This document shows positions 1 through 64,000 of a stretch of DNA of 64,000 nt, one piece after another. The stretch covers positions 310,001-374,000 of the forward strand of contig NZ_UZAC03000001.1 in the NCBI RefSeq assembly GCF_900538055.1, given 5' to 3'. A program made the translations under genes and the position numbers. The first letter of the stretch is position 1. The number at the start of each line of letters is the position of its first letter. A model generated the notes under the pieces. That model did not search any database. It saw nothing but the letters and a program-made list of their open reading frames with translations, and was not told the DNA's origin. Source of the stretch: Pasteuria penetrans (lineage in GTDB: Bacteria; Bacillota; Bacilli; Thermoactinomycetales; Thermoactinomycetaceae).

Positions 1-208
1 CCTCGGAAAGTACTCCTAAAACCATATTGAAAGTTACATGAAAAAAAAATAAACCAAGAGAAAATGCTATTATACGTCCAAAAGTCCCGAATCCCCTATC
101 CATTATAAAGGAATTATACCAGCCAAATGGAATAGAAAAAAGAACGACAACAATCAATAAGAAAATCAAAAAAATAACCCCTGGAACAATATCTGGAATC
201 GATAACAA
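1..208 (-). CDS. Partial hypothetical membrane protein (cut by window edge)
   Basis: On the minus strand a frame stays open from a TTG at 208 to the window edge, about 69 codons. A GGGGTG-like ribosome site lies about 10 bases upstream, and TTG starts are used elsewhere in this window (dnaX, the CorC-type gene, fba). The peptide begins with one very hydrophobic segment (IPDIVPGVIFLIFLLIVVVL), then a short polar stretch and a second hydrophobic segment (IIAFSLGLFFF), so it looks like the N-terminus of a membrane protein. No family is recognised. It could also be decayed sequence, because everything to its right is non-coding. Confidence 0.35.
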   Translation of the reverse strand, partial: MLSIPDIVPGVIFLIFLLIVVVLFSIPFGWYNSFIMDRGFGTFGRIIAFSLGLFFFHVTFNMVLGVLSE

Positions 209-423
209 AATTCAATGCACCCCATGTCCAAGCATCGTACTACGATGAACCCGTGACCAACCGTACCATTCATCCGCCCTACACTTCAACGTATTCCCTA
301 AGATCCAAAAAACCACTGCAATGATTCCCTAAGACCCCCACAAGTCCATAAACTGAAAGCATGAATCAAGGGAAGTGAACCGACGACCCTCCACAATTAC
401 TCATCTGTGTAAAGAAACCACCT

Positions 424-547
424 ACCTAACAACGTCTTACTCTTTCTAGAAATCTGCACCCCAACCCGGGCATCATGGACACTGAAGGATTCAACAACCA
501 AGTTCGGAACGGGGGACAAACGAAGAGAACAACCTATACAAACCAAG
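424..547 (-). pseudogene. Decayed 5S rRNA copy
   Basis: Read on the minus strand, this stretch aligns along its whole length with the intact 5S gene at 28352-28469. Shared blocks include AACGTC.TACTCT, TCTGCACCCCAA, the region matching the CTGGAGGGCTTAACGAC segment, GTTCGGAA.GGG and the terminal ACCAAG. Many substitutions break the helices (for example GGTGGTTCCCCTCCGCC has become GGACAAACGAAGAG), so it cannot fold as 5S rRNA. I see no 16S or 23S sequence beside it. It is either the last trace of a deleted rRNA operon or a displaced 5S copy. Confidence 0.7.
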
Positions 548-930
548 AAGTGCGTCTACACACAATCTGTGCGAAAAACAGGGAAATACGTAACTGCAAA
601 CTGTAATTCGTATGGGGAAGATAGCAAAGGGAGAGGGGATCACCAGAATGCATCACAGAACAACATAAAACACTGCAGAAGCTGGATTCCCTGTGAAACC
701 TATGTGGGAGCGTATACGTATACTATAAGGGCAACCCACACAGTTTTGTAAAGGGGGTCCGTAAAATACAGAATCTCCCCCATCTGAGTAGGGGGATTTT
801 ACACAAGGGAGCCCACATTCACGGACAGATCATCAGGGTTTCCAGGGGGATATCCATCCCCCATAGGGATTTGTCCTACTTATGAAATTTCTCATCAGCA
901 AGCATAAAGGTTACACAACAAACAAACCCA
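548..930. other. Non-coding stretch with one hairpin
   Basis: No convincing gene. A short C5/G5 hairpin (CCCCC at 777-781, GGGGG at 791-795, followed by ATTTT) could be a weak terminator reading plus. Short ORFs here lack ribosome sites and protein-like composition. Confidence 0.4.
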
Positions 931-973
931 TGGTGTTGATGCAAAAATAAACATAGTATTGGCATCAACACCA
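931..973 (-). terminator. Perfect 12-bp inverted repeat
   Basis: TGGTGTTGATGC at 931-942 is exactly complementary to GCATCAACACCA at 962-973, with a 19-nt AT-rich loop. It lies just beyond the stop of the small minus-strand ORF at 1089-1301. It lacks a clean T-run, so the terminator role is inferred. Confidence 0.35.
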
Positions 974-1088
974 CAAATTAGGAAACAATTCCACATGAAA
1001 AAATAACAGGTACCCACGTCCTGTCCTGGCCGGTAGGATGGGTGGGCCACAAGAGACGGAAAGACCATCTGAGATACCAGGCCTATCC

Positions 1089-1301
1089 TTAACAAAGACT
1101 CCCATCACTGTTTCTGCATGGCGTCGGGGACATGAGAACCTTGGGAACAAGCTCCATGGCAACCATCTGCATTACCCTGCCCCAGAAAGCACTCGGCTCC
1201 GCCGCCTCTGTATGGGATATGGGGGAAAAAAGAAAGGTCGTGGGCAACATCACACATGCAACAGATTTTACTATTTTTCCATTCCATCCAAACAATTTCA
1301 T
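1089..1301 (-). CDS. Small hypothetical secreted protein
   Basis: A 70-residue ORF starting ATG at 1301 with AGGAG about 10 bases upstream. Its first 33 residues look like a signal peptide: Lys near the start, a hydrophobic core (VACVMLPTTFLF) and an AEA-like cleavage site (SHTEAAEPS). The rest is short (GRVMQMVAMELVPKVLM...) and resembles nothing I know. The reading continues in another frame beyond the stop (965-1162 has protein-like text), so this may be the front of a longer, frameshifted gene. The inverted repeat at 931-973 follows it. Confidence 0.3.
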   Translation of the reverse strand: MKLFGWNGKIVKSVACVMLPTTFLFSPISHTEAAEPSAFWGRVMQMVAMELVPKVLMSPTPCRNSDGSLC

Positions 1302-1804
1302 AATGTAGACCACTCCTATAGAATTTAATTTTATCGATACAATGTTGAAAATATCGTAGTCCGTATAATGCTACAGATTGTAGTGAACTATCCACCCTCT
1401 CCCACTTGCTATACTAAAATGTTACACCTAAATATCGATGTAAACAAATCAAGTATAAGCAAGATCATAATATATAGTCCTATGTATTGGCAACCCAAGG
1501 AAAAAAGGATTGAGTTCACTATTGTTTTCATTCAACATTGATTTAGATTATATAATTATACTTTATTTATATAAATAACATATTTTTGTTTTAATACTTA
1601 AGATTAATCATTTTTAAAATTTTTTTTCATATGATGCAAGAAGGAACGGGTCTCCGCTGTTTATAGCGGGTGGATGAACAGAGGCTTTAGGGTATGAAAT
1701 TATTGCATGAATCAGGTAGGCAGTATTATGGAATAGCATATGGAGAACGGATGATAGGCAAACAGATCGTTTGAGTTCACCGGGCTGCCCTATAACCCTA
1801 GTTG
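1302..1804. other. AT-rich gene-free stretch
   Basis: Very AT-rich between 1400 and 1620, then more mixed. No ribosome site with a supported reading frame. The 1614-1886 minus ORF is rejected because it crosses the terminal repeat of the IS fragment that begins near 1805. Confidence 0.45.
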
Positions 1805-2399
1805 ATGGTGCTGGCGCGGTTAACAAGGTTCGCAATTGTTTCTTGAGGTTCCAATAAAAATAGGGAATGATCCTTTGCGGATTCATAAAAATAATTATAT
1901 ATACTTTTAAGAAATCATATTATCCATAGCAGTTTGGTTTCCAAATTACGGCCGGGCCATCGATATTTATAATAATATTCTGAAATATATACACAAAACA
2001 AGATGTGACCCCTTTCTCCCATGTACATTCGAAACAACTTTTATGTTTCACCTGAAAATTACTGCCAAAAAAACTTGAGAACCATCTGTTATTTCTATAC
2101 AATCCTCTTTATACTATAAAAAAGGAGGTTGATAACAGATGATCCCAGGGCGTTATACCATGGAACAGTCGAATTTGAAAGAGGTAGAGGAATGGATGGA
2201 ATGCTTTGCGAATCAGTGGCACTGGTGTTCCACCAAAGAAGAAATTAAACTTGCAATCCTTTGCGAGTATTACAGGCAACATGCTTCATGGTACAGGCAA
2301 ACATATGCCGATTATCATAATACGATTGGTCAACCGTGTAAGGATATCCTTTTTACCCTAAGAGGGGTGCGAACAGCCCCCTCCTATTTACGTCTATAA
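1805..2399 (+). pseudogene. IS1182-like element, 5' end only (truncated transposase)
   Basis: The piece begins with a terminal-repeat-like GGTGCTGGCGCGG, then about 330 bp of leader, then AAAGGAGG and an ATG at 2139. The same layout and spacing are seen in the complete IS at 6505-8867. The 86-residue product contains YADYHNTIGQPCKDILFT, matching the N-terminal YSGYHNTIGRPCIHILT of the full transposase, then runs into unrelated sequence. The DDE domain is missing, so it is inactive. An inverted sister copy, alike in leader and coding sequence, lies at 17185-17877. Confidence 0.75.
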
Positions 2400-2679
2400 G
2401 TATTACTACCCAAAAAAATGTTTATTGATATCGATATTGTGTAATAATATTTATAGAAATAAAATATACATATATTTTATTAAGATGAACATAATGATCT
2501 AAAATCAAGGTGCCTTCCTGGTACAATCGTCAATATAATTGGAAATCGATGCTCATCGTGATTATCCAGTTCATACCAGGGTTTTTCTTCCTTATTATGT
2601 AAAATATTACCATCATAGTGCGTACCGGGATGTTCTGATAGTTTTTTGAAAATTTTAAATTATTAGATTGATGCCCCCT
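2400..2679. other. AT-rich spacer downstream of IS fragments
   Basis: No gene seen. This probably holds the 3' end of the IS whose transposase ends at 2680, but I could not define a terminal inverted repeat. Confidence 0.3.
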
Positions 2680-3699
2680 TCAGGAAATCTGCTGGTAAAA
2701 ACGTCTACCCGGGGACTTTCTTATGTTTATGTTATTCTTTTTCTGAATCATACTATCAAAGCATATAGTCATCATATATGAAACAATTAGCATGAATGCC
2801 TGATTATATGACGTTGGTCTATGTTTATCTAGCCCCATTGTATGCTTTAGTATTGTGAAACAGTGCTCTCCTGATGAACGTTTTTTCATTAACTCTTTAC
2901 ATCCCTTTGTTTGTAGTTGATAAAAATTCTCCTTTCGCAGTGGACTGGTGATGGAGTTCGGTGTTTTGGCTCTTCTCTTATTATATCCAGCCAGTAATTT
3001 TAAACCGTGTTGTTTACATAATTCGAACAGATCATGTACGTCGTAAGCACTGTCTGCTACTAGGCCCCTACATCCTAAGGTTGATATCTCGGGGATCAGT
3101 AAACAGGACGCTTCAACCTCGCCTAAATTTGCGGGGCCCATGGCCAATACCAACGGTATCCTGCCGTCCATGGTTGCCACCACGGTTACTCCTATTCCCC
3201 TGTGAAAGCCCTTATAGTTCCGAAGGGTGGCCGTATCTTTCGCCCGTCTGCTTGTCGACACAATCACTTGATCCAAGAAAAGATATTTTTCCTTTATTTC
3301 CGACAATATAACCTTCTGATCTTCTTCACTAAGAAATTCTAATAGGTTAAAAATTATTGTTTCTCCGTTTTTTGCAATACATTTTTTAATGTTTTTATCA
3401 TATAATGATCGACTAAACCCTTTCGTAATCCCTATAATATCTCTTATCATTTTATTTCCATTTATAACATTTATTAATTCTCTTTCACTTTGTAAATTCC
3501 AAATAGCCATAACGAAACAGCACAATATCGACACACGGTGATCGATCACACGGGTACGGCTTGACTTCTCCTCATTCGGGAGACCGTAGACCGTGGTAGC
3601 TAATGTCTGCAGCATAAGCAGTCGGCTTTTTTCTTCTACCCCTATGCCCTCATGATCTTCCCAAGGCTGTTCTGAAAGATTGGGTTTCTTTTTCCTCAC
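2680..3699 (-). CDS. DDE transposase (IS4/IS5-like)
   Basis: 339 residues with a GTG start at 3699 preceded by GAGAAG. The C-terminal two thirds is an RNase H-like DDE transposase domain. Candidate catalytic residues are D in FLDQVIVS (about residue 143), D in LVADSAYD (about 216) and E in RSSGEHCFTILKH (about 280). The N-terminus carries the helical region typical of IS4/IS5 relatives. The gene is full length with no internal stop. A group II intron sits about 55 bp upstream of its start, in the leader of this element, so the IS may be the intron's original target. The exact IS family is uncertain. Confidence 0.75.
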   Translation of the reverse strand: MRKKKPNLSEQPWEDHEGIGVEEKSRLLMLQTLATTVYGLPNEEKSSRTRVIDHRVSILCCFVMAIWNLQSERELINVINGNKMIRDIIGITKGFSRSLYDKNIKKCIAKNGETIIFNLLEFLSEEDQKVILSEIKEKYLFLDQVIVSTSRRAKDTATLRNYKGFHRGIGVTVVATMDGRIPLVLAMGPANLGEVEASCLLIPEISTLGCRGLVADSAYDVHDLFELCKQHGLKLLAGYNKRRAKTPNSITSPLRKENFYQLQTKGCKELMKKRSSGEHCFTILKHTMGLDKHRPTSYNQAFMLIVSYMMTICFDSMIQKKNNINIRKSPGRRFYQQIS

Positions 3700-3790
3700 C
3701 TGTTCTCTTCTCTTTTTTCTTTCTAATTTCCCATGAAGATCTGGAAAATTACTTGTCGAGTAGGGCTGGCATTTCAGCCAACCCTCTCAC

Positions 3791-3825
3791 AGAACCGTAC
3801 TTAATAGTCTCCCATTATACGGCTC
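3791..3825 (-). ncRNA. Group II intron domain V (outer intron)
   Basis: GAGCCGTATAATGGG...TTAAGTACGGTTCT forms a domain V-type hairpin of the standard size (about 34 nt). It lies between the IEP stop and a domain VI hairpin built from GGGTTGGC/GCCAGCCC. Equivalent domain V sequences occur at 5579-5613 (inner copy) and 50004-50038 (solo copy), with changes in the stems that mostly keep pairing. It is the catalytic core of the ribozyme. Confidence 0.8.
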
Positions 3826-3836
3826 TTATTGCCCCA

Positions 3837-5100
3837 TTAGGATCTTGTCCTATTCAGATGCCAGTGTACAAACAGCCTTCGGTACTTTCCCCGTATATAT
3901 CGAACCCATCTCAGGGCCTTTTTCCAATTGTTCAGCTTTTTGTATTTCTTCGTGGCCCATCGAGCCAGAACTTGGTCGATGTGGTCACGCAAGAAATTCC
4001 TAATGGCCGAAGGGTAGAAGGCGCCATAATAGGTAAGCCATCCCATGAGTTTGGCATGGAGAAGGTTTGCTATCTCCTCCAGATCTATGCCCACTCTACT
4101 TGGGATGCCCAGCTTCCCAACTTGCCTAGCTATCTTGCTTTTAGATTTTTGGCTTATGGCTGGTACGAAACCCACAGATCTCACCCCTGTACGACGACTT
4201 CTGACCTCACGGGCCTTGAATGCGTACCCTAGAAAATCAAAGGCAACAACATCATGATTCCCGTTCCGCCTATCATCTTCACAGTAGAAGATTTTGGTCT
4301 TCTCCGGATGCAGTTCCAGCCCGCACTCTGCCAATCTTTGCCGAATTTCTGAAAGAAGATGTTCAGCTTGCGCTTTGTTCCGGCAGTGGACGATAATATC
4401 ATCTACATACCTCGCAAAACGTATATCGGGGTGCTCCGTTTCTATCCATTGATCAAAAGCGTAGTGCAGGAACAGATTGGCCAGGAGGGGACTTTACGAC
4501 TCCACCTTGCGGCGTGCCCTTAACCCTTTCCTCGCTCGTCCCATCAGGTAATAATACCGGTGCCTTAAGCCACCTCTTGCAATAGAGTAACGTTACTTTA
4601 TCCGCCCCAACGTGCTCAAGGGCCCTCAAAATGAGGTGATGCGGAATGTTGTCAAAGAAGCCCACTATGTCGAGGTCGATTCCCCAGTCGTACTCCCAAC
4701 AGCGCTCACGGGTTACACGTAACGCCTGATGCGCTGATCTCTTGGGGCGACATCCATAGGAATCTCCATGAAAGTGGGTCTCTAGGAGAGGCTCAAGCCG
4801 ATTCTTTATTACCGTCTGGGCTACCCGGTCTGCTACCGTGGGTATGCCAAGTGGCCTTTTTCCACCGCATGACTTGGGAATCCACACACGCCTAACCTTG
4901 GAGGGGAAGTAGGATCCTGCGCAGAGTTGATTCCATATCACATACAAATTACTTCTCAGATCGTATGCGAATGCGGTAATCGTCTGCTGATCCACTCCAG
5001 GACCTCCATCGTTAGACATTACCTGATGCCACGCCTTCAGTACCTCTTTCTGCTGTATATTGTATCTGTCTGGATTTTGGTCCGATGTTGCTTGCTTCAT
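3837..5100 (-). pseudogene. ltrA: Group II intron-encoded reverse transcriptase/maturase, frameshifted
   Basis: Start ATG at 5100 is preceded by GAAGAGGAG at good spacing. The first frame has the RT0-RT4 region (GGPGVDQQT, KRPLGIPTVADRVAQ, YGCRPKRSAHQAL, DLDIVGFFDNIPH, GTPQGGVV). The frame then shifts at 4493-4495, where an AAA on the minus strand replaces an expected AA. Removing one base restores VVSPLLANLFLHYAF and leads into the YVDD active site (about 4390-4415), the thumb and the X maturase domain (YRRLFVHW near the end). The protein would be about 420 residues. No strong HNH endonuclease motif is visible. The shift is either a real inactivation or a sequencing error in a short homopolymer. 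Confidence 0.85.
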
Positions 5101-5542
5101 ACCAGTCTCCTCTTCCGGTAATTTCCATCCAAGTTGCTGTACTTCTCTGAAACATGCAGGCAATTCAACCCCTTCGCTCCACTTCCATTACAGAAGCTTC
5201 TACACTACTATGGGTTGATCCGACTTCGTGCACGGAACCTCGGTTAGCCCTCGGTCTTTACATCTGGCGACAGCCAGACGCCGTACGACGATCTCTCAAG
5301 TTCCGATCAAGAGCCTAAATCGGGTTCATCCCGCCTATACACCGCATGCCACCGGGGCAGAAGATAGGTCGTCCCCCACGGTTCATCCCGACGTCCGATA
5401 CCCACCTCGGTTTTGACATGGACTACATTTTTCGATGCGTCTTCGAACGGTTCGCTTTCGCTGATCTCCCCGATTCCCACCTGACAGGGTCATGCCCTGC
5501 CTTTTCCTAGATCGCTCACAACCAAGGCATTTAACCCCAGCG

Positions 5543-6208
5543 TCGAGTAGACCCGGCATTTCAGCCGAGTCCCTCACAGAACTGGACGTGATACTCTCGC
5601 ATCATCCAGCTCTTCTCATCCCATCCCAATCTTCAGACCCTTTAGGTCATACTTCGATTATAGGGATGTTGCTCCGAGGTTCCAGTGATCTCCTCCAGCG
5701 GATCTCCCACTAAAGTTTCATTTTACTGTCCTCCTCAGGATGAGTCAGCCCCTTCGCTCCACTCCCATTACAGAAGCTTCCACACTACTATGAGCTGATC
5801 CGACTTCGTGCACGGAACCTCGGTTTATCCTCGGTCTTTCCATCTGGCGACAGCCGGACGCCGTACGACGATCTCTCAAGTTCCGACCAAGAGCCTAAAT
5901 CGGGTTCATCCCGCCTGTACACCGCATGCCACCGGGGCAGAAGATAGGTCGTCCCCCACGGTTTATCCCGACGTTAGTGCCCCACCTCGGTTTTGACATG
6001 GACTACGCCTTTCGATGCGTCTTCGAACGGTTCGCTTTCGCTGATCTCCCCGATTCCCACCTGACAGGGTCATGCCCTGCCTTTTCCTAGATCGCTCACA
6101 ACCAGGGCACTTTACCCCAGCAGCACTAGGCAGTTTGTAACCTGCTACCTACCAGCCGGTTACGAAGGGCCGAGCAACCTTCATCTCTTGAACGACTTCT
6201 TGACACAC
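5543..6208 (-). mobile_element. ORF-less group II intron inserted inside the outer group II intron
   Basis: A 666-nt copy from GTGTGTCAAGAAGTCG (6208) to CTACTCGAC (5543). It includes the 5' domain I hairpins, domain V (5579-5613) and domain VI, but lacks the RT gene: domain IV is a short sequence between the AAGCTTCTGTAATGG block and CTAAAGGGTCTGAAG. It is very similar to the outer intron and to the 685-nt copy at 49390-50074. The insertion point is after CCTAGTGCT, 87 nt into the outer intron. Splicing must rely on the outer intron's own or another copy's maturase. Confidence 0.85.
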
Positions 6209-6295
6209 AGCACTAGGCGGTTTGTAACCTGCTACCTATCAGCCGGTTACGAAGGGCCGAGCAACCTTCATCTCTTGACCGACTTCTTGACACAC

Positions 6296-6504
6296 ATATC
6301 GTCTATGGAATAGGACATCTATATCTACTCCCTTATTTTCATAGATATATTTTTTCAAATTATAACAAAGGAGTAATCGTATATATAGGGTAATAAGTAA
6401 AAATTTATTATATTACATATATTTTACAATAATGGACACAGCGATCAACTCGGGGAGATACCTCAAGAGGGATTTTTTGCATTTTCCATAACTTAAAATT
6501 AGTA
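6296..6504. other. AT-rich spacer between intron and IS
   Basis: Holds the 5' exon of the outer intron (ends ...CCATAGACGATAT on the minus strand), and otherwise AT-rich sequence with no gene. Confidence 0.4.
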
Positions 6505-8867
6505 CTGGTGCTACCGCGAAAAAAGGTATCAAACTTATTAAAATATTTTTGTAGATTAAATGATGTGTTCAGGAAATGTTTATATTGTTAATGTATATAA
6601 AAACAGTCTGCTTGGGTATTTCCGGCGTAAGTTCTTTGGGGTGGAAAGGTACCCCTTTCTAGGGGGATTGCACCTGAAAATTTCGTGCGATCGGTTATTT
6701 TTTGTTGAACCACCGAAATCACCGTGGAATCATAGGATCCGGTTCCTATCTCGCCCCTTTTGCGCACACCAAAGAAACCGACATAAAGTCGAATTTTATT
6801 TTTTATTTAAATAGTATTATATATTAAACCCTATGTAGTTATGGGTGATCTTATCCTTATCTTCCTGATCTTCTTTTGAAGATAACGAACGGCCTGGGAT
6901 AAATTATAAGCAGATCCTTTTGCCATCATGGCCCGTGCCACCCTCGTCTTACCACGCACCTTCATTTTGGCCGCCTGAAAACGGTTCTTCATAGAAGAAC
7001 AAACCCCCTCCACAGCCGCACGACGATTACCCTTCTCTTTGTACCCCGGTTGCTCCATTTTGTCTCGTTGTTCCGCCGTTGAATAGGACTGATCTGTGGT
7101 GCGCAGGACCCTTTCCCCCCTCTTCAGAGGTTTGGCTGCACATTGCTCGGCAAATTTACATCCCCCGCAAGTCCCCTCATGGAAGCGGGCCACTATCTTA
7201 CCCTTGCCCTTCTCTCCGGGTTGGTACGTGGATGAGTCGGGGGTCTTGCCACCAGGACACCGATGGATCTTTCCATCCTTTCCTCTCTTGAACCCGCTTA
7301 CCCTTTTTTTACTGGGATTTTCCTTTCTTCCCAACATATCGGTTGGGTGTATATCGATAGTACGTTCTTTAGCCGCCTCCCTTACCTCATGGCAGTTGTA
7401 CCCTCCGTCGAAATACAAGGTCTTGTTGTCCTCTGGTGCATGGTTGGATATATAGTCAACTCCAAAATCCTTATCGGAGTGAAGTGCCCCTTGGGTATTT
7501 ACATGGGTGAGTATACTCAATCCCTTCACCTCATCACGAGCCTCGACAAGGTTACAAACATACCCTCTACACAATTGCTTACCCTTGATACGACATTGGG
7601 CGTCTGGATCAAAGGGGCTTTGCAGACTGCCTGATGGCGAGGTGGAACGCACCATGAGTTTCTTTTGCCCTTCCTGTTCCACTCCCTCTGTCTGCTCTCC
7701 TATCACCCTTTGCAACAGTATATGGACTGGGGCGGATTGAAACTCCTTGTACTGGTTCCCAAAGTGTTTGAGGGCTAGGCAAATCTCTAGCAGTGTTGCC
7801 CTCCGTTTCATCTTGTCCGTTGGGTGATCTGCTGGTAGAAGGAGGAGGGACCTATAAGAATAGGCCTGGGCTTCGTTCACATCGGCCATCCCGCAATCTG
7901 GTTGCAAGAAGATCTCCCATTCGGAAGGAAGAGGTAGGGCAAGTTTGGCCATCGTACGAACCGAAATCCTAATCACCAAGAAAATCAACATATTGCGGCT
8001 CAGTTTCCTGATACAGCTGTCGATAAGGGTTGAATCCATCCGATAAATACTGGGATCCATGCCCACGATCCCCATCAAAAATTGGGTGAAGTCGGAGTAG
8101 AACTGTTCCTTCACATTATAGCCTTCGGTTTCCTCATAGACATTGAGGCGATTTCGACTCTCATATAGTGTTCTTTCACCCATAAGTGGTCTACCTTCTT
8201 TACCACCCAATGCCTCAAAGAGAGGGCCTTCGCGTGGAATTTGAATGATCAGCATACGGTCGCTACACCGTAAAAACTCCTTGATTATGTCGAAAATCAA
8301 TGGTGTGAGTATATGTATGCATGGCCTCCCAATGGTATTGTGGTAACCACTGTATCTCTTCCTATATAAGGATGCATATTCGGTGAAGAACAGGCCAAGG
8401 AGGATGAAAACAAATTCTATATCAGAAGGTTGTTTCGTACCCACCATGGATAATAGACGATTCTGCAAGTAAGTTTCCCTTTGTTCTATTTCCTCTGTTT
8501 CGTAGTCATTGGGTATTGTGTTACAACGTTGGGAAGCCATCTGTCCTCTAGTCTCCTTATATTTTTTTATTTTTATAAGGAAGATTATACAACAAGGATA
8601 GATGGCTTTTCCATATCTCTTACCATGTTTTTTAACTAACAAGATTTAATTACCATGGTTTGATACATAATAATCTAAATAAACTGTTTATTATGAAATA
8701 TCGTGCTGATCCATTTCCTGGGGATGCATTGAATGAAAGAGCAAGTACTATCAAATAACCTTACTATATTTATTAAATTTTATTATAGGTCGGGGAGGGA
8801 ACCAAATTTTGGAAACCAATGCTCTGGGCGGTACTTGTCGGATCGTTCCTTTCTGCGGTAGCACCAG
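6505..8867 (-). mobile_element. Complete IS1182-like insertion sequence with terminal inverted repeats
   Basis: The left end at 6505-6517 reads CTGGTGCTACCGC and the right end at 8855-8867 is its exact complement. The repeats extend imperfectly inward to about 20 bp (...GAAAAAAGG versus ...AGAAAGG). The 2363-bp element holds one transposase gene and a 327-bp leader. No clear target duplication is visible. A 5' fragment of a near-identical copy lies at 61631-62100, and more distant truncated relatives at 1805-2399 and 17185-17877. Confidence 0.85.
6831..8540 (-). CDS. IS1182-family transposase
   Basis: 569 residues from ATG at 8540 (MASQRCN...). A longer in-frame start at 8642 exists, but the partial copy at 61826 is out of frame upstream of this ATG, so MASQ is the likely start. 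The N-terminal DUF772-like region has YSGYHNTIGRPC. Probable catalytic residues are D in YRMDSTLIDS, D in LYFDGGYN and E in AAVEGVCSSMKNRF. A Cys-rich patch (GTCGGCKFAEQC) follows the second Asp, as is usual in this family. The gene is full length and probably active or recently active. The 5' leader has a weak CCTTAT/ATAAGG hairpin just before the start. Confidence 0.85.
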   Translation of the reverse strand: MASQRCNTIPNDYETEEIEQRETYLQNRLLSMVGTKQPSDIEFVFILLGLFFTEYASLYRKRYSGYHNTIGRPCIHILTPLIFDIIKEFLRCSDRMLIIQIPREGPLFEALGGKEGRPLMGERTLYESRNRLNVYEETEGYNVKEQFYSDFTQFLMGIVGMDPSIYRMDSTLIDSCIRKLSRNMLIFLVIRISVRTMAKLALPLPSEWEIFLQPDCGMADVNEAQAYSYRSLLLLPADHPTDKMKRRATLLEICLALKHFGNQYKEFQSAPVHILLQRVIGEQTEGVEQEGQKKLMVRSTSPSGSLQSPFDPDAQCRIKGKQLCRGYVCNLVEARDEVKGLSILTHVNTQGALHSDKDFGVDYISNHAPEDNKTLYFDGGYNCHEVREAAKERTIDIHPTDMLGRKENPSKKRVSGFKRGKDGKIHRCPGGKTPDSSTYQPGEKGKGKIVARFHEGTCGGCKFAEQCAAKPLKRGERVLRTTDQSYSTAEQRDKMEQPGYKEKGNRRAAVEGVCSSMKNRFQAAKMKVRGKTRVARAMMAKGSAYNLSQAVRYLQKKIRKIRIRSPITT

Positions 8868-9333
8868 ATATAAAAAATCCTAGAAAGGACCGGAAAGACC
8901 AACACATTCCCATAGATGTAGGACTACGGAAAGTTTTTTTGACCCTACACGCTCCTTAATAAAGAACCCTCCCTTTAACACACACATAACCATACTATAA
9001 ACGATACTCGGGGTATTCTAATATATTTATCGTAATTTTGTCAAGCAGATTAATTTTGTCAAGCAGATTGTGTCTGATCGCGTGCGTGATTTCCCCCTGG
9101 GGGTGTGCCCCGTAAGCTGTAATAATAAAGGGAGATAATGATAGGAGTATACATTTTTGTTTAAATAAAATTTATATAATATTTCAATATATAATCCTTT
9201 ACGCATATCGTTTTTTTATATACGTTAGAGACGGATGGAATCCAGTCCCGCCCGACATTATTTTTTCACCTGTTTTATAATAATAATTATTTATAAATGA
9301 TAAAAATGTACTAGTTATTATTCAAGAGATAAA
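8868..9333. other. Gene-free spacer with an 18-bp tandem repeat
   Basis: No gene. Contains the exact tandem repeat TAATTTTGTCAAGCAGAT at 9033-9050 and 9051-9068, then AT-rich sequence leading to the promoter of the Cys/His-rich gene. Confidence 0.5.
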
Positions 9334-9342
9334 CATATCATA
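9334..9342 (+). promoter_or_regulatory. Mother-cell sigma (SigE/SigK)-type -10 element
   Basis: CATATCATA fits the CATANNNTA pattern known for SigK (and largely SigE) -10 elements. It lies 107 bp before the ATG of the Cys/His-rich gene. The paralogue has CATATCCTA at a nearly equal distance (103 bp), in an otherwise alignable leader (taaaaCATATC.TA...TGGCAG...CTGC). A clear AC at the SigK -35 spacing is not present, so the assignment is inferred. Confidence 0.5.
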
Positions 9343-9448
9343 ATGAATATGGCAGTCCCTACTAACTGCTAAAAAAACCTTCTCAGCTCAAGAAGAAAAC
9401 TTATCTTCCTATTATTTCTAAAAAATTATAGAACATGGGGGATACACT

Positions 9449-9664
9449 ATGTTAGTAGGAAGAAAATACGTCTATAAGCCCAGGGTAAAAAGATGTCGTC
9501 ATAGTTACAAAAAAGTCTATTATGGCCATGGACATGGCCACCATAATGAATGCTGTCGAGAATTCATCAAGTGTAAACCCAAAGTGGTTCAACAATGCTA
9601 CAAAATCAAACACTGTATAAAACCTATATGTCGCCCTTGTGAAAAATGCCATCATCACTACTAA
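9449..9664 (+). CDS. Cys/His-rich small protein, putative spore coat or exosporium component
   Basis: 71 residues, ATG preceded by GGGGGA. It is very basic and rich in Tyr, His and Cys, with a GHGHGHH run and a Cys-rich tail (CCREFIKCKPKVVQQCYKIK, then HCIKPICRPCEKCHHHY). There is no signal peptide or membrane segment. The paralogue at 10161-10460 shares CC(R/Q)EFI(K/Q)C(K/R)P(K/R)(V/I)VQ(Q/E)C.KI..C(I/V)(K/E)PIC.PC and a similar N-terminus. Small Cys- and His-rich proteins made under SigE/SigK are typical of Bacillus coat and exosporium crust, so a cross-linked or metal-binding spore layer protein is my inference. I do not recognise the family. Confidence 0.7.
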   Translation: MLVGRKYVYKPRVKRCRHSYKKVYYGHGHGHHNECCREFIKCKPKVVQQCYKIKHCIKPICRPCEKCHHHY

Positions 9665-9875
9665 AACACGTACCCCCTTTACAACTACCGAAGGATCCTC
9701 TGCTCAGTAGGAAGAGATTGGGAATCATAACAAATTTACAATTCCCCAGTGATCTCTTCGATAAATAAAAACTAAGATCTGGATCGCTTCACTAGACAAT
9801 CCCGGTTCAACCCTCTCTCTATTTCCCATGCAAAGAAACTATCACTGTGGGTACCCACCCAATGGAAACTGAGCT

Positions 9876-9909
9876 CCCCGCCCACCTATCACTTCCCCTG
9901 TGGGCGGGG
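9876..9909 (+). terminator. Strong GC-rich hairpin after the Cys/His-rich gene
   Basis: CCCCGCCCAC at 9876-9885 pairs perfectly with GTGGGCGGGG at 9900-9909 (10 bp, 14-nt loop). A second palindrome, GTGGGTACCCAC, lies just before it near 9848. There is no T-run, so it could stabilise the mRNA 3' end rather than terminate. Confidence 0.5.
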
Positions 9910-10049
9910 GCCATAACAGGGATAACCCTATGGGAACCCAACAGGGATAGCTCCTACCTGGCAACATTACATAGAAATACCCTCTACCATAGGTATATAA
10001 TATAATTATTACAATTTAGTTAAACATACTGTTTATTATAAAGTAAAAA

Positions 10050-10058
10050 CATATCCTA
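10050..10058 (+). promoter_or_regulatory. Mother-cell sigma-type -10 element of the second Cys-rich gene
   Basis: CATATCCTA, in the same leader context as 9334-9342. It is followed by a perfect TGGCAG...CTGCCA inverted repeat (about 10066-10087) that is partly kept in the paralogous leader. Confidence 0.5.
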
Positions 10059-10160
10059 AAACATGGCAGCTCCTATAAACTGCCATATCATTCCACTTCC
10101 TCCTTCGCAAGAAGATAGACCCTTCATTAAAAAATATAGAATAAAATATATCGGGGGGCC

Positions 10161-10460
10161 ATGGTATTCATGAGAAAAAAATGCGGTTTGAAATCTACGG
10201 TAAAAAGAAGGTACAGCAGCCACAAAAGGACACTTGCTGTGAGTCAACCAACTTATAATCATGTTGAGAACAGTTACCCGAACCAACACTCCCACCCTGA
10301 TCATGATCATCATCACAAATGCTGTGAATCCAACAAAAAATGTTGCCAGGAATTCATCCAATGCAGACCGCGGATAGTTCAGGAATGTCGCAAAATCACG
10401 TGCTGTGTTGAACCCATATGTTGTCCATGCCCGTGCCCACAACAGGACTGCTGTTTCTAG
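10161..10460 (+). CDS. Cys/His-rich small protein, paralogue of the 9449 gene
   Basis: 99 residues. The middle has a His/Asp run (HSHPDHDHHH) and the C-terminal half is Cys-rich (KCCESNKKCCQEFIQC, then CRKITCCVEPICCPCPCPQQDCCF). It aligns with the 71-residue neighbour from the first residue (MVFMRKK...KRRYSSHKR versus MLVGRK...KRCRHSYKK), which favours the first ATG, although the GGGGGG ribosome site is better spaced for the second ATG at 10170. The His cluster and paired cysteines suggest metal binding or disulfide cross-linking. Function as a spore-surface protein is inferred from composition and promoter only. Confidence 0.7.
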   Translation: MVFMRKKCGLKSTVKRRYSSHKRTLAVSQPTYNHVENSYPNQHSHPDHDHHHKCCESNKKCCQEFIQCRPRIVQECRKITCCVEPICCPCPCPQQDCCF

Positions 10461-10522
10461 CCCCTTTCCCCTTTGCATCAAGGAGAGACCTCTTTTACCT
10501 GATTTTCTGTCCATGTGGGGGA

Positions 10523-10547
10523 CGTATGGGTCTAGGAAACCCATACG
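10523..10547 (+). terminator. 9-bp hairpin downstream of the second Cys-rich gene
   Basis: CGTATGGGT pairs with ACCCATACG across a 7-nt loop. It is nested inside a looser CCATGTGGGGG/CCCCCCATGG pairing that ends about 10575. No T-run. Confidence 0.4.
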
Positions 10548-10642
10548 AAACGAAAATATCCCCCCATGGAAAAAGACAGAAAAACGGATGGTCTCCACCA
10601 ACAATCTGATACATTCCCCCCTTTGAAATCAAAACCAACGCC

Positions 10643-11578
10643 CTAGGGTACTCCCTCCAACATAGCTATCGATTGCTCCATCCCAACAGATAAACCCATT
10701 CCCACCTCCGTCCACTCACCCGTTCGGGGATGATGAAAACCCAACTCCCCAGCATGTAAAGCCTGTCCCGGTAAATCAAGATGGTATCGAGACTTACGTG
10801 GACCATACACGGGATCCCCCAGAATGGGGAAACCCATATACTTACAATGAACACGGATCTGATGGGTTCTCCCTGTCTCCAATCGACACCGCACCAAAGT
10901 AGCATAGGCAAAGCGCTTCTCTACTACATAGTGTGTGATGGAACGTTTCCCCTTGTTGAGGACACGAAAACGCTTCCTATCCAGGGGATCACGGGCAATA
11001 GGAGCATCTACCCTACCTGTCTCCCGTGGGATCCGTCCCTGTACCAGGGCCCAATACATACGTTTCACCCTACGATCGCGCAATTGCTGGGTCATGAGAC
11101 GATGCGCCGTATCATGTTTGGCCACCACCAACAAACCCGAGGTATCCTTGTCGAGGCGATGGACAATACCTGGACGACACTCCCCCCCTACACCACGTAA
11201 ACTATCGCCACAATGAGCCAGTAAGGCGTTTACCAGGGTACCCTCATAATGTCCAGGTGCAGGATGAACCACCATTCCCGCCGGCTTATTGACCACCAAA
11301 ACATCGTCATCCTCATAGCGAACGTCCAGAGGTACGTCCTCAGGTTGCAAACGACTAGGAACAGCAGGGGGAATAGAAACAACAATGCGCATACCAGGGC
11401 GCACCCGCTGGCTCGCCCTGGCCTGCAACCCGTCCACAAGTACTCTACCCGCATCAATCCAAGACTGTACCTGCGTACGTGACCAGCTAGGCTCAAAATG
11501 AGTCAATGCCCTATCCAAACGACCTTGCCCTTCCTCCGCTGCACCTACCATCCATTCCCAACACCCGGATTTGATCAC
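10643..11578 (-). CDS. rluD: RluA/RluD-family 23S rRNA pseudouridine synthase
   Basis: 311 residues from a GTG at 11578. I chose this start because AGAGGAAGG lies 8 bases upstream and the GTG overlaps the lspA stop as GTGA, a classic coupled junction. It starts with an S4-like RNA-binding domain (RLDRALTHFEPSWSRTQVQSWIDAGRVLVDG), then the catalytic domain with the family signature HRLDKDTSGLLVVAK, whose Asp is the catalytic nucleophile. TGRTHQIRVH and ILGDPVYG follow. It would convert uridines of large-subunit rRNA to pseudouridine. In Bacillus the equivalent gene (ylyB) also follows lspA; pyrR, which normally comes next, is not here. Confidence 0.93.
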   Translation of the reverse strand: MIKSGCWEWMVGAAEEGQGRLDRALTHFEPSWSRTQVQSWIDAGRVLVDGLQARASQRVRPGMRIVVSIPPAVPSRLQPEDVPLDVRYEDDDVLVVNKPAGMVVHPAPGHYEGTLVNALLAHCGDSLRGVGGECRPGIVHRLDKDTSGLLVVAKHDTAHRLMTQQLRDRRVKRMYWALVQGRIPRETGRVDAPIARDPLDRKRFRVLNKGKRSITHYVVEKRFAYATLVRCRLETGRTHQIRVHCKYMGFPILGDPVYGPRKSRYHLDLPGQALHAGELGFHHPRTGEWTEVGMGLSVGMEQSIAMLEGVP

Positions 11579-12078
11579 AATGCAATCCTTCCTCTTTTGA
11601 ATAGGATCCATAAAAATATCCCCAAACCGGTGACAATGGCTACATCAGCCACATTGAAAATGGAGGAAGGAAAATCCTTAATAAAGAAACGGAATTGAAA
11701 AAAGTCCACCACTGCATCAAACCGTATACGATCGATCAAATTTCCTATTCCTCCCCCAGTCAAAAGAGCAGCTGCTACCCCCTGAAGTGGATCCTTTCGG
11801 GACCACTTAGGCAGGAAATACAAGAGAAAGGATAGAACTACCACCGATACCAAAACAATCAACCACTTCTGTTTTTGTAAAACACCGAACGCCGCACCGT
11901 AATTGTAATGGCGCGTGATGTGAAGAAAATCTTCAATGACGGGCCAGGATGAATTCCTGTCCATCTCCTGCACAACCCAAGCCTTACTCCATTGATCCAC
12001 TGCAAGAATACCAGCCATGATAGAAAAAAGTACTAATAGAAAACCGTAGGGTCTATTTTTCTCTGCCAACATACCCAT
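11575..12078 (-). CDS. lspA: Lipoprotein signal peptidase (signal peptidase II)
   Basis: 167 residues from ATG at 12078, which has GAGGATGG upstream. The longer frame to 12255 has no family support. Four membrane helices are visible. Conserved blocks are VDQWSKAWV, HYNYGAAFG, GGGIGNLIDRIRFDAVVDF and SIFNVADVAIVTG, with the two catalytic Asp in the last two. It cleaves prolipoproteins ahead of the lipid-modified Cys in the cytoplasmic membrane. The downstream rluD overlaps it by 4 bp. It is divergent from ileS, whereas in Bacillus ileS and lspA point the same way. Confidence 0.95.
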   Translation of the reverse strand: MGMLAEKNRPYGFLLVLFSIMAGILAVDQWSKAWVVQEMDRNSSWPVIEDFLHITRHYNYGAAFGVLQKQKWLIVLVSVVVLSFLLYFLPKWSRKDPLQGVAAALLTGGGIGNLIDRIRFDAVVDFFQFRFFIKDFPSSIFNVADVAIVTGLGIFLWILFKRGRIAL

Positions 12079-12297
12079 TGCGACCCCATCCTCTATTGTT
12101 AATATCTTTTTATGAATGACATTGGGTTTCTTCCGTCCACCTTGGTTCTGGGTTTCCATCCGGTAATGGAACGGGAAAACGGGAACTACCCGCCTACCAT
12201 ACCATGATCCCATAAAGAGAGAACCTCTATCATCAGGAACGGGGGCCCAACACAATCAACCCCCAAGCATCCCAAACAACCACCCCGTTCGGAAATG

Positions 12298-12327
12298 TTG
12301 CCTACGCACCCCATTCCATGATAGAAT
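12298..12327 (+). promoter_or_regulatory. SigA-type promoter of ileS
   Basis: TTGCCT at 12298-12303 and TAGAAT at 12322-12327 with an 18-bp spacer. Transcription would begin near 12334, immediately before the terminator-like hairpin at 12340. Confidence 0.45.
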
Positions 12328-12339
12328 GTCGCAAAAGTG

Positions 12340-12359
12340 CCCCGCTAGGGGATTTTTTT
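12340..12359 (+). terminator. Intrinsic terminator or attenuator in the ileS leader
   Basis: CCCC-GCTA-GGGG followed by A and seven T, ending 80 bp before the ileS ATG. No gene on the plus strand precedes it. I see no T-box sequence (AGGGTGGNACCGCG-like), unlike most Bacillus ileS leaders. With the promoter at 12298-12327 the nascent RNA would meet this hairpin within a few bases, suggesting an unusual leader control, or a terminator for an older upstream transcript. Confidence 0.5.
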
Positions 12360-12438
12360 GGTTCCTCTGTTCTTACAAAGCCAACCATAGAAAAATTTCA
12401 TGAAATATGTCTATAGAAAAGACACGGTGGTGAGACCT

Positions 12439-15400
12439 ATGATTCAACGCATCAACGCACGTGAGAGTGCCCGTTCACGCGAGGATCGTATCCTGCAGCT
12501 TTGGCGGGAAGAAGGAACCTTTGTAGCCGCTATGAAAAATCGTGCCCATCGCCCCCGTTTTGTGATATACGAAGGTCCCCCTGGCGCAAATGGAGAACCC
12601 CACATTGGCCATGTTTTGGCCCGCGTGATCAAGGATTTTGTTGGACGTTACCAAACCATGCGTGGATACTACGTGTACCCTAAGGCGGGTTGGGATACAC
12701 ATGGCCTCCCAGTGGAATTAGGTGTGGAAAAAGCCAAAAAATTGGATGGGAGGGAGGCTATTGAGGCCTATGGTGTCGATACATTCATTCAAGACTGTCG
12801 TGAAAATGTCTTCCGGTACAAGGAGTCCTGGCACAAACTAACCGAGGCTATCGGTTATTGGGTCGATTTGGAAAATCCCTATATCACACTGGATCCAGAT
12901 TACATCGAGAGTGTTTGGAACGCCCTCGCTAAAATACACCAAAAGGGCCTTCTACAGCAAGGACACCGGGTGAGTCCTTACTGCCCACGCTGCCAAACAA
13001 CGCTGAGTTCCCATGAAGTCTCTCAGGGATACAAAGAAGTACGGGACCCCTCCATTATCGTTTCTTTCCCCCTTGTCGACAAACCCCATATCTCCCTTCT
13101 TGCTTGGACCACTACGCCATGGACGCTACCATCCCACGTAGCCCTTGCAGTGAATCCCACCATAGAATACGTACGGATAGCCCGGCAACAGAATCAATAC
13201 ATTCTCGCTGCGGACCTGGTGGATACCCTCTTTGGAAATGAGGACTATCAAATTGTGGAACGCTATCGGGGAAGGGACCTAGAGGGTCTAACCTACCAAG
13301 CCCCCTTTCCCTACCAGGGGACACAGCAAACCACACCTGCCTATCGAGTGATAGCTTCTTCCTTCGTTACCGCAACCAGTGGAACAGGGATTGTCCACAT
13401 GGCCCCCGCGCATGGTGAAGAGGACGAACGTGCGGCCCGTGAAAATGAGTTGCCTGTACTACAATTGGTAGATTCTAGAGGCCGATACCGGGAGGAAGTT
13501 ACCGATTTTGCAGGCAGATTTGTCAAAGACTGTGATGAAGAAATTATAAAAAAATTACATAGGGCGGGACGTATCGTTCATTCTGGCCACCATGAACATA
13601 GCTATCCCTTCTGCTGGCGTTGTGACACGCCCCTCCTGTACATGGCCACAACAAGCTGGTTTATTCGAACCACAGCCATCAAGGAACGCCTACAAGCCTA
13701 CAATGAACAGATCCGCTGGCTACCCAGCCATGTTCAAAAGGGACGTTTTGGAAACTTCATCGACAACCTCGTCGATTGGAATATCAGTCGTGACCGCTTT
13801 TGGGGAACACCACTCAATGTCTGGATCTGTACATCCTGCGATGCTCTCTTCGTTCCCGACAGCTTCTCTTCCCTAGAAAAACGGATGACAAAAACCCCAC
13901 CACCACGGCCCTGGGATCCTCATAAACCAGGGATCGATTCTATCGAGGTATCCTGTCCTCATTGCGAGGGGCATATGCGCCGCACCCCCGAGGTCATTGA
14001 TGTCTGGTTCGACAGCGGTTCTATGCCCTTTGCACAATACCATCTTCCTTTTTCTGAGGACCCTGAGGGCCGGGAGCAATACCCCGCTGACTTCATCTGT
14101 GAAGGAATCGACCAAACCCGTGGCTGGTTCTTTAGTTTGCTCACTATATCCGCTCTACTAGAAGTTCCACCCGCATACAAAACAGTACTAGCCACCGGTC
14201 TTGTCCTAGATAAAAGGGGACAAAAAATGTCAAAAAGTAAGGGGAATACCGTGGATCCATGGTCCATTATCAATGAATACGGCGCGGATCCCTTCCGGTG
14301 GTCGCTTTATGCTAATGGCTCCCCTTGGCAGGAAAAACGCTTCTCCGATACCTCTGTGGCAGAGGCCAAATCCCAGATCATTGATACCCTTGTCAACGCA
14401 CATTCCTTCTTTTCTCTCTATGCGGAATTGGATCAATTCGCACCTCCCACCACACCAGACCCATCCCCACACTGGATGGATCGCTGGATGATCTCACGTC
14501 TCCATACAACCACGCAGGAGGTAATCCGCATTTTACGGGGTTATGACCTATGCTCCGCTGCCAAACAATTAGCCAAATTGATTGACGATATGAGCAACTG
14601 GTACATCCGCTGTTCTCGCCCACGTTTCTGGGATACTGGCATGTCGGAAGACAAACGATCTGCTTTCACCACTCTTCACTCCACCTTGGTTACACTGAGC
14701 CGTCTCCTGGCACCCTTTCTTCCCTTTGTTACAGAAACCATTCATAGAAACCTAACCGATGGGAAGAGCGTTCATCAGACCGACTACCCCAGCTATGATC
14801 CCATCCAGTGTGATCCCTCCCTGGAAAAAGAAATGGCAAGGACACGCACCATTGTAGAGCTAGGTCGCCAACTTCGGAACGAAACAGGGATCCCCACACG
14901 ACAACCCTTAGCTAGTTTGAAGATACATGGAAGAGCGATAAGGATAGGACAGGAAGCGGGTGAACTCCTAAAGCAGGAACTCAACGTAAAAAAAGTAGCG
15001 GAGGTAACGAATGATGAGCTCCCTACTATGCTAAAACCCCGCTTACAATTGCACTTACCTACAGCAGGACCCATCTATGGGAAATCTACCACCATACTGC
15101 GGAAACACCTACAAGAATTGCCATCGGATGAGGCCTGGAACATGGTACAAAATGAAGGGGGAACCTGTACATTGTCCAATGGCGTCACCTGCACTCTATC
15201 GAAGGAACAGTTTACGGTCACCATGGAACCCCTATCCCAATGGGCCATGGTTCATCACCCGAAGGAAAATATCTTCGTATTCATGGACACTACGATCACA
15301 ATGGAATTACGAGGAGAAGGATGGATCCGAAATATCATCCGCCAGATCCAAAACTTACGTAAAGAAATGTCCCTACCTTTGGAGGCCCGCATCAATCTGG

Positions 15401-15582
15401 AATTAACGACAGAGGACAGAGAGCTTTATCGTGCCCTCCAGGAGAACCAAGAATTGCTAGAAAAAGGTATCCTCCTGAAAAAACTTACCCTCCGCAATGA
15501 ACGAGCAGAGGAATCACAGAAATCGCGCCATTACCAAGTGTCGGAAAGGAATTATAGCATTCTGATTTCACAGGAAAAATAG
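12439..15582 (+). CDS. ileS: Isoleucyl-tRNA synthetase, eukaryote-like (type 2)
   Basis: 1047 residues. ATG at 12439 is preceded by GGTGGTGAG; an upstream in-frame ATG at 12400 lacks a site. Class I motifs are PHIGHVLARVIKDF (HIGH) and GQKMSKSKGNTVDPW (KMSKS). The large CP1 editing domain includes AWTTTPWTLPSHVALAV and GTGIVHMAPAHGEED. Length and sequence (AIGYWVDLENPYITLDPDYIES, C-terminal NIIRQIQNLRKEMSLPLEARI) match the type 2 IleS group, which is generally insensitive to mupirocin, rather than the roughly 920-residue type of B. subtilis. It charges tRNA-Ile in the cytoplasm. Confidence 0.95.
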   Translation: MIQRINARESARSREDRILQLWREEGTFVAAMKNRAHRPRFVIYEGPPGANGEPHIGHVLARVIKDFVGRYQTMRGYYVYPKAGWDTHGLPVELGVEKAKKLDGREAIEAYGVDTFIQDCRENVFRYKESWHKLTEAIGYWVDLENPYITLDPDYIESVWNALAKIHQKGLLQQGHRVSPYCPRCQTTLSSHEVSQGYKEVRDPSIIVSFPLVDKPHISLLAWTTTPWTLPSHVALAVNPTIEYVRIARQQNQYILAADLVDTLFGNEDYQIVERYRGRDLEGLTYQAPFPYQGTQQTTPAYRVIASSFVTATSGTGIVHMAPAHGEEDERAARENELPVLQLVDSRGRYREEVTDFAGRFVKDCDEEIIKKLHRAGRIVHSGHHEHSYPFCWRCDTPLLYMATTSWFIRTTAIKERLQAYNEQIRWLPSHVQKGRFGNFIDNLVDWNISRDRFWGTPLNVWICTSCDALFVPDSFSSLEKRMTKTPPPRPWDPHKPGIDSIEVSCPHCEGHMRRTPEVIDVWFDSGSMPFAQYHLPFSEDPEGREQYPADFICEGIDQTRGWFFSLLTISALLEVPPAYKTVLATGLVLDKRGQKMSKSKGNTVDPWSIINEYGADPFRWSLYANGSPWQEKRFSDTSVAEAKSQIIDTLVNAHSFFSLYAELDQFAPPTTPDPSPHWMDRWMISRLHTTTQEVIRILRGYDLCSAAKQLAKLIDDMSNWYIRCSRPRFWDTGMSEDKRSAFTTLHSTLVTLSRLLAPFLPFVTETIHRNLTDGKSVHQTDYPSYDPIQCDPSLEKEMARTRTIVELGRQLRNETGIPTRQPLASLKIHGRAIRIGQEAGELLKQELNVKKVAEVTNDELPTMLKPRLQLHLPTAGPIYGKSTTILRKHLQELPSDEAWNMVQNEGGTCTLSNGVTCTLSKEQFTVTMEPLSQWAMVHHPKENIFVFMDTTITMELRGEGWIRNIIRQIQNLRKEMSLPLEARINLELTTEDRELYRALQENQELLEKGILLKKLTLRNERAEESQKSRHYQVSERNYSILISQEK

Positions 15583-15693
15583 AAACAAGGCCCCCACTAT
15601 AAATAATTCTACTACTGTATGAGTTCCCAATACAAGTTCAGAAACAAGCGTAATCCGATACTACACTAGTACCAAAAGATTATGACAATCAAC

Positions 15694-15732
15694 AAAAACA
15701 GCACCATCCCCCTATTGGGAGGGACTGGTGCT
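15694..15732 (-). terminator. Rho-independent terminator of the 15761 gene
   Basis: On the minus strand AGCACCA/TGGTGCT with a further CCC/GGG extension forms a hairpin (15700-15732) followed by GTTTTTG. It lies about 30 bp past the stop at 15761. It may also stop ileS readthrough from the other side. Confidence 0.75.
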
Positions 15733-15760
15733 ATTGACAACCTTTCATATGAAAAAGGGA

Positions 15761-16237
15761 TCAAAACGGCCGGAGACGGTCTGCTACAGAAATGACTTCC
15801 CTGTCTATATAGGGTACCCCCCGATAGAGAATCCTTCCTGTATTTGGATCAGGCCTCCCAAATTCTACAATCCCTCTGCCGTGAGCCCTATGGAGTAGAG
15901 ACTCAATGATCTCCTGCACCTCGTGTGGACTGTACTGCCGACTGATCCTGTACTCCGTTCCACCCAATCGGACAAAAACGTATCCATATCTGTCGGCGTA
16001 ATGGTCGACATACCAAGCCGCCCTCTCAACCTTGCGCATAACACGCATTACGGTTTTCTGGCATGTCTTAACCTGAGTTCTATTACCAAAATAATCGTAG
16101 GTGCGATTGGAGGTGCACACTTCACGAGCATCTTCCCAGTCGAAGTGATCATCTGACCGGACAACATGTGCAGAAGAAACACTACCCAATGTGGACAAAA
16201 GGACCATACTTGCAAGGGAAACGATGTATTTTCTCAT
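15761..16237 (-). CDS. Hypothetical secreted protein
   Basis: 158 residues with a clear signal peptide (MRKYIVSLASMVLLSTLGSV then SSAHV, cleavage after SSA). GAGGGG lies upstream of the ATG. The mature part has two cysteines (CTSNRTYDYFGNRTQVKTC), which could form one disulfide, then Arg/Tyr-rich sequence (YVDHYADRYGYVFVRLGG). It ends with VPYIDREVISVADRLRPF. I do not recognise a family. The N-terminal half resembles small secreted or periplasmic-type proteins in general only. It has its own terminator. The neighbouring minus-strand gene upstream is also secreted. Confidence 0.65.
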   Translation of the reverse strand: MRKYIVSLASMVLLSTLGSVSSAHVVRSDDHFDWEDAREVCTSNRTYDYFGNRTQVKTCQKTVMRVMRKVERAAWYVDHYADRYGYVFVRLGGTEYRISRQYSPHEVQEIIESLLHRAHGRGIVEFGRPDPNTGRILYRGVPYIDREVISVADRLRPF

Positions 16238-16317
16238 GATGTAAACAACTACCCCTCTTCATATGTCGATAATCCTGACCACAAACCCACAACTAAACTG
16301 AAAACAACGAAGTTGTC

Positions 16318-16902
16318 TTAGTAACTAGGGACGTAGGCGGGAAGAACATTAGCTTTGTACAACTGTTCCCATACCGCTATATCACCTGGTGTAACGGTAA
16401 ATTCAAAAACACGCTGCTGGGAGGTCTTAATTATAAACCTGCCACCACTACTCTTACTCATACGGTTCATGATTTCGTTGACATTCCTTATTACTTCCCC
16501 TTGGCTGTAATTCACCATGGTCACGCCATAAAGCTCGGAACCCTGGGAAGAAGCAACAGAAAACCTCATGGGCACTTCGCCCCTATGGGAAGATAGGAAC
16601 TGAACCAGCTGATTCAGGAAAACGGACTGCGTCTGAACGCCACCACCTACCGTGTAATACATGGGCTGCAACTGTCCAAAGGATACAAACTGCCCATTCA
16701 AAACTGTTGTCGGCAACAGTGTAGTCACTTGGGCCCCTGCAACTAGAGAAGTGTTGCATTGGTAGTTAGCCACACAACTGCCACTGGACAATACCGTCTG
16801 TCCATCGACCACAATCTGATAAGGAGCACTCGCCTCGACGACTCCCCCCAAAGCAACTGATGAAGAGGCCACAAGCAAGGAAGCAACCAATTTTCTTTTC
16901 AT
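16318..16902 (-). CDS. Hypothetical secreted protein, Ser/Val/Gln-rich
   Basis: 194 residues from ATG at 16902 with GGAGGG upstream. The frame extends to 16995 without a site. The signal peptide is MKRKLVASLLVASSSVALGG with cleavage near VEASA. The mature protein starts YQIVVDGQTVLSSGSC, has two Cys about a dozen residues apart, then low-charge beta-type sequence rich in Q, V, T and S. It ends VLPAYVPSY. The opening YQIVVDGQ resembles the start of stalk-like repeats of surface proteins, but this is not enough to assign a family. A CATATTAT element and a GGTAG/CTACC palindrome lie just upstream (about 16920-16945). Confidence 0.6.
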   Translation of the reverse strand: MKRKLVASLLVASSSVALGGVVEASAPYQIVVDGQTVLSSGSCVANYQCNTSLVAGAQVTTLLPTTVLNGQFVSFGQLQPMYYTVGGGVQTQSVFLNQLVQFLSSHRGEVPMRFSVASSQGSELYGVTMVNYSQGEVIRNVNEIMNRMSKSSGGRFIIKTSQQRVFEFTVTPGDIAVWEQLYKANVLPAYVPSY

Positions 16903-16976
16903 AGTAACCAAATTCCCTCCATAATATGGTAGAATACTACCTAATTCCTTACCCCACCCGGATAGAGCATGAGTAG

Positions 16977-17017
16977 AAAACCGACCGTCGCCCATTCACC
17001 CCGCACCAAACGGTCGG
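16977..17017 (-). terminator. Hairpin plus T-run upstream of the 16318 gene
   Basis: CCGACCGT pairs with ACGGTCGG across about 21 nt, and on the minus strand it is followed by TTTTC. It would stop transcripts entering from higher coordinates, or act in the leader of the secreted gene. Confidence 0.5.
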
Positions 17018-17184
17018 GACCTTCACAATCAACGGGGACACACGAAATAAATCCCAACTTTGGACATAAACACCTTACAAACAACACACACAAGTTAGTG
17101 TATCATGGGAAAATCCTAGGAGTCAAGCATATCACAAATAGGCAAGAAGAATAGCTATTGTAGAAACCACAATCCCCCGAATGC

Positions 17185-17877
17185 TTATAGTACAGAACCT
17201 ACCATCCCAAAATTGAAACCCCCGTACCTTAGATTGGGTACGGAATCAGGGGAACCCAAGGGGATCCTTTTGGGGGCTCTTGGCCTGTCTGTCCACCCAA
17301 AGGTTTCTTTAATGGACTCCAGGATTATGGTAAAAAGGATATCCTTGCAGGGTTGACCGATAGTATTATGATAATCGGCATATGTTTCCTTGTACCATGA
17401 AGCATGTTTCGCGTAATACTCGCAAAGGGTTGCAAGTTTAATTTCTTCCTTGGTGGAACACCAGCGCCACTTATCCGCGAAGCATTCAATCCATTCCCCT
17501 ACCCCTTCCAAGTTCGACTGTTCTATGGTACAATACCCTGATACCATCTGTTATCAACCTCCTTTTATATATGTGTGTATAAAGAGGATTGTATAGGAAT
17601 AACAGATGGTCTTCAAGTTTCTTTGGAAGTATTTTTCGGGTAATACATATAAAGTTGTTTCGAGTGTACGTAGGAAGATAGGGTCATATCCCATTTTGTT
17701 TATATATTCAGAATATTATTATAATACCGGTAGCCTAACCATAATTAGGGAACCGAACTGCTATGGATAGTATGATTTCATAAAAATTTATGTAGTTATT
17801 TTTATGAATCCACAAAAGCCCACTTTCCATTTTTATTCGAACCCCAGGAAACAATTGTGAACCTTTTTAACAGCACC
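17185..17877 (-). pseudogene. IS1182-like element, 5' end only (inverted sister of 1805-2399)
   Basis: The terminal-repeat-like end lies near 17877, and a leader alignable with 1805-2138 follows. Then comes AAAAGGAGG and an ATG at 17547 opening a 120-residue frame. It contains YADYHNTIGQPCKDILFT, then PKRIPLGSPDSVPNLRYGG, which corresponds to the IPREGPLFEALGG region of the complete transposase. It then stops, so the catalytic domain is absent. It goes slightly further than the 1805-2399 copy. Confidence 0.75.
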
Positions 17878-17929
17878 AGCACCAGAGATATTCAATTATG
17901 ATTGTGATACGCAGGGGAGGGGTGTGTTA

Positions 17930-18040
17930 CGGTCCCATGGCGATGTCAAAGATGGCCTACTTTGGGCTATCCTTGGTGCTTTAACGCTATTGTCGCTTTG
18001 TTGTCTTACCTATGATTGGTCCATATCAAACTTTCTATAA
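17930..18040 (+). pseudogene. C-terminal remnant of the seven-TM membrane protein family
   Basis: The plus frame ending TAA at 18040 reads GDVKDGLLWAILGALTLLSLCCL. This matches the last helix of the genes at 20221 and 21908 (SGTKNCLLWVILGVLTLFSLCGL). The rest of the gene is gone. The IS1182-like end at 17877 lies just upstream and may have removed it. Confidence 0.65.
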
Positions 18041-18813
18041 TGGTTCCTCTGCTTCTTTTCTGATCTCTTTCTGACTCATCCAGGCTAAAAGATTGTCGTT
18101 TTAGTTTTGGTTCACTATCCCTATTGACAAAATACCAGCAATTATGTATACCTTCCCCGCACGGGTGTGGTTCCCCACCATACTTGTTGCGGTGGGTTCA
18201 AAAGATATGGAAATAAAACGGAAATGATTACCATATTGATATTATTTGCGGTATTTGTTGTTGCCCCAGTGCTTAGTTCCCATACCGCATATCGGAAAAG
18301 TCCTCTGTTCCGGTTGTTGTTGGGGTTGTTACTGTTGCGTGGATCTTTACATTCGTTGTCTCCGATAACAGCGAAGATAACAGCAGAACTGTACCTTATA
18401 ACCAACAGAGTGGATGCTGATACTGGTTGGGTAACCATCCCTGTAAAGGGGGGCAGTGTTGATTCGCTGATTCGCCCCCCAGTTTTAGGCCCATCCATGG
18501 GATTTGGGTATTTCAGCATTTGTCCTGCGGCGGTACGGAGGTGGGATCAGTCCCTATTTTTTACATTAAAAACCCTTGCATTATGGAAATACCACATTAT
18601 AGTCTATATTCTTGGCTCTATGATGATCCAGAGGGCAGCATCCCGTTGGGGATGTGAATTTCTGAACAGGGCTTTTGGAGGAGGATTTCCCCCCATTTGA
18701 GGTGCTTCTCCCATGGACTACTATATAAAATAAATTTACTATATTAAAATATAAAACGTATATTTTGGTTTTCTAGCTCTTCCCCCCCTTTTTTACCTAT
18801 GTCACTATAGTAC
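18041..18813. other. Decayed sequence with possible coding debris
   Basis: Plus-strand frames carry protein-like pieces in different phases (MITILILFAVFVVAPVL, VVVGVVTVAWIFTFVVSDN, HYSLYSWLYDDPEGSIPLG), suggesting a broken membrane-protein gene. None has a credible ribosome site over a long frame. Around 18478-18560 an approximately 80-nt segment recurs (see the finding on the recurrent segment). Confidence 0.35.
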
Positions 18814-19200
18814 TTGACCCATCCTAATTCATTAAAAATGGTAATTAATTTCCATTTTCTTTTTGTTTATCTTTCTGTTATACTGTTCCGTAAAAATTGT
18901 GAAACGGCCTATGCAGTTGGCATAAGGATATGCGAGGATTATAAAGAAGTGGCCCCGAAAACGGTAAAAGTATTGCGAAAGGGCCTGCGAGATATCACCA
19001 TCCACCTCGGACACGACCTTACCCATCAGAAGTCGAATCGGAGTACCAACATCCTGGAGAATTTAAACGGTAATTTAAAACGCATTACGAACAAAGCCCG
19101 CTGCTATCCTGATGACAGGGCTGCTTATCGAATATCCACCCTCTTCTGTCTCCGTGATCACCAAAAATGGCAGGAAACAACGGACCAGAGGATAGCATGA
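18814..19200 (+). pseudogene. Fragment of a mutator-type (IS256-like) transposase
   Basis: The C-terminal half of the 128-residue frame reads STNILENLNGNLKRITNKAR, followed by CYPDDRAAYRISTLFCLRDH. This fits the end of mutator-family transposases (the N-ERLN-RxR-FP pattern). The N-terminal part and catalytic Asp residues are missing. The sequence before CETAYAVGIRICEDYKEV is AT-rich and probably not coding. Confidence 0.5.
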
Positions 19201-19318
19201 ATCATAGGGATTGGGAAGAAAGCAGAAATAGTATGGAATCATGTGTTTTTTGCGATTTAGATTGAAAATTTGGTAAAGTAAGAATCTCCTTTTTCCCAAT
19301 CCCTATAAGATTCATAAT
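19198..19318. repeat. Imperfect inverted repeat after the transposase fragment
   Basis: TGAATCATAGGGATTGGGAA near 19198 is mirrored by TTCCCAATCCCTATAAGATTCA near 19294-19315. These could be ends of a short non-autonomous element or one arm of a long hairpin. Confidence 0.5.
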
Positions 19319-19479
19319 AAGAATGGACGAGAAGAGGTTGGAAGACAGGAACGAATTTTCTATCTATACAAATTAATAAGACAATTATGCTTAAAAAATA
19401 CAAGAAAAGGTCACCCAAGGAGGCAAAAAAGTGGGACTAAAAATCCCCTCCGAAAAATGCACACACCCGTCCGGATGCT

Positions 19480-19575
19480 GCCTATCTTTATCCCTGGGCG
19501 ACCCAATCATTGAAGTATATAGTCGTCTCCCCATTCCCTTTCCCCCCGAAACTATGGAAATACCTACCTTCTCAA
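19480..19575 (-). pseudogene. N-terminal remnant of a third seven-TM gene
   Basis: The minus strand has GGGGGGAAAGGG, then ATG and GRRLYTSMIGSP, matching MEK(W)LYTSMIGSPPKD of the two intact copies. The frame then diverges after about 15 codons. It shows that the tandem array once had at least three copies. Confidence 0.6.
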
Positions 19576-19866
19576 TCCCTTACCTTAGACCACAATCGGT
19601 TCCGTTCCCGTTCAGCTCCCAGTTTCTGATCCACCACGGTCGACTATTTCGACATTTGCCCTATGAGTGACACGAAGTAAAATCAATTCCCATTTTTCGT
19701 ATCATAATTCCCACATTCGTAATCCGTAACTCGTCCCTCCGATCCTATGACAACAACCTCCTAGCTTTCCTTCTCCATCCTAATTCTCCAATCGGGGCTA
19801 TAGGACCCTGGCAGTGCGCGGGTAAATCAAAACCACTAGTTGGAGCAAATCCATTTTGGGAATACT

Positions 19867-20030
19867 GTCGAGTAGGACTGGCATCCCAGCCAACCCTCTC
19901 ACAGAACCACACGCTGATCTCCACGACCCCCACCCGACAGGCCTCCCCGCCTTTTCCTTTGACCACTCCTTACACCAGCAGCGCAAGGTGGTTTAGAATC
20001 TTTGCCCCTACCAGCCCAATTCTGAAAAGA
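19867..20030 (-). mobile_element. Shrunken group II intron relic (unit 1)
   Basis: On the minus strand the text follows the order of the group II introns with large internal deletions: GGCTGGTAGG, GCTGCTGGTGTAAGG, AAAGGCGGGGAGGCCTGTC, GTGGAGATCAGCG, then directly TCTGTGAGAGGGTTGGCTG and ...CTACTCGAC. Most of domains I-V is gone, so it cannot splice. Confidence 0.65.
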
Positions 20031-20220
20031 AACAAGACCCCAATCGGGGTCCTCCCTCATCGTCCATACCACTTTGCAAAGCGTACGATCCGACTCCGTT
20101 CACAACCGCAGCTTCGGTATAGTCTTAGCCCTTTCACCTGGCTAAGTCTAGGTGTCCATGCAACAGCCTCTCGTGATTCCAAACGACAATTTTTTAGCTC
20201 GGGTGAGTCAGGAGAGGGGA

Positions 20221-21228
20221 TCAGAAGAGAATCAATTTGATATTAACAATTTCACAGATAAGACCACAAAGTGAAAACAACGTTAAAACACCGAGAATAA
20301 CCCAAAGTAAGCAATTTTTGGTACCACTACGGGACTGTAACACTCTCTTCCCCTGCGTATTATTATAATAATAAAATATTTCTAGATAATTGCAGGGAGG
20401 TGAGAAAATTAAATGCCTGAAAAAACCAGAAGTAGAACGAATGCTGAGGAAGGGCCTAAAGAAAGCACGACGCTGACCTAAGAGAAGATGAGCCCAGGAA
20501 GGTAAGACATGGTAAAGCGAAAAACAAGAAAAAAAACTACCGGCGCGAAATATCATATCCGAATGAAGGGAAGAGCTTGAACCAGCGCCAAAATGGGAAA
20601 CGAAATGAAGCAAATGTAGGGGTAACAAATACTCTAATAGACACATAATGATCCGTCTATTGACAAAACCCACATGAATGCCTTGCACCCTAAACCAATG
20701 TTCTTCTTGCCAAATTCTCCCTCGTAAAGCCGCCATCCATCCTACTGTGCCTAATGTCAACAACCATACGGAGGGAAAGGTCCATAGGAATACACATGTC
20801 ATAATCAAAAACCATACCCCTCCTCCCCATGAAACCAGGTACCAAGCCCCCCTCCTCCATAAACTATGTTGTACTATAGCACGCCGATAATTTTTCCGGT
20901 TTGCGGACCACTGAATCATCTGTCTAGCAGCTACCTGGGCCCGGGAAAGGAATTCATTATTTTTTTCTTTTTTTATTTCCTTTTTTAACAAAAAAATAAC
21001 CATAATAGAAAAACATATATAACCAATGGAACCTATCATCAATGGCATTCCATACTTTGGCAACGCCTGTACCCCTTCTACCATGTAGAGTGACACAGAG
21101 AAGAAGAGTAAAAAATGAAAGAGAAAGCTAATCCAACCCCAACGCACCACAACGAATCGTATAGGGTAACAAAGATCTGTATCCTTGGGCGGCGACCCAA
21201 TCATTGAAGTATACAGCCATTTCTCCAT
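20221..21228 (-). CDS. Seven-TM membrane protein of unknown function (copy 1)
   Basis: 335 residues, ATG at 21228 preceded by GGGGGGAAGGAA. There are seven predicted helices: WISFLFHFLLFFSVSLYMV, PLMIGSIGYICFSIMVIFLL, WYLVSWGGGVWFLIMTCVF, VWLLTLGTVGWMAAL, IIMCLLEYLLPLHLLHFV, a sixth ending PSWAHLLLGQRR, and LLWVILGVLTLFSLCGLIC. A charged linker (KKEIKKEKNNE) follows helix 2. Copy 2 at 21908 is about 94% identical. The protein at 48335 shares the layout and the P(S/N)W.HL.LGQR(R/K) motif. No known family comes to mind and no enzymatic signature is seen. The presence of three or more copies suggests an adaptive, lineage-specific role. Confidence 0.75.
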   Translation of the reverse strand: MEKWLYTSMIGSPPKDTDLCYPIRFVVVRWGWISFLFHFLLFFSVSLYMVEGVQALPKYGMPLMIGSIGYICFSIMVIFLLKKEIKKEKNNEFLSRAQVAARQMIQWSANRKNYRRAIVQHSLWRRGAWYLVSWGGGVWFLIMTCVFLWTFPSVWLLTLGTVGWMAALRGRIWQEEHWFRVQGIHVGFVNRRIIMCLLEYLLPLHLLHFVSHFGAGSSSSLHSDMIFRAGSFFSCFSLYHVLPSWAHLLLGQRRAFFRPFLSIRSTSGFFRHLIFSPPCNYLEIFYYYNNTQGKRVLQSRSGTKNCLLWVILGVLTLFSLCGLICEIVNIKLILF

Positions 21229-21553
21229 TTCCTTCCCCCCGAAACCATAGAAATACCTGCTCCTAAATTCCTTAGACCAAAATTGGTTTCATTCCCATTC
21301 AATTCCCAGTTTCTGATCCACCACGGTCGACTATTTCGACATTTGCCCTATGAGTGACACGAAGTAAAATCAATTCCCATTTTTCGTATCATAATTCCCA
21401 CATTCGTAATCCGTAACTCGTCCCTCCGATCCTATAACAACAACCTCCTAGCTTTCCTTCTCCATCCTAATTCTCCAATCGGGGCTATAGGACCCTGGCA
21501 GTGCGCAGGTAAATCAAAACCACTAGTTGGAGCAAATCCATTTTGGGAATACT

Positions 21554-21717
21554 GTCGAGTAGGACTGGCATCCCAGCCAACCCTCTCACAGAACCACACG
21601 CTGATCTCCACGACCCCCACCCGACAGGCCTCCCCGCCTTTTCCTTTGACCACTCCTTACACCAGCAGCGCAAGGTGGTTTAGAATCTTTGCCCCTACCA
21701 GCCCAATTCTGAAAAGA
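21554..21717 (-). mobile_element. Shrunken group II intron relic (unit 2)
   Basis: Essentially identical to the relic at 19867-20030. It was duplicated as part of the unit, so the intron decayed before the tandem duplication happened. Confidence 0.65.
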
Positions 21718-21907
21718 AACAAGACCCCAATCGGGGTCCTCCCTCATCGTCCATACCACTTTGCAAAGCGTACGATCCGACTCCGTTCACAACCGCAGCT
21801 TCGGTATAGTCTTAGCCCTTTCACCTGGCTAAGTCTAGGTGTCCATGCAACAGCCTCTCGTGATTCCAAACGACAATTTTTTAGCTCGGGTGAGTCAGGA
21901 GAGGGGA

Positions 21908-22915
21908 TCAGAAGAGAATCAATTTGATATTAACAATTTCACAGATAAGACCACAAAGTGAAAACAACGTTAAAACACCGAGAATAACCCAAAGTAAGCA
22001 ATTTTTGGTACCACTACGGGACTGTAACACTCTCTTCCTCTGTGTATTATTATAATAATCAAATATTTCTAGATAATTGCAGGGAGGTGAGAAAATTAAA
22101 TGCCTGAAAAAACCAGAAGTAGAACGAATGCTAAGGAAGGGCCTAAAGAAAGCACGGCGCTGGCCTAAGAGGAGATGAGCCCAGGAAGGTAAAACAGGGT
22201 AAAGCGAAAAACAAGAAAAAGAACTACCGGCGCGAAATATCATATCCGAATGAAGAGAAGGGTTTGAACCAGCGCCAAAATGAGAAACGAAATGAAGCAA
22301 ATGTAGGAATAACAAATACCCTAATAGACACATAATGATCCGTCTATTGACAAAACCCACATGAATGCCTTGCACCCTCAACCAGTGTTCTTCTTGCCAA
22401 ATTCTCCCTCGTAAAGCCGCCATCCATCCTACTGTGCCTAGTGTCACCAACCATACGGAAGGAAAGGTCCATAGGGATACACATGTCATAACCAAAAACC
22501 ATACCCCTCCTCCCCATGAAACCAAGTACCAAGCCCCCCTTCTCCATAAACTATGTTGTACTATAGCACGCCGATAATTTTTACGGTTTGTGGACCACTG
22601 AATCATCTGTCTAGCAGCTACCTGGGCCCGGGAAAGGAATTCATTATTTTTTTCTTTTTTTATTTCCTTTTTTAACAAAAAAATAACCATAATAGAAAAA
22701 CATATATAACCAATGGAACCTATCATCAATGGCATTACATACCTTGGCAACGCCTGTACCCCTTCTACCATGTAGAGTGACACAGGGAAGGAGAGTAAAA
22801 AATGAAAGAGAAAGCTAATCCAACCCCAACGCGCCACAACGAATCGTATAGGGTAACAAAGATCTGTATCCTTGGGTGGCGGCCCAATCATTGAAGTATA
22901 CGGCCATTTCTCCAT
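21908..22915 (-). CDS. Seven-TM membrane protein of unknown function (copy 2)
   Basis: 335 residues from ATG at 22915 with GGGGGGAAGGG upstream. The frame runs back to 22990, but only the MEKW start is shared with copy 1. It has the same seven helices. It differs from copy 1 at about 20 positions, many of them clear changes of character (L5P, S12P, G60V, EYLLPLH/GYLLFLH, FYYYNNTQGK/FDYYNNTQRK). The C-terminal 30 residues and the downstream 480 bp are identical between copies, which points to recent duplication or gene conversion there. Confidence 0.75.
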   Translation of the reverse strand: MEKWPYTSMIGPPPKDTDLCYPIRFVVARWGWISFLFHFLLSFPVSLYMVEGVQALPRYVMPLMIGSIGYICFSIMVIFLLKKEIKKEKNNEFLSRAQVAARQMIQWSTNRKNYRRAIVQHSLWRRGAWYLVSWGGGVWFLVMTCVSLWTFPSVWLVTLGTVGWMAALRGRIWQEEHWLRVQGIHVGFVNRRIIMCLLGYLLFLHLLHFVSHFGAGSNPSLHSDMIFRAGSSFSCFSLYPVLPSWAHLLLGQRRAFFRPFLSIRSTSGFFRHLIFSPPCNYLEIFDYYNNTQRKRVLQSRSGTKNCLLWVILGVLTLFSLCGLICEIVNIKLILF

Positions 22916-23069
22916 TCCCTTCCCCCCCGAAACTATAGAAATACCTGCTCCTAAATTCCTTAGACCAAAATTGGTTTCATTCCCATTCAATTCCCAGTTT
23001 CTATACCACTGCGGTCAACTATTTCGACATTTGCTCTTAAGTAAATCACAACACTAGGAAGGAAATCCA

Positions 23070-23140
23070 TTTAGGAATATCGAACTCATAATTTAGGAAT
23101 ATCGAACTCATAATAGTGATGAAACCCCCGTAATGGGGGT
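23070..23140. repeat. 22-bp exact tandem repeat followed by a C5/G5 hairpin
   Basis: The 22-bp segment at 23070-23091 (begins TTTAGGAATATCG) is repeated exactly at 23092-23113. At 23124-23140 ACCCCC-GTAAT-GGGGGT makes a 6-bp hairpin. Confidence 0.7.
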
Positions 23141-23301
23141 GTAGCAAGGGATTTGAATTACCCGGCTTGATCCAGCCAACGCACAATCCAAATTGCGGAG
23201 AATCATTGTAAGATGAACCAAACATTAGATCGAAACTCGAACAGATACGGCAAAAAGGGGTACTGCCGCAACATCAGACTAGCACCCGAATATAGTTCCA
23301 T

Positions 23302-23333
23302 GAGCTGGATTGGCATTTCAGCCAACCCAGCTC
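23302..23333 (-). terminator. Hairpin resembling a group II intron domain VI, downstream of the 23359 ORF
   Basis: GAGCTGG...CCAGCTC at the base with TTGGC-TGAAAT-GCCAA at the tip. The tip GGTTGGCTGAAATGCCA is the same as in the domain VI hairpins of the introns in this window. It lies 26 bp past the stop of the small ORF and could serve as its 3' end. No T-run. Confidence 0.4.
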
Positions 23334-23358
23334 GACAATTGTTATTTACGGATATCAT

Positions 23359-23580
23359 TCACGAACAAAATCGATCACAAATATAAGTGCTACCTATACC
23401 AGTAAGTGTCGCTGCACCCGCACCAACTACATGACCAAAGGGCTTCGTCACGGGATGGATCTGAGAGACCAACAAGCCAATCACGTAACCACCTGCACCC
23501 GTGACACCGCCGCAGGCAAGATCACAAACACCCAAGCGCTTAAACCGTCCCCCACTAATCTCACTAGAGTATTTGTACAA
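23359..23580 (-). CDS. Bacteriocin-like small peptide with a possible double-glycine leader
   Basis: The best start is a TTG at 23580 with AAAGGGGG nine bases upstream, giving 73 residues; the frame extends to 23613. The front reads YKYSSEISGG, ending in ISGG as in double-glycine leaders (I at -4, GG at -2/-1). The mature part would be RFKRLGVCDLACGG followed by a glycine-zipper helix (VTGAGGYVIGLLVS) and a second Gly-rich stretch (GHVVGAGAATLTGIGS), ending with two more Cys. This is the composition of pore-forming class II bacteriocins or holin-like peptides. No transporter or immunity gene is adjacent. It overlaps the tail of the truncated transposase frame, so it might be frameshifted transposase remnant instead. 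Confidence 0.4.
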   Translation of the reverse strand: MYKYSSEISGGRFKRLGVCDLACGGVTGAGGYVIGLLVSQIHPVTKPFGHVVGAGAATLTGIGSTYICDRFCS

Positions 23581-23584
23581 ATCG

Positions 23585-24820
23585 TCAGTACCCCCTTTCA
23601 CCAACTGGAACAAAGAGGGTATCCATGCCTATGGCTGTATATACTGTCGTGCTCAGATCCCTTTCGAAATATTGTATAGCATCGTTGTAATAGGGTTGCA
23701 GCCACTGCGAAAGCGTTTCCGGGGGCGTCTGAAGGTTGAACCTTTCCTTCAGGAGTTTGCTACTATTTCGCAAGGAAAAGCCTGGAAGATAAAGACAATA
23801 AATGAAATCTTTGAGGGTATTCTTTGCACTCTGATAACGTGGTAACGAGTACGGTGAAAATTCCCATCTTGTCCTAGGAACCTCTAGATCTAGTTCCCCA
23901 AACAGTGTGCTATATCCGCGATGATAGACCCCATTCCCCTCATCCTGGGGATATTTCAGACAATGGAGGGTTTGATCTACACGCATGCGTAAGTTACATA
24001 GGTCCTCGACAACGGGTTTCCAAGTCTTTGGGTCGGTTAGAGGGTCTATCTCTGGGATCCATGCGTTTTTCAACAATCCAATCAGCGCCCGCACCAAAAT
24101 ACTACCACCGTCGTGATGGAACATAAGGCTAGTAACGTCATTCAGGAGAAGGGAATCCTTCGTTTTTTCCTTGTGATTCGATGGACAACACAATAATAGC
24201 AGTTTCTCAATCAGATGCCTAGATTCCTCCCACTCCTTGGGACCCCATGAGGTAATTCCCTCCTTGAGATCATCGAAAAAACGTTGAGCACGTAAGAATC
24301 GATCCCGAGTTTTTGGATCGTGCAATTGATGATATCCATCCCCTTCGGATCGTGCATTCCCCGGACCTTTATCTTTTCCGTCACGCAAAGTTATGGATGG
24401 AGAATCCTCGATCAGTGGGTTGGGTTCCGTTTCTTGGGGGGCAGGGGACGGATTCGTACTATGTAATTTCCCAATCTCACCGGCTACCGCAGACCATTTT
24501 GTGTCCTTATTCCCTGCTGCCATTGCCGTTGCCTTGTTGGCTAGGGCCAGCTTCTCGTTTGCCATTGTCATTGTCTCGTTGGCTAGGGCCAGCTTCTCGT
24601 TTGCCATTGCCATTATGGGCCTATCGGTTAGAATCAGTTTCTCATCTATTAAGACATTATGGCTATGACAGAAGGGACACGTACTTTTCAGTGTTTTTCC
24701 ACAATACGGGGAGTCAATGGACCGGTCGCCTATCTTCATCGAATTTCTAGCTATCCATGACTCTTCTTTTTGGATATTGATTTTTCCTGATAATGTTGTA
24801 TTATGGGTATGGATGCTCAT
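23585..24820 (-). pseudogene. Truncated transposase-like protein with an odd N-terminal repeat region
   Basis: 411 residues, ATG at 24820 with AGAAGGG well placed. The N-terminal part has CPFCHSHNVLIDEKL, then a degenerate repeat (MANEKLALANETMTMANEKL, about residues 72-95). A long charged middle follows, which I do not recognise. The C-terminal 90 residues look like a transposase HTH region (KDFIYCLYLPGFSLRNSSKL, ETLSQWLQPYY). The frame ends just after what would be the first catalytic Asp (AIGMDTLFVPV), so the DDE core is missing. Either it is a broken IS transposase or a captured one fused to another domain. Confidence 0.5.
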
Positions 24821-25000
24821 GTTTTCCCTTCTCTGAGTTTATTGTTTGTTGGTGATCAATATTCTACCAGAGGTAGGGGGCATGAGTCATCCCCTTTTTA
24901 CATAATAACGCTTCATTCTTTTTCACTGCAGATCGTGCGATCGTGCCCTATTTGTTGATCAGATCGCTTTGTCCATGGTAATGGAACCTTGTTCCATCTT

Positions 25001-25032
25001 ATCCGTAATGTTGACAACATTACGGATTTTTT
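25001..25032 (+). terminator. Orphan near-perfect intrinsic terminator
   Basis: ATCCGTAATGTT-GAC-AACATTACGGAT makes a 12-bp stem with a 3-nt loop, followed by TTTTTTG. No plus-strand gene lies upstream for several kb, so what it terminates is unclear. A smaller ATGGAAC/GTTCCAT hairpin precedes it at about 24981. Confidence 0.75.
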
Positions 25033-25684
25033 GTTGTTTTGTACGTACCATAAACAGGATGGATCTTACTACAACACAATGTTCGTCTTCCGCGCAAGGA
25101 CCTAGTAAAAATTTTATAAAAATTCATATGAAATAAGATAAATACCCCTGGGATACAAAAACAGGAACAGTGTCATAACAAAATGTTATTATGTTACTCA
25201 ATTGCTTTACGAAAAGGTGAGACTAGATTCATAGATAGGGCATTCCCCACAAGAAATTGCACGATCCCAGAGGAATGTACACACCCGTTCGGATACTTTC
25301 CCCCCCAAAAAAGCACACGAAAAACACCCCAGAATCCCCCTCACGGAATCGGAAATATTATAAAAAACAAAAATCCCTTATATAATGACAAATGAATATA
25401 TATCATATAAAAAAATAATTATTTTCATATATAAAATAAAAATAATATTGCAATGCAATCGTTTGTACTCCGATACTTTTGGGATCCACCAAGAATACTA
25501 CATCATGATGGTGCAAAGCAGAACCGTCCCCAAAATTCATATTTACATATTATTTTTAAAAAATGTTTAGTGGTTGGGATCGTTACTGGTAGCCCTACTA
25601 TATATTGACACCAACACTATCAATAGATTAAGAACTAGAGATAAGAATATAAACACACCCCTAGGACCACGATGCAAGAGGTCC
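25033..25684. other. Gene-free AT-rich stretch
   Basis: No supported gene. Around 25255-25300 a short segment (GAATGTACACACCCGTTCGGAT) resembles the debris at about 19450, so this is probably more decayed repeat sequence. Confidence 0.45.
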
Positions 25685-26386
25685 CTACCCTATTTCAAAC
25701 ATCGTCCCATCACTACCACCCAGCGCCCCCCTCCACGACAACAACCTTCGACAATCCCCGCAAATCATTTCTGAAATCGTTTTCTCGGGAAGGGTGGCAT
25801 CAATTACGCAGAAACGATCAGCGCTTTGTTCAGCCAGTTCATGATAGCCGCGTCGTACCCGGTGATAAAAGGCATCCTCACGACATTCCATAGGATCCAA
25901 TTGCTGACCCCGTTGCTGCAATCGATGACGAGATTCCTCCACCGTTAGGTCGAGAAGATACGTTCGATGGGGAACCCAACCATCAGAAGCCCATGTAAGC
26001 CACTTCATCCCTAATGCTGGATCCTTTCCCTCCCCATAAAATTGATAAGCTATGTTGGAGTCAAGATAACGATCGGAAACCACCACGTGACCCGCCAGAA
26101 GATTGGGTACAATGACTTTGTCCACCAATTGGGCACGTGCCGACGCATACAATAAAACCTGCGTCTTCCAGGAAAGATCCCCTTCCCCTTCCTTCATAAG
26201 AAGGTTCCTAACTTGATCACCAACCAGAGTACCCCCGGGATCCTTGGTTATCGTGTACGCACAGCCCTGCTGACTTAGCCAGTTTTTCAGATGACAAGCC
26301 TGTGTTGTCTTTCCCGCCCCTTCCAACCCCTCCAGGGTAATAAAAAAACCTATAGGGCGATCACCTCTACGTGTCCCCAAGAACAT
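25685..26386 (-). CDS. tmk: Thymidylate kinase
   Basis: 233 residues, slightly longer than usual (about 210) because of an N-terminal and a C-terminal extension. It has the P-loop GLEGAGKTTQ, the DR motif SDRYLDSNIAYQ and the lid region (LTVEESRHRLQQRG). It phosphorylates dTMP to dTDP. The ATG at 26386 abuts GGGGGG; a TTG two codons later is better spaced from it, so the exact start is uncertain. It follows yaaO as in B. subtilis; yaaQ, yaaR and holB, normally next, are absent and the gene is followed by AT-rich debris. Confidence 0.93.
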   Translation of the reverse strand: MFLGTRRGDRPIGFFITLEGLEGAGKTTQACHLKNWLSQQGCAYTITKDPGGTLVGDQVRNLLMKEGEGDLSWKTQVLLYASARAQLVDKVIVPNLLAGHVVVSDRYLDSNIAYQFYGEGKDPALGMKWLTWASDGWVPHRTYLLDLTVEESRHRLQQRGQQLDPMECREDAFYHRVRRGYHELAEQSADRFCVIDATLPEKTISEMICGDCRRLLSWRGALGGSDGTMFEIG

Positions 26387-26473
26387 CCCCCCGCTATTTT
26401 TGAATCCAACTGCTACATCCTATCACAAACGTCGTCTCGAAATTCCCTTGCCACAACAACACAGACATTGCCA

Positions 26474-27907
26474 CTACACGACAACCTGGATAGAAACAGA
26501 CGATCCCCTGCCCCCGTTCCGGATCCCGCGCACCTGCCCCCCATATGCCAACCAATCGAACATCTGCTGCACCACTACAGGGGTGATCCGCTCCCCGGGC
26601 AGTAAGACGGGGATACCAGGGGGATAGGGAACAACGAAATCCGCGGCAACACACCCAACCGACGCAGCAAGGGACCGCCACGCCATGGACCGCTGACGCA
26701 ATTCCGACCATGCCAAAGCCAACGGTACAACAGGAGTGTTTCCCCCGGGATGCACAAAGAAACCCCCCTCCACAGTACCCCCTGTATCGTCCTTGATGGG
26801 CAGGGATTCCAATACATTCCATAGAACCGCACTCTCCGTGGAACTAAAAGCCAGTGAAGAAATGAGTAGAACATATTGTGATGTAGCCTTTTCCGCATAG
26901 CAACCCCTCTCCTGTAAAACCCGTAGAAGGGAAAAACCATCCCTACCCTCCTGCCTTAGGAGAATCTTATAGGGATCTCGCAAACCAGGGAATTCAAACT
27001 CCCCAAACCGAGACGAAGCAGCCAAACGAGAGCGGAAAACCCCCAGCTCACGCAAAGAAGCTGTCAATACGGCCTGTCCATGTTCTTCCATATAGCGGCG
27101 TGCTACATCTAGAGAGGCTAACAATAAGTAAGAGGGACTACTAGAAACGACCCAACGGAGGGAACGTTGAAATACTGGCACTCTATCCAGCATAGAAGGG
27201 GCCAAATGCAACATGGAGGACATAGTCAACGACGGCAACATCTTGTGTGTAGATTGCACCACAACATCGGCACCACACTGTATAGCCCAAGTGGGCAAAT
27301 CAGGATGGAATCCAAAATGGGCACCATGCGCCTCATCCACAACAAGAAGTACCCGATGAAGCCTGCATAATTTCGCTAGGGATTCGATAGGCTCTACCAT
27401 ACCGTCATACGATGGCGAGGTAACCACTACAACCTTGATGTTTGTATACGTACGAAGGGCAGCCTCCACTTGATCCACGGATAAGGGCAATTCGCAACCT
27501 GTAGATGGATCCAAAGACACGGATAAGGGATAAGGAGTTGCCTGGGCAAGCCAACACCCATGATAAACGGACTGATGGGAATTCCTCTGCACCAACACCC
27601 CATCCCCGGGTTGACAAAGAGATAGCAAGGTTGCCAAATTCCCTGACGTTGAACCGCCTACTAAGAAAAATGTATGGGCAGCGGCGAAGGCACACGCTGC
27701 CAAGGCTTGGGCCTCTGCAATGACACCCGTCGGATTGTGTAGGTCATCAAGCTGTCCTACCTCCGTTAGATCAAACGGCAGGAGTGCGGAAAAATGGACA
27801 TAGGAAACCCGATCCCAGACGGAACCCTGCTTATGGCCGGGGACATGATAGGAACCCTGTGCCCGACGCACATGCTGCAATAACTCATTCCATAGGGGTG
27901 CTACCAT
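26474..27907 (-). CDS. yaaO: Orn/Lys/Arg decarboxylase-family PLP enzyme (YaaO-like)
   Basis: 477 residues, start ATG at 27907 with a textbook AGGAGG. It is a fold-type I PLP enzyme: N-terminal HVPGHKQG, PLP-phosphate contact SGNLA, VDEAHGAHFGFHP with the PLP-binding Asp and His, and the Schiff-base Lys in QSTHKMLPSLT. The C-terminal domain has PYPPGIPVLLPGE, typical of the family. The substrate is not resolved by sequence; family members decarboxylate Lys, Arg or Orn. It lies between csfB and tmk exactly as in B. subtilis, lacking only xpaC and yaaN. Confidence 0.9.
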   Translation of the reverse strand: MVAPLWNELLQHVRRAQGSYHVPGHKQGSVWDRVSYVHFSALLPFDLTEVGQLDDLHNPTGVIAEAQALAACAFAAAHTFFLVGGSTSGNLATLLSLCQPGDGVLVQRNSHQSVYHGCWLAQATPYPLSVSLDPSTGCELPLSVDQVEAALRTYTNIKVVVVTSPSYDGMVEPIESLAKLCRLHRVLLVVDEAHGAHFGFHPDLPTWAIQCGADVVVQSTHKMLPSLTMSSMLHLAPSMLDRVPVFQRSLRWVVSSSPSYLLLASLDVARRYMEEHGQAVLTASLRELGVFRSRLAASSRFGEFEFPGLRDPYKILLRQEGRDGFSLLRVLQERGCYAEKATSQYVLLISSLAFSSTESAVLWNVLESLPIKDDTGGTVEGGFFVHPGGNTPVVPLALAWSELRQRSMAWRSLAASVGCVAADFVVPYPPGIPVLLPGERITPVVVQQMFDWLAYGGQVRGIRNGGRGSSVSIQVVV

Positions 27908-27929
27908 AGGATCCTCCTACATCCCTTCT

Positions 27930-28178
27930 CTACTGTCTATTGTTTCCTCTCTCCCTCAGGGTTACCCCCATCATGGAACGTGCTAGGGGTCGCAAACGAT
28001 GGGAAAAGTACCGGTAACGATCCCCCCCTTCTCCCTCCTCCACCTGTATCCTAACCATATCATTTTCACAATGATGACAAAGATAATGAGTTTGGATACG
28101 CAAGCCAGACCAACAGATTTGATTGCAAATGATGCAACAAGGTAGATCTCCAAGATGGGCTTCCCCACAATCATGCAA
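27930..28178 (-). CDS. csfB: Sigma-G inhibitor Gin (CsfB)
   Basis: 82 residues, ATG at 28178 with AAAGGAGG upstream. It is a zinc-binding Gin domain: CCIICNQICWSGLRI, then YLCHHCENDMV, giving two CxxC pairs, followed by YRYFSHRLRPLARSM, the conserved tail helix. Gin binds sigma-G (and sigma-E in the mother cell) to delay its activity until the right sporulation stage. Position immediately downstream of the rRNA operon and upstream of yaaO matches B. subtilis. The C-terminal extension after MMGVTL is longer than in Bacillus Gin. Confidence 0.85.
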   Translation of the reverse strand: MHDCGEAHLGDLPCCIICNQICWSGLRIQTHYLCHHCENDMVRIQVEEGEGGDRYRYFSHRLRPLARSMMGVTLRERGNNRQ

Positions 28179-28269
28179 TAGATACCCCCCTCCTTTCCGA
28201 TTTCACCCACACGGGAATCCAAAGACAAAAATATCCCCTACAGAATGTTATTATTATAAAACATAAAAA

Positions 28270-28300
28270 AGCCCCCCGGCGCTTGGAATGAAGCAACCAA
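28270..28300 (-). terminator. Probable terminator of the rRNA operon
   Basis: On the minus strand AAGCGCCGGGGGGCTT followed by TTTTA forms an imperfect hairpin with a T-run. It lies about 65 nt beyond the 5S 3' end and upstream of csfB. Confidence 0.45.
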
Positions 28301-28351
28301 GAGAGCAAAATCTTCCATAAACCAATCCCACCTATGTTCTATGTAAAAAAT

Positions 28352-28469
28352 GCTTGGCAACGTCCTACTCTCCCAGGGGTCTGCACCCCAAGTACCATCG
28401 GCGCTGGAGGGCTTAACGACTGTGTTCGGAATGGGAACAGGTGGTTCCCCTCCGCCATCGTCACCAAGC
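28352..28469 (-). rRNA. rrf: 5S ribosomal RNA
   Basis: About 118 nt. The ends pair (GCTTGGTGACG / CGTTGCCAAGC), and the core has CCCATTCCGAACACAG and GGGAGAGTAGG. Intact, unlike the decayed copy at 424-547. Confidence 0.95.
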
Positions 28470-28532
28470 TCGCACCCTACCATCCTACATTATGGATTTT
28501 CAACGTAGCGTAAAAACCATTTCCCATCAACT

Positions 28533-31480
<2,948 letters not shown>

Positions 31481-31634
31481 ACCAAACGGGAACAGATCTA
31501 CGCTCTCTCAATCCATAATGTAGTTGGCAAGGTACGAAAAGGGAGGGAAGAAAACCGATTTCGGCCTGCTTCGCTCCCTCACAACCGAAGAGTGTAATGG
31601 CTATCTATGCATAAGAGTGCTCTAATGAAACTCC
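31481..31634. other. 16S-23S spacer without tRNA genes
   Basis: 154 nt. No tRNA cloverleaf is present, whereas the B. subtilis operon at this locus carries tRNA-Ile and tRNA-Ala. Confidence 0.8.
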
Positions 31635-33165
<1,531 letters not shown>

Positions 33166-33406
33166 GAATAGAACACAAACATCTACCACGCAAGGCCAAG
33201 GCCTCACGCTACTGCACTCTGCATAAATGCCACCACTCTTCGGTTGTCAAGGAGCGAAAAAACAAGGAAACGACCAACAACTTGCCTCCATATCTCAGGG
33301 GTCACAACCCCGCAGATACTCGAGGATACAACCACTCCAACAACGGCCAACCTGACCCCCTCGGCGGAACGACTTCCCAGCCGATCAATTCCGAAGGACA
33401 GAAAAC

Positions 33407-33436
33407 ATCGTATCACACTGCCACCGCACTCGTCAA
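33407..33436 (-). promoter_or_regulatory. rRNA operon promoter P2
   Basis: On the minus strand TTGACG (33436-33431), 18-nt spacer, TACGAT (33412-33407). It shares the preceding AAAATAGGGTA with P1, so it is a duplicated promoter. Confidence 0.7.
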
Positions 33437-33501
33437 TACCCTATTTTCGAAAAACTCGCTGGCCCCTCAGGAATCAACCACGGCCGCCAGCAACAGATCT
33501 T

Positions 33502-33531
33502 ATTCTAACATCGTCACAACGACATCGTCAA
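33502..33531 (-). promoter_or_regulatory. rRNA operon promoter P1
   Basis: TTGACG (33531-33526), 18-nt spacer, TAGAAT (33507-33502) on the minus strand. The upstream sequence GAAAATAGGGTATTGACG is identical to P2. Confidence 0.7.
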
Positions 33532-33649
33532 TACCCTATTTTCAAAAAAATTCGTCCTAGAAAAGTAGGATTTAGAAACCATCATCCCCCATCATCCGCT
33601 ACCCTCTTAACAAAATACTCCTTCTCAAAGTCACGCCACAATGATCCCC

Positions 33650-33910
33650 TCAAACCACCACACACCAACGAATTGCCACAAGATAAATCAAACCGGGAAT
33701 GCCCATCCCCCCCGCAACCATGGCCGTAAAGGGATTGATGGGTAACGAAAAAGAAAAAAATTGCCCTACGCCATTCAGTGCAAACAATGCCAGGGCACCT
33801 ACCGTTGAATAAACCACACCATACCACAACCACAATAGTGGTTTCCTTATGGAACGGGCCACGATCATCAACAACAACAACCCCAGAAAAACCCACAGAA
33901 GACCACCCAT
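33650..33910 (-). CDS. bofA: Pro-sigma-K processing inhibitor BofA
   Basis: 86 residues from ATG at 33910 with AAGGTGG upstream, matching the usual length of about 87; the frame allows starts back to 33955. There are two to three hydrophobic segments: GGLLWVFLGLLLLMIVARS, VVYSTVGALALFALNGVG and PFTAMVAGGMGIPGLIYLVAI. The SLPINPFTAMVAG...GIPG block is the BofA signature. It restrains the SpoIVFB protease in the outer forespore membrane until the SpoIVB signal arrives, controlling late mother-cell transcription. Located between recR and the rRNA operon as in B. subtilis; yaaL is missing. Confidence 0.85.
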   Translation of the reverse strand: MGGLLWVFLGLLLLMIVARSIRKPLLWLWYGVVYSTVGALALFALNGVGQFFSFSLPINPFTAMVAGGMGIPGLIYLVAIRWCVVV

Positions 33911-34047
33911 AAAATCCACCTTCATCCCCCATCCTACACAGCTTCCCGGGCCCAATCAACCCTCATTATTCATAGCCCGCAAACAAAATGGACTCCCCCC
34001 AGGGATATTCAGAAGAGGACCCACAAAGAACCAAGGGACGATTCACC

Positions 34048-34668
34048 TCACACACCTGTCCCATCCAACAACCTCCTCCCCTCCAAAGCCCGCGTTAACG
34101 TCATTTCATCCGCGTACTCCAAATCACCCCCGGCCGGCAAACCATGCGCTATTCTTGTAACCCTAACGGGTGAAGCAGACAACAATTTTGCAAGGTAGAG
34201 CAACGTCGCCTCTCCCTCCACTGTACTGTTGGTCGCCAAGATCACCTCACCCGTCCCTCCCTCCTTCACTCGATCCAACAAAGCAGCAATGGACAAATGC
34301 TCAGGCCCTATTCCTTCTATAGGAGATAGGGCCCCGTGCAAAACATGATACAGACCACGATAGGCCTGCGTTCTCTCCATCGCCCAAACATCCCGTACTT
34401 CTTGAACCACGCAAATTGTTTTGGAATCCCTAGACTTGTCCAAACAAAGAAAACAGGGATTGCGATCATCCACCAGATGACAACGGTCACAGGTAATCAA
34501 CCTCCGTTTGGCCTGGACCATTGCCTCTGCCATCCGTACCACCTCTTCCTCCTCCATATCAAGGATGAAAAAGGCCAAACGCTGGGCCGTTTTATTACCT
34601 ATACCTGGTAACCGATTGAGAAATTCGATCAATTCAGATACCAAAGGGGGGATCCGAAAATCACCCAT
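34048..34668 (-). CDS. recR: Recombination mediator protein RecR
   Basis: 206 residues. N-terminal helix-hairpin-helix (LNRLPGIGNKTAQRLAFFIL), a C4 zinc finger (CDRCHLVDDRNPCFLC) and a Toprim domain (ICVVQEVRDVWAMERT, VILATNSTVEGEATLLYL). The last part (VRVTRIAHGLPAGGDLEYADEMTLTRALEGRR) is the usual RecR C-terminus. It loads RecA with RecO at gaps. The Toprim start carries VQEVRD where VEE or VES is typical, a modest change. Confidence 0.95.
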   Translation of the reverse strand: MGDFRIPPLVSELIEFLNRLPGIGNKTAQRLAFFILDMEEEEVVRMAEAMVQAKRRLITCDRCHLVDDRNPCFLCLDKSRDSKTICVVQEVRDVWAMERTQAYRGLYHVLHGALSPIEGIGPEHLSIAALLDRVKEGGTGEVILATNSTVEGEATLLYLAKLLSASPVRVTRIAHGLPAGGDLEYADEMTLTRALEGRRLLDGTGV

Positions 34669-34745
34669 TCCTCTATCACCCTCCTCAGTGCAAAGAAGGG
34701 GTGTATAAGAAACCTACCCCCCCATTGTTACTACATCCTATCCAT

Positions 34746-35060
34746 TCACAAAAAACCTGGGGGTAATGGCATGCCCTGTGTCACACCCTCCATGTCCTTT
34801 CTCGCCATTTCATCCGCCATATCAGAGGCCGTATTGAAAGCCGTCACCATTAAATCCTCCAACATACCAGAATCCCCCGCTTTCATCACCTCGGGGGAAA
34901 TCGTCACACTACGAACCCGCTTGTGACCATCCATACAAAGCTTCACAGCACCCCCACCCGCGGAGGCCTCTACCTCCTTCCCCTTCAAATTTTCCTGAAC
35001 CCGTTCCATTTCAGACTGCATTTTCTGCAAATTTTTTATCATCTGCTGTTGATTTGGCAT
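34746..35060 (-). CDS. ebfC: YbaB/EbfC-family nucleoid-associated protein
   Basis: 104 residues from ATG at 35060 (MPNQQQMIKNLQKMQSEMER). The frame to 35180 is not conserved. A coiled N-terminus is followed by EVEASAGGGAVKLCMDGHKRV and LEDLMVTAFNTASDMADEMA, typical of YaaK/EbfC. It forms dimers that bind DNA non-specifically. It is encoded between dnaX and recR, the near-universal order. Confidence 0.92.
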   Translation of the reverse strand: MPNQQQMIKNLQKMQSEMERVQENLKGKEVEASAGGGAVKLCMDGHKRVRSVTISPEVMKAGDSGMLEDLMVTAFNTASDMADEMARKDMEGVTQGMPLPPGFL

Positions 35061-35240
35061 ACCACCGCGCACAAGAATCCCCCCATGTATCAAAATGCCT
35101 ACTATACTAAAATGATCCGAGAATGGAGAACCACGTCCACCTACTCTTAAGTTCCCATCTGTAGACGCAAAACTGCACAACCACTATACCATTTTCTCAA
35201 TCCCACACCCTATACCCCCCTACAACCCACTCCAAAACCC

Positions 35241-37034
35241 TTACCCCTCCTCGTGCCAAGACACCATCCATGAACCAAAAAGGGAAACCGCTCGTTCCCA
35301 GGCTACCTTCACCCGCTCCCCTTGGGTACCCTTGGCCCCCTCCTGGGATGTATCGATGGTCCGTCCCGCCATCCAACCCTTCCAGAGCGAAGACAGAACG
35401 GGTTGAAGGCGATATTCCCCCGACAAAAAATCAGAGAGTATTTTTTCCAACCACCGACACGTCTTAGCCCGACTAACCATATTGCAATGGATTTCACTCG
35501 CGAATGAAACAACCAAGGTATCAGATGTCACCGCCACGGGAGAACCACTGCTCAACCAGGCATGCAAACGAACGTCTTCCCTCCGCACCCTATCCAAAAC
35601 TTCCGGCCAACGTCCTTCGATCTCACGTAATCGAGGGGAATCCGCCCCCTCCAACCAATCAACCCGAAGAGTGGGAGAACGATCGGAAAACGAGGGGGAA
35701 CCGGCCTGGGGAAAAAAGGGCAAAACCCCCTGCTGTCCAACGCTCAACGGCACACGAAACCCCTCCAGCCGTTGAACACGCTCCGTTAAATGATTGCAAT
35801 GTTCTCGCAATTTTTGAAAGCGCTGCACTAAACTGTCGAAATGCTCCTTTGCCTCCGTTCCCCCCGGGGGAAATCCCCCTTGATTCGAATCTGAAAAGGA
35901 AACCCCATCCTTATCCCCCTCCGCAAAGAACGATCCCCTGCAGTTTTCCCCCACCATGGACTGGCAAGTGGACAACAACAAAACCTCTAGGGCAATTTGG
36001 GGAAAAGGGGAATTTTTCAACTCCACAAGCGAATGAAGTAATTTTTCAGTTCTCATAAGTATAACATCGACATCAAAAGATGTGCTATCATTGGGTTCCT
36101 CACAGAGAGGGCTTTCCTCGACACCCCACACGCCATCAGAACCCAGTCGAGAGGACAGCACCTTTCGGGCGATCCTAAGTAAACCCTCAGCTACACGATA
36201 AGATTCGCAACCCTCCCCCCATAGGGAGCGAAGATGTCTCAACACCGAAACCCGATGTGAGGACATCCAGGATTGCCATAAAGGAAGCAAATTCCCCTCA
36301 GCCACTCCACCCGTCAATTGACGAACCCAATGCTCCGATAACTCCCTATCCCCACAGGCTAGGACCTGATCCAGCAGACCAACGGCATCCCTCATACTCC
36401 CCCCTGCATCCTGTACCAACAACTCCAAGGCACCCTCTTCCACCCGGACCCCCTGTTTCTGACAAATATCCATCAGATAATCCCTCATAAGAATGGAACA
36501 AACTGGACGGAAGGAAAATCGTTGACAACGTGACAAAACCGTGGCAGGTAAACGATAGGGCTCCGTCGTGGCCAACAGGAAAAGACTGTGCGAAGGGGGT
36601 TCCTCTAGAGTCTTCAATAGGGCATTGAACGCCTCCTGCGTCAACATATGCACCTCATCAATTATGTAAACTTTATACCGAACCTCCGTGGCTGCGTAGC
36701 GTACCTTTTCCCGCAAATCGCGCATCTCTTCCACACCACGGTGCGAGGCAGCATCAAATTCCAATACGTCGATGGAATTTCCCTTTGCTATTCGGGAACA
36801 CGGCGAACAAGTCAAACAAGGCTCCCCACCCACCAATGCCTCGCAATTGACCGCCTTGGCTACAATCCTAGCCATTGTCGTTTTTCCTGTACCATGGGGG
36901 CCGGAGAGTAGGTAAGCATGGGCCAACTGATCCGACTGCACCGCTTGCTGTAACACCTGCCTCACATGTTCCTGGCCCACGATATCAGCAAAGCGCTGGG
37001 GTCGCAATATACGATAAAGAGCTTGATAGGACAA
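35241..37034 (-). CDS. dnaX: DNA polymerase III subunits gamma/tau
   Basis: 597 residues from a TTG at 37034 with GGAGG upstream. The frame to 37139 is unsupported, and MSYQALYRILRPQRF is the expected start. Walker A is LSGPHGTGKTTMAR, the zinc finger is CEALVGGEPCLTCSPC, Walker B is YIIDEVHML, and the sensor region is EEPPSHSLFLLATTEPYRLPATVLSRC. It is the clamp-loader ATPase. The C-terminal tau part is poorly conserved and ends with the usual domain V-like region. No clear slippery sequence for gamma production was noted. Confidence 0.95.
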   Translation of the reverse strand: MSYQALYRILRPQRFADIVGQEHVRQVLQQAVQSDQLAHAYLLSGPHGTGKTTMARIVAKAVNCEALVGGEPCLTCSPCSRIAKGNSIDVLEFDAASHRGVEEMRDLREKVRYAATEVRYKVYIIDEVHMLTQEAFNALLKTLEEPPSHSLFLLATTEPYRLPATVLSRCQRFSFRPVCSILMRDYLMDICQKQGVRVEEGALELLVQDAGGSMRDAVGLLDQVLACGDRELSEHWVRQLTGGVAEGNLLPLWQSWMSSHRVSVLRHLRSLWGEGCESYRVAEGLLRIARKVLSSRLGSDGVWGVEESPLCEEPNDSTSFDVDVILMRTEKLLHSLVELKNSPFPQIALEVLLLSTCQSMVGENCRGSFFAEGDKDGVSFSDSNQGGFPPGGTEAKEHFDSLVQRFQKLREHCNHLTERVQRLEGFRVPLSVGQQGVLPFFPQAGSPSFSDRSPTLRVDWLEGADSPRLREIEGRWPEVLDRVRREDVRLHAWLSSGSPVAVTSDTLVVSFASEIHCNMVSRAKTCRWLEKILSDFLSGEYRLQPVLSSLWKGWMAGRTIDTSQEGAKGTQGERVKVAWERAVSLFGSWMVSWHEEG

Positions 37035-37189
37035 AATATTTCGCCCTCCTTCCTTCGTCCCCCTAGCACACCACCCATCTATAAAAACACCAAAAAGTCC
37101 CTCTCCTTTGAGAAGGCCACACGCCCCCCCAATAGCCAAGGAACTTTCCCCTAGAATTCCGTATTCGAATCAATCCCCACACCCAGAGG

Positions 37190-37464
37190 GAAAGCTGCGC
37201 ACCCATCTCCGACGCAGCTGCCAAAACGGATGACGACGTTCCGACTCGGGCAGGGCACCCTGCGGCACATGGGAAAAATCCCCTTAGTGCTGCTTCCTTC
37301 CGGACCTGACACGGTTCACGGACCCCCCATTGCACAGGACCCTACCCTCAACATCGCAACAAAGCCCCGGACCTTCACAACTAACGCCTCGGATGGGAAT
37401 TCGACCCCGCTAGAGCGGCTTGCAGGCTACAGGGCACCGCTACCTCCCCATCTAGCGCAGCCAC
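37190..37464 (-). ncRNA. ffs: Signal recognition particle RNA (large, Alu-containing)
   Basis: About 275 nt, next to dnaX as in Bacillus. The minus strand shows the Alu domain near the 5' end (GCTAGATGGGGAGGTAGCGG) and the conserved apical hairpin of the S domain, GTCAGGTCCGGAAGGAAGCA. The long arms pair (GTGCCCTG / CAGGGTGCCCT). A TACAAT -10 box lies at 37474-37469. It scaffolds Ffh for co-translational membrane targeting. Confidence 0.93.
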
Positions 37465-37510
37465 TTCATTGTATCACAAAAACGAACAAAAAAAAATAGG
37501 ACCGCAAAAC

Positions 37511-37596
37511 GGAGGGGGTGGGATTCGAACCCACGGTAGCCGCAAAGCTACGGCGGTTTTCAAGACCGCTGCCTTAAACCACTCGACCACCCCTCC
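37511..37596 (-). tRNA. tRNA-Ser (anticodon UGA)
   Basis: 86 nt. Acceptor GGAGGGG pairs with CCCCTCC, and the D arm contains GTCGAGTGGTTTAAGGC. The anticodon loop is CTTGAAA within CGGTC...ACCG, with a long variable arm (GCCGTAGCTTTGCGGCTAC) and T arm GGGTTCGAATCCC. CCA is not encoded. It reads UCA/UCG-type serine codons. Confidence 0.95.
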
Positions 37597-37689
37597 ACAC
37601 AGGACGGAAGACCCCCGCCTCAGTCCCTCATTCTACACCCGATCGAACAAGGCTGTCAAATCGAAATTACCCGATCACTCCCCGATCAC

Positions 37690-39075
37690 TCATGGACCAC
37701 CGGATCCCCTTGATCTACCATCCACTCCTGTTGAAACCTCCGTTTCCCCATCATTACCCAATTTCATAGGCTTCACAAGGATCCTCTTGATCCGAAGTTG
37801 ATCTACCTCCTGGACAACAAAAACCCAAGCACCCGAACGAATTTCATCACCAACCTCTGGAACCTTCTCCAAACGGGAAAAGAGCCATCCACCAATCGTA
37901 TCATTATCCGTATCCTCAATCTTCGTTTGAAAGTGATCATTTACTTCCTCGATGAGCAAACGGGCTGCAATTAAGGTACCCTCGCTTCCGATCTGAAAAA
38001 GGGGCTTCTCATCATCAAATTCATCCTGAATTTCACCAAAAATCTCCTCGATGATATCCTCCGTGGTCACCAATCCGGAAGTACCACCAAACTCGTCCAC
38101 CACAATCGCCATCTCCACCCTGTTTTTCTGTAAATTGCGAAGAATATCCTTCAATTCCATGGTCTCTGGAACAACCACGTTGGGCCTCGCCAGATCCATC
38201 AACACGGGGGAAGACACCCCACTGGATATACACTCATAAACATGCCGAATGTGAACAATACCCCGTATATCATCCTTATCCCTGCCACAGAGGGGAAAAC
38301 GGGTGTGGCGGGCGTTCTTAATAATCTCAAAATTATCCTCAAAGGTTTTGTCAACAAACAGGCAAACCATGTTCACACGAGGTACCATCACCTCACGGGC
38401 AATACGATCGGCAAACTCAAAAATATTGTCGAACAACATGAGCTCGGCTTGATCAATCACACCACTCTTGTGACTCTGTGCCAACAACATACGAATTTCT
38501 TCCTCGGTATGCGCATTGTGTTTGAGATTCTTCAAATCCACCCGAAGGAGACGTAAGACTAAATTGGCTGATTTTTCTAACAAAAAAATAAAGGGACGAA
38601 AAAGACGATAAAAAAAGTGTAACGGTCGGGCTACCCAGAGGGTTATTTCTTCCGCCTTATAAATGGCGATGGACTTAGGCGCCATCTCCCCGAAGACGAT
38701 ATGCCCTACGGTAACCAGAAGAAAAGCGAGGGAAACAGCCACCACGTGGGGAAACCAGGCCGGCAATCCAAAGCCCTTGAATAATGAAACCAACAGTTCA
38801 CCCATCGTATCCTTTGCCGCCCAACCTAATCCCAAGGAAGCAAGGGTAATTCCCACCTGCGTCACGGAGAGATAGGTATCCAGACTACTCAACACGGTCT
38901 GTGCCATTTTACCCACGCTACCCGAAGAACTAAGCTGCTTCACCCTGGTGGGCCTTGCCTTGACAATGGCAAATTCCGCCGCAACAAAAAAACCATTGAG
39001 TGCAACGAGAAAGACAGCCAAAAGTAACTTTATAATGAGTGCACCAACATTATCCCAATACAGGGGTCCGTCCAA
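37690..39075 (-). CDS. CNNM/CorC-HlyC family membrane protein with CBS pair
   Basis: 461 residues, TTG start at 39075 with AAGGAGGG nine bases upstream. The N-terminal DUF21 (CNNM) membrane domain has several helices (LLLAVFLVALNGFFVAAEFA, LGLGWAAKDTM, GHIVFGEMAPKSIAI). Two CBS domains follow (REVMVPRVNMVCL, RNLQKNRVEMAIVVDEFGG) and a C-terminal CorC_HlyC domain (DTIGGWLFSRLEKVPEVGD). Relatives such as B. subtilis YhdP/YqhB act in Mg2+ efflux or tolerance; the older hemolysin label is historical. Ends with a polar tail rich in Gly and Ser. Confidence 0.9.
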   Translation of the reverse strand: MDGPLYWDNVGALIIKLLLAVFLVALNGFFVAAEFAIVKARPTRVKQLSSSGSVGKMAQTVLSSLDTYLSVTQVGITLASLGLGWAAKDTMGELLVSLFKGFGLPAWFPHVVAVSLAFLLVTVGHIVFGEMAPKSIAIYKAEEITLWVARPLHFFYRLFRPFIFLLEKSANLVLRLLRVDLKNLKHNAHTEEEIRMLLAQSHKSGVIDQAELMLFDNIFEFADRIAREVMVPRVNMVCLFVDKTFEDNFEIIKNARHTRFPLCGRDKDDIRGIVHIRHVYECISSGVSSPVLMDLARPNVVVPETMELKDILRNLQKNRVEMAIVVDEFGGTSGLVTTEDIIEEIFGEIQDEFDDEKPLFQIGSEGTLIAARLLIEEVNDHFQTKIEDTDNDTIGGWLFSRLEKVPEVGDEIRSGAWVFVVQEVDQLRIKRILVKPMKLGNDGETEVSTGVDGRSRGSGGP

Positions 39076-40244
39076 TGCGGTATACCCTCCTTATGGATCA
39101 CCGAATCTATCCAACTTCCTATACCTTAGCATTCTGCATTGTTCCGCGGAATTACAACATAAACTTACAGGATAAGCGGGGGAAAGAACGGAAAAACGCG
39201 GAGGTTAAATCCATAGTACTCATAAAACTTTATAATATATTAATGTAAAAACGCGATGGGGGACGCAAGAGGGCAGCACCCAACCAAACCCTCACCACTA
39301 TTCTCTCTGAATTCCCACAAAAATCACCTGTGCCAAATTTACCATCAAATGCTTCCATTATGCAAATAATCCGTACGCCCCATGTGGATTACCTAGGATC
39401 CATGATTTGCTTTGGGGATCTGTAATCCAATAACAACAGGAAAATCTCATTGCGCAAAAATCCCCCAGCCCTTACCGCATTCCTATATCCCCGTGTCCCA
39501 TAAGATAACCGAAAAACAAACCCCAACCAACCCTCCGATCCCAAACAGGAAACCATCCCACCTCTAACAACATCATTCGCTACTACCTTCACCCATGTCA
39601 ATTATACCATGATTCGCCCCCATTATAGCTTAGGGTTGCATCTCAAATGTTGGTATCAGTTTCCCAGAAGGCCCTTTTTTGTCTCCCCTATGCTATCGAC
39701 GATCCGTTCCAGGTTCTATATTCTTTTTATTAATTATTTAAATATACATTAATATAAATAATATATAATGTATCTAAACTATAATCATGTATTCATATGT
39801 ATTCATTTCCCCCTGTCATCCCCAGCGTATGAAACATTCATTTGGATACCTGTCCCCTTCCCACCGAACCCCAAGAAACCCTGAGGGTTCATAATTTCAT
39901 AATGGATGAGCCTGTTTTCCCCCGTTGAAAATTGTGTATAGACCCCTTGATTGGGGCTATTCCAAGTTGCCCCCTACCACCCGGTTGAAATCCTTTGCAG
40001 GGAAATTTCTACTCTAAATCCGTATTCTTCTACCTATAAATAAGCGTTCTCAATAAGCATTCCCAAGCGTTCTTGCGGGCCGACCCCCTCCTCTGAATTT
40101 CCACCCAATCCTTTCCTTACCGTTCTCCCATGAACCCTCAAAAACGCCCTTGAGGGATCCCCGCTTGAGTCACTCCCCAATACTTGTTACCCCCCCCGAG
40201 CTAGTGGACCCCCAAATACAGGGTCCTCGAATCAAAGAAGTCAC
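39076..40244. other. Long gene-free, decayed stretch
   Basis: About 1.2 kb with no supported gene. Contains small hairpins (CCCTCAA/TTGAGGG near 40137-40158) and short imperfect repeats (AAGCGTTCT near 40045 and 40073). Confidence 0.5.
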
Positions 40245-40310
40245 CTCTGGGGAAAATATTTCGTCTTGCAGATTGGCATAAGCTCGTGTACAATCAACGG
40301 AACAAATCAG
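40245..40310 (+). pseudogene. Short remnant of the ISL3-like transposase
   Basis: GAAAATATTTCGTCTTGCAG followed by ATTGGCATAA matches about 47487-47517 (encoding KIFHLADWHK) of the larger ISL3-like remnant. Nothing else of that element is detectable here. Confidence 0.6.
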
Positions 40311-41153
40311 CTAACGTAGAGGAAGAAAAGTAGGTTTCCACCTAATTCATCCTTGGGATCCGGTTGGACTGAGGCCATCCCATGACATTCCGAATCCTAA
40401 GTTTGTGCAAAAACCCCCACACTACGATTCCTATCCGCCATAACTTGGGCGATCGCATGACTCAGACAACCGAACATCACGGCGGGAGATCAGGTCGAGA
40501 GATCCAAACGTTTTACAGAAGGGATTCGTTGCCATCCAGTATCCTCAACAGTAGAATTTTGCGTCCTGAAGCGCAACAGCAGTCAACGAGCAGAAGAGTA
40601 CAAATGGGAGGCGTTTTCGCTGTAATATTAAGAATATTAATTCTATAATATGGTTCCATGTGTATTTTGATAATTGATATCTATAATATAAATGCACAAA
40701 GATGGGCCTCCTTAGACGGTGTTTTAGAAAGGGATGAAGAAACCCTCCTTCTGTGTAGTTTTAAAATAAAATTAATATTAATTATATATTTAAAAATTTA
40801 TTTAATAAACAGAATTTTATCATCCCATAAATTTTATCTTTCATGCTACACTATCCATATGATTTCAGTTCCAGAAAATACACACGGAGGACGATTCATG
40901 GACAGTTTAGGGAACTTAAAAATTGGTTCTTGTGCAAAATATAAAGCCCCCCGATCCACAATTCATCCATAAATTATCTTAAGCTTTAGATAGTGAAATA
41001 ATCACATGGTTGGGATGATGACGATTGCCATCACCATCATTTGCACCAGCACCAAATTACCTAATTTTGGAAAGAACGCCGCATTTATTTTAAAATTGCA
41101 AATCCTCCGACGTACAACCCCCTATATTCATACATGTCCCTCCGAACCAATGG
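40311..41153. other. Gene-poor AT-rich stretch upstream of rpoE
   Basis: Mostly AT-rich. Contains the 24-codon ORF at 40898 and one copy of a short GAGA-type repeat at about 41006-41052. The longer frames (40382-40648, 40658-40972) have no protein character. Confidence 0.4.
40898..40972 (+). CDS. Possible 24-residue peptide
   Basis: ATG preceded by CGGAGGACGATTC, a good ribosome site at ideal spacing, encoding MDSLGNLKIGSCAKYKAPRS plus four residues. It is basic with one Cys. CATATGATT about 40 bp upstream resembles a mother-cell -10. No homologue is recognised; the ribosome site is the only support. Confidence 0.25.
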   Translation: MDSLGNLKIGSCAKYKAPRSTIHP

Positions 41154-41181
41154 TTGACTTCCCATTCCTGTACGCTACAAT
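41154..41181 (+). promoter_or_regulatory. SigA-type promoter of rpoE
   Basis: TTGACT at 41154-41159, 16-bp spacer, TACAAT at 41176-41181, giving a leader of about 140 nt before the rpoE ATG. Confidence 0.6.
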
Positions 41182-41326
41182 GAACTGGGGTTTGGAAAGC
41201 GATCTCAGATATCCCACGGAGGAAATTGGACCTATCCGCCAACCATAGAAAAATGTCCTAGGGATACCAAGAAAGGATGTGATCCTTCTGGCTCAAGTCC
41301 ATAATACCGGGGCAGGGGCTACCAAC

Positions 41327-41794
41327 ATGGTAATGGGTTTATCTGTCAAGGAAATCTCTATGGTGGATTTCGCCTACCATATTCTCCAGCAGCGGCATGA
41401 GCCGATGCAATACCGTGACCTTATGCGCGAAATTGCCCAGCAGAAGGAAATGGATGAGGAAATCGTACGCCATTACCTCCCTCAGCTCTACACCGAGATC
41501 AACATCGATGGTCGGTTTATTTGTGTTGGTAGGGGTATGTGGGGACTACGGAGCTGGTATCCCACCGAGCAAGCCACCGATTCAGCTGTTGCCGCAAACG
41601 TAAAAGACGATCTCCTGCTGGATGAGGATATGGAAGAATTGGGGGAACCGGAAATTTTTGCCGATAATGGCGAAGACCCGGCCTTCGTGGCCAACCCAGC
41701 CAATGCCTCCTTCACAGGAAAATTACACAAGAATGGGGACAGTGAAAACGACGAAGACGATATCCTCGAGGAGAGCGATAATGAGAGGGATTGA
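41327..41794 (+). CDS. rpoE: RNA polymerase delta subunit
   Basis: 155 residues from ATG at 41327 with GGGGC upstream; a second ATG two codons on is equally possible, and the frame to 41279 has no site. The N-terminal HARE-HTH domain (VDFAYHILQQRHEPMQYRDL, INIDGRFICVGRGMWGLRSW) is followed by a very acidic C-terminus (DDLLLDEDMEELGEPEIF ... ENDEDDILEESDNERD). Delta increases polymerase recycling and specificity and is restricted to Firmicutes. It lies directly before pyrG as in Bacillus. Confidence 0.92.
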   Translation: MVMGLSVKEISMVDFAYHILQQRHEPMQYRDLMREIAQQKEMDEEIVRHYLPQLYTEINIDGRFICVGRGMWGLRSWYPTEQATDSAVAANVKDDLLLDEDMEELGEPEIFADNGEDPAFVANPANASFTGKLHKNGDSENDEDDILEESDNERD

Positions 41795-43858
<2,064 letters not shown>

Positions 43859-43892
43859 AAACGAGCCCGAAAATCGGGAGGGGCAAACAACC

Positions 43893-43952
43893 CGGGGGAA
43901 CAACAAAAACTCCCCCGCGTCGCCGACCAGGTTTTGGATGACAACCTGGTCG
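43893..43952. terminator. Two hairpins between convergent pyrG and rpmE
   Basis: CGGGGGA...TCCCCCG (43893-43919) and CGACCAGGTT...AACCTGGTCG (43924-43952, 10 bp). They sit between the two stop codons and could end transcription from both sides; T-runs are lacking. Confidence 0.5.
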
Positions 43953-44023
43953 CGCCGGGACAAACACTCCATGAAGTGGCAAACACCCCGAAAAGTTCGT
44001 ATTGGGGTATATCTCTCAATGTT

Positions 44024-44239
44024 CTATTCCGATGTCCCTGCCATATTGTAGCGCTTTTGAAAACGCTCCACCCGACCACCACGGCTCGCCGCTTTTTGCT
44101 TGCCTGTGTAGAAGGGATGGCATTCAGAACAAATATCAATCCTTAGGGATTTTTTTGTTGAACCTACCCGAAATTCATTACCACATGCACAAACTACCTC
44201 TGCTGTATGGTACTCTGGATGCAATCCGGCCCTCATCAT
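44024..44239 (-). CDS. rpmE: 50S ribosomal protein L31 (zinc form)
   Basis: 71 residues. Contains [15 protein letters not shown], then [16 protein letters not shown], so the CxC and CxxC zinc ligands are kept, as in RpmE rather than the zinc-free YtiA type. A GAGGGGAGCGG ribosome site precedes two adjacent ATGs. In Bacillus it follows rho; here an M23 peptidase gene lies 84 bp upstream in the same direction. Confidence 0.95.
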
Positions 44240-44323
44240 AATTGCTTCCGCTCCCCTCTAGAATGAACAAGATCACAACCCGCGCGGCGTATTATATCAC
44301 ATAATGAACAACTCTACCATACC

Positions 44324-45640
44324 TCAGCAGCCCATTTCCTTCCGCAACCGGAGGCATGAACGGGGATTGATGGCCCTACCCCGTCGGAGAACTTCAAAAT
44401 GGAGATGGTATCCGCTGGCATCCCCAGTCCTGCCCATCCAACCAACCAAATCACCTTTTTCCACCCATTGACCCTTGCTTATCGAAATTCTATCCAAATG
44501 GGCATAATAGGTCTCAAACTCCCCCCTATGATCAATAACCACCAAATTTCCATACGTACCCGCCCATTCGGCACGTATGACCTTACCCGAGCGTGAAGAG
44601 AAAATCGGCGTCCTTCTCCCATCCGGATGCCAAATATCAATGCCGTTGTGCATACGACCACCACGCCAACCGAACCCACTGGTTATCTTTCCCCGAACCG
44701 GCCAGGAAAAAAACTCCCCCATATTTTCTCTGGGGCTAGCGGTCTCCCTCTCTCCATTTACCCTTTCATTGATCACCGGATACAATTGGCCATCATTCCG
44801 TGGTTTCTTTTTTCCATTCATAATTCTCACATCTGTAGATTCGAATGCAGCCCCTTCCTCCTCCTCCATGGGAACAGACGGCACTCTCCTTTCTCCCTTT
44901 CCTACATGGGTATCCAACCGGCGCTTGTCCGCATCATTACCCCTGCTCCGTGGGTCCTTCGCCCCAGATATTCCCTTTCGTGTGCTCAGGATAGGAATCC
45001 TATCGGGGAGGGGACAAGGTATAGGAATAGCAATCAGGGTTGAGGGAGATACACGATCAGGATTCTCCAACCACGGATTCCATGCCGAGAAAAGTTCACG
45101 TGTTCCACGATAATCACGTGTTAGTTTCTCGATCGTATCGCCATAACGAAAAGGTATAATCCTCTTCCTGACGGGAACATAGATTGAATCCCCGGATTCC
45201 AGTACATGAGGAAGTAGGCCATTATTCACGCGAATTATGTCTACGGGACTAACACCATACAAACGACCAATGCCATGCAGGGTATCACCCTGCCGGATTT
45301 GGTGTACCCAGGGGGATGAGAAATCCTTAGCCTTCTTACCTATCCCAGGGTTACCATGAGATACGGTTCTCCTTACTACCCTATGGACCCTTTTTTTCTG
45401 TATTGGGACCGATTCCCCCATCAGAGATGGGGAATCCCTGGTTCCCTCATTCCCCGAGAAAACCACCATATCATTTGTTGTACCGTCCTCTATCACCTGA
45501 ATCTTATGCTTTTTTATTGAAATTTGTTCCTCCTCCGATGATTCCGCTAGAACCATGCTGGGAGTATGGGCAGGTGTCATGGATGTACCTATTATGCCTA
45601 AGGAGAGCGAAAGAAACGTCCATCCATATTTACCGAACAT
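44324..45640 (-). CDS. Secreted LysM-M23 (lysostaphin-like) peptidase
   Basis: 438 residues from ATG at 45640 (MFGKYGWTFLSLSLG), with AAGGGTG upstream. A signal or anchor segment covers about residues 6-35. A LysM domain (HQIRQGDTLHGIGRLYGVSP...VLESGDSIYVPV) is followed by a second, weaker LysM-like unit (IIPFRYGDTIEKLTRDY). A long polar linker comes next, then a C-terminal M23 domain with the zinc ligands in RMHNGIDIWHPDG (H, D) and GYHLHFEVLRRGRAINP (HxH). It is predicted to bind peptidoglycan and cleave peptide crosslinks outside the cell. The overall form resembles the SpoIIQ/YebA group, so a sporulation role is possible but not shown. Confidence 0.88.
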   Translation of the reverse strand: MFGKYGWTFLSLSLGIIGTSMTPAHTPSMVLAESSEEEQISIKKHKIQVIEDGTTNDMVVFSGNEGTRDSPSLMGESVPIQKKRVHRVVRRTVSHGNPGIGKKAKDFSSPWVHQIRQGDTLHGIGRLYGVSPVDIIRVNNGLLPHVLESGDSIYVPVRKRIIPFRYGDTIEKLTRDYRGTRELFSAWNPWLENPDRVSPSTLIAIPIPCPLPDRIPILSTRKGISGAKDPRSRGNDADKRRLDTHVGKGERRVPSVPMEEEEGAAFESTDVRIMNGKKKPRNDGQLYPVINERVNGERETASPRENMGEFFSWPVRGKITSGFGWRGGRMHNGIDIWHPDGRRTPIFSSRSGKVIRAEWAGTYGNLVVIDHRGEFETYYAHLDRISISKGQWVEKGDLVGWMGRTGDASGYHLHFEVLRRGRAINPRSCLRLRKEMGC

Positions 45641-46181
45641 TGGCCCCACACCCTTCACAGGAAAAATACGACTGTTGAACAAACCCAACAGGACGACCTT
45701 ACCTATATAACTATGCATAACCAACTTGTCTGTAGAACTTGTCAACCCAAATGCTCATTTAGGAAAGCCAGAATCATCCAAATGCGATCCATCCCTCCGA
45801 ACGGGTATGTCACCCTATCGGGGGTGTTTCTATTTCCACTCTTGAGATCCCTAGAAAAATATTTCATCGCATTTTTTACAAGATCATTTTTGATACTACC
45901 GAAGGAAACTATATCACCTATTAGTATTTTTTTATGTTATTTAAAAAAATATTATAAAAATACTACATTGTTAATGGATGCACAAAATAAGCCCTATGGG
46001 TCTTCATACTTCAATGATTACAAAATAAAATTCGAATATGGATTTAGGATTCTCATTACATTTTCAGGAAAAAATAAATAATATAGGTACACAATATTGA
46101 GATTTGTATAAGAATGATAACCTATTATGAATATACTCAATACTACCCCCATAGGGAGAACACCCATGGTAAACCAAAAGA
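45641..46181. other. Gene-free stretch
   Basis: No supported gene; AT-rich from about 45900. The 45713-46081 frame has no ribosome site or family. Confidence 0.4.
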
Positions 46182-48080
46182 ATCTTGACCAAACTCCGGA
46201 TCTGGGGGTTCAGTCCCAGGAGAGAGGGCTGAACCACTGTTCGGTCAATCGAATATATCGTGATAGGGTTTTGTGTTTACATCTGCCTAGATTTGAATTC
46301 TCCCCCACGGTATTCCAGGGTATTCTTGAGGGAATACAGTAGGACACATACTTTATCTTTATAAAATGTAATTTTTATATGTTATAATGATTGGCAACTC
46401 ACCCTCCATCAGGAAATAAGGAATTGTCGAGATCAAAACGAAACTAAATTTCCCAAAGCTCCCCTTTTCGTACGAAGCGAAAAAAGCAGGATTCGACAAA
46501 GAACAAAAAATAAAACACGGCATTCTTGGCTTATGGGAAATTGAATCCATTATAAAACCCCAACGATGGAAATGTACCTACTACGAGAACAAATTCAACC
46601 ATGTATATGTATTTATTAGAAAAGTAAAAAAATATAAAAATTTCTGTAGGGGGAATGTTCTTATCAACGGCAATACGATCCTCAGCAGAGAAAGCAGCAA
46701 GTTTACATGGAATACCGATGGAAACAGGTTCTATTTTTGATAAATTTACTTCTAGGAAGGAGAAAAGATCTCGAGGAAAAGGCCATCAGGAAGGCCAAGG
46801 AACAGGGACATTGTTGGACTATCGGTATAGATGATACATCGACGAAGAAAGGCAAGAACTACGCAAACTGTATCTATGATATAAAACTTGGGTCCGTATT
46901 GGCTTGTGGTAAAGGACCGAAAATAGGAGGGATTCATGGAACTACCAGAGGCAAAATCACAACCTATAGGAACCTGATCCGGTGGTTATTGCCATGGATC
47001 GAACCCCACCCATACCAAGTTTGCTCCCCAATGCACTTATTGTGTTGGATCGCTTTCACATCATAAAGAATATAAGGGATCTTACCTTACATCCTCCTCT
47101 GAAAGTCACACTTGGGGATAAGCGATTCGATTCTACTACCAGGAAATTATTCCTCGATCTATTATGGAAAAATGATCGGGGAGAACTTTCTGATCAAGAT
47201 AGAAATATTCTCAATGAATTGCTAATCTATTTGGAAAAATCAAAGAATAAGTATGAATATATTAGAGATTTGTCAGCATTTTATAAGAAAAAAGAAAAGT
47301 TCTTCCCCCCGTGATTTCTTCGTCTTCCGCTGGCATTTTTCTTGTCATCTGCACCGGGAATGGGTGGACTGTATCTATGAGAAACTCAAAAATGGGAAAT
47401 ACCTGTCCAGGATCAAAGGATTCGTAAAGGACGCGCCCTAAAGAAAAAACACAGAGGGTTACTTCCCGAATCCAGGCTACTCCTGAAGAAAATATTTCAT
47501 CTTGCAGATTGGCATAAACTTGGGGAAGCCTACGAGTTTATAGAGGATGTTGGAAAATGGTATAACACCGATTATTCCACTTTTACTGGGGTTTACAATA
47601 ATCTGCATACCCTCATCGGGATAAGATTGCATCATGACCACAAAAACATTAAAAAAGATGCGGAGAGCTTACAGAGGGGGCAACAGTCCACTGCAAATTA
47701 CCATCGTGGGGGGACAAAGGGACACCCATGTGCTCTTATAGAGGGGAAAAACTGTGCCACCAAGCTTGATTTTCGCCAACACTTTGAGGTTCGGACTGGG
47801 GGAAACTATGAAAATATTGCTATCGTATGTACAATAGAAACCTAGAAAACGAAAATAAAAATTTATTCAATAATTTTAAATAAATAATAGAAAAAACACA
47901 TACTTTTGTTTCTATTTATTTTATAAATTGGTAGAGACAAATGTTCTCTGGCATGGGCGCGTATACAATGAACTGAATCAACAAACCAATTATGGGGGGA
48001 AGTAAGCCTCATCCAATTCATCCTTACAATTCAGAGTAGGAAAAAACGCCCAAGGATATTTTGGGTCCAAAGTTTGGCCA
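46182..48080 (+). mobile_element. Decayed ISL3-like insertion sequence
   Basis: The left end (CTTGACCAAACT at about 46182) and right end (complement of AGTTTGGCCAAG at about 48068-48079) form an imperfect terminal inverted repeat. Between them lie fragments of one ISL3-type transposase. The left 250 bp recur in inverted form at 51840-52212, with a conserved GTTCAG/CTGAAC hairpin near the end. Confidence 0.6.
46707..47850 (+). pseudogene. ISL3-family transposase, broken into frames
   Basis: The pieces follow each other in family order: IGIDDTSTKKGKNYANCIYD (first catalytic Asp) at about 46830; NALIVLDRFHIIKNIRDL (second Asp) at about 47030; REWVDCIYEKLKNGKYLSR; then KIFHLADWHKLGEAYEFIED; and finally GVYNNLHTLIGI near 47600. 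At least three frameshifts and a stop separate them. The N-terminal zinc-finger part before 46700 is also decayed. Confidence 0.7.
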
Positions 48081-48334
48081 AGGACCCTGATTCCTGCAAA
48101 ACCCCATGCCAAAAGAGCGCTTGTTCGTCCGCCCGCTATGAACAGAGGAAACCCTTAGAAATGAGGTGCCTTTTTCCTAAATTATAATAAAATAACTAAT
48201 TATTAAAATTATATCCCCCTCATCAACCAAGGACTTGAGGGGAAAGGGCCTTTTACCAAATAAGAAATGAGCCCAAGTAGAAAATACCCTGAGAGCATTA
48301 TGCAAGCAAAACAAAACCAAAGGTGTTGGTCTTC
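48081..48334. other. Spacer between ISL3-like element and seven-TM gene
   Basis: No gene seen; AT-rich 48180-48225. Confidence 0.4.
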
Positions 48335-49225
48335 TCACAATCTCGTTATTCTCATCACAAAATATAGTAAAATCAACATTCCTACCACAATCCAATCACA
48401 TAACACAACATCTGTTTTCACATTTTCTCGTTCAGGGATAGACACAACAGGGGGGGAGGGGGTTCGTTTGCTAAAATTCCCATATCCACAGATCCCTAAT
48501 AAGGAACCAAAAAAGGTTCTTTTGTAGTATGTTTTGCGTTGCCCTAAACAGAGATGGAACCAATTCGGAAAGAGGCATGTATGGATAAGGACAAGGATGA
48601 CAATGGAGATTCCTTGTAGTTTTTCTTCCCATCTATTTACATAAGTGTAAAAAAAATACAGAGATCCAGTGTTCCATATCAAAAATTGCAGTATCCTTCC
48701 ATATAGGGAGCGTAGATCGATGGTTCCTGCCTCAGAGCACCATCGACGCTCCCTCCTAATTTGCCATAGGAAAAGTAAGCACCAACCAACCATTCCCACT
48801 AGCAAAATCCAAAGGGATTGTCTTTGCGGACCCATGCTGATGAATACGAATAAGGAAACAACCATCCACAGAGGTCCGGAAAAATAGAGGACGTACCACC
48901 CCCATTTCGAAAAACCCTGAATTTGGTATAAATGAAGACAGGTTCGCCTGTACGTGTGCATCTGCAGAAGTCCTCTATAGGAATCATACCATTGATATTC
49001 TAGGCGTGGGTGCATGGGGAAAAGGACTGCCTTGAAAAAAAGGTAAAACAAAAAAGGGGCTAATGCCAACGTCAAGATAGTAGCGAAATGAAAAAATCCC
49101 CCATACATACCCGTAGGCAATACCATGAGAACATGAAAAATCAAGCCGATCATGAAAAAGGAAGGGATAATCCATCGTTTCGAGTTGGGATGGGGTGTTT
49201 GGTTACCCTGCACAGAGGTTTCCAT
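48335..49225 (-). CDS. Seven-TM membrane protein, divergent relative of the 20221/21908 pair
   Basis: 296 residues, ATG at 49225; GAGGAGG lies 14 bases upstream, a little far. There are seven predicted helices (WIIPSFFMIGLIFHVLMVLP, HFATILTLALAPFLFYLFF, VLYFSGPLWMVVSLFVFI, LWILLVGMVGWCLLFLW, LQFLIWNTGSLYFFYTY, GISIVILVLIHTCLF, WIVVGMLILLYFVM). It matches the duplicated proteins in helix order, in W(Y)V.(Y/W)..G..W after helix 2, and in PNWFHLCLGQRK versus PSWAHLLLGQRR. It lacks their long loops. Function unknown. Confidence 0.7.
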   Translation of the reverse strand: METSVQGNQTPHPNSKRWIIPSFFMIGLIFHVLMVLPTGMYGGFFHFATILTLALAPFLFYLFFKAVLFPMHPRLEYQWYDSYRGLLQMHTYRRTCLHLYQIQGFSKWGWYVLYFSGPLWMVVSLFVFISMGPQRQSLWILLVGMVGWCLLFLWQIRRERRWCSEAGTIDLRSLYGRILQFLIWNTGSLYFFYTYVNRWEEKLQGISIVILVLIHTCLFPNWFHLCLGQRKTYYKRTFFGSLLGICGYGNFSKRTPSPPVVSIPERENVKTDVVLCDWIVVGMLILLYFVMRITRL

Positions 49226-49258
49226 GGCAAATGAAGTTTCCTCCTCTCCCTGTTAGTA

Positions 49259-49294
49259 GATGGTTATGGAGACAAGGGGACCCCCCATAACCAT
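49259..49294. repeat. 10-bp perfect inverted repeat
   Basis: ATGGTTATGG and CCATAACCAT flank a 16-nt GC-rich loop, just upstream of the 48335 gene. Could be an operator or an older terminator. Confidence 0.45.
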
Positions 49295-49389
49295 GCCCTC
49301 CGTCAATTATCTCAAAAATAGGATTTTTGTATCGTGTCGTGCTCTACGAGGGATGGAGGAGGGGGCCCCCGAAATCAGGCAGGTGGTAT

Positions 49390-50074
49390 GTGTGTCAAAA
49401 AGTCGTTCAGGAGATGAAGGTTGCTCAGCCCTTCGTAACCGGCCGATAGGTATCGGGTTACAAACCGTCTAGTGCTGCTGGGGTAAAATGTCCTGGTTGT
49501 GAGCGGTCTAGGAAAAAGCGGGGCATGACCCTGTTAGGTGGGAATCGGGGAGATCAGCGAAAGCGAACCGTCCCAAGACGTATCGAAAGGCCTAGTCCAT
49601 GCCTCAAAACCGAGGTGGGGACCCAACATCGAAATGGACCATCGAAATGAACCGTGGGGGACGACCTATCTTCTGCCCTTGTGGCATGCGGTGTATAGGT
49701 GGGATGAACCCCCGATTTAGGCGTCTCTTGATCGGAACTAGAGAGATCGTCGTACGACGTCTGGCTATCACCAAAGGTAAAGACCGAGGACAAACCGGGG
49801 TTTCGTGCACGAAATCGGATCAGCTCATAGTAGTGTGAAAGCTTCTGTAATGGAAGTGGCTGACTCATCCTGAAAGAGGACAGTACAACAACAACTTTAG
49901 TGGGAGATCCACTGGAGGAGATCCACTGGAGGAGATCACTGGAACCTCGTCCCTATAATCGAAATAGGACCCAAAGGGTCTGAAGACTGGAATGGGATGG
50001 GAAGAGCCGGATGACGAGAAAGTATCACGTCCAGTTCTGTGAGGGACCCAGCTGAAATGCCAGCCCTACTCGAC
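49390..50074 (+). mobile_element. Solo ORF-less group II intron
   Basis: 685 nt from GTGTGTCAAAAAGTCG to CCAGCCCTACTCGAC. It has the same 5' hairpins (CTTCGTAACCGG...CGGGTTACAAACCG), the AGCGAAAGCGAACCGTCC block, a short domain IV, domain V (50004-50038) and domain VI as the twintron copies. It has no RT gene. A small internal duplication (GAGATCCACTGGAG repeated) lies in domain IV near 49910-49945. The 5' exon ends GCAGGTGGTAT and the 3' exon begins GTTATCACC. The ends and domain V are intact, so it could splice with maturase supplied in trans. Confidence 0.8.
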
Positions 50075-50935
50075 GTTATCACCAACGCAGAAGGAATCGC
50101 AATTCCCCCTTTATGGTGAGGCCCCTTTGCGCATACATTTCCCAAGAAAGCCACAATGTGCATGTAAAACCGGGCACTCAATGACGGATACCTTTATCGC
50201 CATCTCTATAGACTCTTCCCTAGAAAACTTCCTCCCTCCCAGTGAGGGGAGAGCCATGAATCGTGCCTTATCAACACCCCCGAAACGAATTTCGGGGGTG
50301 CAGGGGACCCCCGAACGGAGGTCCCCCTCCCACATACGAGGAAGAGGGATTATTTTCCCGTCACTATTAGCCCCCAAGGTTCTCTATTAAGGTATCTTTT
50401 TATCGAGGGCCAACCAGATCTACCAGGGGACTACGATAGATAACATAAGTTTTGGGACTACAGACAGTGTCCAGCCCTCAGGGATTCGCAGAACCTATGG
50501 ATTTTGAAGCCGCAAGACCCCCCGCTGGGATCTCCAAAAGCAACGGTGTTGCAAACCATCAGTATTTCTTTTCTCTTACTGAATTCTCTGCTATTTTTGG
50601 ACCTTTGATGGGTCCACAACAAACCAGATTTCACTATTTGGATACTGGGAATAAAATCGGAAACAGTATAAGACGAGGATACTAAGTTTCTCATACCCCC
50701 ACTGTACTGTCGTTTTTCATTGCTAATCAGATCTTAAGGTCAGACCTAAAAACGGGGGGGTTCTCTTTTCCCCTAACGTTCATTATCTTCAAACGTGAAA
50801 AATAGAATGAATGAAAATAAACCTTTTTATATTTTATAATAAAAAAATTCAAAAATATATTGAAAAAAATACATCTTGAGAGAAATCTCCTTCAGGATCC
50901 TGTTTGGAGGGATTGCAAACGAGCTCGGAAACAAC
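50075..50935. other. Stretch without a clear gene, with two strong hairpins
   Basis: At about 50273-50299 ACCCCCGAAA pairs with TTTCGGGGGT, followed at about 50303-50328 by GGGGACC/GGTCCCC. The overlapping minus ORF (50111-50377) and the 50452-50700 frames resemble nothing known. The region from 50770 is AT-rich. Confidence 0.4.
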
Positions 50936-51469
50936 CTACAATATAATATGAAAAATCAAGCATGCCACAATGCTCCAAACTACACCTTGGAATATGGCAA
51001 GGGCGACTCTCAAAAGGGTACCTCTCCTACTGCGGTCCATAGGTCTAGCATCCGCCAGCAAAGTAGTAACCATAATAACTGTTGATAACCCCTTGTAACC
51101 ATCAGGTATAGGAAATAGATCCTCTGGCCACAGTATATCGAGAATGAAACATCCCATCACAATACCCACAACCGCACCGAGGGATACCCCCCAAAGAATA
51201 CCTCTCCTAAGACCGAAAATCATAGCTCCTACTATGGCACCACACATAATACTCGCCAATAAACGTTCAACGCAACCTTCGGATATGGGGACCCGATGAA
51301 ACCAAACCAAAGGTTTTGTTACATCTCCATCTGCAGATGAGGATGTAACTGCCCCTGGCGATCCCCCATCATCGAATTCAGCCTCGATCTTGATGTCAAC
51401 AGGAAATGTGAAAAGGAGAGTCAACACAAAGGCAAGGGGCGTCATTCTGATTATTACATGGTTCAACAT
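50936..51469 (-). CDS. Hypothetical membrane protein
   Basis: 177 residues. A signal-like first helix (MTPLAFVLTLLFTFPVDI) is followed by an acidic extracytoplasmic stretch (EAEFDDGGSPGAVTSSSADGD). Three more hydrophobic segments come next (LLASIMCGAIVGAMIFGL, ILWGVSLGAVVGIVMGCFIL, LLRVALAIFQGVVWSIVACLIF), with Gly-rich GxxxG spacing in the second and third. The start may be the ATG at 51469 or the one eight codons later. No family is recognised. Confidence 0.5.
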   Translation of the reverse strand: MLNHVIIRMTPLAFVLTLLFTFPVDIKIEAEFDDGGSPGAVTSSSADGDVTKPLVWFHRVPISEGCVERLLASIMCGAIVGAMIFGLRRGILWGVSLGAVVGIVMGCFILDILWPEDLFPIPDGYKGLSTVIMVTTLLADARPMDRSRRGTLLRVALAIFQGVVWSIVACLIFHIIL

Positions 51470-51839
51470 ATGGGATCAATCACAACCTTTTCCAGAATCA
51501 GGAGAGGGAACAATGGTAAATACGGAATTTCTAGATTTCAATAGATAGGTCGTAAAAGGAGCCTAATATTAAGTATTTTTGGCGTAATTTTTCGTAATTT
51601 TTATATAATATGGTTATCGAATATCATGATCCTATGTTTATTATGCTCATTGTAGATATATTCTTCATTTCATTTCTAAAAAATAAACAATTTATGGAAA
51701 CAGATAACATCCCCCCCTACATATTTTTCTGATAACATATGTTAATTATATTTATTTTTATAAGTACAGAGCGGACCGTTTGATAGTAGGTTACAGATCA
51801 CAAAGCCTAATATTCTTTTGCATAGGGAATAAATTGAAT
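51470..51839. other. AT-rich spacer
   Basis: No gene seen. Confidence 0.4.
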
Positions 51840-52212
51840 TTTATTTTCGCGGGAGCACAACGAATCCTCATTTTATCCGACTTTTCGGGTCCTAATTGCT
51901 CTATTTTCACGATTTTCACTTCGTCCGAAAAGGGGGGCCTTGGGAAATTTAGTTCTGTTTTCATCCCGACAACCCCTTATTCCCTGATAGAGGGTGAGTT
52001 GCCCGTGATTATAACATATAAAAATTAAATTTTATAAAAACAACTTATTTATACTACTGTATTCCCTCAAGAATACCCTGGAATACCGCGGGGGAGAATT
52101 CAAATCTAGACAGATGTAAACACAAAATCCTATCACGATATATTCAACCTATCGAACAGTGGTTCAGCTCCCACCCCCGAAACTGAACTCCCGGGTCCAA
52201 AGTTTGGCCAAG
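51840..52212 (-). pseudogene. Left end of an ISL3-like element (inverted copy of 46182-46560)
   Basis: Read on the minus strand, it runs from CTTGGCCAAACTTTGGACCC at 52212 through the same hairpin and leader as 46182 onward. The antisense text KG(S/G)(F/L)GKFS.V(F/L)I.T.PY..(M/I)EGELP(I/V)IITYKN is shared, showing sequence identity at the DNA level. It is joined directly to a group II intron fragment at 52213. Confidence 0.65.
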
Positions 52213-52573
52213 ATCCGACAAAGGCAAGGCATGACCCTGTCAGGTGGAAATCGGGGAGATCAGAGAAAGCGAACCGTCCGAAGACGCATCGAAAATTGTA
52301 GTCCATGTCAAAACCAAAACCAAGTCGGAACTCGAGAGATCGTCGCACGGCGCTATGGCTATCGCTAGATGTAAAAAGACCGAGGACGAACCGAGGTCCC
52401 GTGCACGAAGTCCAGCTCATAGTAGTGTAGAAGCTTCTATAGTGGAAATAGGGCAAAGGGACTGACCCATCCTGAGAAGGAACAGTAAAACGATAACTTT
52501 AGTGGGGGATCCACTGGAGGAGGTTACTGGGACTTCGGAGCAACATCCCCATAATCGAAGTAGGACCTAAAGG
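52213..52573 (+). mobile_element. Group II intron fragment truncated at both ends
   Basis: Begins inside domain I (GGCAAGGCATGACCCTGTCA) and follows the intron through AGCGAACCGTCCGAAGACGC, CTCATAGTAGTG and AACTTTAGTGGGGGATCC to GACCTAAAGG. It lacks the first ~150 nt, domain V and domain VI. The left break coincides exactly with the ISL3-like terminus. Confidence 0.75.
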
Positions 52574-52714
52574 AATAGATTAAATTCATTATTATCATCA
52601 TTAAATATTTTTTATATAACTATTATACAATTATCATATTTTTATTTTTAATAATAAATGGATCATTTTTTATATTTTTTATATATACTACAAAATCATG
52701 ACAGGACTGGGAGA
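52574..52714. other. AT-rich spacer before the glpX terminator
   Basis: Very AT-rich. No gene seen. Confidence 0.4.
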
Positions 52715-52739
52715 GAAAAAAAGGGTCCTTTCGGGACCC
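52715..52739 (-). terminator. Rho-independent terminator of the spo0F-glpX cluster
   Basis: On the minus strand GGGTCCCGAAAGGACCC is followed by eight T. It lies about 130 nt after the glpX stop. Strong stem and T-run. Confidence 0.85.
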
Positions 52740-52866
52740 CAACACCAAATGTAAGATGCAACCGGACCATTTACACCTTATGCTAGGAAAAAGGAAAAAA
52801 ACAGAAATCAACTTGCCCCCTCTTACGCAATGAATATAATTTTAATCATTACAAATATTTCAAAAA

Positions 52867-53817
52867 TTAAGATTTCATATTCAAACGATGGAGACCCTGA
52901 ATGAAACGAATTGTACCTGTTTTCGCTCGCATTACCACTGAATTGGTTTCGACTGTTGTCCCTAGATGACGAACACCCTTTAGGAGCTCCCCATCGGTAA
53001 CCCCAGTCGCAGCAAAAATGGCATCATCTCCCGCCACCATATCATCCATATACAAAACATCCTCCGGCCGCTCCAAACCCATGGATCGACACCGTTCTCT
53101 CTGTGCTTCCCCATCGAGTACCAATCTACCCTGCAATTCACCGCCCAAACAACGCAGGGCCACCGCACCCAACACACCCTCTGGGGCACCCCCCGTACCC
53201 AGCAGGAGATCTACCCCAGTTGCTGGAAAACCCGTATGGATGGCTGCTACCACATCACCATCAGAGATGAGTTTAATTCGCGCCCCCACAGAACGAACCT
53301 CCGCAATCAACTCCCTATGCCGAGGACGATCAAGAATGACCACAACCACATCCTCCACGGCCTTATCCCCCGACTCTGCCACGATCCGAATGGTCTCGCC
53401 TACAGGTGCATCCAGACTCACCTTCCCCTTTGCCGACGGACCTACTGCCAATTTCTGCATATAAACATCGGGGGCATGTAACAAATTTCCCCGATCGGAG
53501 ATAGCCACAACAGCCAGCGCACTACCCTTACCATGAGCCACGATATTTGTACCCTCTAGGGGATCCACCGCCACATCAACCGCAAGGGAACCTCCTGCAC
53601 CCACCTCTTCACCAATGTACAACATGGGGGCCTCGTCACGTTCACCCTCACCAATGACCACCATACCACGCATAGCAATCGTGTCAAAGACCCTACGCAT
53701 AGCACCCGTGGCCGCTGCATCAGCCCCCCTAGGATCTCCCCTGCCCAACCACCGCGCAGCCGCCACAGACGCCGCCTCTGTCACACGCACCAGTTCCATC
53801 GATAGGCTACGCTCCAC
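52867..53817 (-). CDS. glpX: Fructose-1,6-bisphosphatase, class II
   Basis: 316 residues from a GTG at 53817 with AAGGGGTGTAGG upstream. The start [17 protein letters not shown] is the family's exact N-terminus; the frame to 53910 overlaps murA. Metal and substrate motifs are [52 protein letters not shown] and [20 protein letters not shown]. It dephosphorylates fructose-1,6-bisphosphate in gluconeogenesis, opposing glycolysis at a step near fba, two genes upstream. The last gene before the terminator; rho, which follows in Bacillus, is not here. Confidence 0.95.
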
Positions 53818-53849
53818 AATCCTACACCCCTTATATGTGCATGAGATCC

Positions 53850-55106
53850 TTAGAGAATCGAAATCTGCGCCCCTAGGCGTACAAACTGTGAAACAATCTG
53901 GGGATAACAATAAGTTAGAACATTACCCCCCCGAATATTCGTTTCACCTGGGATGGCCATTGCAGCCAACAAAACAGCCGCAGCAGTTGAACCTTCATCC
54001 ACCACCCACTGCCCCCCTCCAAGTAGGGGGTTCCCCCCCTGAATGATCGCCGTCCTACCCTCCATCCGTACATTTGCTCCCACTGCACCTAAAAAATGAT
54101 AAACCGAACCCGTCACAGAATTCACATCAGTCAAAATGCTCGTCCCGCATGCACGTACGAGAAAGGGAGCGAACAACGGTAGAACATCAGGGGACAGACC
54201 GGGATAAGGGTAAGGTTTTAAATCCACCGCTTGGCACATCGAGGGCGCAGAAACCTTCACCCCCTCATCCACTTCCTGAACATGAACACCTGCCTCCTGC
54301 AACTTTGCCAACAGGGCACTTACATGCTTTACGATCACCGGATCCACCCATAGGGAACCCGCTGTAACTGCAGCCGCTAGGAGGTAAATGGAGGCCTCAA
54401 AACGATCCGGGATAGGGGTATGACGACAACCATGCAATCCAGAGACACCCTCCACACGGATGGTATCTGTCCCTGCCCCCTTGATGTGTGCACCCATACT
54501 AATCAAAAAGGTGGCAATATCCACAACCTCTGGATCACGAGCCGCCCATTCAATGATGGTTTGACCTGGCATACGTACAGAAGCCAGCATCAGCTGAACA
54601 GTACCCTCCAGTGTTCCTGCATCCATATGAACGACACGGCGCCCAGGGGGAACAGTATCATCAATAGATCGAGGCAAATCGGAACCTCGTCGCCGCATCA
54701 CCCCAAGAACCTCCTGGTACCTACGAAGTGCCAACAAACCCGTATCCACAGTGGGTACCTCCGTCCAATCCCAGAAGGGATATTGACGGCCTATCATCAC
54801 ACTCATACGATAATCCGTTCCCCCATCCCAAACCCCTAACCCAAGGGGCCCACGGCCTACGGGGCGAGGATCAATGGACAAACGATCGCCCTCCCACCGA
54901 ACGATCGCCCCCAACGTACGAAGCCAAGTAACAAGACCCTCTATCTCCTTAGAGGGACGAATACCCTCCAGGGATGAGGGTGTCGCGGCTAACAATGTTG
55001 CCGGGATCATCGCTAGCAAACTCAAACGGGCACCGCCCACCTGGGCATTTCCTGCCAACGATGCACCACCACAAACGCCCCATGCGCCTCCCGTAAGCCG
55101 CTTCAC
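53850..55106 (-). CDS. murA: MurA-like UDP-GlcNAc enolpyruvyl transferase homologue lacking active-site residues
   Basis: 418 residues, GTG start at 55106 with GAGGGGGG upstream. It aligns with MurA2/MurZ along its length ([107 protein letters not shown]). The usual KN pair of GAKN is GGARL here. The catalytic-Cys loop (GGC.xGPRP.D.H) is replaced by [13 protein letters not shown] with no Cys or equivalent Asp. The late HIDRGY Arg is lost (NVLTYCYPQ). The Asp of PTD is kept as SPD. It sits in the murA2 slot of the conserved cluster. It is probably catalytically dead or of altered function. Confidence 0.85.
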
Positions 55107-55155
55107 AACCGATCCCCCCTCGCCCTATGCACCCGGCCATCGATACCTAAATCCC

Positions 55156-55806
55156 TTATCCAGATTTTTTCACACTACGCCAATCCTGTTCAAAACGTTG
55201 TATGCCCTGCTCCGTCAGTGGATGGCGCAATAATTGTGTCAACAAATGATGAGGAACTGTAGCGATATGCGCCCCTGCTAGAGCCACACGTGTAACATGA
55301 TCAGGTGTCCGTAGGCTGGCTGCTAAAACCAATGTAGGTAGGGCGTGTAACGAAAATACCTGAACAATCCTGCGGACAAGGTCGACGCCATCCTCCCCGT
55401 TGTCCTCCAAACGACCTACAAAGGGGCTTACAAAGGAGGCACCTGACCTCGCAGCCAACAACGCCTGGTTGACGGTAAAAACAAGCGTTACATTGACACG
55501 AATACCTTCCTGACTCAATCGATGCGTAGCCTCCAACCCCTCTGGGCTGGCCGGGACCTTGATGACAATTCGAGGAGAGGGCTCGGCGAGACGACGTCCA
55601 TCCTCCACCATCTGTTCTACCTCCCCAACCACCTCGGCATGCACCGTACCAGAGGAAGCAGCCAATAAACCAGCAACCACCTCCTCCTGTGTCCTCTTCG
55701 CGGAAACGAGTAGGGTTGGGTTCGTCGTAATACCGGATATCACACCCCACCAGGTCCTTGTCTCTTCAGCTTCATCTACCTTCGCCGTATCAAGGAAAAA
55801 TTTCAT
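55156..55806 (-). CDS. fsa: Transaldolase / fructose-6-phosphate aldolase-like protein
   Basis: 216 residues from ATG at 55806 with GGGGGAGG upstream. Small TalC-type TIM barrel: MKFFLDTAKVDEAEE, SGITTNPTLL, the Schiff-base Lys in RIVIKVPAS, VNVTLVFTVNQALLAA, SPFVGRLEDNG and AGAHIATVPHHLLTQLL. The B. subtilis member (YwjH/Tal) at the same locus has transaldolase activity; the FSA label is used for the size class. It would link glycolysis and the pentose phosphate pathway. Confidence 0.92.
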   Translation of the reverse strand: MKFFLDTAKVDEAEETRTWWGVISGITTNPTLLVSAKRTQEEVVAGLLAASSGTVHAEVVGEVEQMVEDGRRLAEPSPRIVIKVPASPEGLEATHRLSQEGIRVNVTLVFTVNQALLAARSGASFVSPFVGRLEDNGEDGVDLVRRIVQVFSLHALPTLVLAASLRTPDHVTRVALAGAHIATVPHHLLTQLLRHPLTEQGIQRFEQDWRSVKKSG

Positions 55807-55824
55807 GCAAACCTCCCCCACATC

Positions 55825-56697
55825 TCAGACCCGCGAAACGTCTAGATCACCCTTACCCGAACTCCTAAACAAACGCATCTTACCCTGTACTACCCCCTGA
55901 ATCGCTGTACGGGCCAATTTCAGATAGCTTCGAGGATCAACAATATTGGGATCCGAATCCAGGCACTTCCGTACAGCCTGGGTACCCGCCACCTGACTCT
56001 CCGTATTGACGTTGATTTTCCCAACCCCCAGTTCAATAGCACGCTGAATCGATGCGTCCGGGACCCCTGATCCCCCGTGCAGAACGATGGGGGCCGCTAT
56101 GGAGGAAGCAACTTCCTTGAGTATATCGAAACGAATATTGGGTTCCCCCTTATACATACCATGCGCTGTACCTACAGCAATGGCCAGAGCATCCACCCGT
56201 GTCAACTCCCAAAAATGAATGGCCTCCGAGGGATCGACCAATACCGCATCGGCCTCATCCACAGAGAGATCGTCCTCCACCCCACCGATTGTACCTAGCT
56301 CGCCCTCCACAGAAACCCCTACTGCACGCGCTGCCTCCACTACCTGCTGCGTCAGGCGTACATTTTCCTCAAATGGATGGTGGGAACCATCAAACATGAC
56401 AGAGGTGAAACCAGCACGGATGCACTGCATGACTACTGAAAAACTACTACCGTGATCCAAATGCAATGCCATCGGCATACCCGACTCCTCAGCTGCCACA
56501 CGAGCCAGTGCCACGACATTGGCCAAACCCATGTAACGTATAGCTCCCTCGCTTGCCCCCAAGATACAGGGGGACTGCTCCTCCTTAGCAGCCGCTGCAA
56601 TTGCCTGTGCATATTCTAAATTGTTGAGATTGAACTGCCCTACGGCAAACCCTTGATTCTTCCCTAAACGAAGCCAGGAATGCATTGGTACTAACAA
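55825..56697 (-). CDS. fbaA: Fructose-bisphosphate aldolase, class II
   Basis: 290 residues, TTG start at 56697 with GAGGGGG upstream. Zn-dependent aldolase motifs: GFAVGQFNLNNLEYAQAI, HLDHGSS (zinc ligand region), VMFDGSHHPFEENV, AIAVGTAHGMYKGEPN (zinc His), LHGGSGVPD and GKINVNTE. It cleaves fructose-1,6-bisphosphate. It is transcribed from its own SigA promoter at 56786-56814 and possibly from spo0F readthrough. Confidence 0.96.
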   Translation of the reverse strand: MLVPMHSWLRLGKNQGFAVGQFNLNNLEYAQAIAAAAKEEQSPCILGASEGAIRYMGLANVVALARVAAEESGMPMALHLDHGSSFSVVMQCIRAGFTSVMFDGSHHPFEENVRLTQQVVEAARAVGVSVEGELGTIGGVEDDLSVDEADAVLVDPSEAIHFWELTRVDALAIAVGTAHGMYKGEPNIRFDILKEVASSIAAPIVLHGGSGVPDASIQRAIELGVGKINVNTESQVAGTQAVRKCLDSDPNIVDPRSYLKLARTAIQGVVQGKMRLFRSSGKGDLDVSRV

Positions 56698-56785
56698 CCC
56701 ATCCGCCCCCTCAACATTTTTAACACCCGATCAGCATATGGGGAAAAGGCAAAATACGCGCCCGTCGCCTGAATATATACGTTTC

Positions 56786-56814
56786 ATTGTACTCCAAACA
56801 CCCTCGAAATCCAA
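56786..56814 (-). promoter_or_regulatory. SigA-type promoter of fbaA
   Basis: Minus strand TTGGAT (56814-56809), 17-nt spacer, TACAAT (56791-56786), about 85 nt before the fbaA start and just past the spo0F stop. Confidence 0.55.
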
Positions 56815-56816
56815 CT

Positions 56817-57230
56817 TTACAGTAGGGAGTAGGTGCCACTCACAGGTCGGTGATAAGGACTAGTATTTAAATAACGTAGAACACCACAACGAACAGCTTG
56901 TACATCAAAAGGCTTAGGAAAATGCATCACCACGCCCAACGAACGAATTTTTTCCATCATTTCGAGCTCACCATAGGCGGTCATCACAATCACCTTCAAT
57001 GCAGGTATCACCTGACGAACACGGCGTAAAATTTCCAATCCATCCATCCCAGGCATCTTCATATCCAGTAGCATAAGATCGGGCTGCTGCTGTGCTACCA
57101 ATTCAATCGCCTGCTCACCCCCTGCGGCTTGAAGAACTATGATCCCGTCCTGGGAAAAAATCTCCTTCAACAACAAGCGAATGGCATACTGATCATCCAC
57201 AACCAGAAGTTTCTTTTCATTGAGTCGCAT
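56817..57230 (-). CDS. spo0F: Sporulation phosphorelay response regulator Spo0F
   Basis: 137 residues from ATG at 57230; an ATG four codons earlier is also possible, and GAGAAGGGG lies between poor spacings for both. Single receiver domain: LLVVDDQYAIRLLLKEIF (acidic pair), phosphoacceptor Asp in DLMLLDMKMPGMDGLEIL, Thr in VIVMTAYGE and Lys in HFPKPFD. Residues match B. subtilis Spo0F very closely. It receives phosphate from sporulation kinases and passes it to Spo0B and then Spo0A. There is no output domain. The C-terminal tail (SPYHRPVSGTYSLL) is longer than in Bacillus. It heads the fba-fsa-murA-glpX cluster. Confidence 0.93.
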   Translation of the reverse strand: MRLNEKKLLVVDDQYAIRLLLKEIFSQDGIIVLQAAGGEQAIELVAQQQPDLMLLDMKMPGMDGLEILRRVRQVIPALKVIVMTAYGELEMMEKIRSLGVVMHFPKPFDVQAVRCGVLRYLNTSPYHRPVSGTYSLL

Positions 57231-57242
57231 AACTGAATCCAT

Positions 57243-57682
57243 CCCCTTCTCTAATTCGCTGACCCGCTCTTTCCCTGCCCAACCTAGGCCATAATAGAAA
57301 TAGAACCTGACAGCATTATGATTTTCTGCGCTTTTTCATCACCACTAGTACAAGCATAGCCGTTCATGTCATTATATTCAGAATATTTAGACAATAATTG
57401 ATAAACACCCATCAGAGAGAGCCGGTATCCCTTTTAATATTTATAAATTAAAAAATATTCTGAAAATATTACCGCACAATCAAAGGACATAGGGAAAACA
57501 AACGAAATAAGCGTTTGAAACACATGATAAACAAAGAACACCCCGCACAACGAAAAGGGTTCGATCAAGATGGGCATCCTACCTAACAAAGCTCATAAAG
57601 GAGGCAACCACAGAGGATGGAGGGGCTTTCGAGATCCCGTTCCGGCGATATGCACAACCCCCTTTTCCGTGGGAGACCTGTA
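57243..57682. other. Divergent intergenic region between spo0F and the ABC exporter
   Basis: About 440 bp with no gene. AT-rich at 57360-57480. No unambiguous 0A box or SigH promoter could be picked out by eye, although one would be expected upstream of spo0F. Confidence 0.4.
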
Positions 57683-58645
57683 ATGGAGGTGCATAATCTC
57701 ACAAAGAAAATCGGAAATAAGACACTCGTTAGTAACATTAGTTTTACCATCCAAGCCGGCCAAATCGTGGGCTTTTTGGGTGAGAACGGAGCAGGGAAAA
57801 CCACTACAATACGCATGCTTGTAGGCCTTACCACGCCCACCTCGGGAAAGGTAAAAATCGCCGGTTTTGACATTCGAACCCAATTCACGCGTGCCATTCG
57901 CCATGTAGGGGGGATCATTGAAAGTCCCGAACTGTATGGCTACATGACAGGCCACCAAAACCTTATGCATTACGCCCGTATGTCAGGCATAGGAAACCGA
58001 CTACGGCAACACCGCATTCGCGATGTGATTGATCTAGTGGGCTTGAAAAAGAGCATTCACCGTAGGGTAAAAAATTACTCCTTGGGAATGCGACAACGGC
58101 TAGGTTTGGCCCAAGCCCTACTCCACCAGCCCTCCCTACTCATTCTCGATGAACCAACCAATGGCCTGGACCCTGCTGGTATCCGAGAGATTCGCCAACA
58201 TTTACAAAAATTAGCCCATGATATGGGAATGGCTGTCCTCGTTTCTAGCCATTTACTGGCAGAAATGGAAGCCATGTGCGATCGGATCATTCTCATGAAA
58301 AGGGGGCGGCTCCTGGGGGAACAATCCCTCCATGAACCCGTGGACACCGACACCCCTGTAGCAGTAACATTCGTCATCGAGCCCATCCTTCTGTCCAAGC
58401 CCAGGCTACGTAAAATCCTAAAGCAACGTAACTTTGAGACCTATAAAAATCGTCTCATGCTAACCATACCACGCCGGGAGATCCCCGAAATCAACCGTAA
58501 TCTTGTGGCCTCTGGATTTTTTGTCTATGAGGTTCAGGTGGCCAGAAAATCCCTCGAAGAACGCTTTTTGGAAGCCAACCAGGAGGAGAAAGAGAAAAAC
58601 CATCCTTCAGGTAAAAACCAACCATTGAGTAGACGACGACGTTAG
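57683..58645 (+). CDS. ABC transporter ATP-binding protein (BcrA/NatA-like)
   Basis: 320 residues from ATG at 57683 with GTGGGAG upstream; the frame extends to 57617. Walker A is GFLGENGAGKTTTIRML, signature NYSLGMRQRLGLAQALL, Walker B SLLILDEPTNGLDP and H-loop VSSHLLAEME. A C-terminal extension of about 90 residues follows (VTFVIEPILLSKPRLRKIL...), ending in a basic tail. It pairs with the permease 20 bp downstream. Relatives export peptide antibiotics or sodium, or act in stress response; the substrate is unknown. Confidence 0.9.
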   Translation: MEVHNLTKKIGNKTLVSNISFTIQAGQIVGFLGENGAGKTTTIRMLVGLTTPTSGKVKIAGFDIRTQFTRAIRHVGGIIESPELYGYMTGHQNLMHYARMSGIGNRLRQHRIRDVIDLVGLKKSIHRRVKNYSLGMRQRLGLAQALLHQPSLLILDEPTNGLDPAGIREIRQHLQKLAHDMGMAVLVSSHLLAEMEAMCDRIILMKRGRLLGEQSLHEPVDTDTPVAVTFVIEPILLSKPRLRKILKQRNFETYKNRLMLTIPRREIPEINRNLVASGFFVYEVQVARKSLEERFLEANQEEKEKNHPSGKNQPLSRRRR

Positions 58646-58664
58646 GCCAGAGAGGGGGGAGAAG

Positions 58665-59627
58665 ATGCTCAGGGGACTCGTAGTCAATGAAATCATCAAA
58701 ATCTACATAAGACCCCGCGCATGGATCATGATCGGCATCCTTGCTCTCTGCGGCACTCTCCTCAGCATGATCTCTGCCAACACAATCAAAACACCCCCAT
58801 CGGACTGGAAGGGGGTCCTACAAACACAAATCAACGAGCAGAAACAACTACTCTCCTCCCCTAGCACCCCTACTGAAGAAAAAGGGAAACTACAGGAAAA
58901 CATAGCCATCTCCACTTATCGCATCAACCATAACCTTCCCCCTAGTGGATCCATGGTCGATAAAAAACTGGAGATGAATATAAAACATTCGAAGACCCAA
59001 AGTTTTTATGAATCCCACACCATCCTCCTGTATGTTGTAGCTATCCTGGCCGGCATTGTTGCCACCGAAAGTATATCAACGGAATTTTCTGACAAAACCA
59101 TCAAACTACTCCTGATCCGCCCCGCCAACCGTGTCATCATCCTACTCGCCAAATACCTTGCCTCATTAACTTTTGCGGTCGGATGCTTTTTCGTTGCCTT
59201 CCTTTACACCCTGATGGCTGCCACCCTGATCCTAGGCCCTAGCGAAGCAGCCGGGGACCAACTTTCGTATCAATCAGGTCATGTGGTAACCATACCGGGA
59301 TTTTCCTATCTCTTCCTTTCCATGGGTCACTACCTTGTTCTCGTTCTCATGATGACCACACTCGCCTTCTCCCTTGCCACGTTCTTTCGCAGCGGGGGCA
59401 TGACGATCAGCGTCGTTACTCTAGCCACAATCGGAGGGAAACCCCTGGCCAGTTATATACGGACTACTCCCTGGAAGGGTCTAGCTGACTACCTGCTCTT
59501 TACCTACACAGACCCAATGGAATACGAAAAGGGGCCTTCTGACTGGGCCCTTGCCGTTGTTAGTACCTATTACATTATTTTGATTGCTTCAACCTGCCGC
59601 TATTTCAAAAGAAGGGACGTGTTATAG
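58665..59627 (+). CDS. ABC transporter permease (ABC-2 type)
   Basis: 320 residues, ATG preceded by GAGGGGGGAG. One N-terminal helix (RAWIMIGILALCGTLLSMIS) is followed by a long extracytoplasmic, coiled-coil-like region (QTQINEQKQLLSSPSTPTEE). Five more helices follow (HTILLYVVAILAGIVATESI, YLASLTFAVGCFFVAFLYTL, YLVLVLMMTTLAFSLATFF, TISVVTLATIGGKPL, WALAVVSTYYIILIAST). STEFSDKTIKLLLIRPANR after helix 2 is the typical ABC-2 coupling region. It forms an exporter with the preceding ATPase. Confidence 0.88.
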   Translation: MLRGLVVNEIIKIYIRPRAWIMIGILALCGTLLSMISANTIKTPPSDWKGVLQTQINEQKQLLSSPSTPTEEKGKLQENIAISTYRINHNLPPSGSMVDKKLEMNIKHSKTQSFYESHTILLYVVAILAGIVATESISTEFSDKTIKLLLIRPANRVIILLAKYLASLTFAVGCFFVAFLYTLMAATLILGPSEAAGDQLSYQSGHVVTIPGFSYLFLSMGHYLVLVLMMTTLAFSLATFFRSGGMTISVVTLATIGGKPLASYIRTTPWKGLADYLLFTYTDPMEYEKGPSDWALAVVSTYYIILIASTCRYFKRRDVL

Positions 59628-59631
59628 TCCC

Positions 59632-60165
59632 CTACCGAAAGCGATGACGATCCAGGGCATTGACCCTATAGACCTCCCGTATATAAATCCAGGCCGCTAT
59701 ATATAATACCAACGCAACCACCCATAGGAGATTGTGCATATAAGGCCAATTCAGCAAAAATCCAAAGAGAACAAAATAGAGCAGGAGTGTACCACCCTTA
59801 CCCCACCAGTTGGCCGGTACTGTCTTCATCCCTCGCCAACGGAAAACACCAGCACAAAGAATCATTACCACATCCCGGAACACGACAACCCCAGCCTCCC
59901 ACAACGTCACTCTCTTCTCGGGAACAAAACAGGAGAGAATAGCTGTCACCATGAGTTTGTCAGCCAAAGGATCCAAAATTTTTCCTAACTCCGTCACTTG
60001 CTTGGTTTTCCGTGCCCAATAACCATCGGCAATATCCGTTATCCCAGCTGTAAAAAGCACAATCATGGACCAAAAAATACGGTATGAATGACCAGAAAGG
60101 TAAATGAAAATATAGACGGGTATCAGGGATAAACGGAACACAGTTAAGAGATTGGGTATATTCAC
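59632..60165 (-). CDS. pgsA: CDP-diacylglycerol-glycerol-3-phosphate 3-phosphatidyltransferase
   Basis: 177 residues, ATG at 60165 with GGTGGAG upstream. The CDP-alcohol phosphatidyltransferase signature D(G)x2ARx8Gx3Dx3D is seen in DIADGYWARKTKQVTELG followed by KILDPLADKLM. There are five membrane helices. It makes phosphatidylglycerol-phosphate, the first committed step to PG and cardiolipin. The stop is only 4 bp from the end of the convergent permease gene. Confidence 0.95.
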   Translation of the reverse strand: MNIPNLLTVFRLSLIPVYIFIYLSGHSYRIFWSMIVLFTAGITDIADGYWARKTKQVTELGKILDPLADKLMVTAILSCFVPEKRVTLWEAGVVVFRDVVMILCAGVFRWRGMKTVPANWWGKGGTLLLYFVLFGFLLNWPYMHNLLWVVALVLYIAAWIYIREVYRVNALDRHRFR

Positions 60166-60217
60166 GGCTCCACCCTCTTACTAAGCAAGAAGACCTAAAA
60201 TACCAAAATCACACGCC

Positions 60218-61309
60218 TCAACCAAATATAAAATTGTACGCACGCGCCCAGGCATCTGGATCAAAAACACCCAAAAATCCCCCTTCGCCACCCAAGATCA
60301 CATAACCTACCATAATGCATACAACCAATAGAACCACCGATGCACCTAGAGTCCAGAAAAGAATTCTCATGAAACGCGGCTGAACCATCGACGATGGGGA
60401 TTGATGCAACTCGCGCTCACGCACCCCTTCCGATGCCCCCCGCTTCGACCTTGAAGAGGACGCATCCTGAGGGAAGGGATCCTGTTTGAATCTTTCAGAA
60501 TTTTTTAGTAATCCATCCGTACTGAGATTCAGGTTCACCTCAGTCCGGGAATCAGGCTCCTCTTCCCCACTCCAAGTCAACTTCCCCACCGCAGGAGAGG
60601 AAGTTGGTTCCGATGACCCCACCGCCCCTTCCCCCTCGCGCACCAATGATGGGGGATTCTCACTATCCGATGATGGCGAAGGATTCAGTCGTTCCGATCG
60701 TTTACCACGGATACGATCCAATGGGGCTTGGGGTTGGGGTACCTCATCAAGTGATCCATTTTCCGTTTTTTTGTCTGTCCTCCCCGTTGTAGACCCACCA
60801 GACAGGAAACCATCCGATGCAAGACCACGGTCATCCCCAGGGGAGTCCAATCCCGAACTGGGGGACACCCCCGAAGCATCAGACCCTGTATCCGCCTGCG
60901 AGGTCCCCAAAAAATCGTGGGAGACGGAACCCTCCTGTATGGATCCTTCCTCGGGGTTATCCCCCCTAGGGCGGTCATCACCCTCTAAAACTCCCCGATC
61001 ACTAGCCATAGAGTCCTGTTCATGATTCTTTACACCCGTTTGGGCCACTGTCCCCACCTGTCCTTCCTGATGCCTCGATGGATGTCTTTTCGAGCGTTTT
61101 TCATTGTGCTTCCTTTTCTTCTTCCCTGCAACAGGTTGGCCTCTCTTCCTCCTCCCCTTTCTCTCTAAATCCCGGAAAGACACCTTGCCCGAACCCACCA
61201 AAGAATCAGACGGTGATTTTTCGGACGACGATGACTGGGGAACCTCTTCGGAACTATTTCCCCCCCCGCTCTCATCTCTATCTACATCGTCCTCCCTTGG
61301 ACCCTTCAT
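60218..61309 (-). CDS. Large charged single-pass protein with an EpuA-like C-terminal anchor
   Basis: 363 residues from ATG at 61309 with GGGGGTGAG upstream. About 300 residues are low complexity, rich in Ser, Gly, Glu, Asp, Arg and Lys, with a strongly basic patch (RKGRRKRGQPVAGKKKRKHN). They are followed by one helix (ILFWTLGASVVLLVVCIMVGY) and a short tail GGFLGVFDPDAWARAYNFIFG. The helix and tail resemble the EpuA (PF11772) small membrane family, normally only about 50-100 residues. The long disordered cytoplasmic part is unusual. It is likely membrane-anchored with the N-terminus inside. Function unknown. Confidence 0.6.
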   Translation of the reverse strand: MKGPREDDVDRDESGGGNSSEEVPQSSSSEKSPSDSLVGSGKVSFRDLERKGRRKRGQPVAGKKKRKHNEKRSKRHPSRHQEGQVGTVAQTGVKNHEQDSMASDRGVLEGDDRPRGDNPEEGSIQEGSVSHDFLGTSQADTGSDASGVSPSSGLDSPGDDRGLASDGFLSGGSTTGRTDKKTENGSLDEVPQPQAPLDRIRGKRSERLNPSPSSDSENPPSLVREGEGAVGSSEPTSSPAVGKLTWSGEEEPDSRTEVNLNLSTDGLLKNSERFKQDPFPQDASSSRSKRGASEGVRERELHQSPSSMVQPRFMRILFWTLGASVVLLVVCIMVGYVILGGEGGFLGVFDPDAWARAYNFIFG

Positions 61310-61630
61310 AAGAACTGCACTCACCCCCGACTCAAACAGACTATTCCCAAGAAACCCAGAGAACACAGTCGAAAAAACGATCTACCCCGGTTTTACCCCC
61401 TGAAAACACCCTAGGAAAACGAAAAAACTTTTTCACATAGCGAACAGAACGGCCGAAACTCCCCCCCCATTGTAACGATCTATTTTCTTTGATTCAACGG
61501 CCATGATCGGCAAAACCACCGATACCCCTTATTATGGAACGGCTCCCCCCCATGGTTTCTGGTCCATCACGGTTTAATACTTCAATATCTCCCCTGTGGC
61601 GATACGGGGTGGGATCAATTTTCCATATTT
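61310..61630. other. Spacer without gene
   Basis: No gene. The last ~90 bp (61540-61625) resembles the recurrent segment also found at 18478, 19620, 21307 and 22995. Confidence 0.4.
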
Positions 61631-62379
61631 GGTGCTACCGCAAAAAGGAACGATCCGACAAGTACCGCCCAGAACATTTTTTCCAAAATTCGGTTTCCCA
61701 CCAATCTATAATAAAATTTAATAAATATAGTAGGTTTATTTGATAGTACTTGCTCTTTCATCCAATGCATCCCCAGGAAATGGATCAGTACGATATTCCA
61801 TAATAAACAGTTTATTTAGATTATTATGTATAAAAACACGGTAATTAAATCTTGTTGGTTAAAAAACATGGTAAAAGATAATGGAAAAGCCATCTGTCCT
61901 TATTGTATAATCTTCCTTATTCAAACAAAAAATATAAGGGGACAAGAGGACAGATGGCTTCCCAACATTGTAACACAATACCCAATGACTACGAAACAGA
62001 GGGAATAGAACAAAGGGAAACTTACTTGCAGAATCGTCTATTATCCATGGTGGGTACGAATCAACCTTCTGATATAGACTTGGTTTTCATCCTCCTCGGC
62101 CTGTTCTTCACCGAATATGCGATCCATATAGAGTTTTTTATTGATGATTCTAATGATTATATTTTAAGAATTATCAGATATTTGGGCAGCATTTCCAATG
62201 GATTGAAAAGGATCGCAGAAGATTCATTGAGGGAGGGGAAAAGGGAAGAGGCAAACGCAAGGGAATATTTTTCCAGCACCAATGGGAAATTCATCGGTAA
62301 TTTCTATGATTCCTTCATCCCCCGAACTTCCTTTTCCAATAAAAATCACAGATGGACTGTCTCTGGGTATTTCATGTGA
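61631..62379 (+). pseudogene. 5' fragment of the IS1182-like element fused to unknown sequence
   Basis: From GGTGCTACCGC at 61631 the sequence is an inverted near-copy of 8866 downward, through the leader and the transposase start MASQHCNTIPNDYETEGIEQ to LGLFFTEYA at about 62119. It then switches to other text (IHIEFFIDDSNDYILRIIRY...) with no match to the IS. The open frame ends at 62379. Compared with the complete copy it has frame-changing differences upstream of MASQ only. Confidence 0.75.
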
Positions 62380-62470
62380 ATAATCGTTTATATAATTCTG
62401 CATAATATACATTAAAGTGATCAACAAGAAGATTTATGGAATGGAAGACAAGGGAATGGGTGGTTAGAAA

Positions 62471-64000
62471 ATGTGGACCAGTAGGTGGAGCGGAGGAGTA
62501 GGGAAAAGTCTCCTATGGAGGAGTATAGTGGGATTTGTCGTGTTTTTTTTCTCCCTTGTTTCGTATCTTCGCATAGCACCCTTGCCTGCAGCGACGACGA
62601 AATCCCCTTCCTTAATTTATGATGCCAATGGTAAAGTTTTTGATCAACTGGGGTCAGGTCCCCTTCGTGAATCGGTGGTACTCAATCGTCTTCCCCATGC
62701 TGTAGTATTGGCCACCCTGGTTGCAGAGGATCGTTCCTTTTATCAACACTTTGGTTTCTCGTTGCGTGGGATCCTGCGCGCGTTATGGAACAATTTGCGT
62801 CATGGGGGGATAGTGGAGGGGGCCAGTACCATTACACAGCAGTTAGCCCGTAATTTGTATTTGGATCATCAACGCACATGGTGGCGCAAACTACGAGAGG
62901 CTATTTATACCCTGCAGTTGGAAATACAACTGGACAAGGAAAAGCTGTTAGAAATGTATCTCAGTACGGTATATTATGGGCAAGGAGCCTACGGGATCAA
63001 TCGGGCCGCCAATATTTATTTTGGGAAGTCGGTATACGACATTACATTGGCAGAATCAGCCTTTTTAGCTTCCCTACCACGTGGTCCACTTCATTATTCT
63101 CCGTACCAACATTGGCAGAGAATTCATTCGAGACAGCAATACATACTGAGTTTGATGGAAAAATATCATATGGTTTCCCCACAGCAGGTAAGGGAGGCCT
63201 GTTTAGAAAAATTAAACCTAAAGTTCACTCCGGTTTCCCATGGCTCCCCCGCCAGTTATGTACGAGGACCCATTCTAACACAAGTGACACGATTGTTAGG
63301 ATTGAATGAAGAGGCAGTTAGTCAGGGTGGCTTGCGGATTTATACAACGATTGATGAGCGTTTGCAGAGGAAAGCAGAGTCAATCGTTGCTAATTATATA
63401 GAAAAATATGGGGGTTTACAAGGTGCTTTGGTGGCTGTTGATCCGCGTGTAGGGGCTACACGGGTTTTAGTAGGAGGCCGGGATCCGGTCAAGGCACCCT
63501 ATCATCGAGTTTTTGCGCGACGCCAACCGGGTTCTACTTTTAAATCATTTCTCTATCTACTTGCCCTGGAAAAGGGTTTTACACCGGTAACGCAGATGGA
63601 TAGTGTTCCTACTGTTTTTTCCTACGAAGGTGGATCCTATCAACCGGCAAATTATCAACACCGCTACGCAAATCGTCCAATTACTATGCGTGAGGCTATT
63701 GCTCATTCGGATAATATCTATGCCGTGAATACCTATTTTCGATTGGGTGGAGAGGAGAGTATAGACTTTGCAAGGCGCCTGGGAATTGTGAGTCCTATAC
63801 AACCAACCCCCTCCCTAGCACTCGGGAGTTATGGTGTGACCCCATGGGAATTAACCGAAGCTTATACTACGGTAGCTGCGCAGGGCATCCATCGTCCATT
63901 ACAATTGATTACGAGGGTGGAGGATGCGTTGGGTCGTGTCCTCTATTCCGTCAGACCGCAGCAGGAGCGTGTAGTTTCCGAGCAAAATGCCTATGTATTG
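62471..64000 (+). CDS. Class A penicillin-binding protein, PbpF/PbpG-like (partial, runs off the window)
   Basis: An uninterrupted frame of 510 codons from ATG at 62471 to the window edge. There is a short cytoplasmic N-terminus and one helix (SIVGFVVFFFSLVSYLRI). The GT51 glycosyltransferase has the catalytic Glu in VAEDRSFYQHFGFSLRGI, GASTITQQLARNLYL and YLSTVYYGQGAYGINRAA. A transpeptidase domain follows, with SxxK in RQPGSTFKSF and SxN in MREAIAHSDNIYAVNT. The KTG motif must lie beyond 64000. The SDNIYAVNT region and overall form resemble Bacillus PbpF and PbpG, which build germ-cell wall during sporulation. Confidence 0.92.
   Translation, partial: MWTSRWSGGVGKSLLWRSIVGFVVFFFSLVSYLRIAPLPAATTKSPSLIYDANGKVFDQLGSGPLRESVVLNRLPHAVVLATLVAEDRSFYQHFGFSLRGILRALWNNLRHGGIVEGASTITQQLARNLYLDHQRTWWRKLREAIYTLQLEIQLDKEKLLEMYLSTVYYGQGAYGINRAANIYFGKSVYDITLAESAFLASLPRGPLHYSPYQHWQRIHSRQQYILSLMEKYHMVSPQQVREACLEKLNLKFTPVSHGSPASYVRGPILTQVTRLLGLNEEAVSQGGLRIYTTIDERLQRKAESIVANYIEKYGGLQGALVAVDPRVGATRVLVGGRDPVKAPYHRVFARRQPGSTFKSFLYLLALEKGFTPVTQMDSVPTVFSYEGGSYQPANYQHRYANRPITMREAIAHSDNIYAVNTYFRLGGEESIDFARRLGIVSPIQPTPSLALGSYGVTPWELTEAYTTVAAQGIHRPLQLITRVEDALGRVLYSVRPQQERVVSEQNAYVL

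Follow-up and report, generated by a model that had tools for sequence, protein, structure and literature searches.

Two adjacent genes of the nematode parasite Pasteuria penetrans encode small, Cys- and His-rich proteins that, as judged from sequence comparison, form a real and conserved pair whose relatives were not found. With moderate confidence, we interpret the two products as structural proteins, small in size and probably disordered, of the P. penetrans endospore envelope (coat or exosporium), a reading that draws on sequence features of the pair and on analogy with other spore formers. The pair was identified within a window of 64,000 nucleotides (bases 310001–374000 of contig 1 of the 2.52 Mb, four-contig genome, which is 97.07% complete). 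The GC content of the window is 46.8%; that of P. penetrans has been given as 46% in the available portion of PMC13233619.

Identification of a Paralogous Cys/His-Rich Gene Pair

Gene 1 (9449–9664, + strand) codes for a 71-aa protein with 9 Cys and 9 His, and gene 2 (10161 or 10170 to 10460, + strand) for a protein of 99 or 96 aa, the 99-aa form of which contains 15 Cys and 8 His. A Shine-Dalgarno-like GGGGG (9437–9441, + strand) is positioned 7 nt before ATG 9449 of gene 1. The corresponding GGGGGG of gene 2 (10153–10158, + strand) is only 2 nt from ATG 10161, and the predicted start is therefore more likely ATG 10170, which also places the MRKK.. of protein 2 beside the ..GRKY.. of protein 1. 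Both ORFs are intergenic, with a transposase-like ORF on one side and an RluD-like gene, encoded on the other strand, on the other. Upstream of the pair are ORFs (2680–5163 and 6831–8642, − strand) read as transposase-like and as split reverse-transcriptase-like, the latter possibly from a group II intron.

The motif CC.EFI.C.P..VQ.C.KI..C..PIC.PC, which comprises seven Cys, is matched exactly in both proteins (9551–9640 and 10341–10430), where 18 of 30 residues are identical. An eighth Cys aligns just behind the motif in both proteins, across a one-residue gap, and a His cluster precedes the motif in each. The local alignment score of the two proteins (146) exceeded all scores obtained from 1000 plain shuffles (maximum of 79) and from 1000 shuffles in which Cys and His were held fixed (maximum of 103). 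An earlier note on this DNA had described two paralogs with a common Cys-spaced C-terminal motif and His clusters, and both parts of that description were borne out. Comparison of the nucleotide sequences that encode the motif identified 21, 24, and 14 identities among 30 first, second, and third codon positions, respectively, with conservation lowest at the third position. Identity is higher in the sense frame (18/30) than in the in-register antisense frame (12/30); another antisense frame (16/29 identical) is interrupted by stops in both copies. We accordingly regard the antisense frames that are open on the two genes as by-products. Collectively, these comparisons indicate that the + strand is the coding strand and that genes 1 and 2 are tandem paralogs, i.e., homologous coding genes.

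Protein 1 is strongly basic (18 K/R and 3 D/E), and the N-termini of both proteins, when inspected by eye, are short, basic, and devoid of a hydrophobic signal segment. To place the composition of the pair in context, small ORFs in 591,507 bases sampled from the same genome (some sampled stretches overlap) were ranked by Cys and His content. Nine Shine-Dalgarno-led ORFs of 30–250 aa had 6 or more Cys and a Cys plus His content of 17% or more, and the pair ranked first and third among them; a richer ORF, with 46 Cys plus His in 159 aa, was identified outside that sample. The suggestion that the composition fits cross-linked or metal-loaded layers is consistent with this ranking. AlphaFold modeling of protein 2 from a two-row alignment yielded a mean pLDDT of 41.3 and no usable fold. 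The two proteins are probably disordered, with the caveat that a low pLDDT from so thin an alignment is no proof of disorder, and the model as predicted separates neither a role in spore layers nor intracellular metal binding.

Search for Relatives of the Pair

Within its own genome, the pair has no further family members. Neither protein matched a Pfam family or a PHROG at E values up to 10, and the single match to NCBIfam at that threshold (11.4 bits) was taken as chance. Thus, the remark in the earlier note that no named family is known to carry the Cys motif agrees with all three collections, and a known intracellular metal-binding family, which that note had named as evidence against its reading, did not surface: no metallothionein match was obtained in Pfam or NCBIfam. 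A PDB search returned one match, which was rejected (E = 4.7), and searches of phages and plasmids with protein 2 as the query returned no match at E values up to 1. Among viral contigs, 80 pattern matches were obtained and none were confirmed.

We then searched other genomes for relatives, as the earlier note had proposed, and no credible relative was detected in sets of 60, 397, and 397 genomes, which share genomes with one another. Single-sequence searches of 60 other genomes returned matches at E values up to 1 in 14 genomes (best E of 0.015), and the best seven contained internal stops. A two-row profile returned four matches among 397 other genomes of the class (E = 0.005–0.009, all with internal stops) and three among 397 other genomes of the phylum (E = 0.004–0.009), all of which were taken as chance; in these two profile searches, up to 12 first-look candidates per genome were scored. 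One of the matches from the phylum set (genome G777) had an open frame over 31 columns (E = 0.0094), while the others contained internal stops. Literature searches on Pasteuria spore coats, cysteine, and Cys/His-rich coats revealed nothing on the pair. An orphan pair is unsurprising in itself, since 21.8% of P. penetrans genes fall in species-specific orthogroups according to the portion of PMC13233619 available. The pair is best read as a lineage-specific orphan family in sequence and as one of a known kind in function.

Conserved Blocks and Stem-Loops Upstream of Both Genes

The 5′ regions of the two genes align with a score of 44, compared to a mean of 14.7 and a maximum of 26 among 500 dinucleotide shuffles. 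From position 9276 into the leader, the conserved order of blocks is TATAAT-ATAATTA, ACT..TTATTAT, AAACATATC.TAA, and ATGGCAG..CCTA..AACTGC. The AT-rich block TATAAT(A)ATAATTA (9276–9293, + strand), the counterpart of which is a TATAAT at 9996–10001, is a possible SigA −10 element, and the block ACT..TTATTAT (9310–9322, + strand; counterpart from 10028) occupies a −35-like or activator-site position. The −10-like box CATATCATAA of gene 1 (9334–9343, + strand), a SigK/SigE-type match on the −10 only, has its counterpart in the box CATATCCTAA of gene 2 (10050–10059, + strand). The distance from these CATATC(A/C)TAA boxes to the start codon is 115 nt in gene 1 (ATG 9449) and, in gene 2, 111 nt (ATG 10161) or 120 nt (ATG 10170).

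In both leaders, a stem-loop of seven pairs comes directly after the CATATCNTAA box. The 5′ UTR stem-loop of gene 1 (9350–9371, + strand; −7.9 kcal/mol) starts 6 nt after the box, and that of gene 2 (10063–10086, + strand; −9.0 kcal/mol) starts 3 nt after it. None of 200 shuffles was as good as either stem-loop; when whole leaders were considered, 2 (gene 1) and 32 (gene 2) of 200 shuffles were. Genome-wide, a box with GGCAG 4–16 nt later was identified nowhere but in these two leaders, and the backward pattern was identified once. The conserved box and small 5′ UTR hairpin that the earlier note had described as common to both genes were thus recovered, and the region (8700–10700) had no Rfam match at E values up to 1. 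One stem pair differs between the copies (G-C to G-U); because this change keeps the RNA stem and spoils the DNA palindrome, it provides a slight point in favor of the inverted repeat acting as an RNA stem rather than as a DNA palindrome.

Candidate Sigma Factors

The −10 consensus sequences of SigK and SigE are CATANNNTA and CATACANT, respectively. The SigK −10 element is matched in both copies (CATATCATA and CATATCCTA), and the −10-like box fits the SigK consensus better than the SigE consensus, with the letters of both taken as commonly given. The sequence CATACACT stands before the CotE-like ORF. Between the TTATTAT block and the box, gene 1 has a gap of 12 nt and gene 2 one of 10 nt, and no −35 element of SigK or SigE type was found to fit both copies at one spacing. 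In Bacillus, the optimal gap between −35 and −10 elements is 15 ± 1 for SigK and 12 ± 1 for SigE (PMC517825, available text).

The combination of the TTATTAT block and CATANNNTA was detected 4 times in 598,609 bases, compared to 3 times for the reversed control, and the occurrence of the CATA box alone in the window (4 versus 2.8 expected) was not unusual. Nor was CATANNNTA enriched before genes: among 184 genes, 8 had it within the preceding 150 nt, as against 4–7 for five control patterns, and none had it at −135 to −100, the interval that contains the box of the pair. The sequence CATATNNTAA was identified 24 times in 464 kb versus 12 times for its reverse, and before 2/184 versus 0/184 genes. 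CATATNNTAA was also found before an ORF read as SufC, before an ORF of 1270 aa at a collagen locus, and before a 563-aa ORF read as secreted. Stem-loops were not typical after CATANNNTA (18 of 293 sites compared to 273 of 2000 random places), and a general rule that a stem-loop comes after CATATNNTAA boxes found no support (9 of 31 sites versus 22 of 76 control sites).

Further upstream than the CATA box, both copies keep a SigA-like TATAAT. It is 18 nt from a weak −35 with 10/12 matches in each copy, and these are the two best of 7 promoter-like sites. The seven SigA-like sites of the region represent no excess over shuffled sequences (5.7 ± 2.8), and the −35 hexamers differ between the copies (CCGACA and TAGAAA). 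Mother-cell control of the pair is plausible. The designation “mother-cell-type promoter” in the earlier note was not substantiated, given that the match is to a −10-like box only, that the gap to the −35-like block differs (12 versus 10 nt), that CATA boxes are not enriched, that a SufC-like ORF has the box, and that the TATAAT is kept.

A tandem block with a spacing of ~260 bp was observed at another locus of the genome (L178, ~1140–1560, + strand), between ORFs read as SpoIIGA and FtsZ. In each copy of this block, a strong stem-loop (−20.0 and −16.3 kcal/mol) comes after CATATAATAA.

Sporulation and Collagen-Like Genes in the Host Genome

The host is a spore former that encodes SigK, SpoIVA, and CotE. 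SigK scored 351.6 bits, above its cut-off of 298.65. A second SigK-like factor, which at 252.2 bits falls short of that cut-off, adjoins an ORF read as SpoIIGA, and further sigma-factor matches were identified. The CotZ family (PF10612) had no match in the genome at E values up to 0.001, while the Bacillus subtilis control was positive.

The collagen model (PF01391) matched at least 123 places (places rather than genes) in the genome, with 150 of 214 candidates scored, and the nearest match among those listed is ~57 kb from the pair. This is in contrast to the available portion of PMC13233619, which reports no detected expansion of collagen-like genes in P. penetrans and cautions that its genome is of lower quality. 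The 12-residue ends of 17 collagen-like proteins from P. penetrans Res148 are printed in the accessible part of PMC6238073, and both ends of 6 of these 17 (Ppcl1, 8, 9, 16, 28, and 29) were recovered here. That search covered stretches around collagen matches, and thus part of the genome, and the first residue was left out when N-terminal ends were matched; for the remaining 11, the search of those stretches was negative. On this evidence, we identify the host as P. penetrans or a near relative. At one collagen locus (L122, contig 2: 76000–84500; C2:82070–83130), collagen profile matches were obtained on both strands, and Gly-X-Y-like repeats can be read both ways.

A Second Cys/His-Rich Set in the Same Genome

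Three further Cys/His-rich ORFs form a second set. The first two are on the + strand of one locus (L130, contig 1: 1682000–1692000), at 3747–4013 (MSCSSCGHRHHGHHHH..) and 4213–4413 (MSCSPCGHRHHGHRHH..), within ~3.5 kb of two collagen-like ORFs that scored 24.3 and 26.6 bits (under the cut-off of 27.2); a further collagen match at this locus (28.9 bits) is ~4 kb away on the other side. The third, on the reverse strand of another locus (L173, contig 1: 1736500–1741500), encodes 159 aa, of which 35 are Cys and 11 are His, and contains KPKPVKECCCC-type repeats; its sequence recommends it strongly as a candidate cross-linked protein of the spore layers. The plan of the set is an N-terminal His cluster followed by CCRP..C..RV..CC. 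Each ORF has a small leader stem (−7.1, −7.4, and −4.1 kcal/mol), which is weak evidence. No Pfam family was detected for the two copies tested. When copy 1 was searched against 100 other genomes, 25 had a match at E values up to 0.1, the best being 2.1e-4 over 39 aa in genome G042; screening for Cys-rich ORFs at five of these matching loci revealed none at that of G042.

The second set is similar to the pair in its His cluster, CCR, spaced Cys, and small leader stem, but differs in its leader and promoter sequence. Plain shuffles reached the alignment scores between the pair and the first two copies in 0–3 of 1000 cases, and those with the third copy in 93 and 215 of 1000. Homology of the pair with the second set was not demonstrable: shuffles with fixed Cys and His reached the score in 56 to 299 of 1000 cases, BLASTP returned no match, and profile comparison gave a probability of 45%. 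We therefore treat the likeness of the pair and the second set as a resemblance in layout and do not accept them as homologous. Their occurrence in one genome suggests that the lineage relies on several Cys/His proteins of its own making.

Comparison With Known Systems and Interpretation

Cys-rich spore-layer proteins can be unrelated in sequence, and unrelated examples (CsxA, ExsY, and CotY) recur as disulfide-linked layers in diverse spore formers, as described in the available part of PMC7333573; by this analogy, the pair is probably located in the spore envelope. Like CsxA and CotY-ExsY, its members are Cys-rich, and their host forms spores and has collagen-like surface proteins (PMC7333573, same part). 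Unlike them, they are small (71 and 96–99 aa) and rich in His, lie away from any listed collagen match, and gave no sequence match; the CotZ/CotY/ExsY profile (PF10612) matched neither protein in Pfam at E values up to 10. The CotD-like coat proteins of Bacillus are likewise small, His- and Cys-rich, and without a signal peptide, but the Cys motif of the pair differs from that of CotD and no Pfam match was obtained at E values up to 10. Metallothioneins and zinc-knuckle proteins share a high Cys content and CxxC-like pairs with the two proteins, which in contrast have no family match (Pfam and NCBIfam), a strongly basic character, and long His clusters.

We propose that the pair arose by tandem duplication and that both proteins would be synthesized, with no signal peptide, in the mother cell. 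If the CATA box is the −10 element, transcription would begin close to the base of the stem, which lies 6 nt (gene 1) and 3 nt (gene 2) past the box, such that the 5′ end of the transcript would be the stem-loop, which might prolong the life of the message through the long sporulation phase. The proteins would then be built into the outer spore layers, where the conserved cysteines could form disulfide cross-links, and the His clusters, together with the Cys pairs, may bind metal or add charge. This envelope role is consistent with the eight aligned Cys and the His cluster, a host with SigK, SpoIVA, and CotE, the abundance of collagen matches, and the presence of a second Cys/His set. Against it are the lack of a −35 at fixed spacing, the lack of CATA enrichment, the kept SigA-like TATAAT, and the lack of a match to a coat family. 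In addition, the nearest listed collagen match (~57 kb) is beyond the range of the 20 kb co-location reported in the available part of PMC7333573.

The main rival explanation, which we regard as possible but unlikely, is that the two genes encode intracellular metal-binding proteins (metallothionein-like or for Zn/Cu storage) that are expressed in vegetative cells or under metal stress from the SigA-like TATAAT, with the leader repeat serving as a repressor operator. The eight aligned Cys, the His clusters, and a CxPC pair would suit such a function, but the strongly basic protein 1 (18 K/R, 3 D/E) would not, and no family was matched in Pfam or, apart from the chance match of 11.4 bits, NCBIfam (E up to 10). 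The TATAAT has the same 18-nt spacing and 10/12 matches in both copies, yet the −35 hexamers differ and the 7 promoter-like sites are near the number in shuffles (5.7 ± 2.8). The arms of the inverted repeat are conserved, but their one difference keeps a G-U pair in RNA and breaks the palindrome in DNA. Small Cys-rich proteins are also a common form of effector, and P. penetrans parasitizes nematodes; secretion or a role at the host interface is nonetheless very improbable, as the short, basic N-termini read from the sequence have no hydrophobic signal segment. Least credible is that these are functionless open frames in an intergenic region rich in insertion sequences. Transposase-like and reverse-transcriptase-like fragments on one side of the pair and the lack of relatives in the databases and genomes searched would be compatible with such an origin, but the codon-position identities (21/24/14 of 30), an alignment score (146) above that of any shuffle (maximum of 103), and the conservation of the Shine-Dalgarno sequence, box, and leader argue against it.

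The spore surface of P. penetrans helps to choose the nematodes to which it attaches and hence matters for biological control. The Pasteuria spore envelope beyond collagen-like fibers is little described in the literature searched, and the words “cysteine” and “spore coat” are absent from the main text of two papers on Pasteuria collagen-like proteins. If the members of the pair are spore-layer cross-linkers, they would be candidates for the layer that could hold the collagen-like fibers, and they would provide a ready test of whether each lineage of spore formers invents its own Cys-rich envelope proteins. A more speculative and improbable extension is that Pasteuria, without a CotY/CotZ/ExsY lattice, builds its collagen-carrying envelope from the pair and the three-member set and hardens it by disulfide and metal cross-links, with a chemistry nearer to that of insect cuticle or mussel thread than to that of the Bacillus coat.

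Other Features of the Window

Two near-duplicate blocks (19745–21228 and 21432–22990) that are ~1.7 kb apart contain similar ORFs of 73, 93, and 335/360 aa and are probably a tandem duplication. An 82-aa ORF with paired Cys (27930–28178, − strand), which we take to resemble the SigG inhibitor Gin/CsfB, adjoins ORFs read as lysine decarboxylase and thymidylate kinase.
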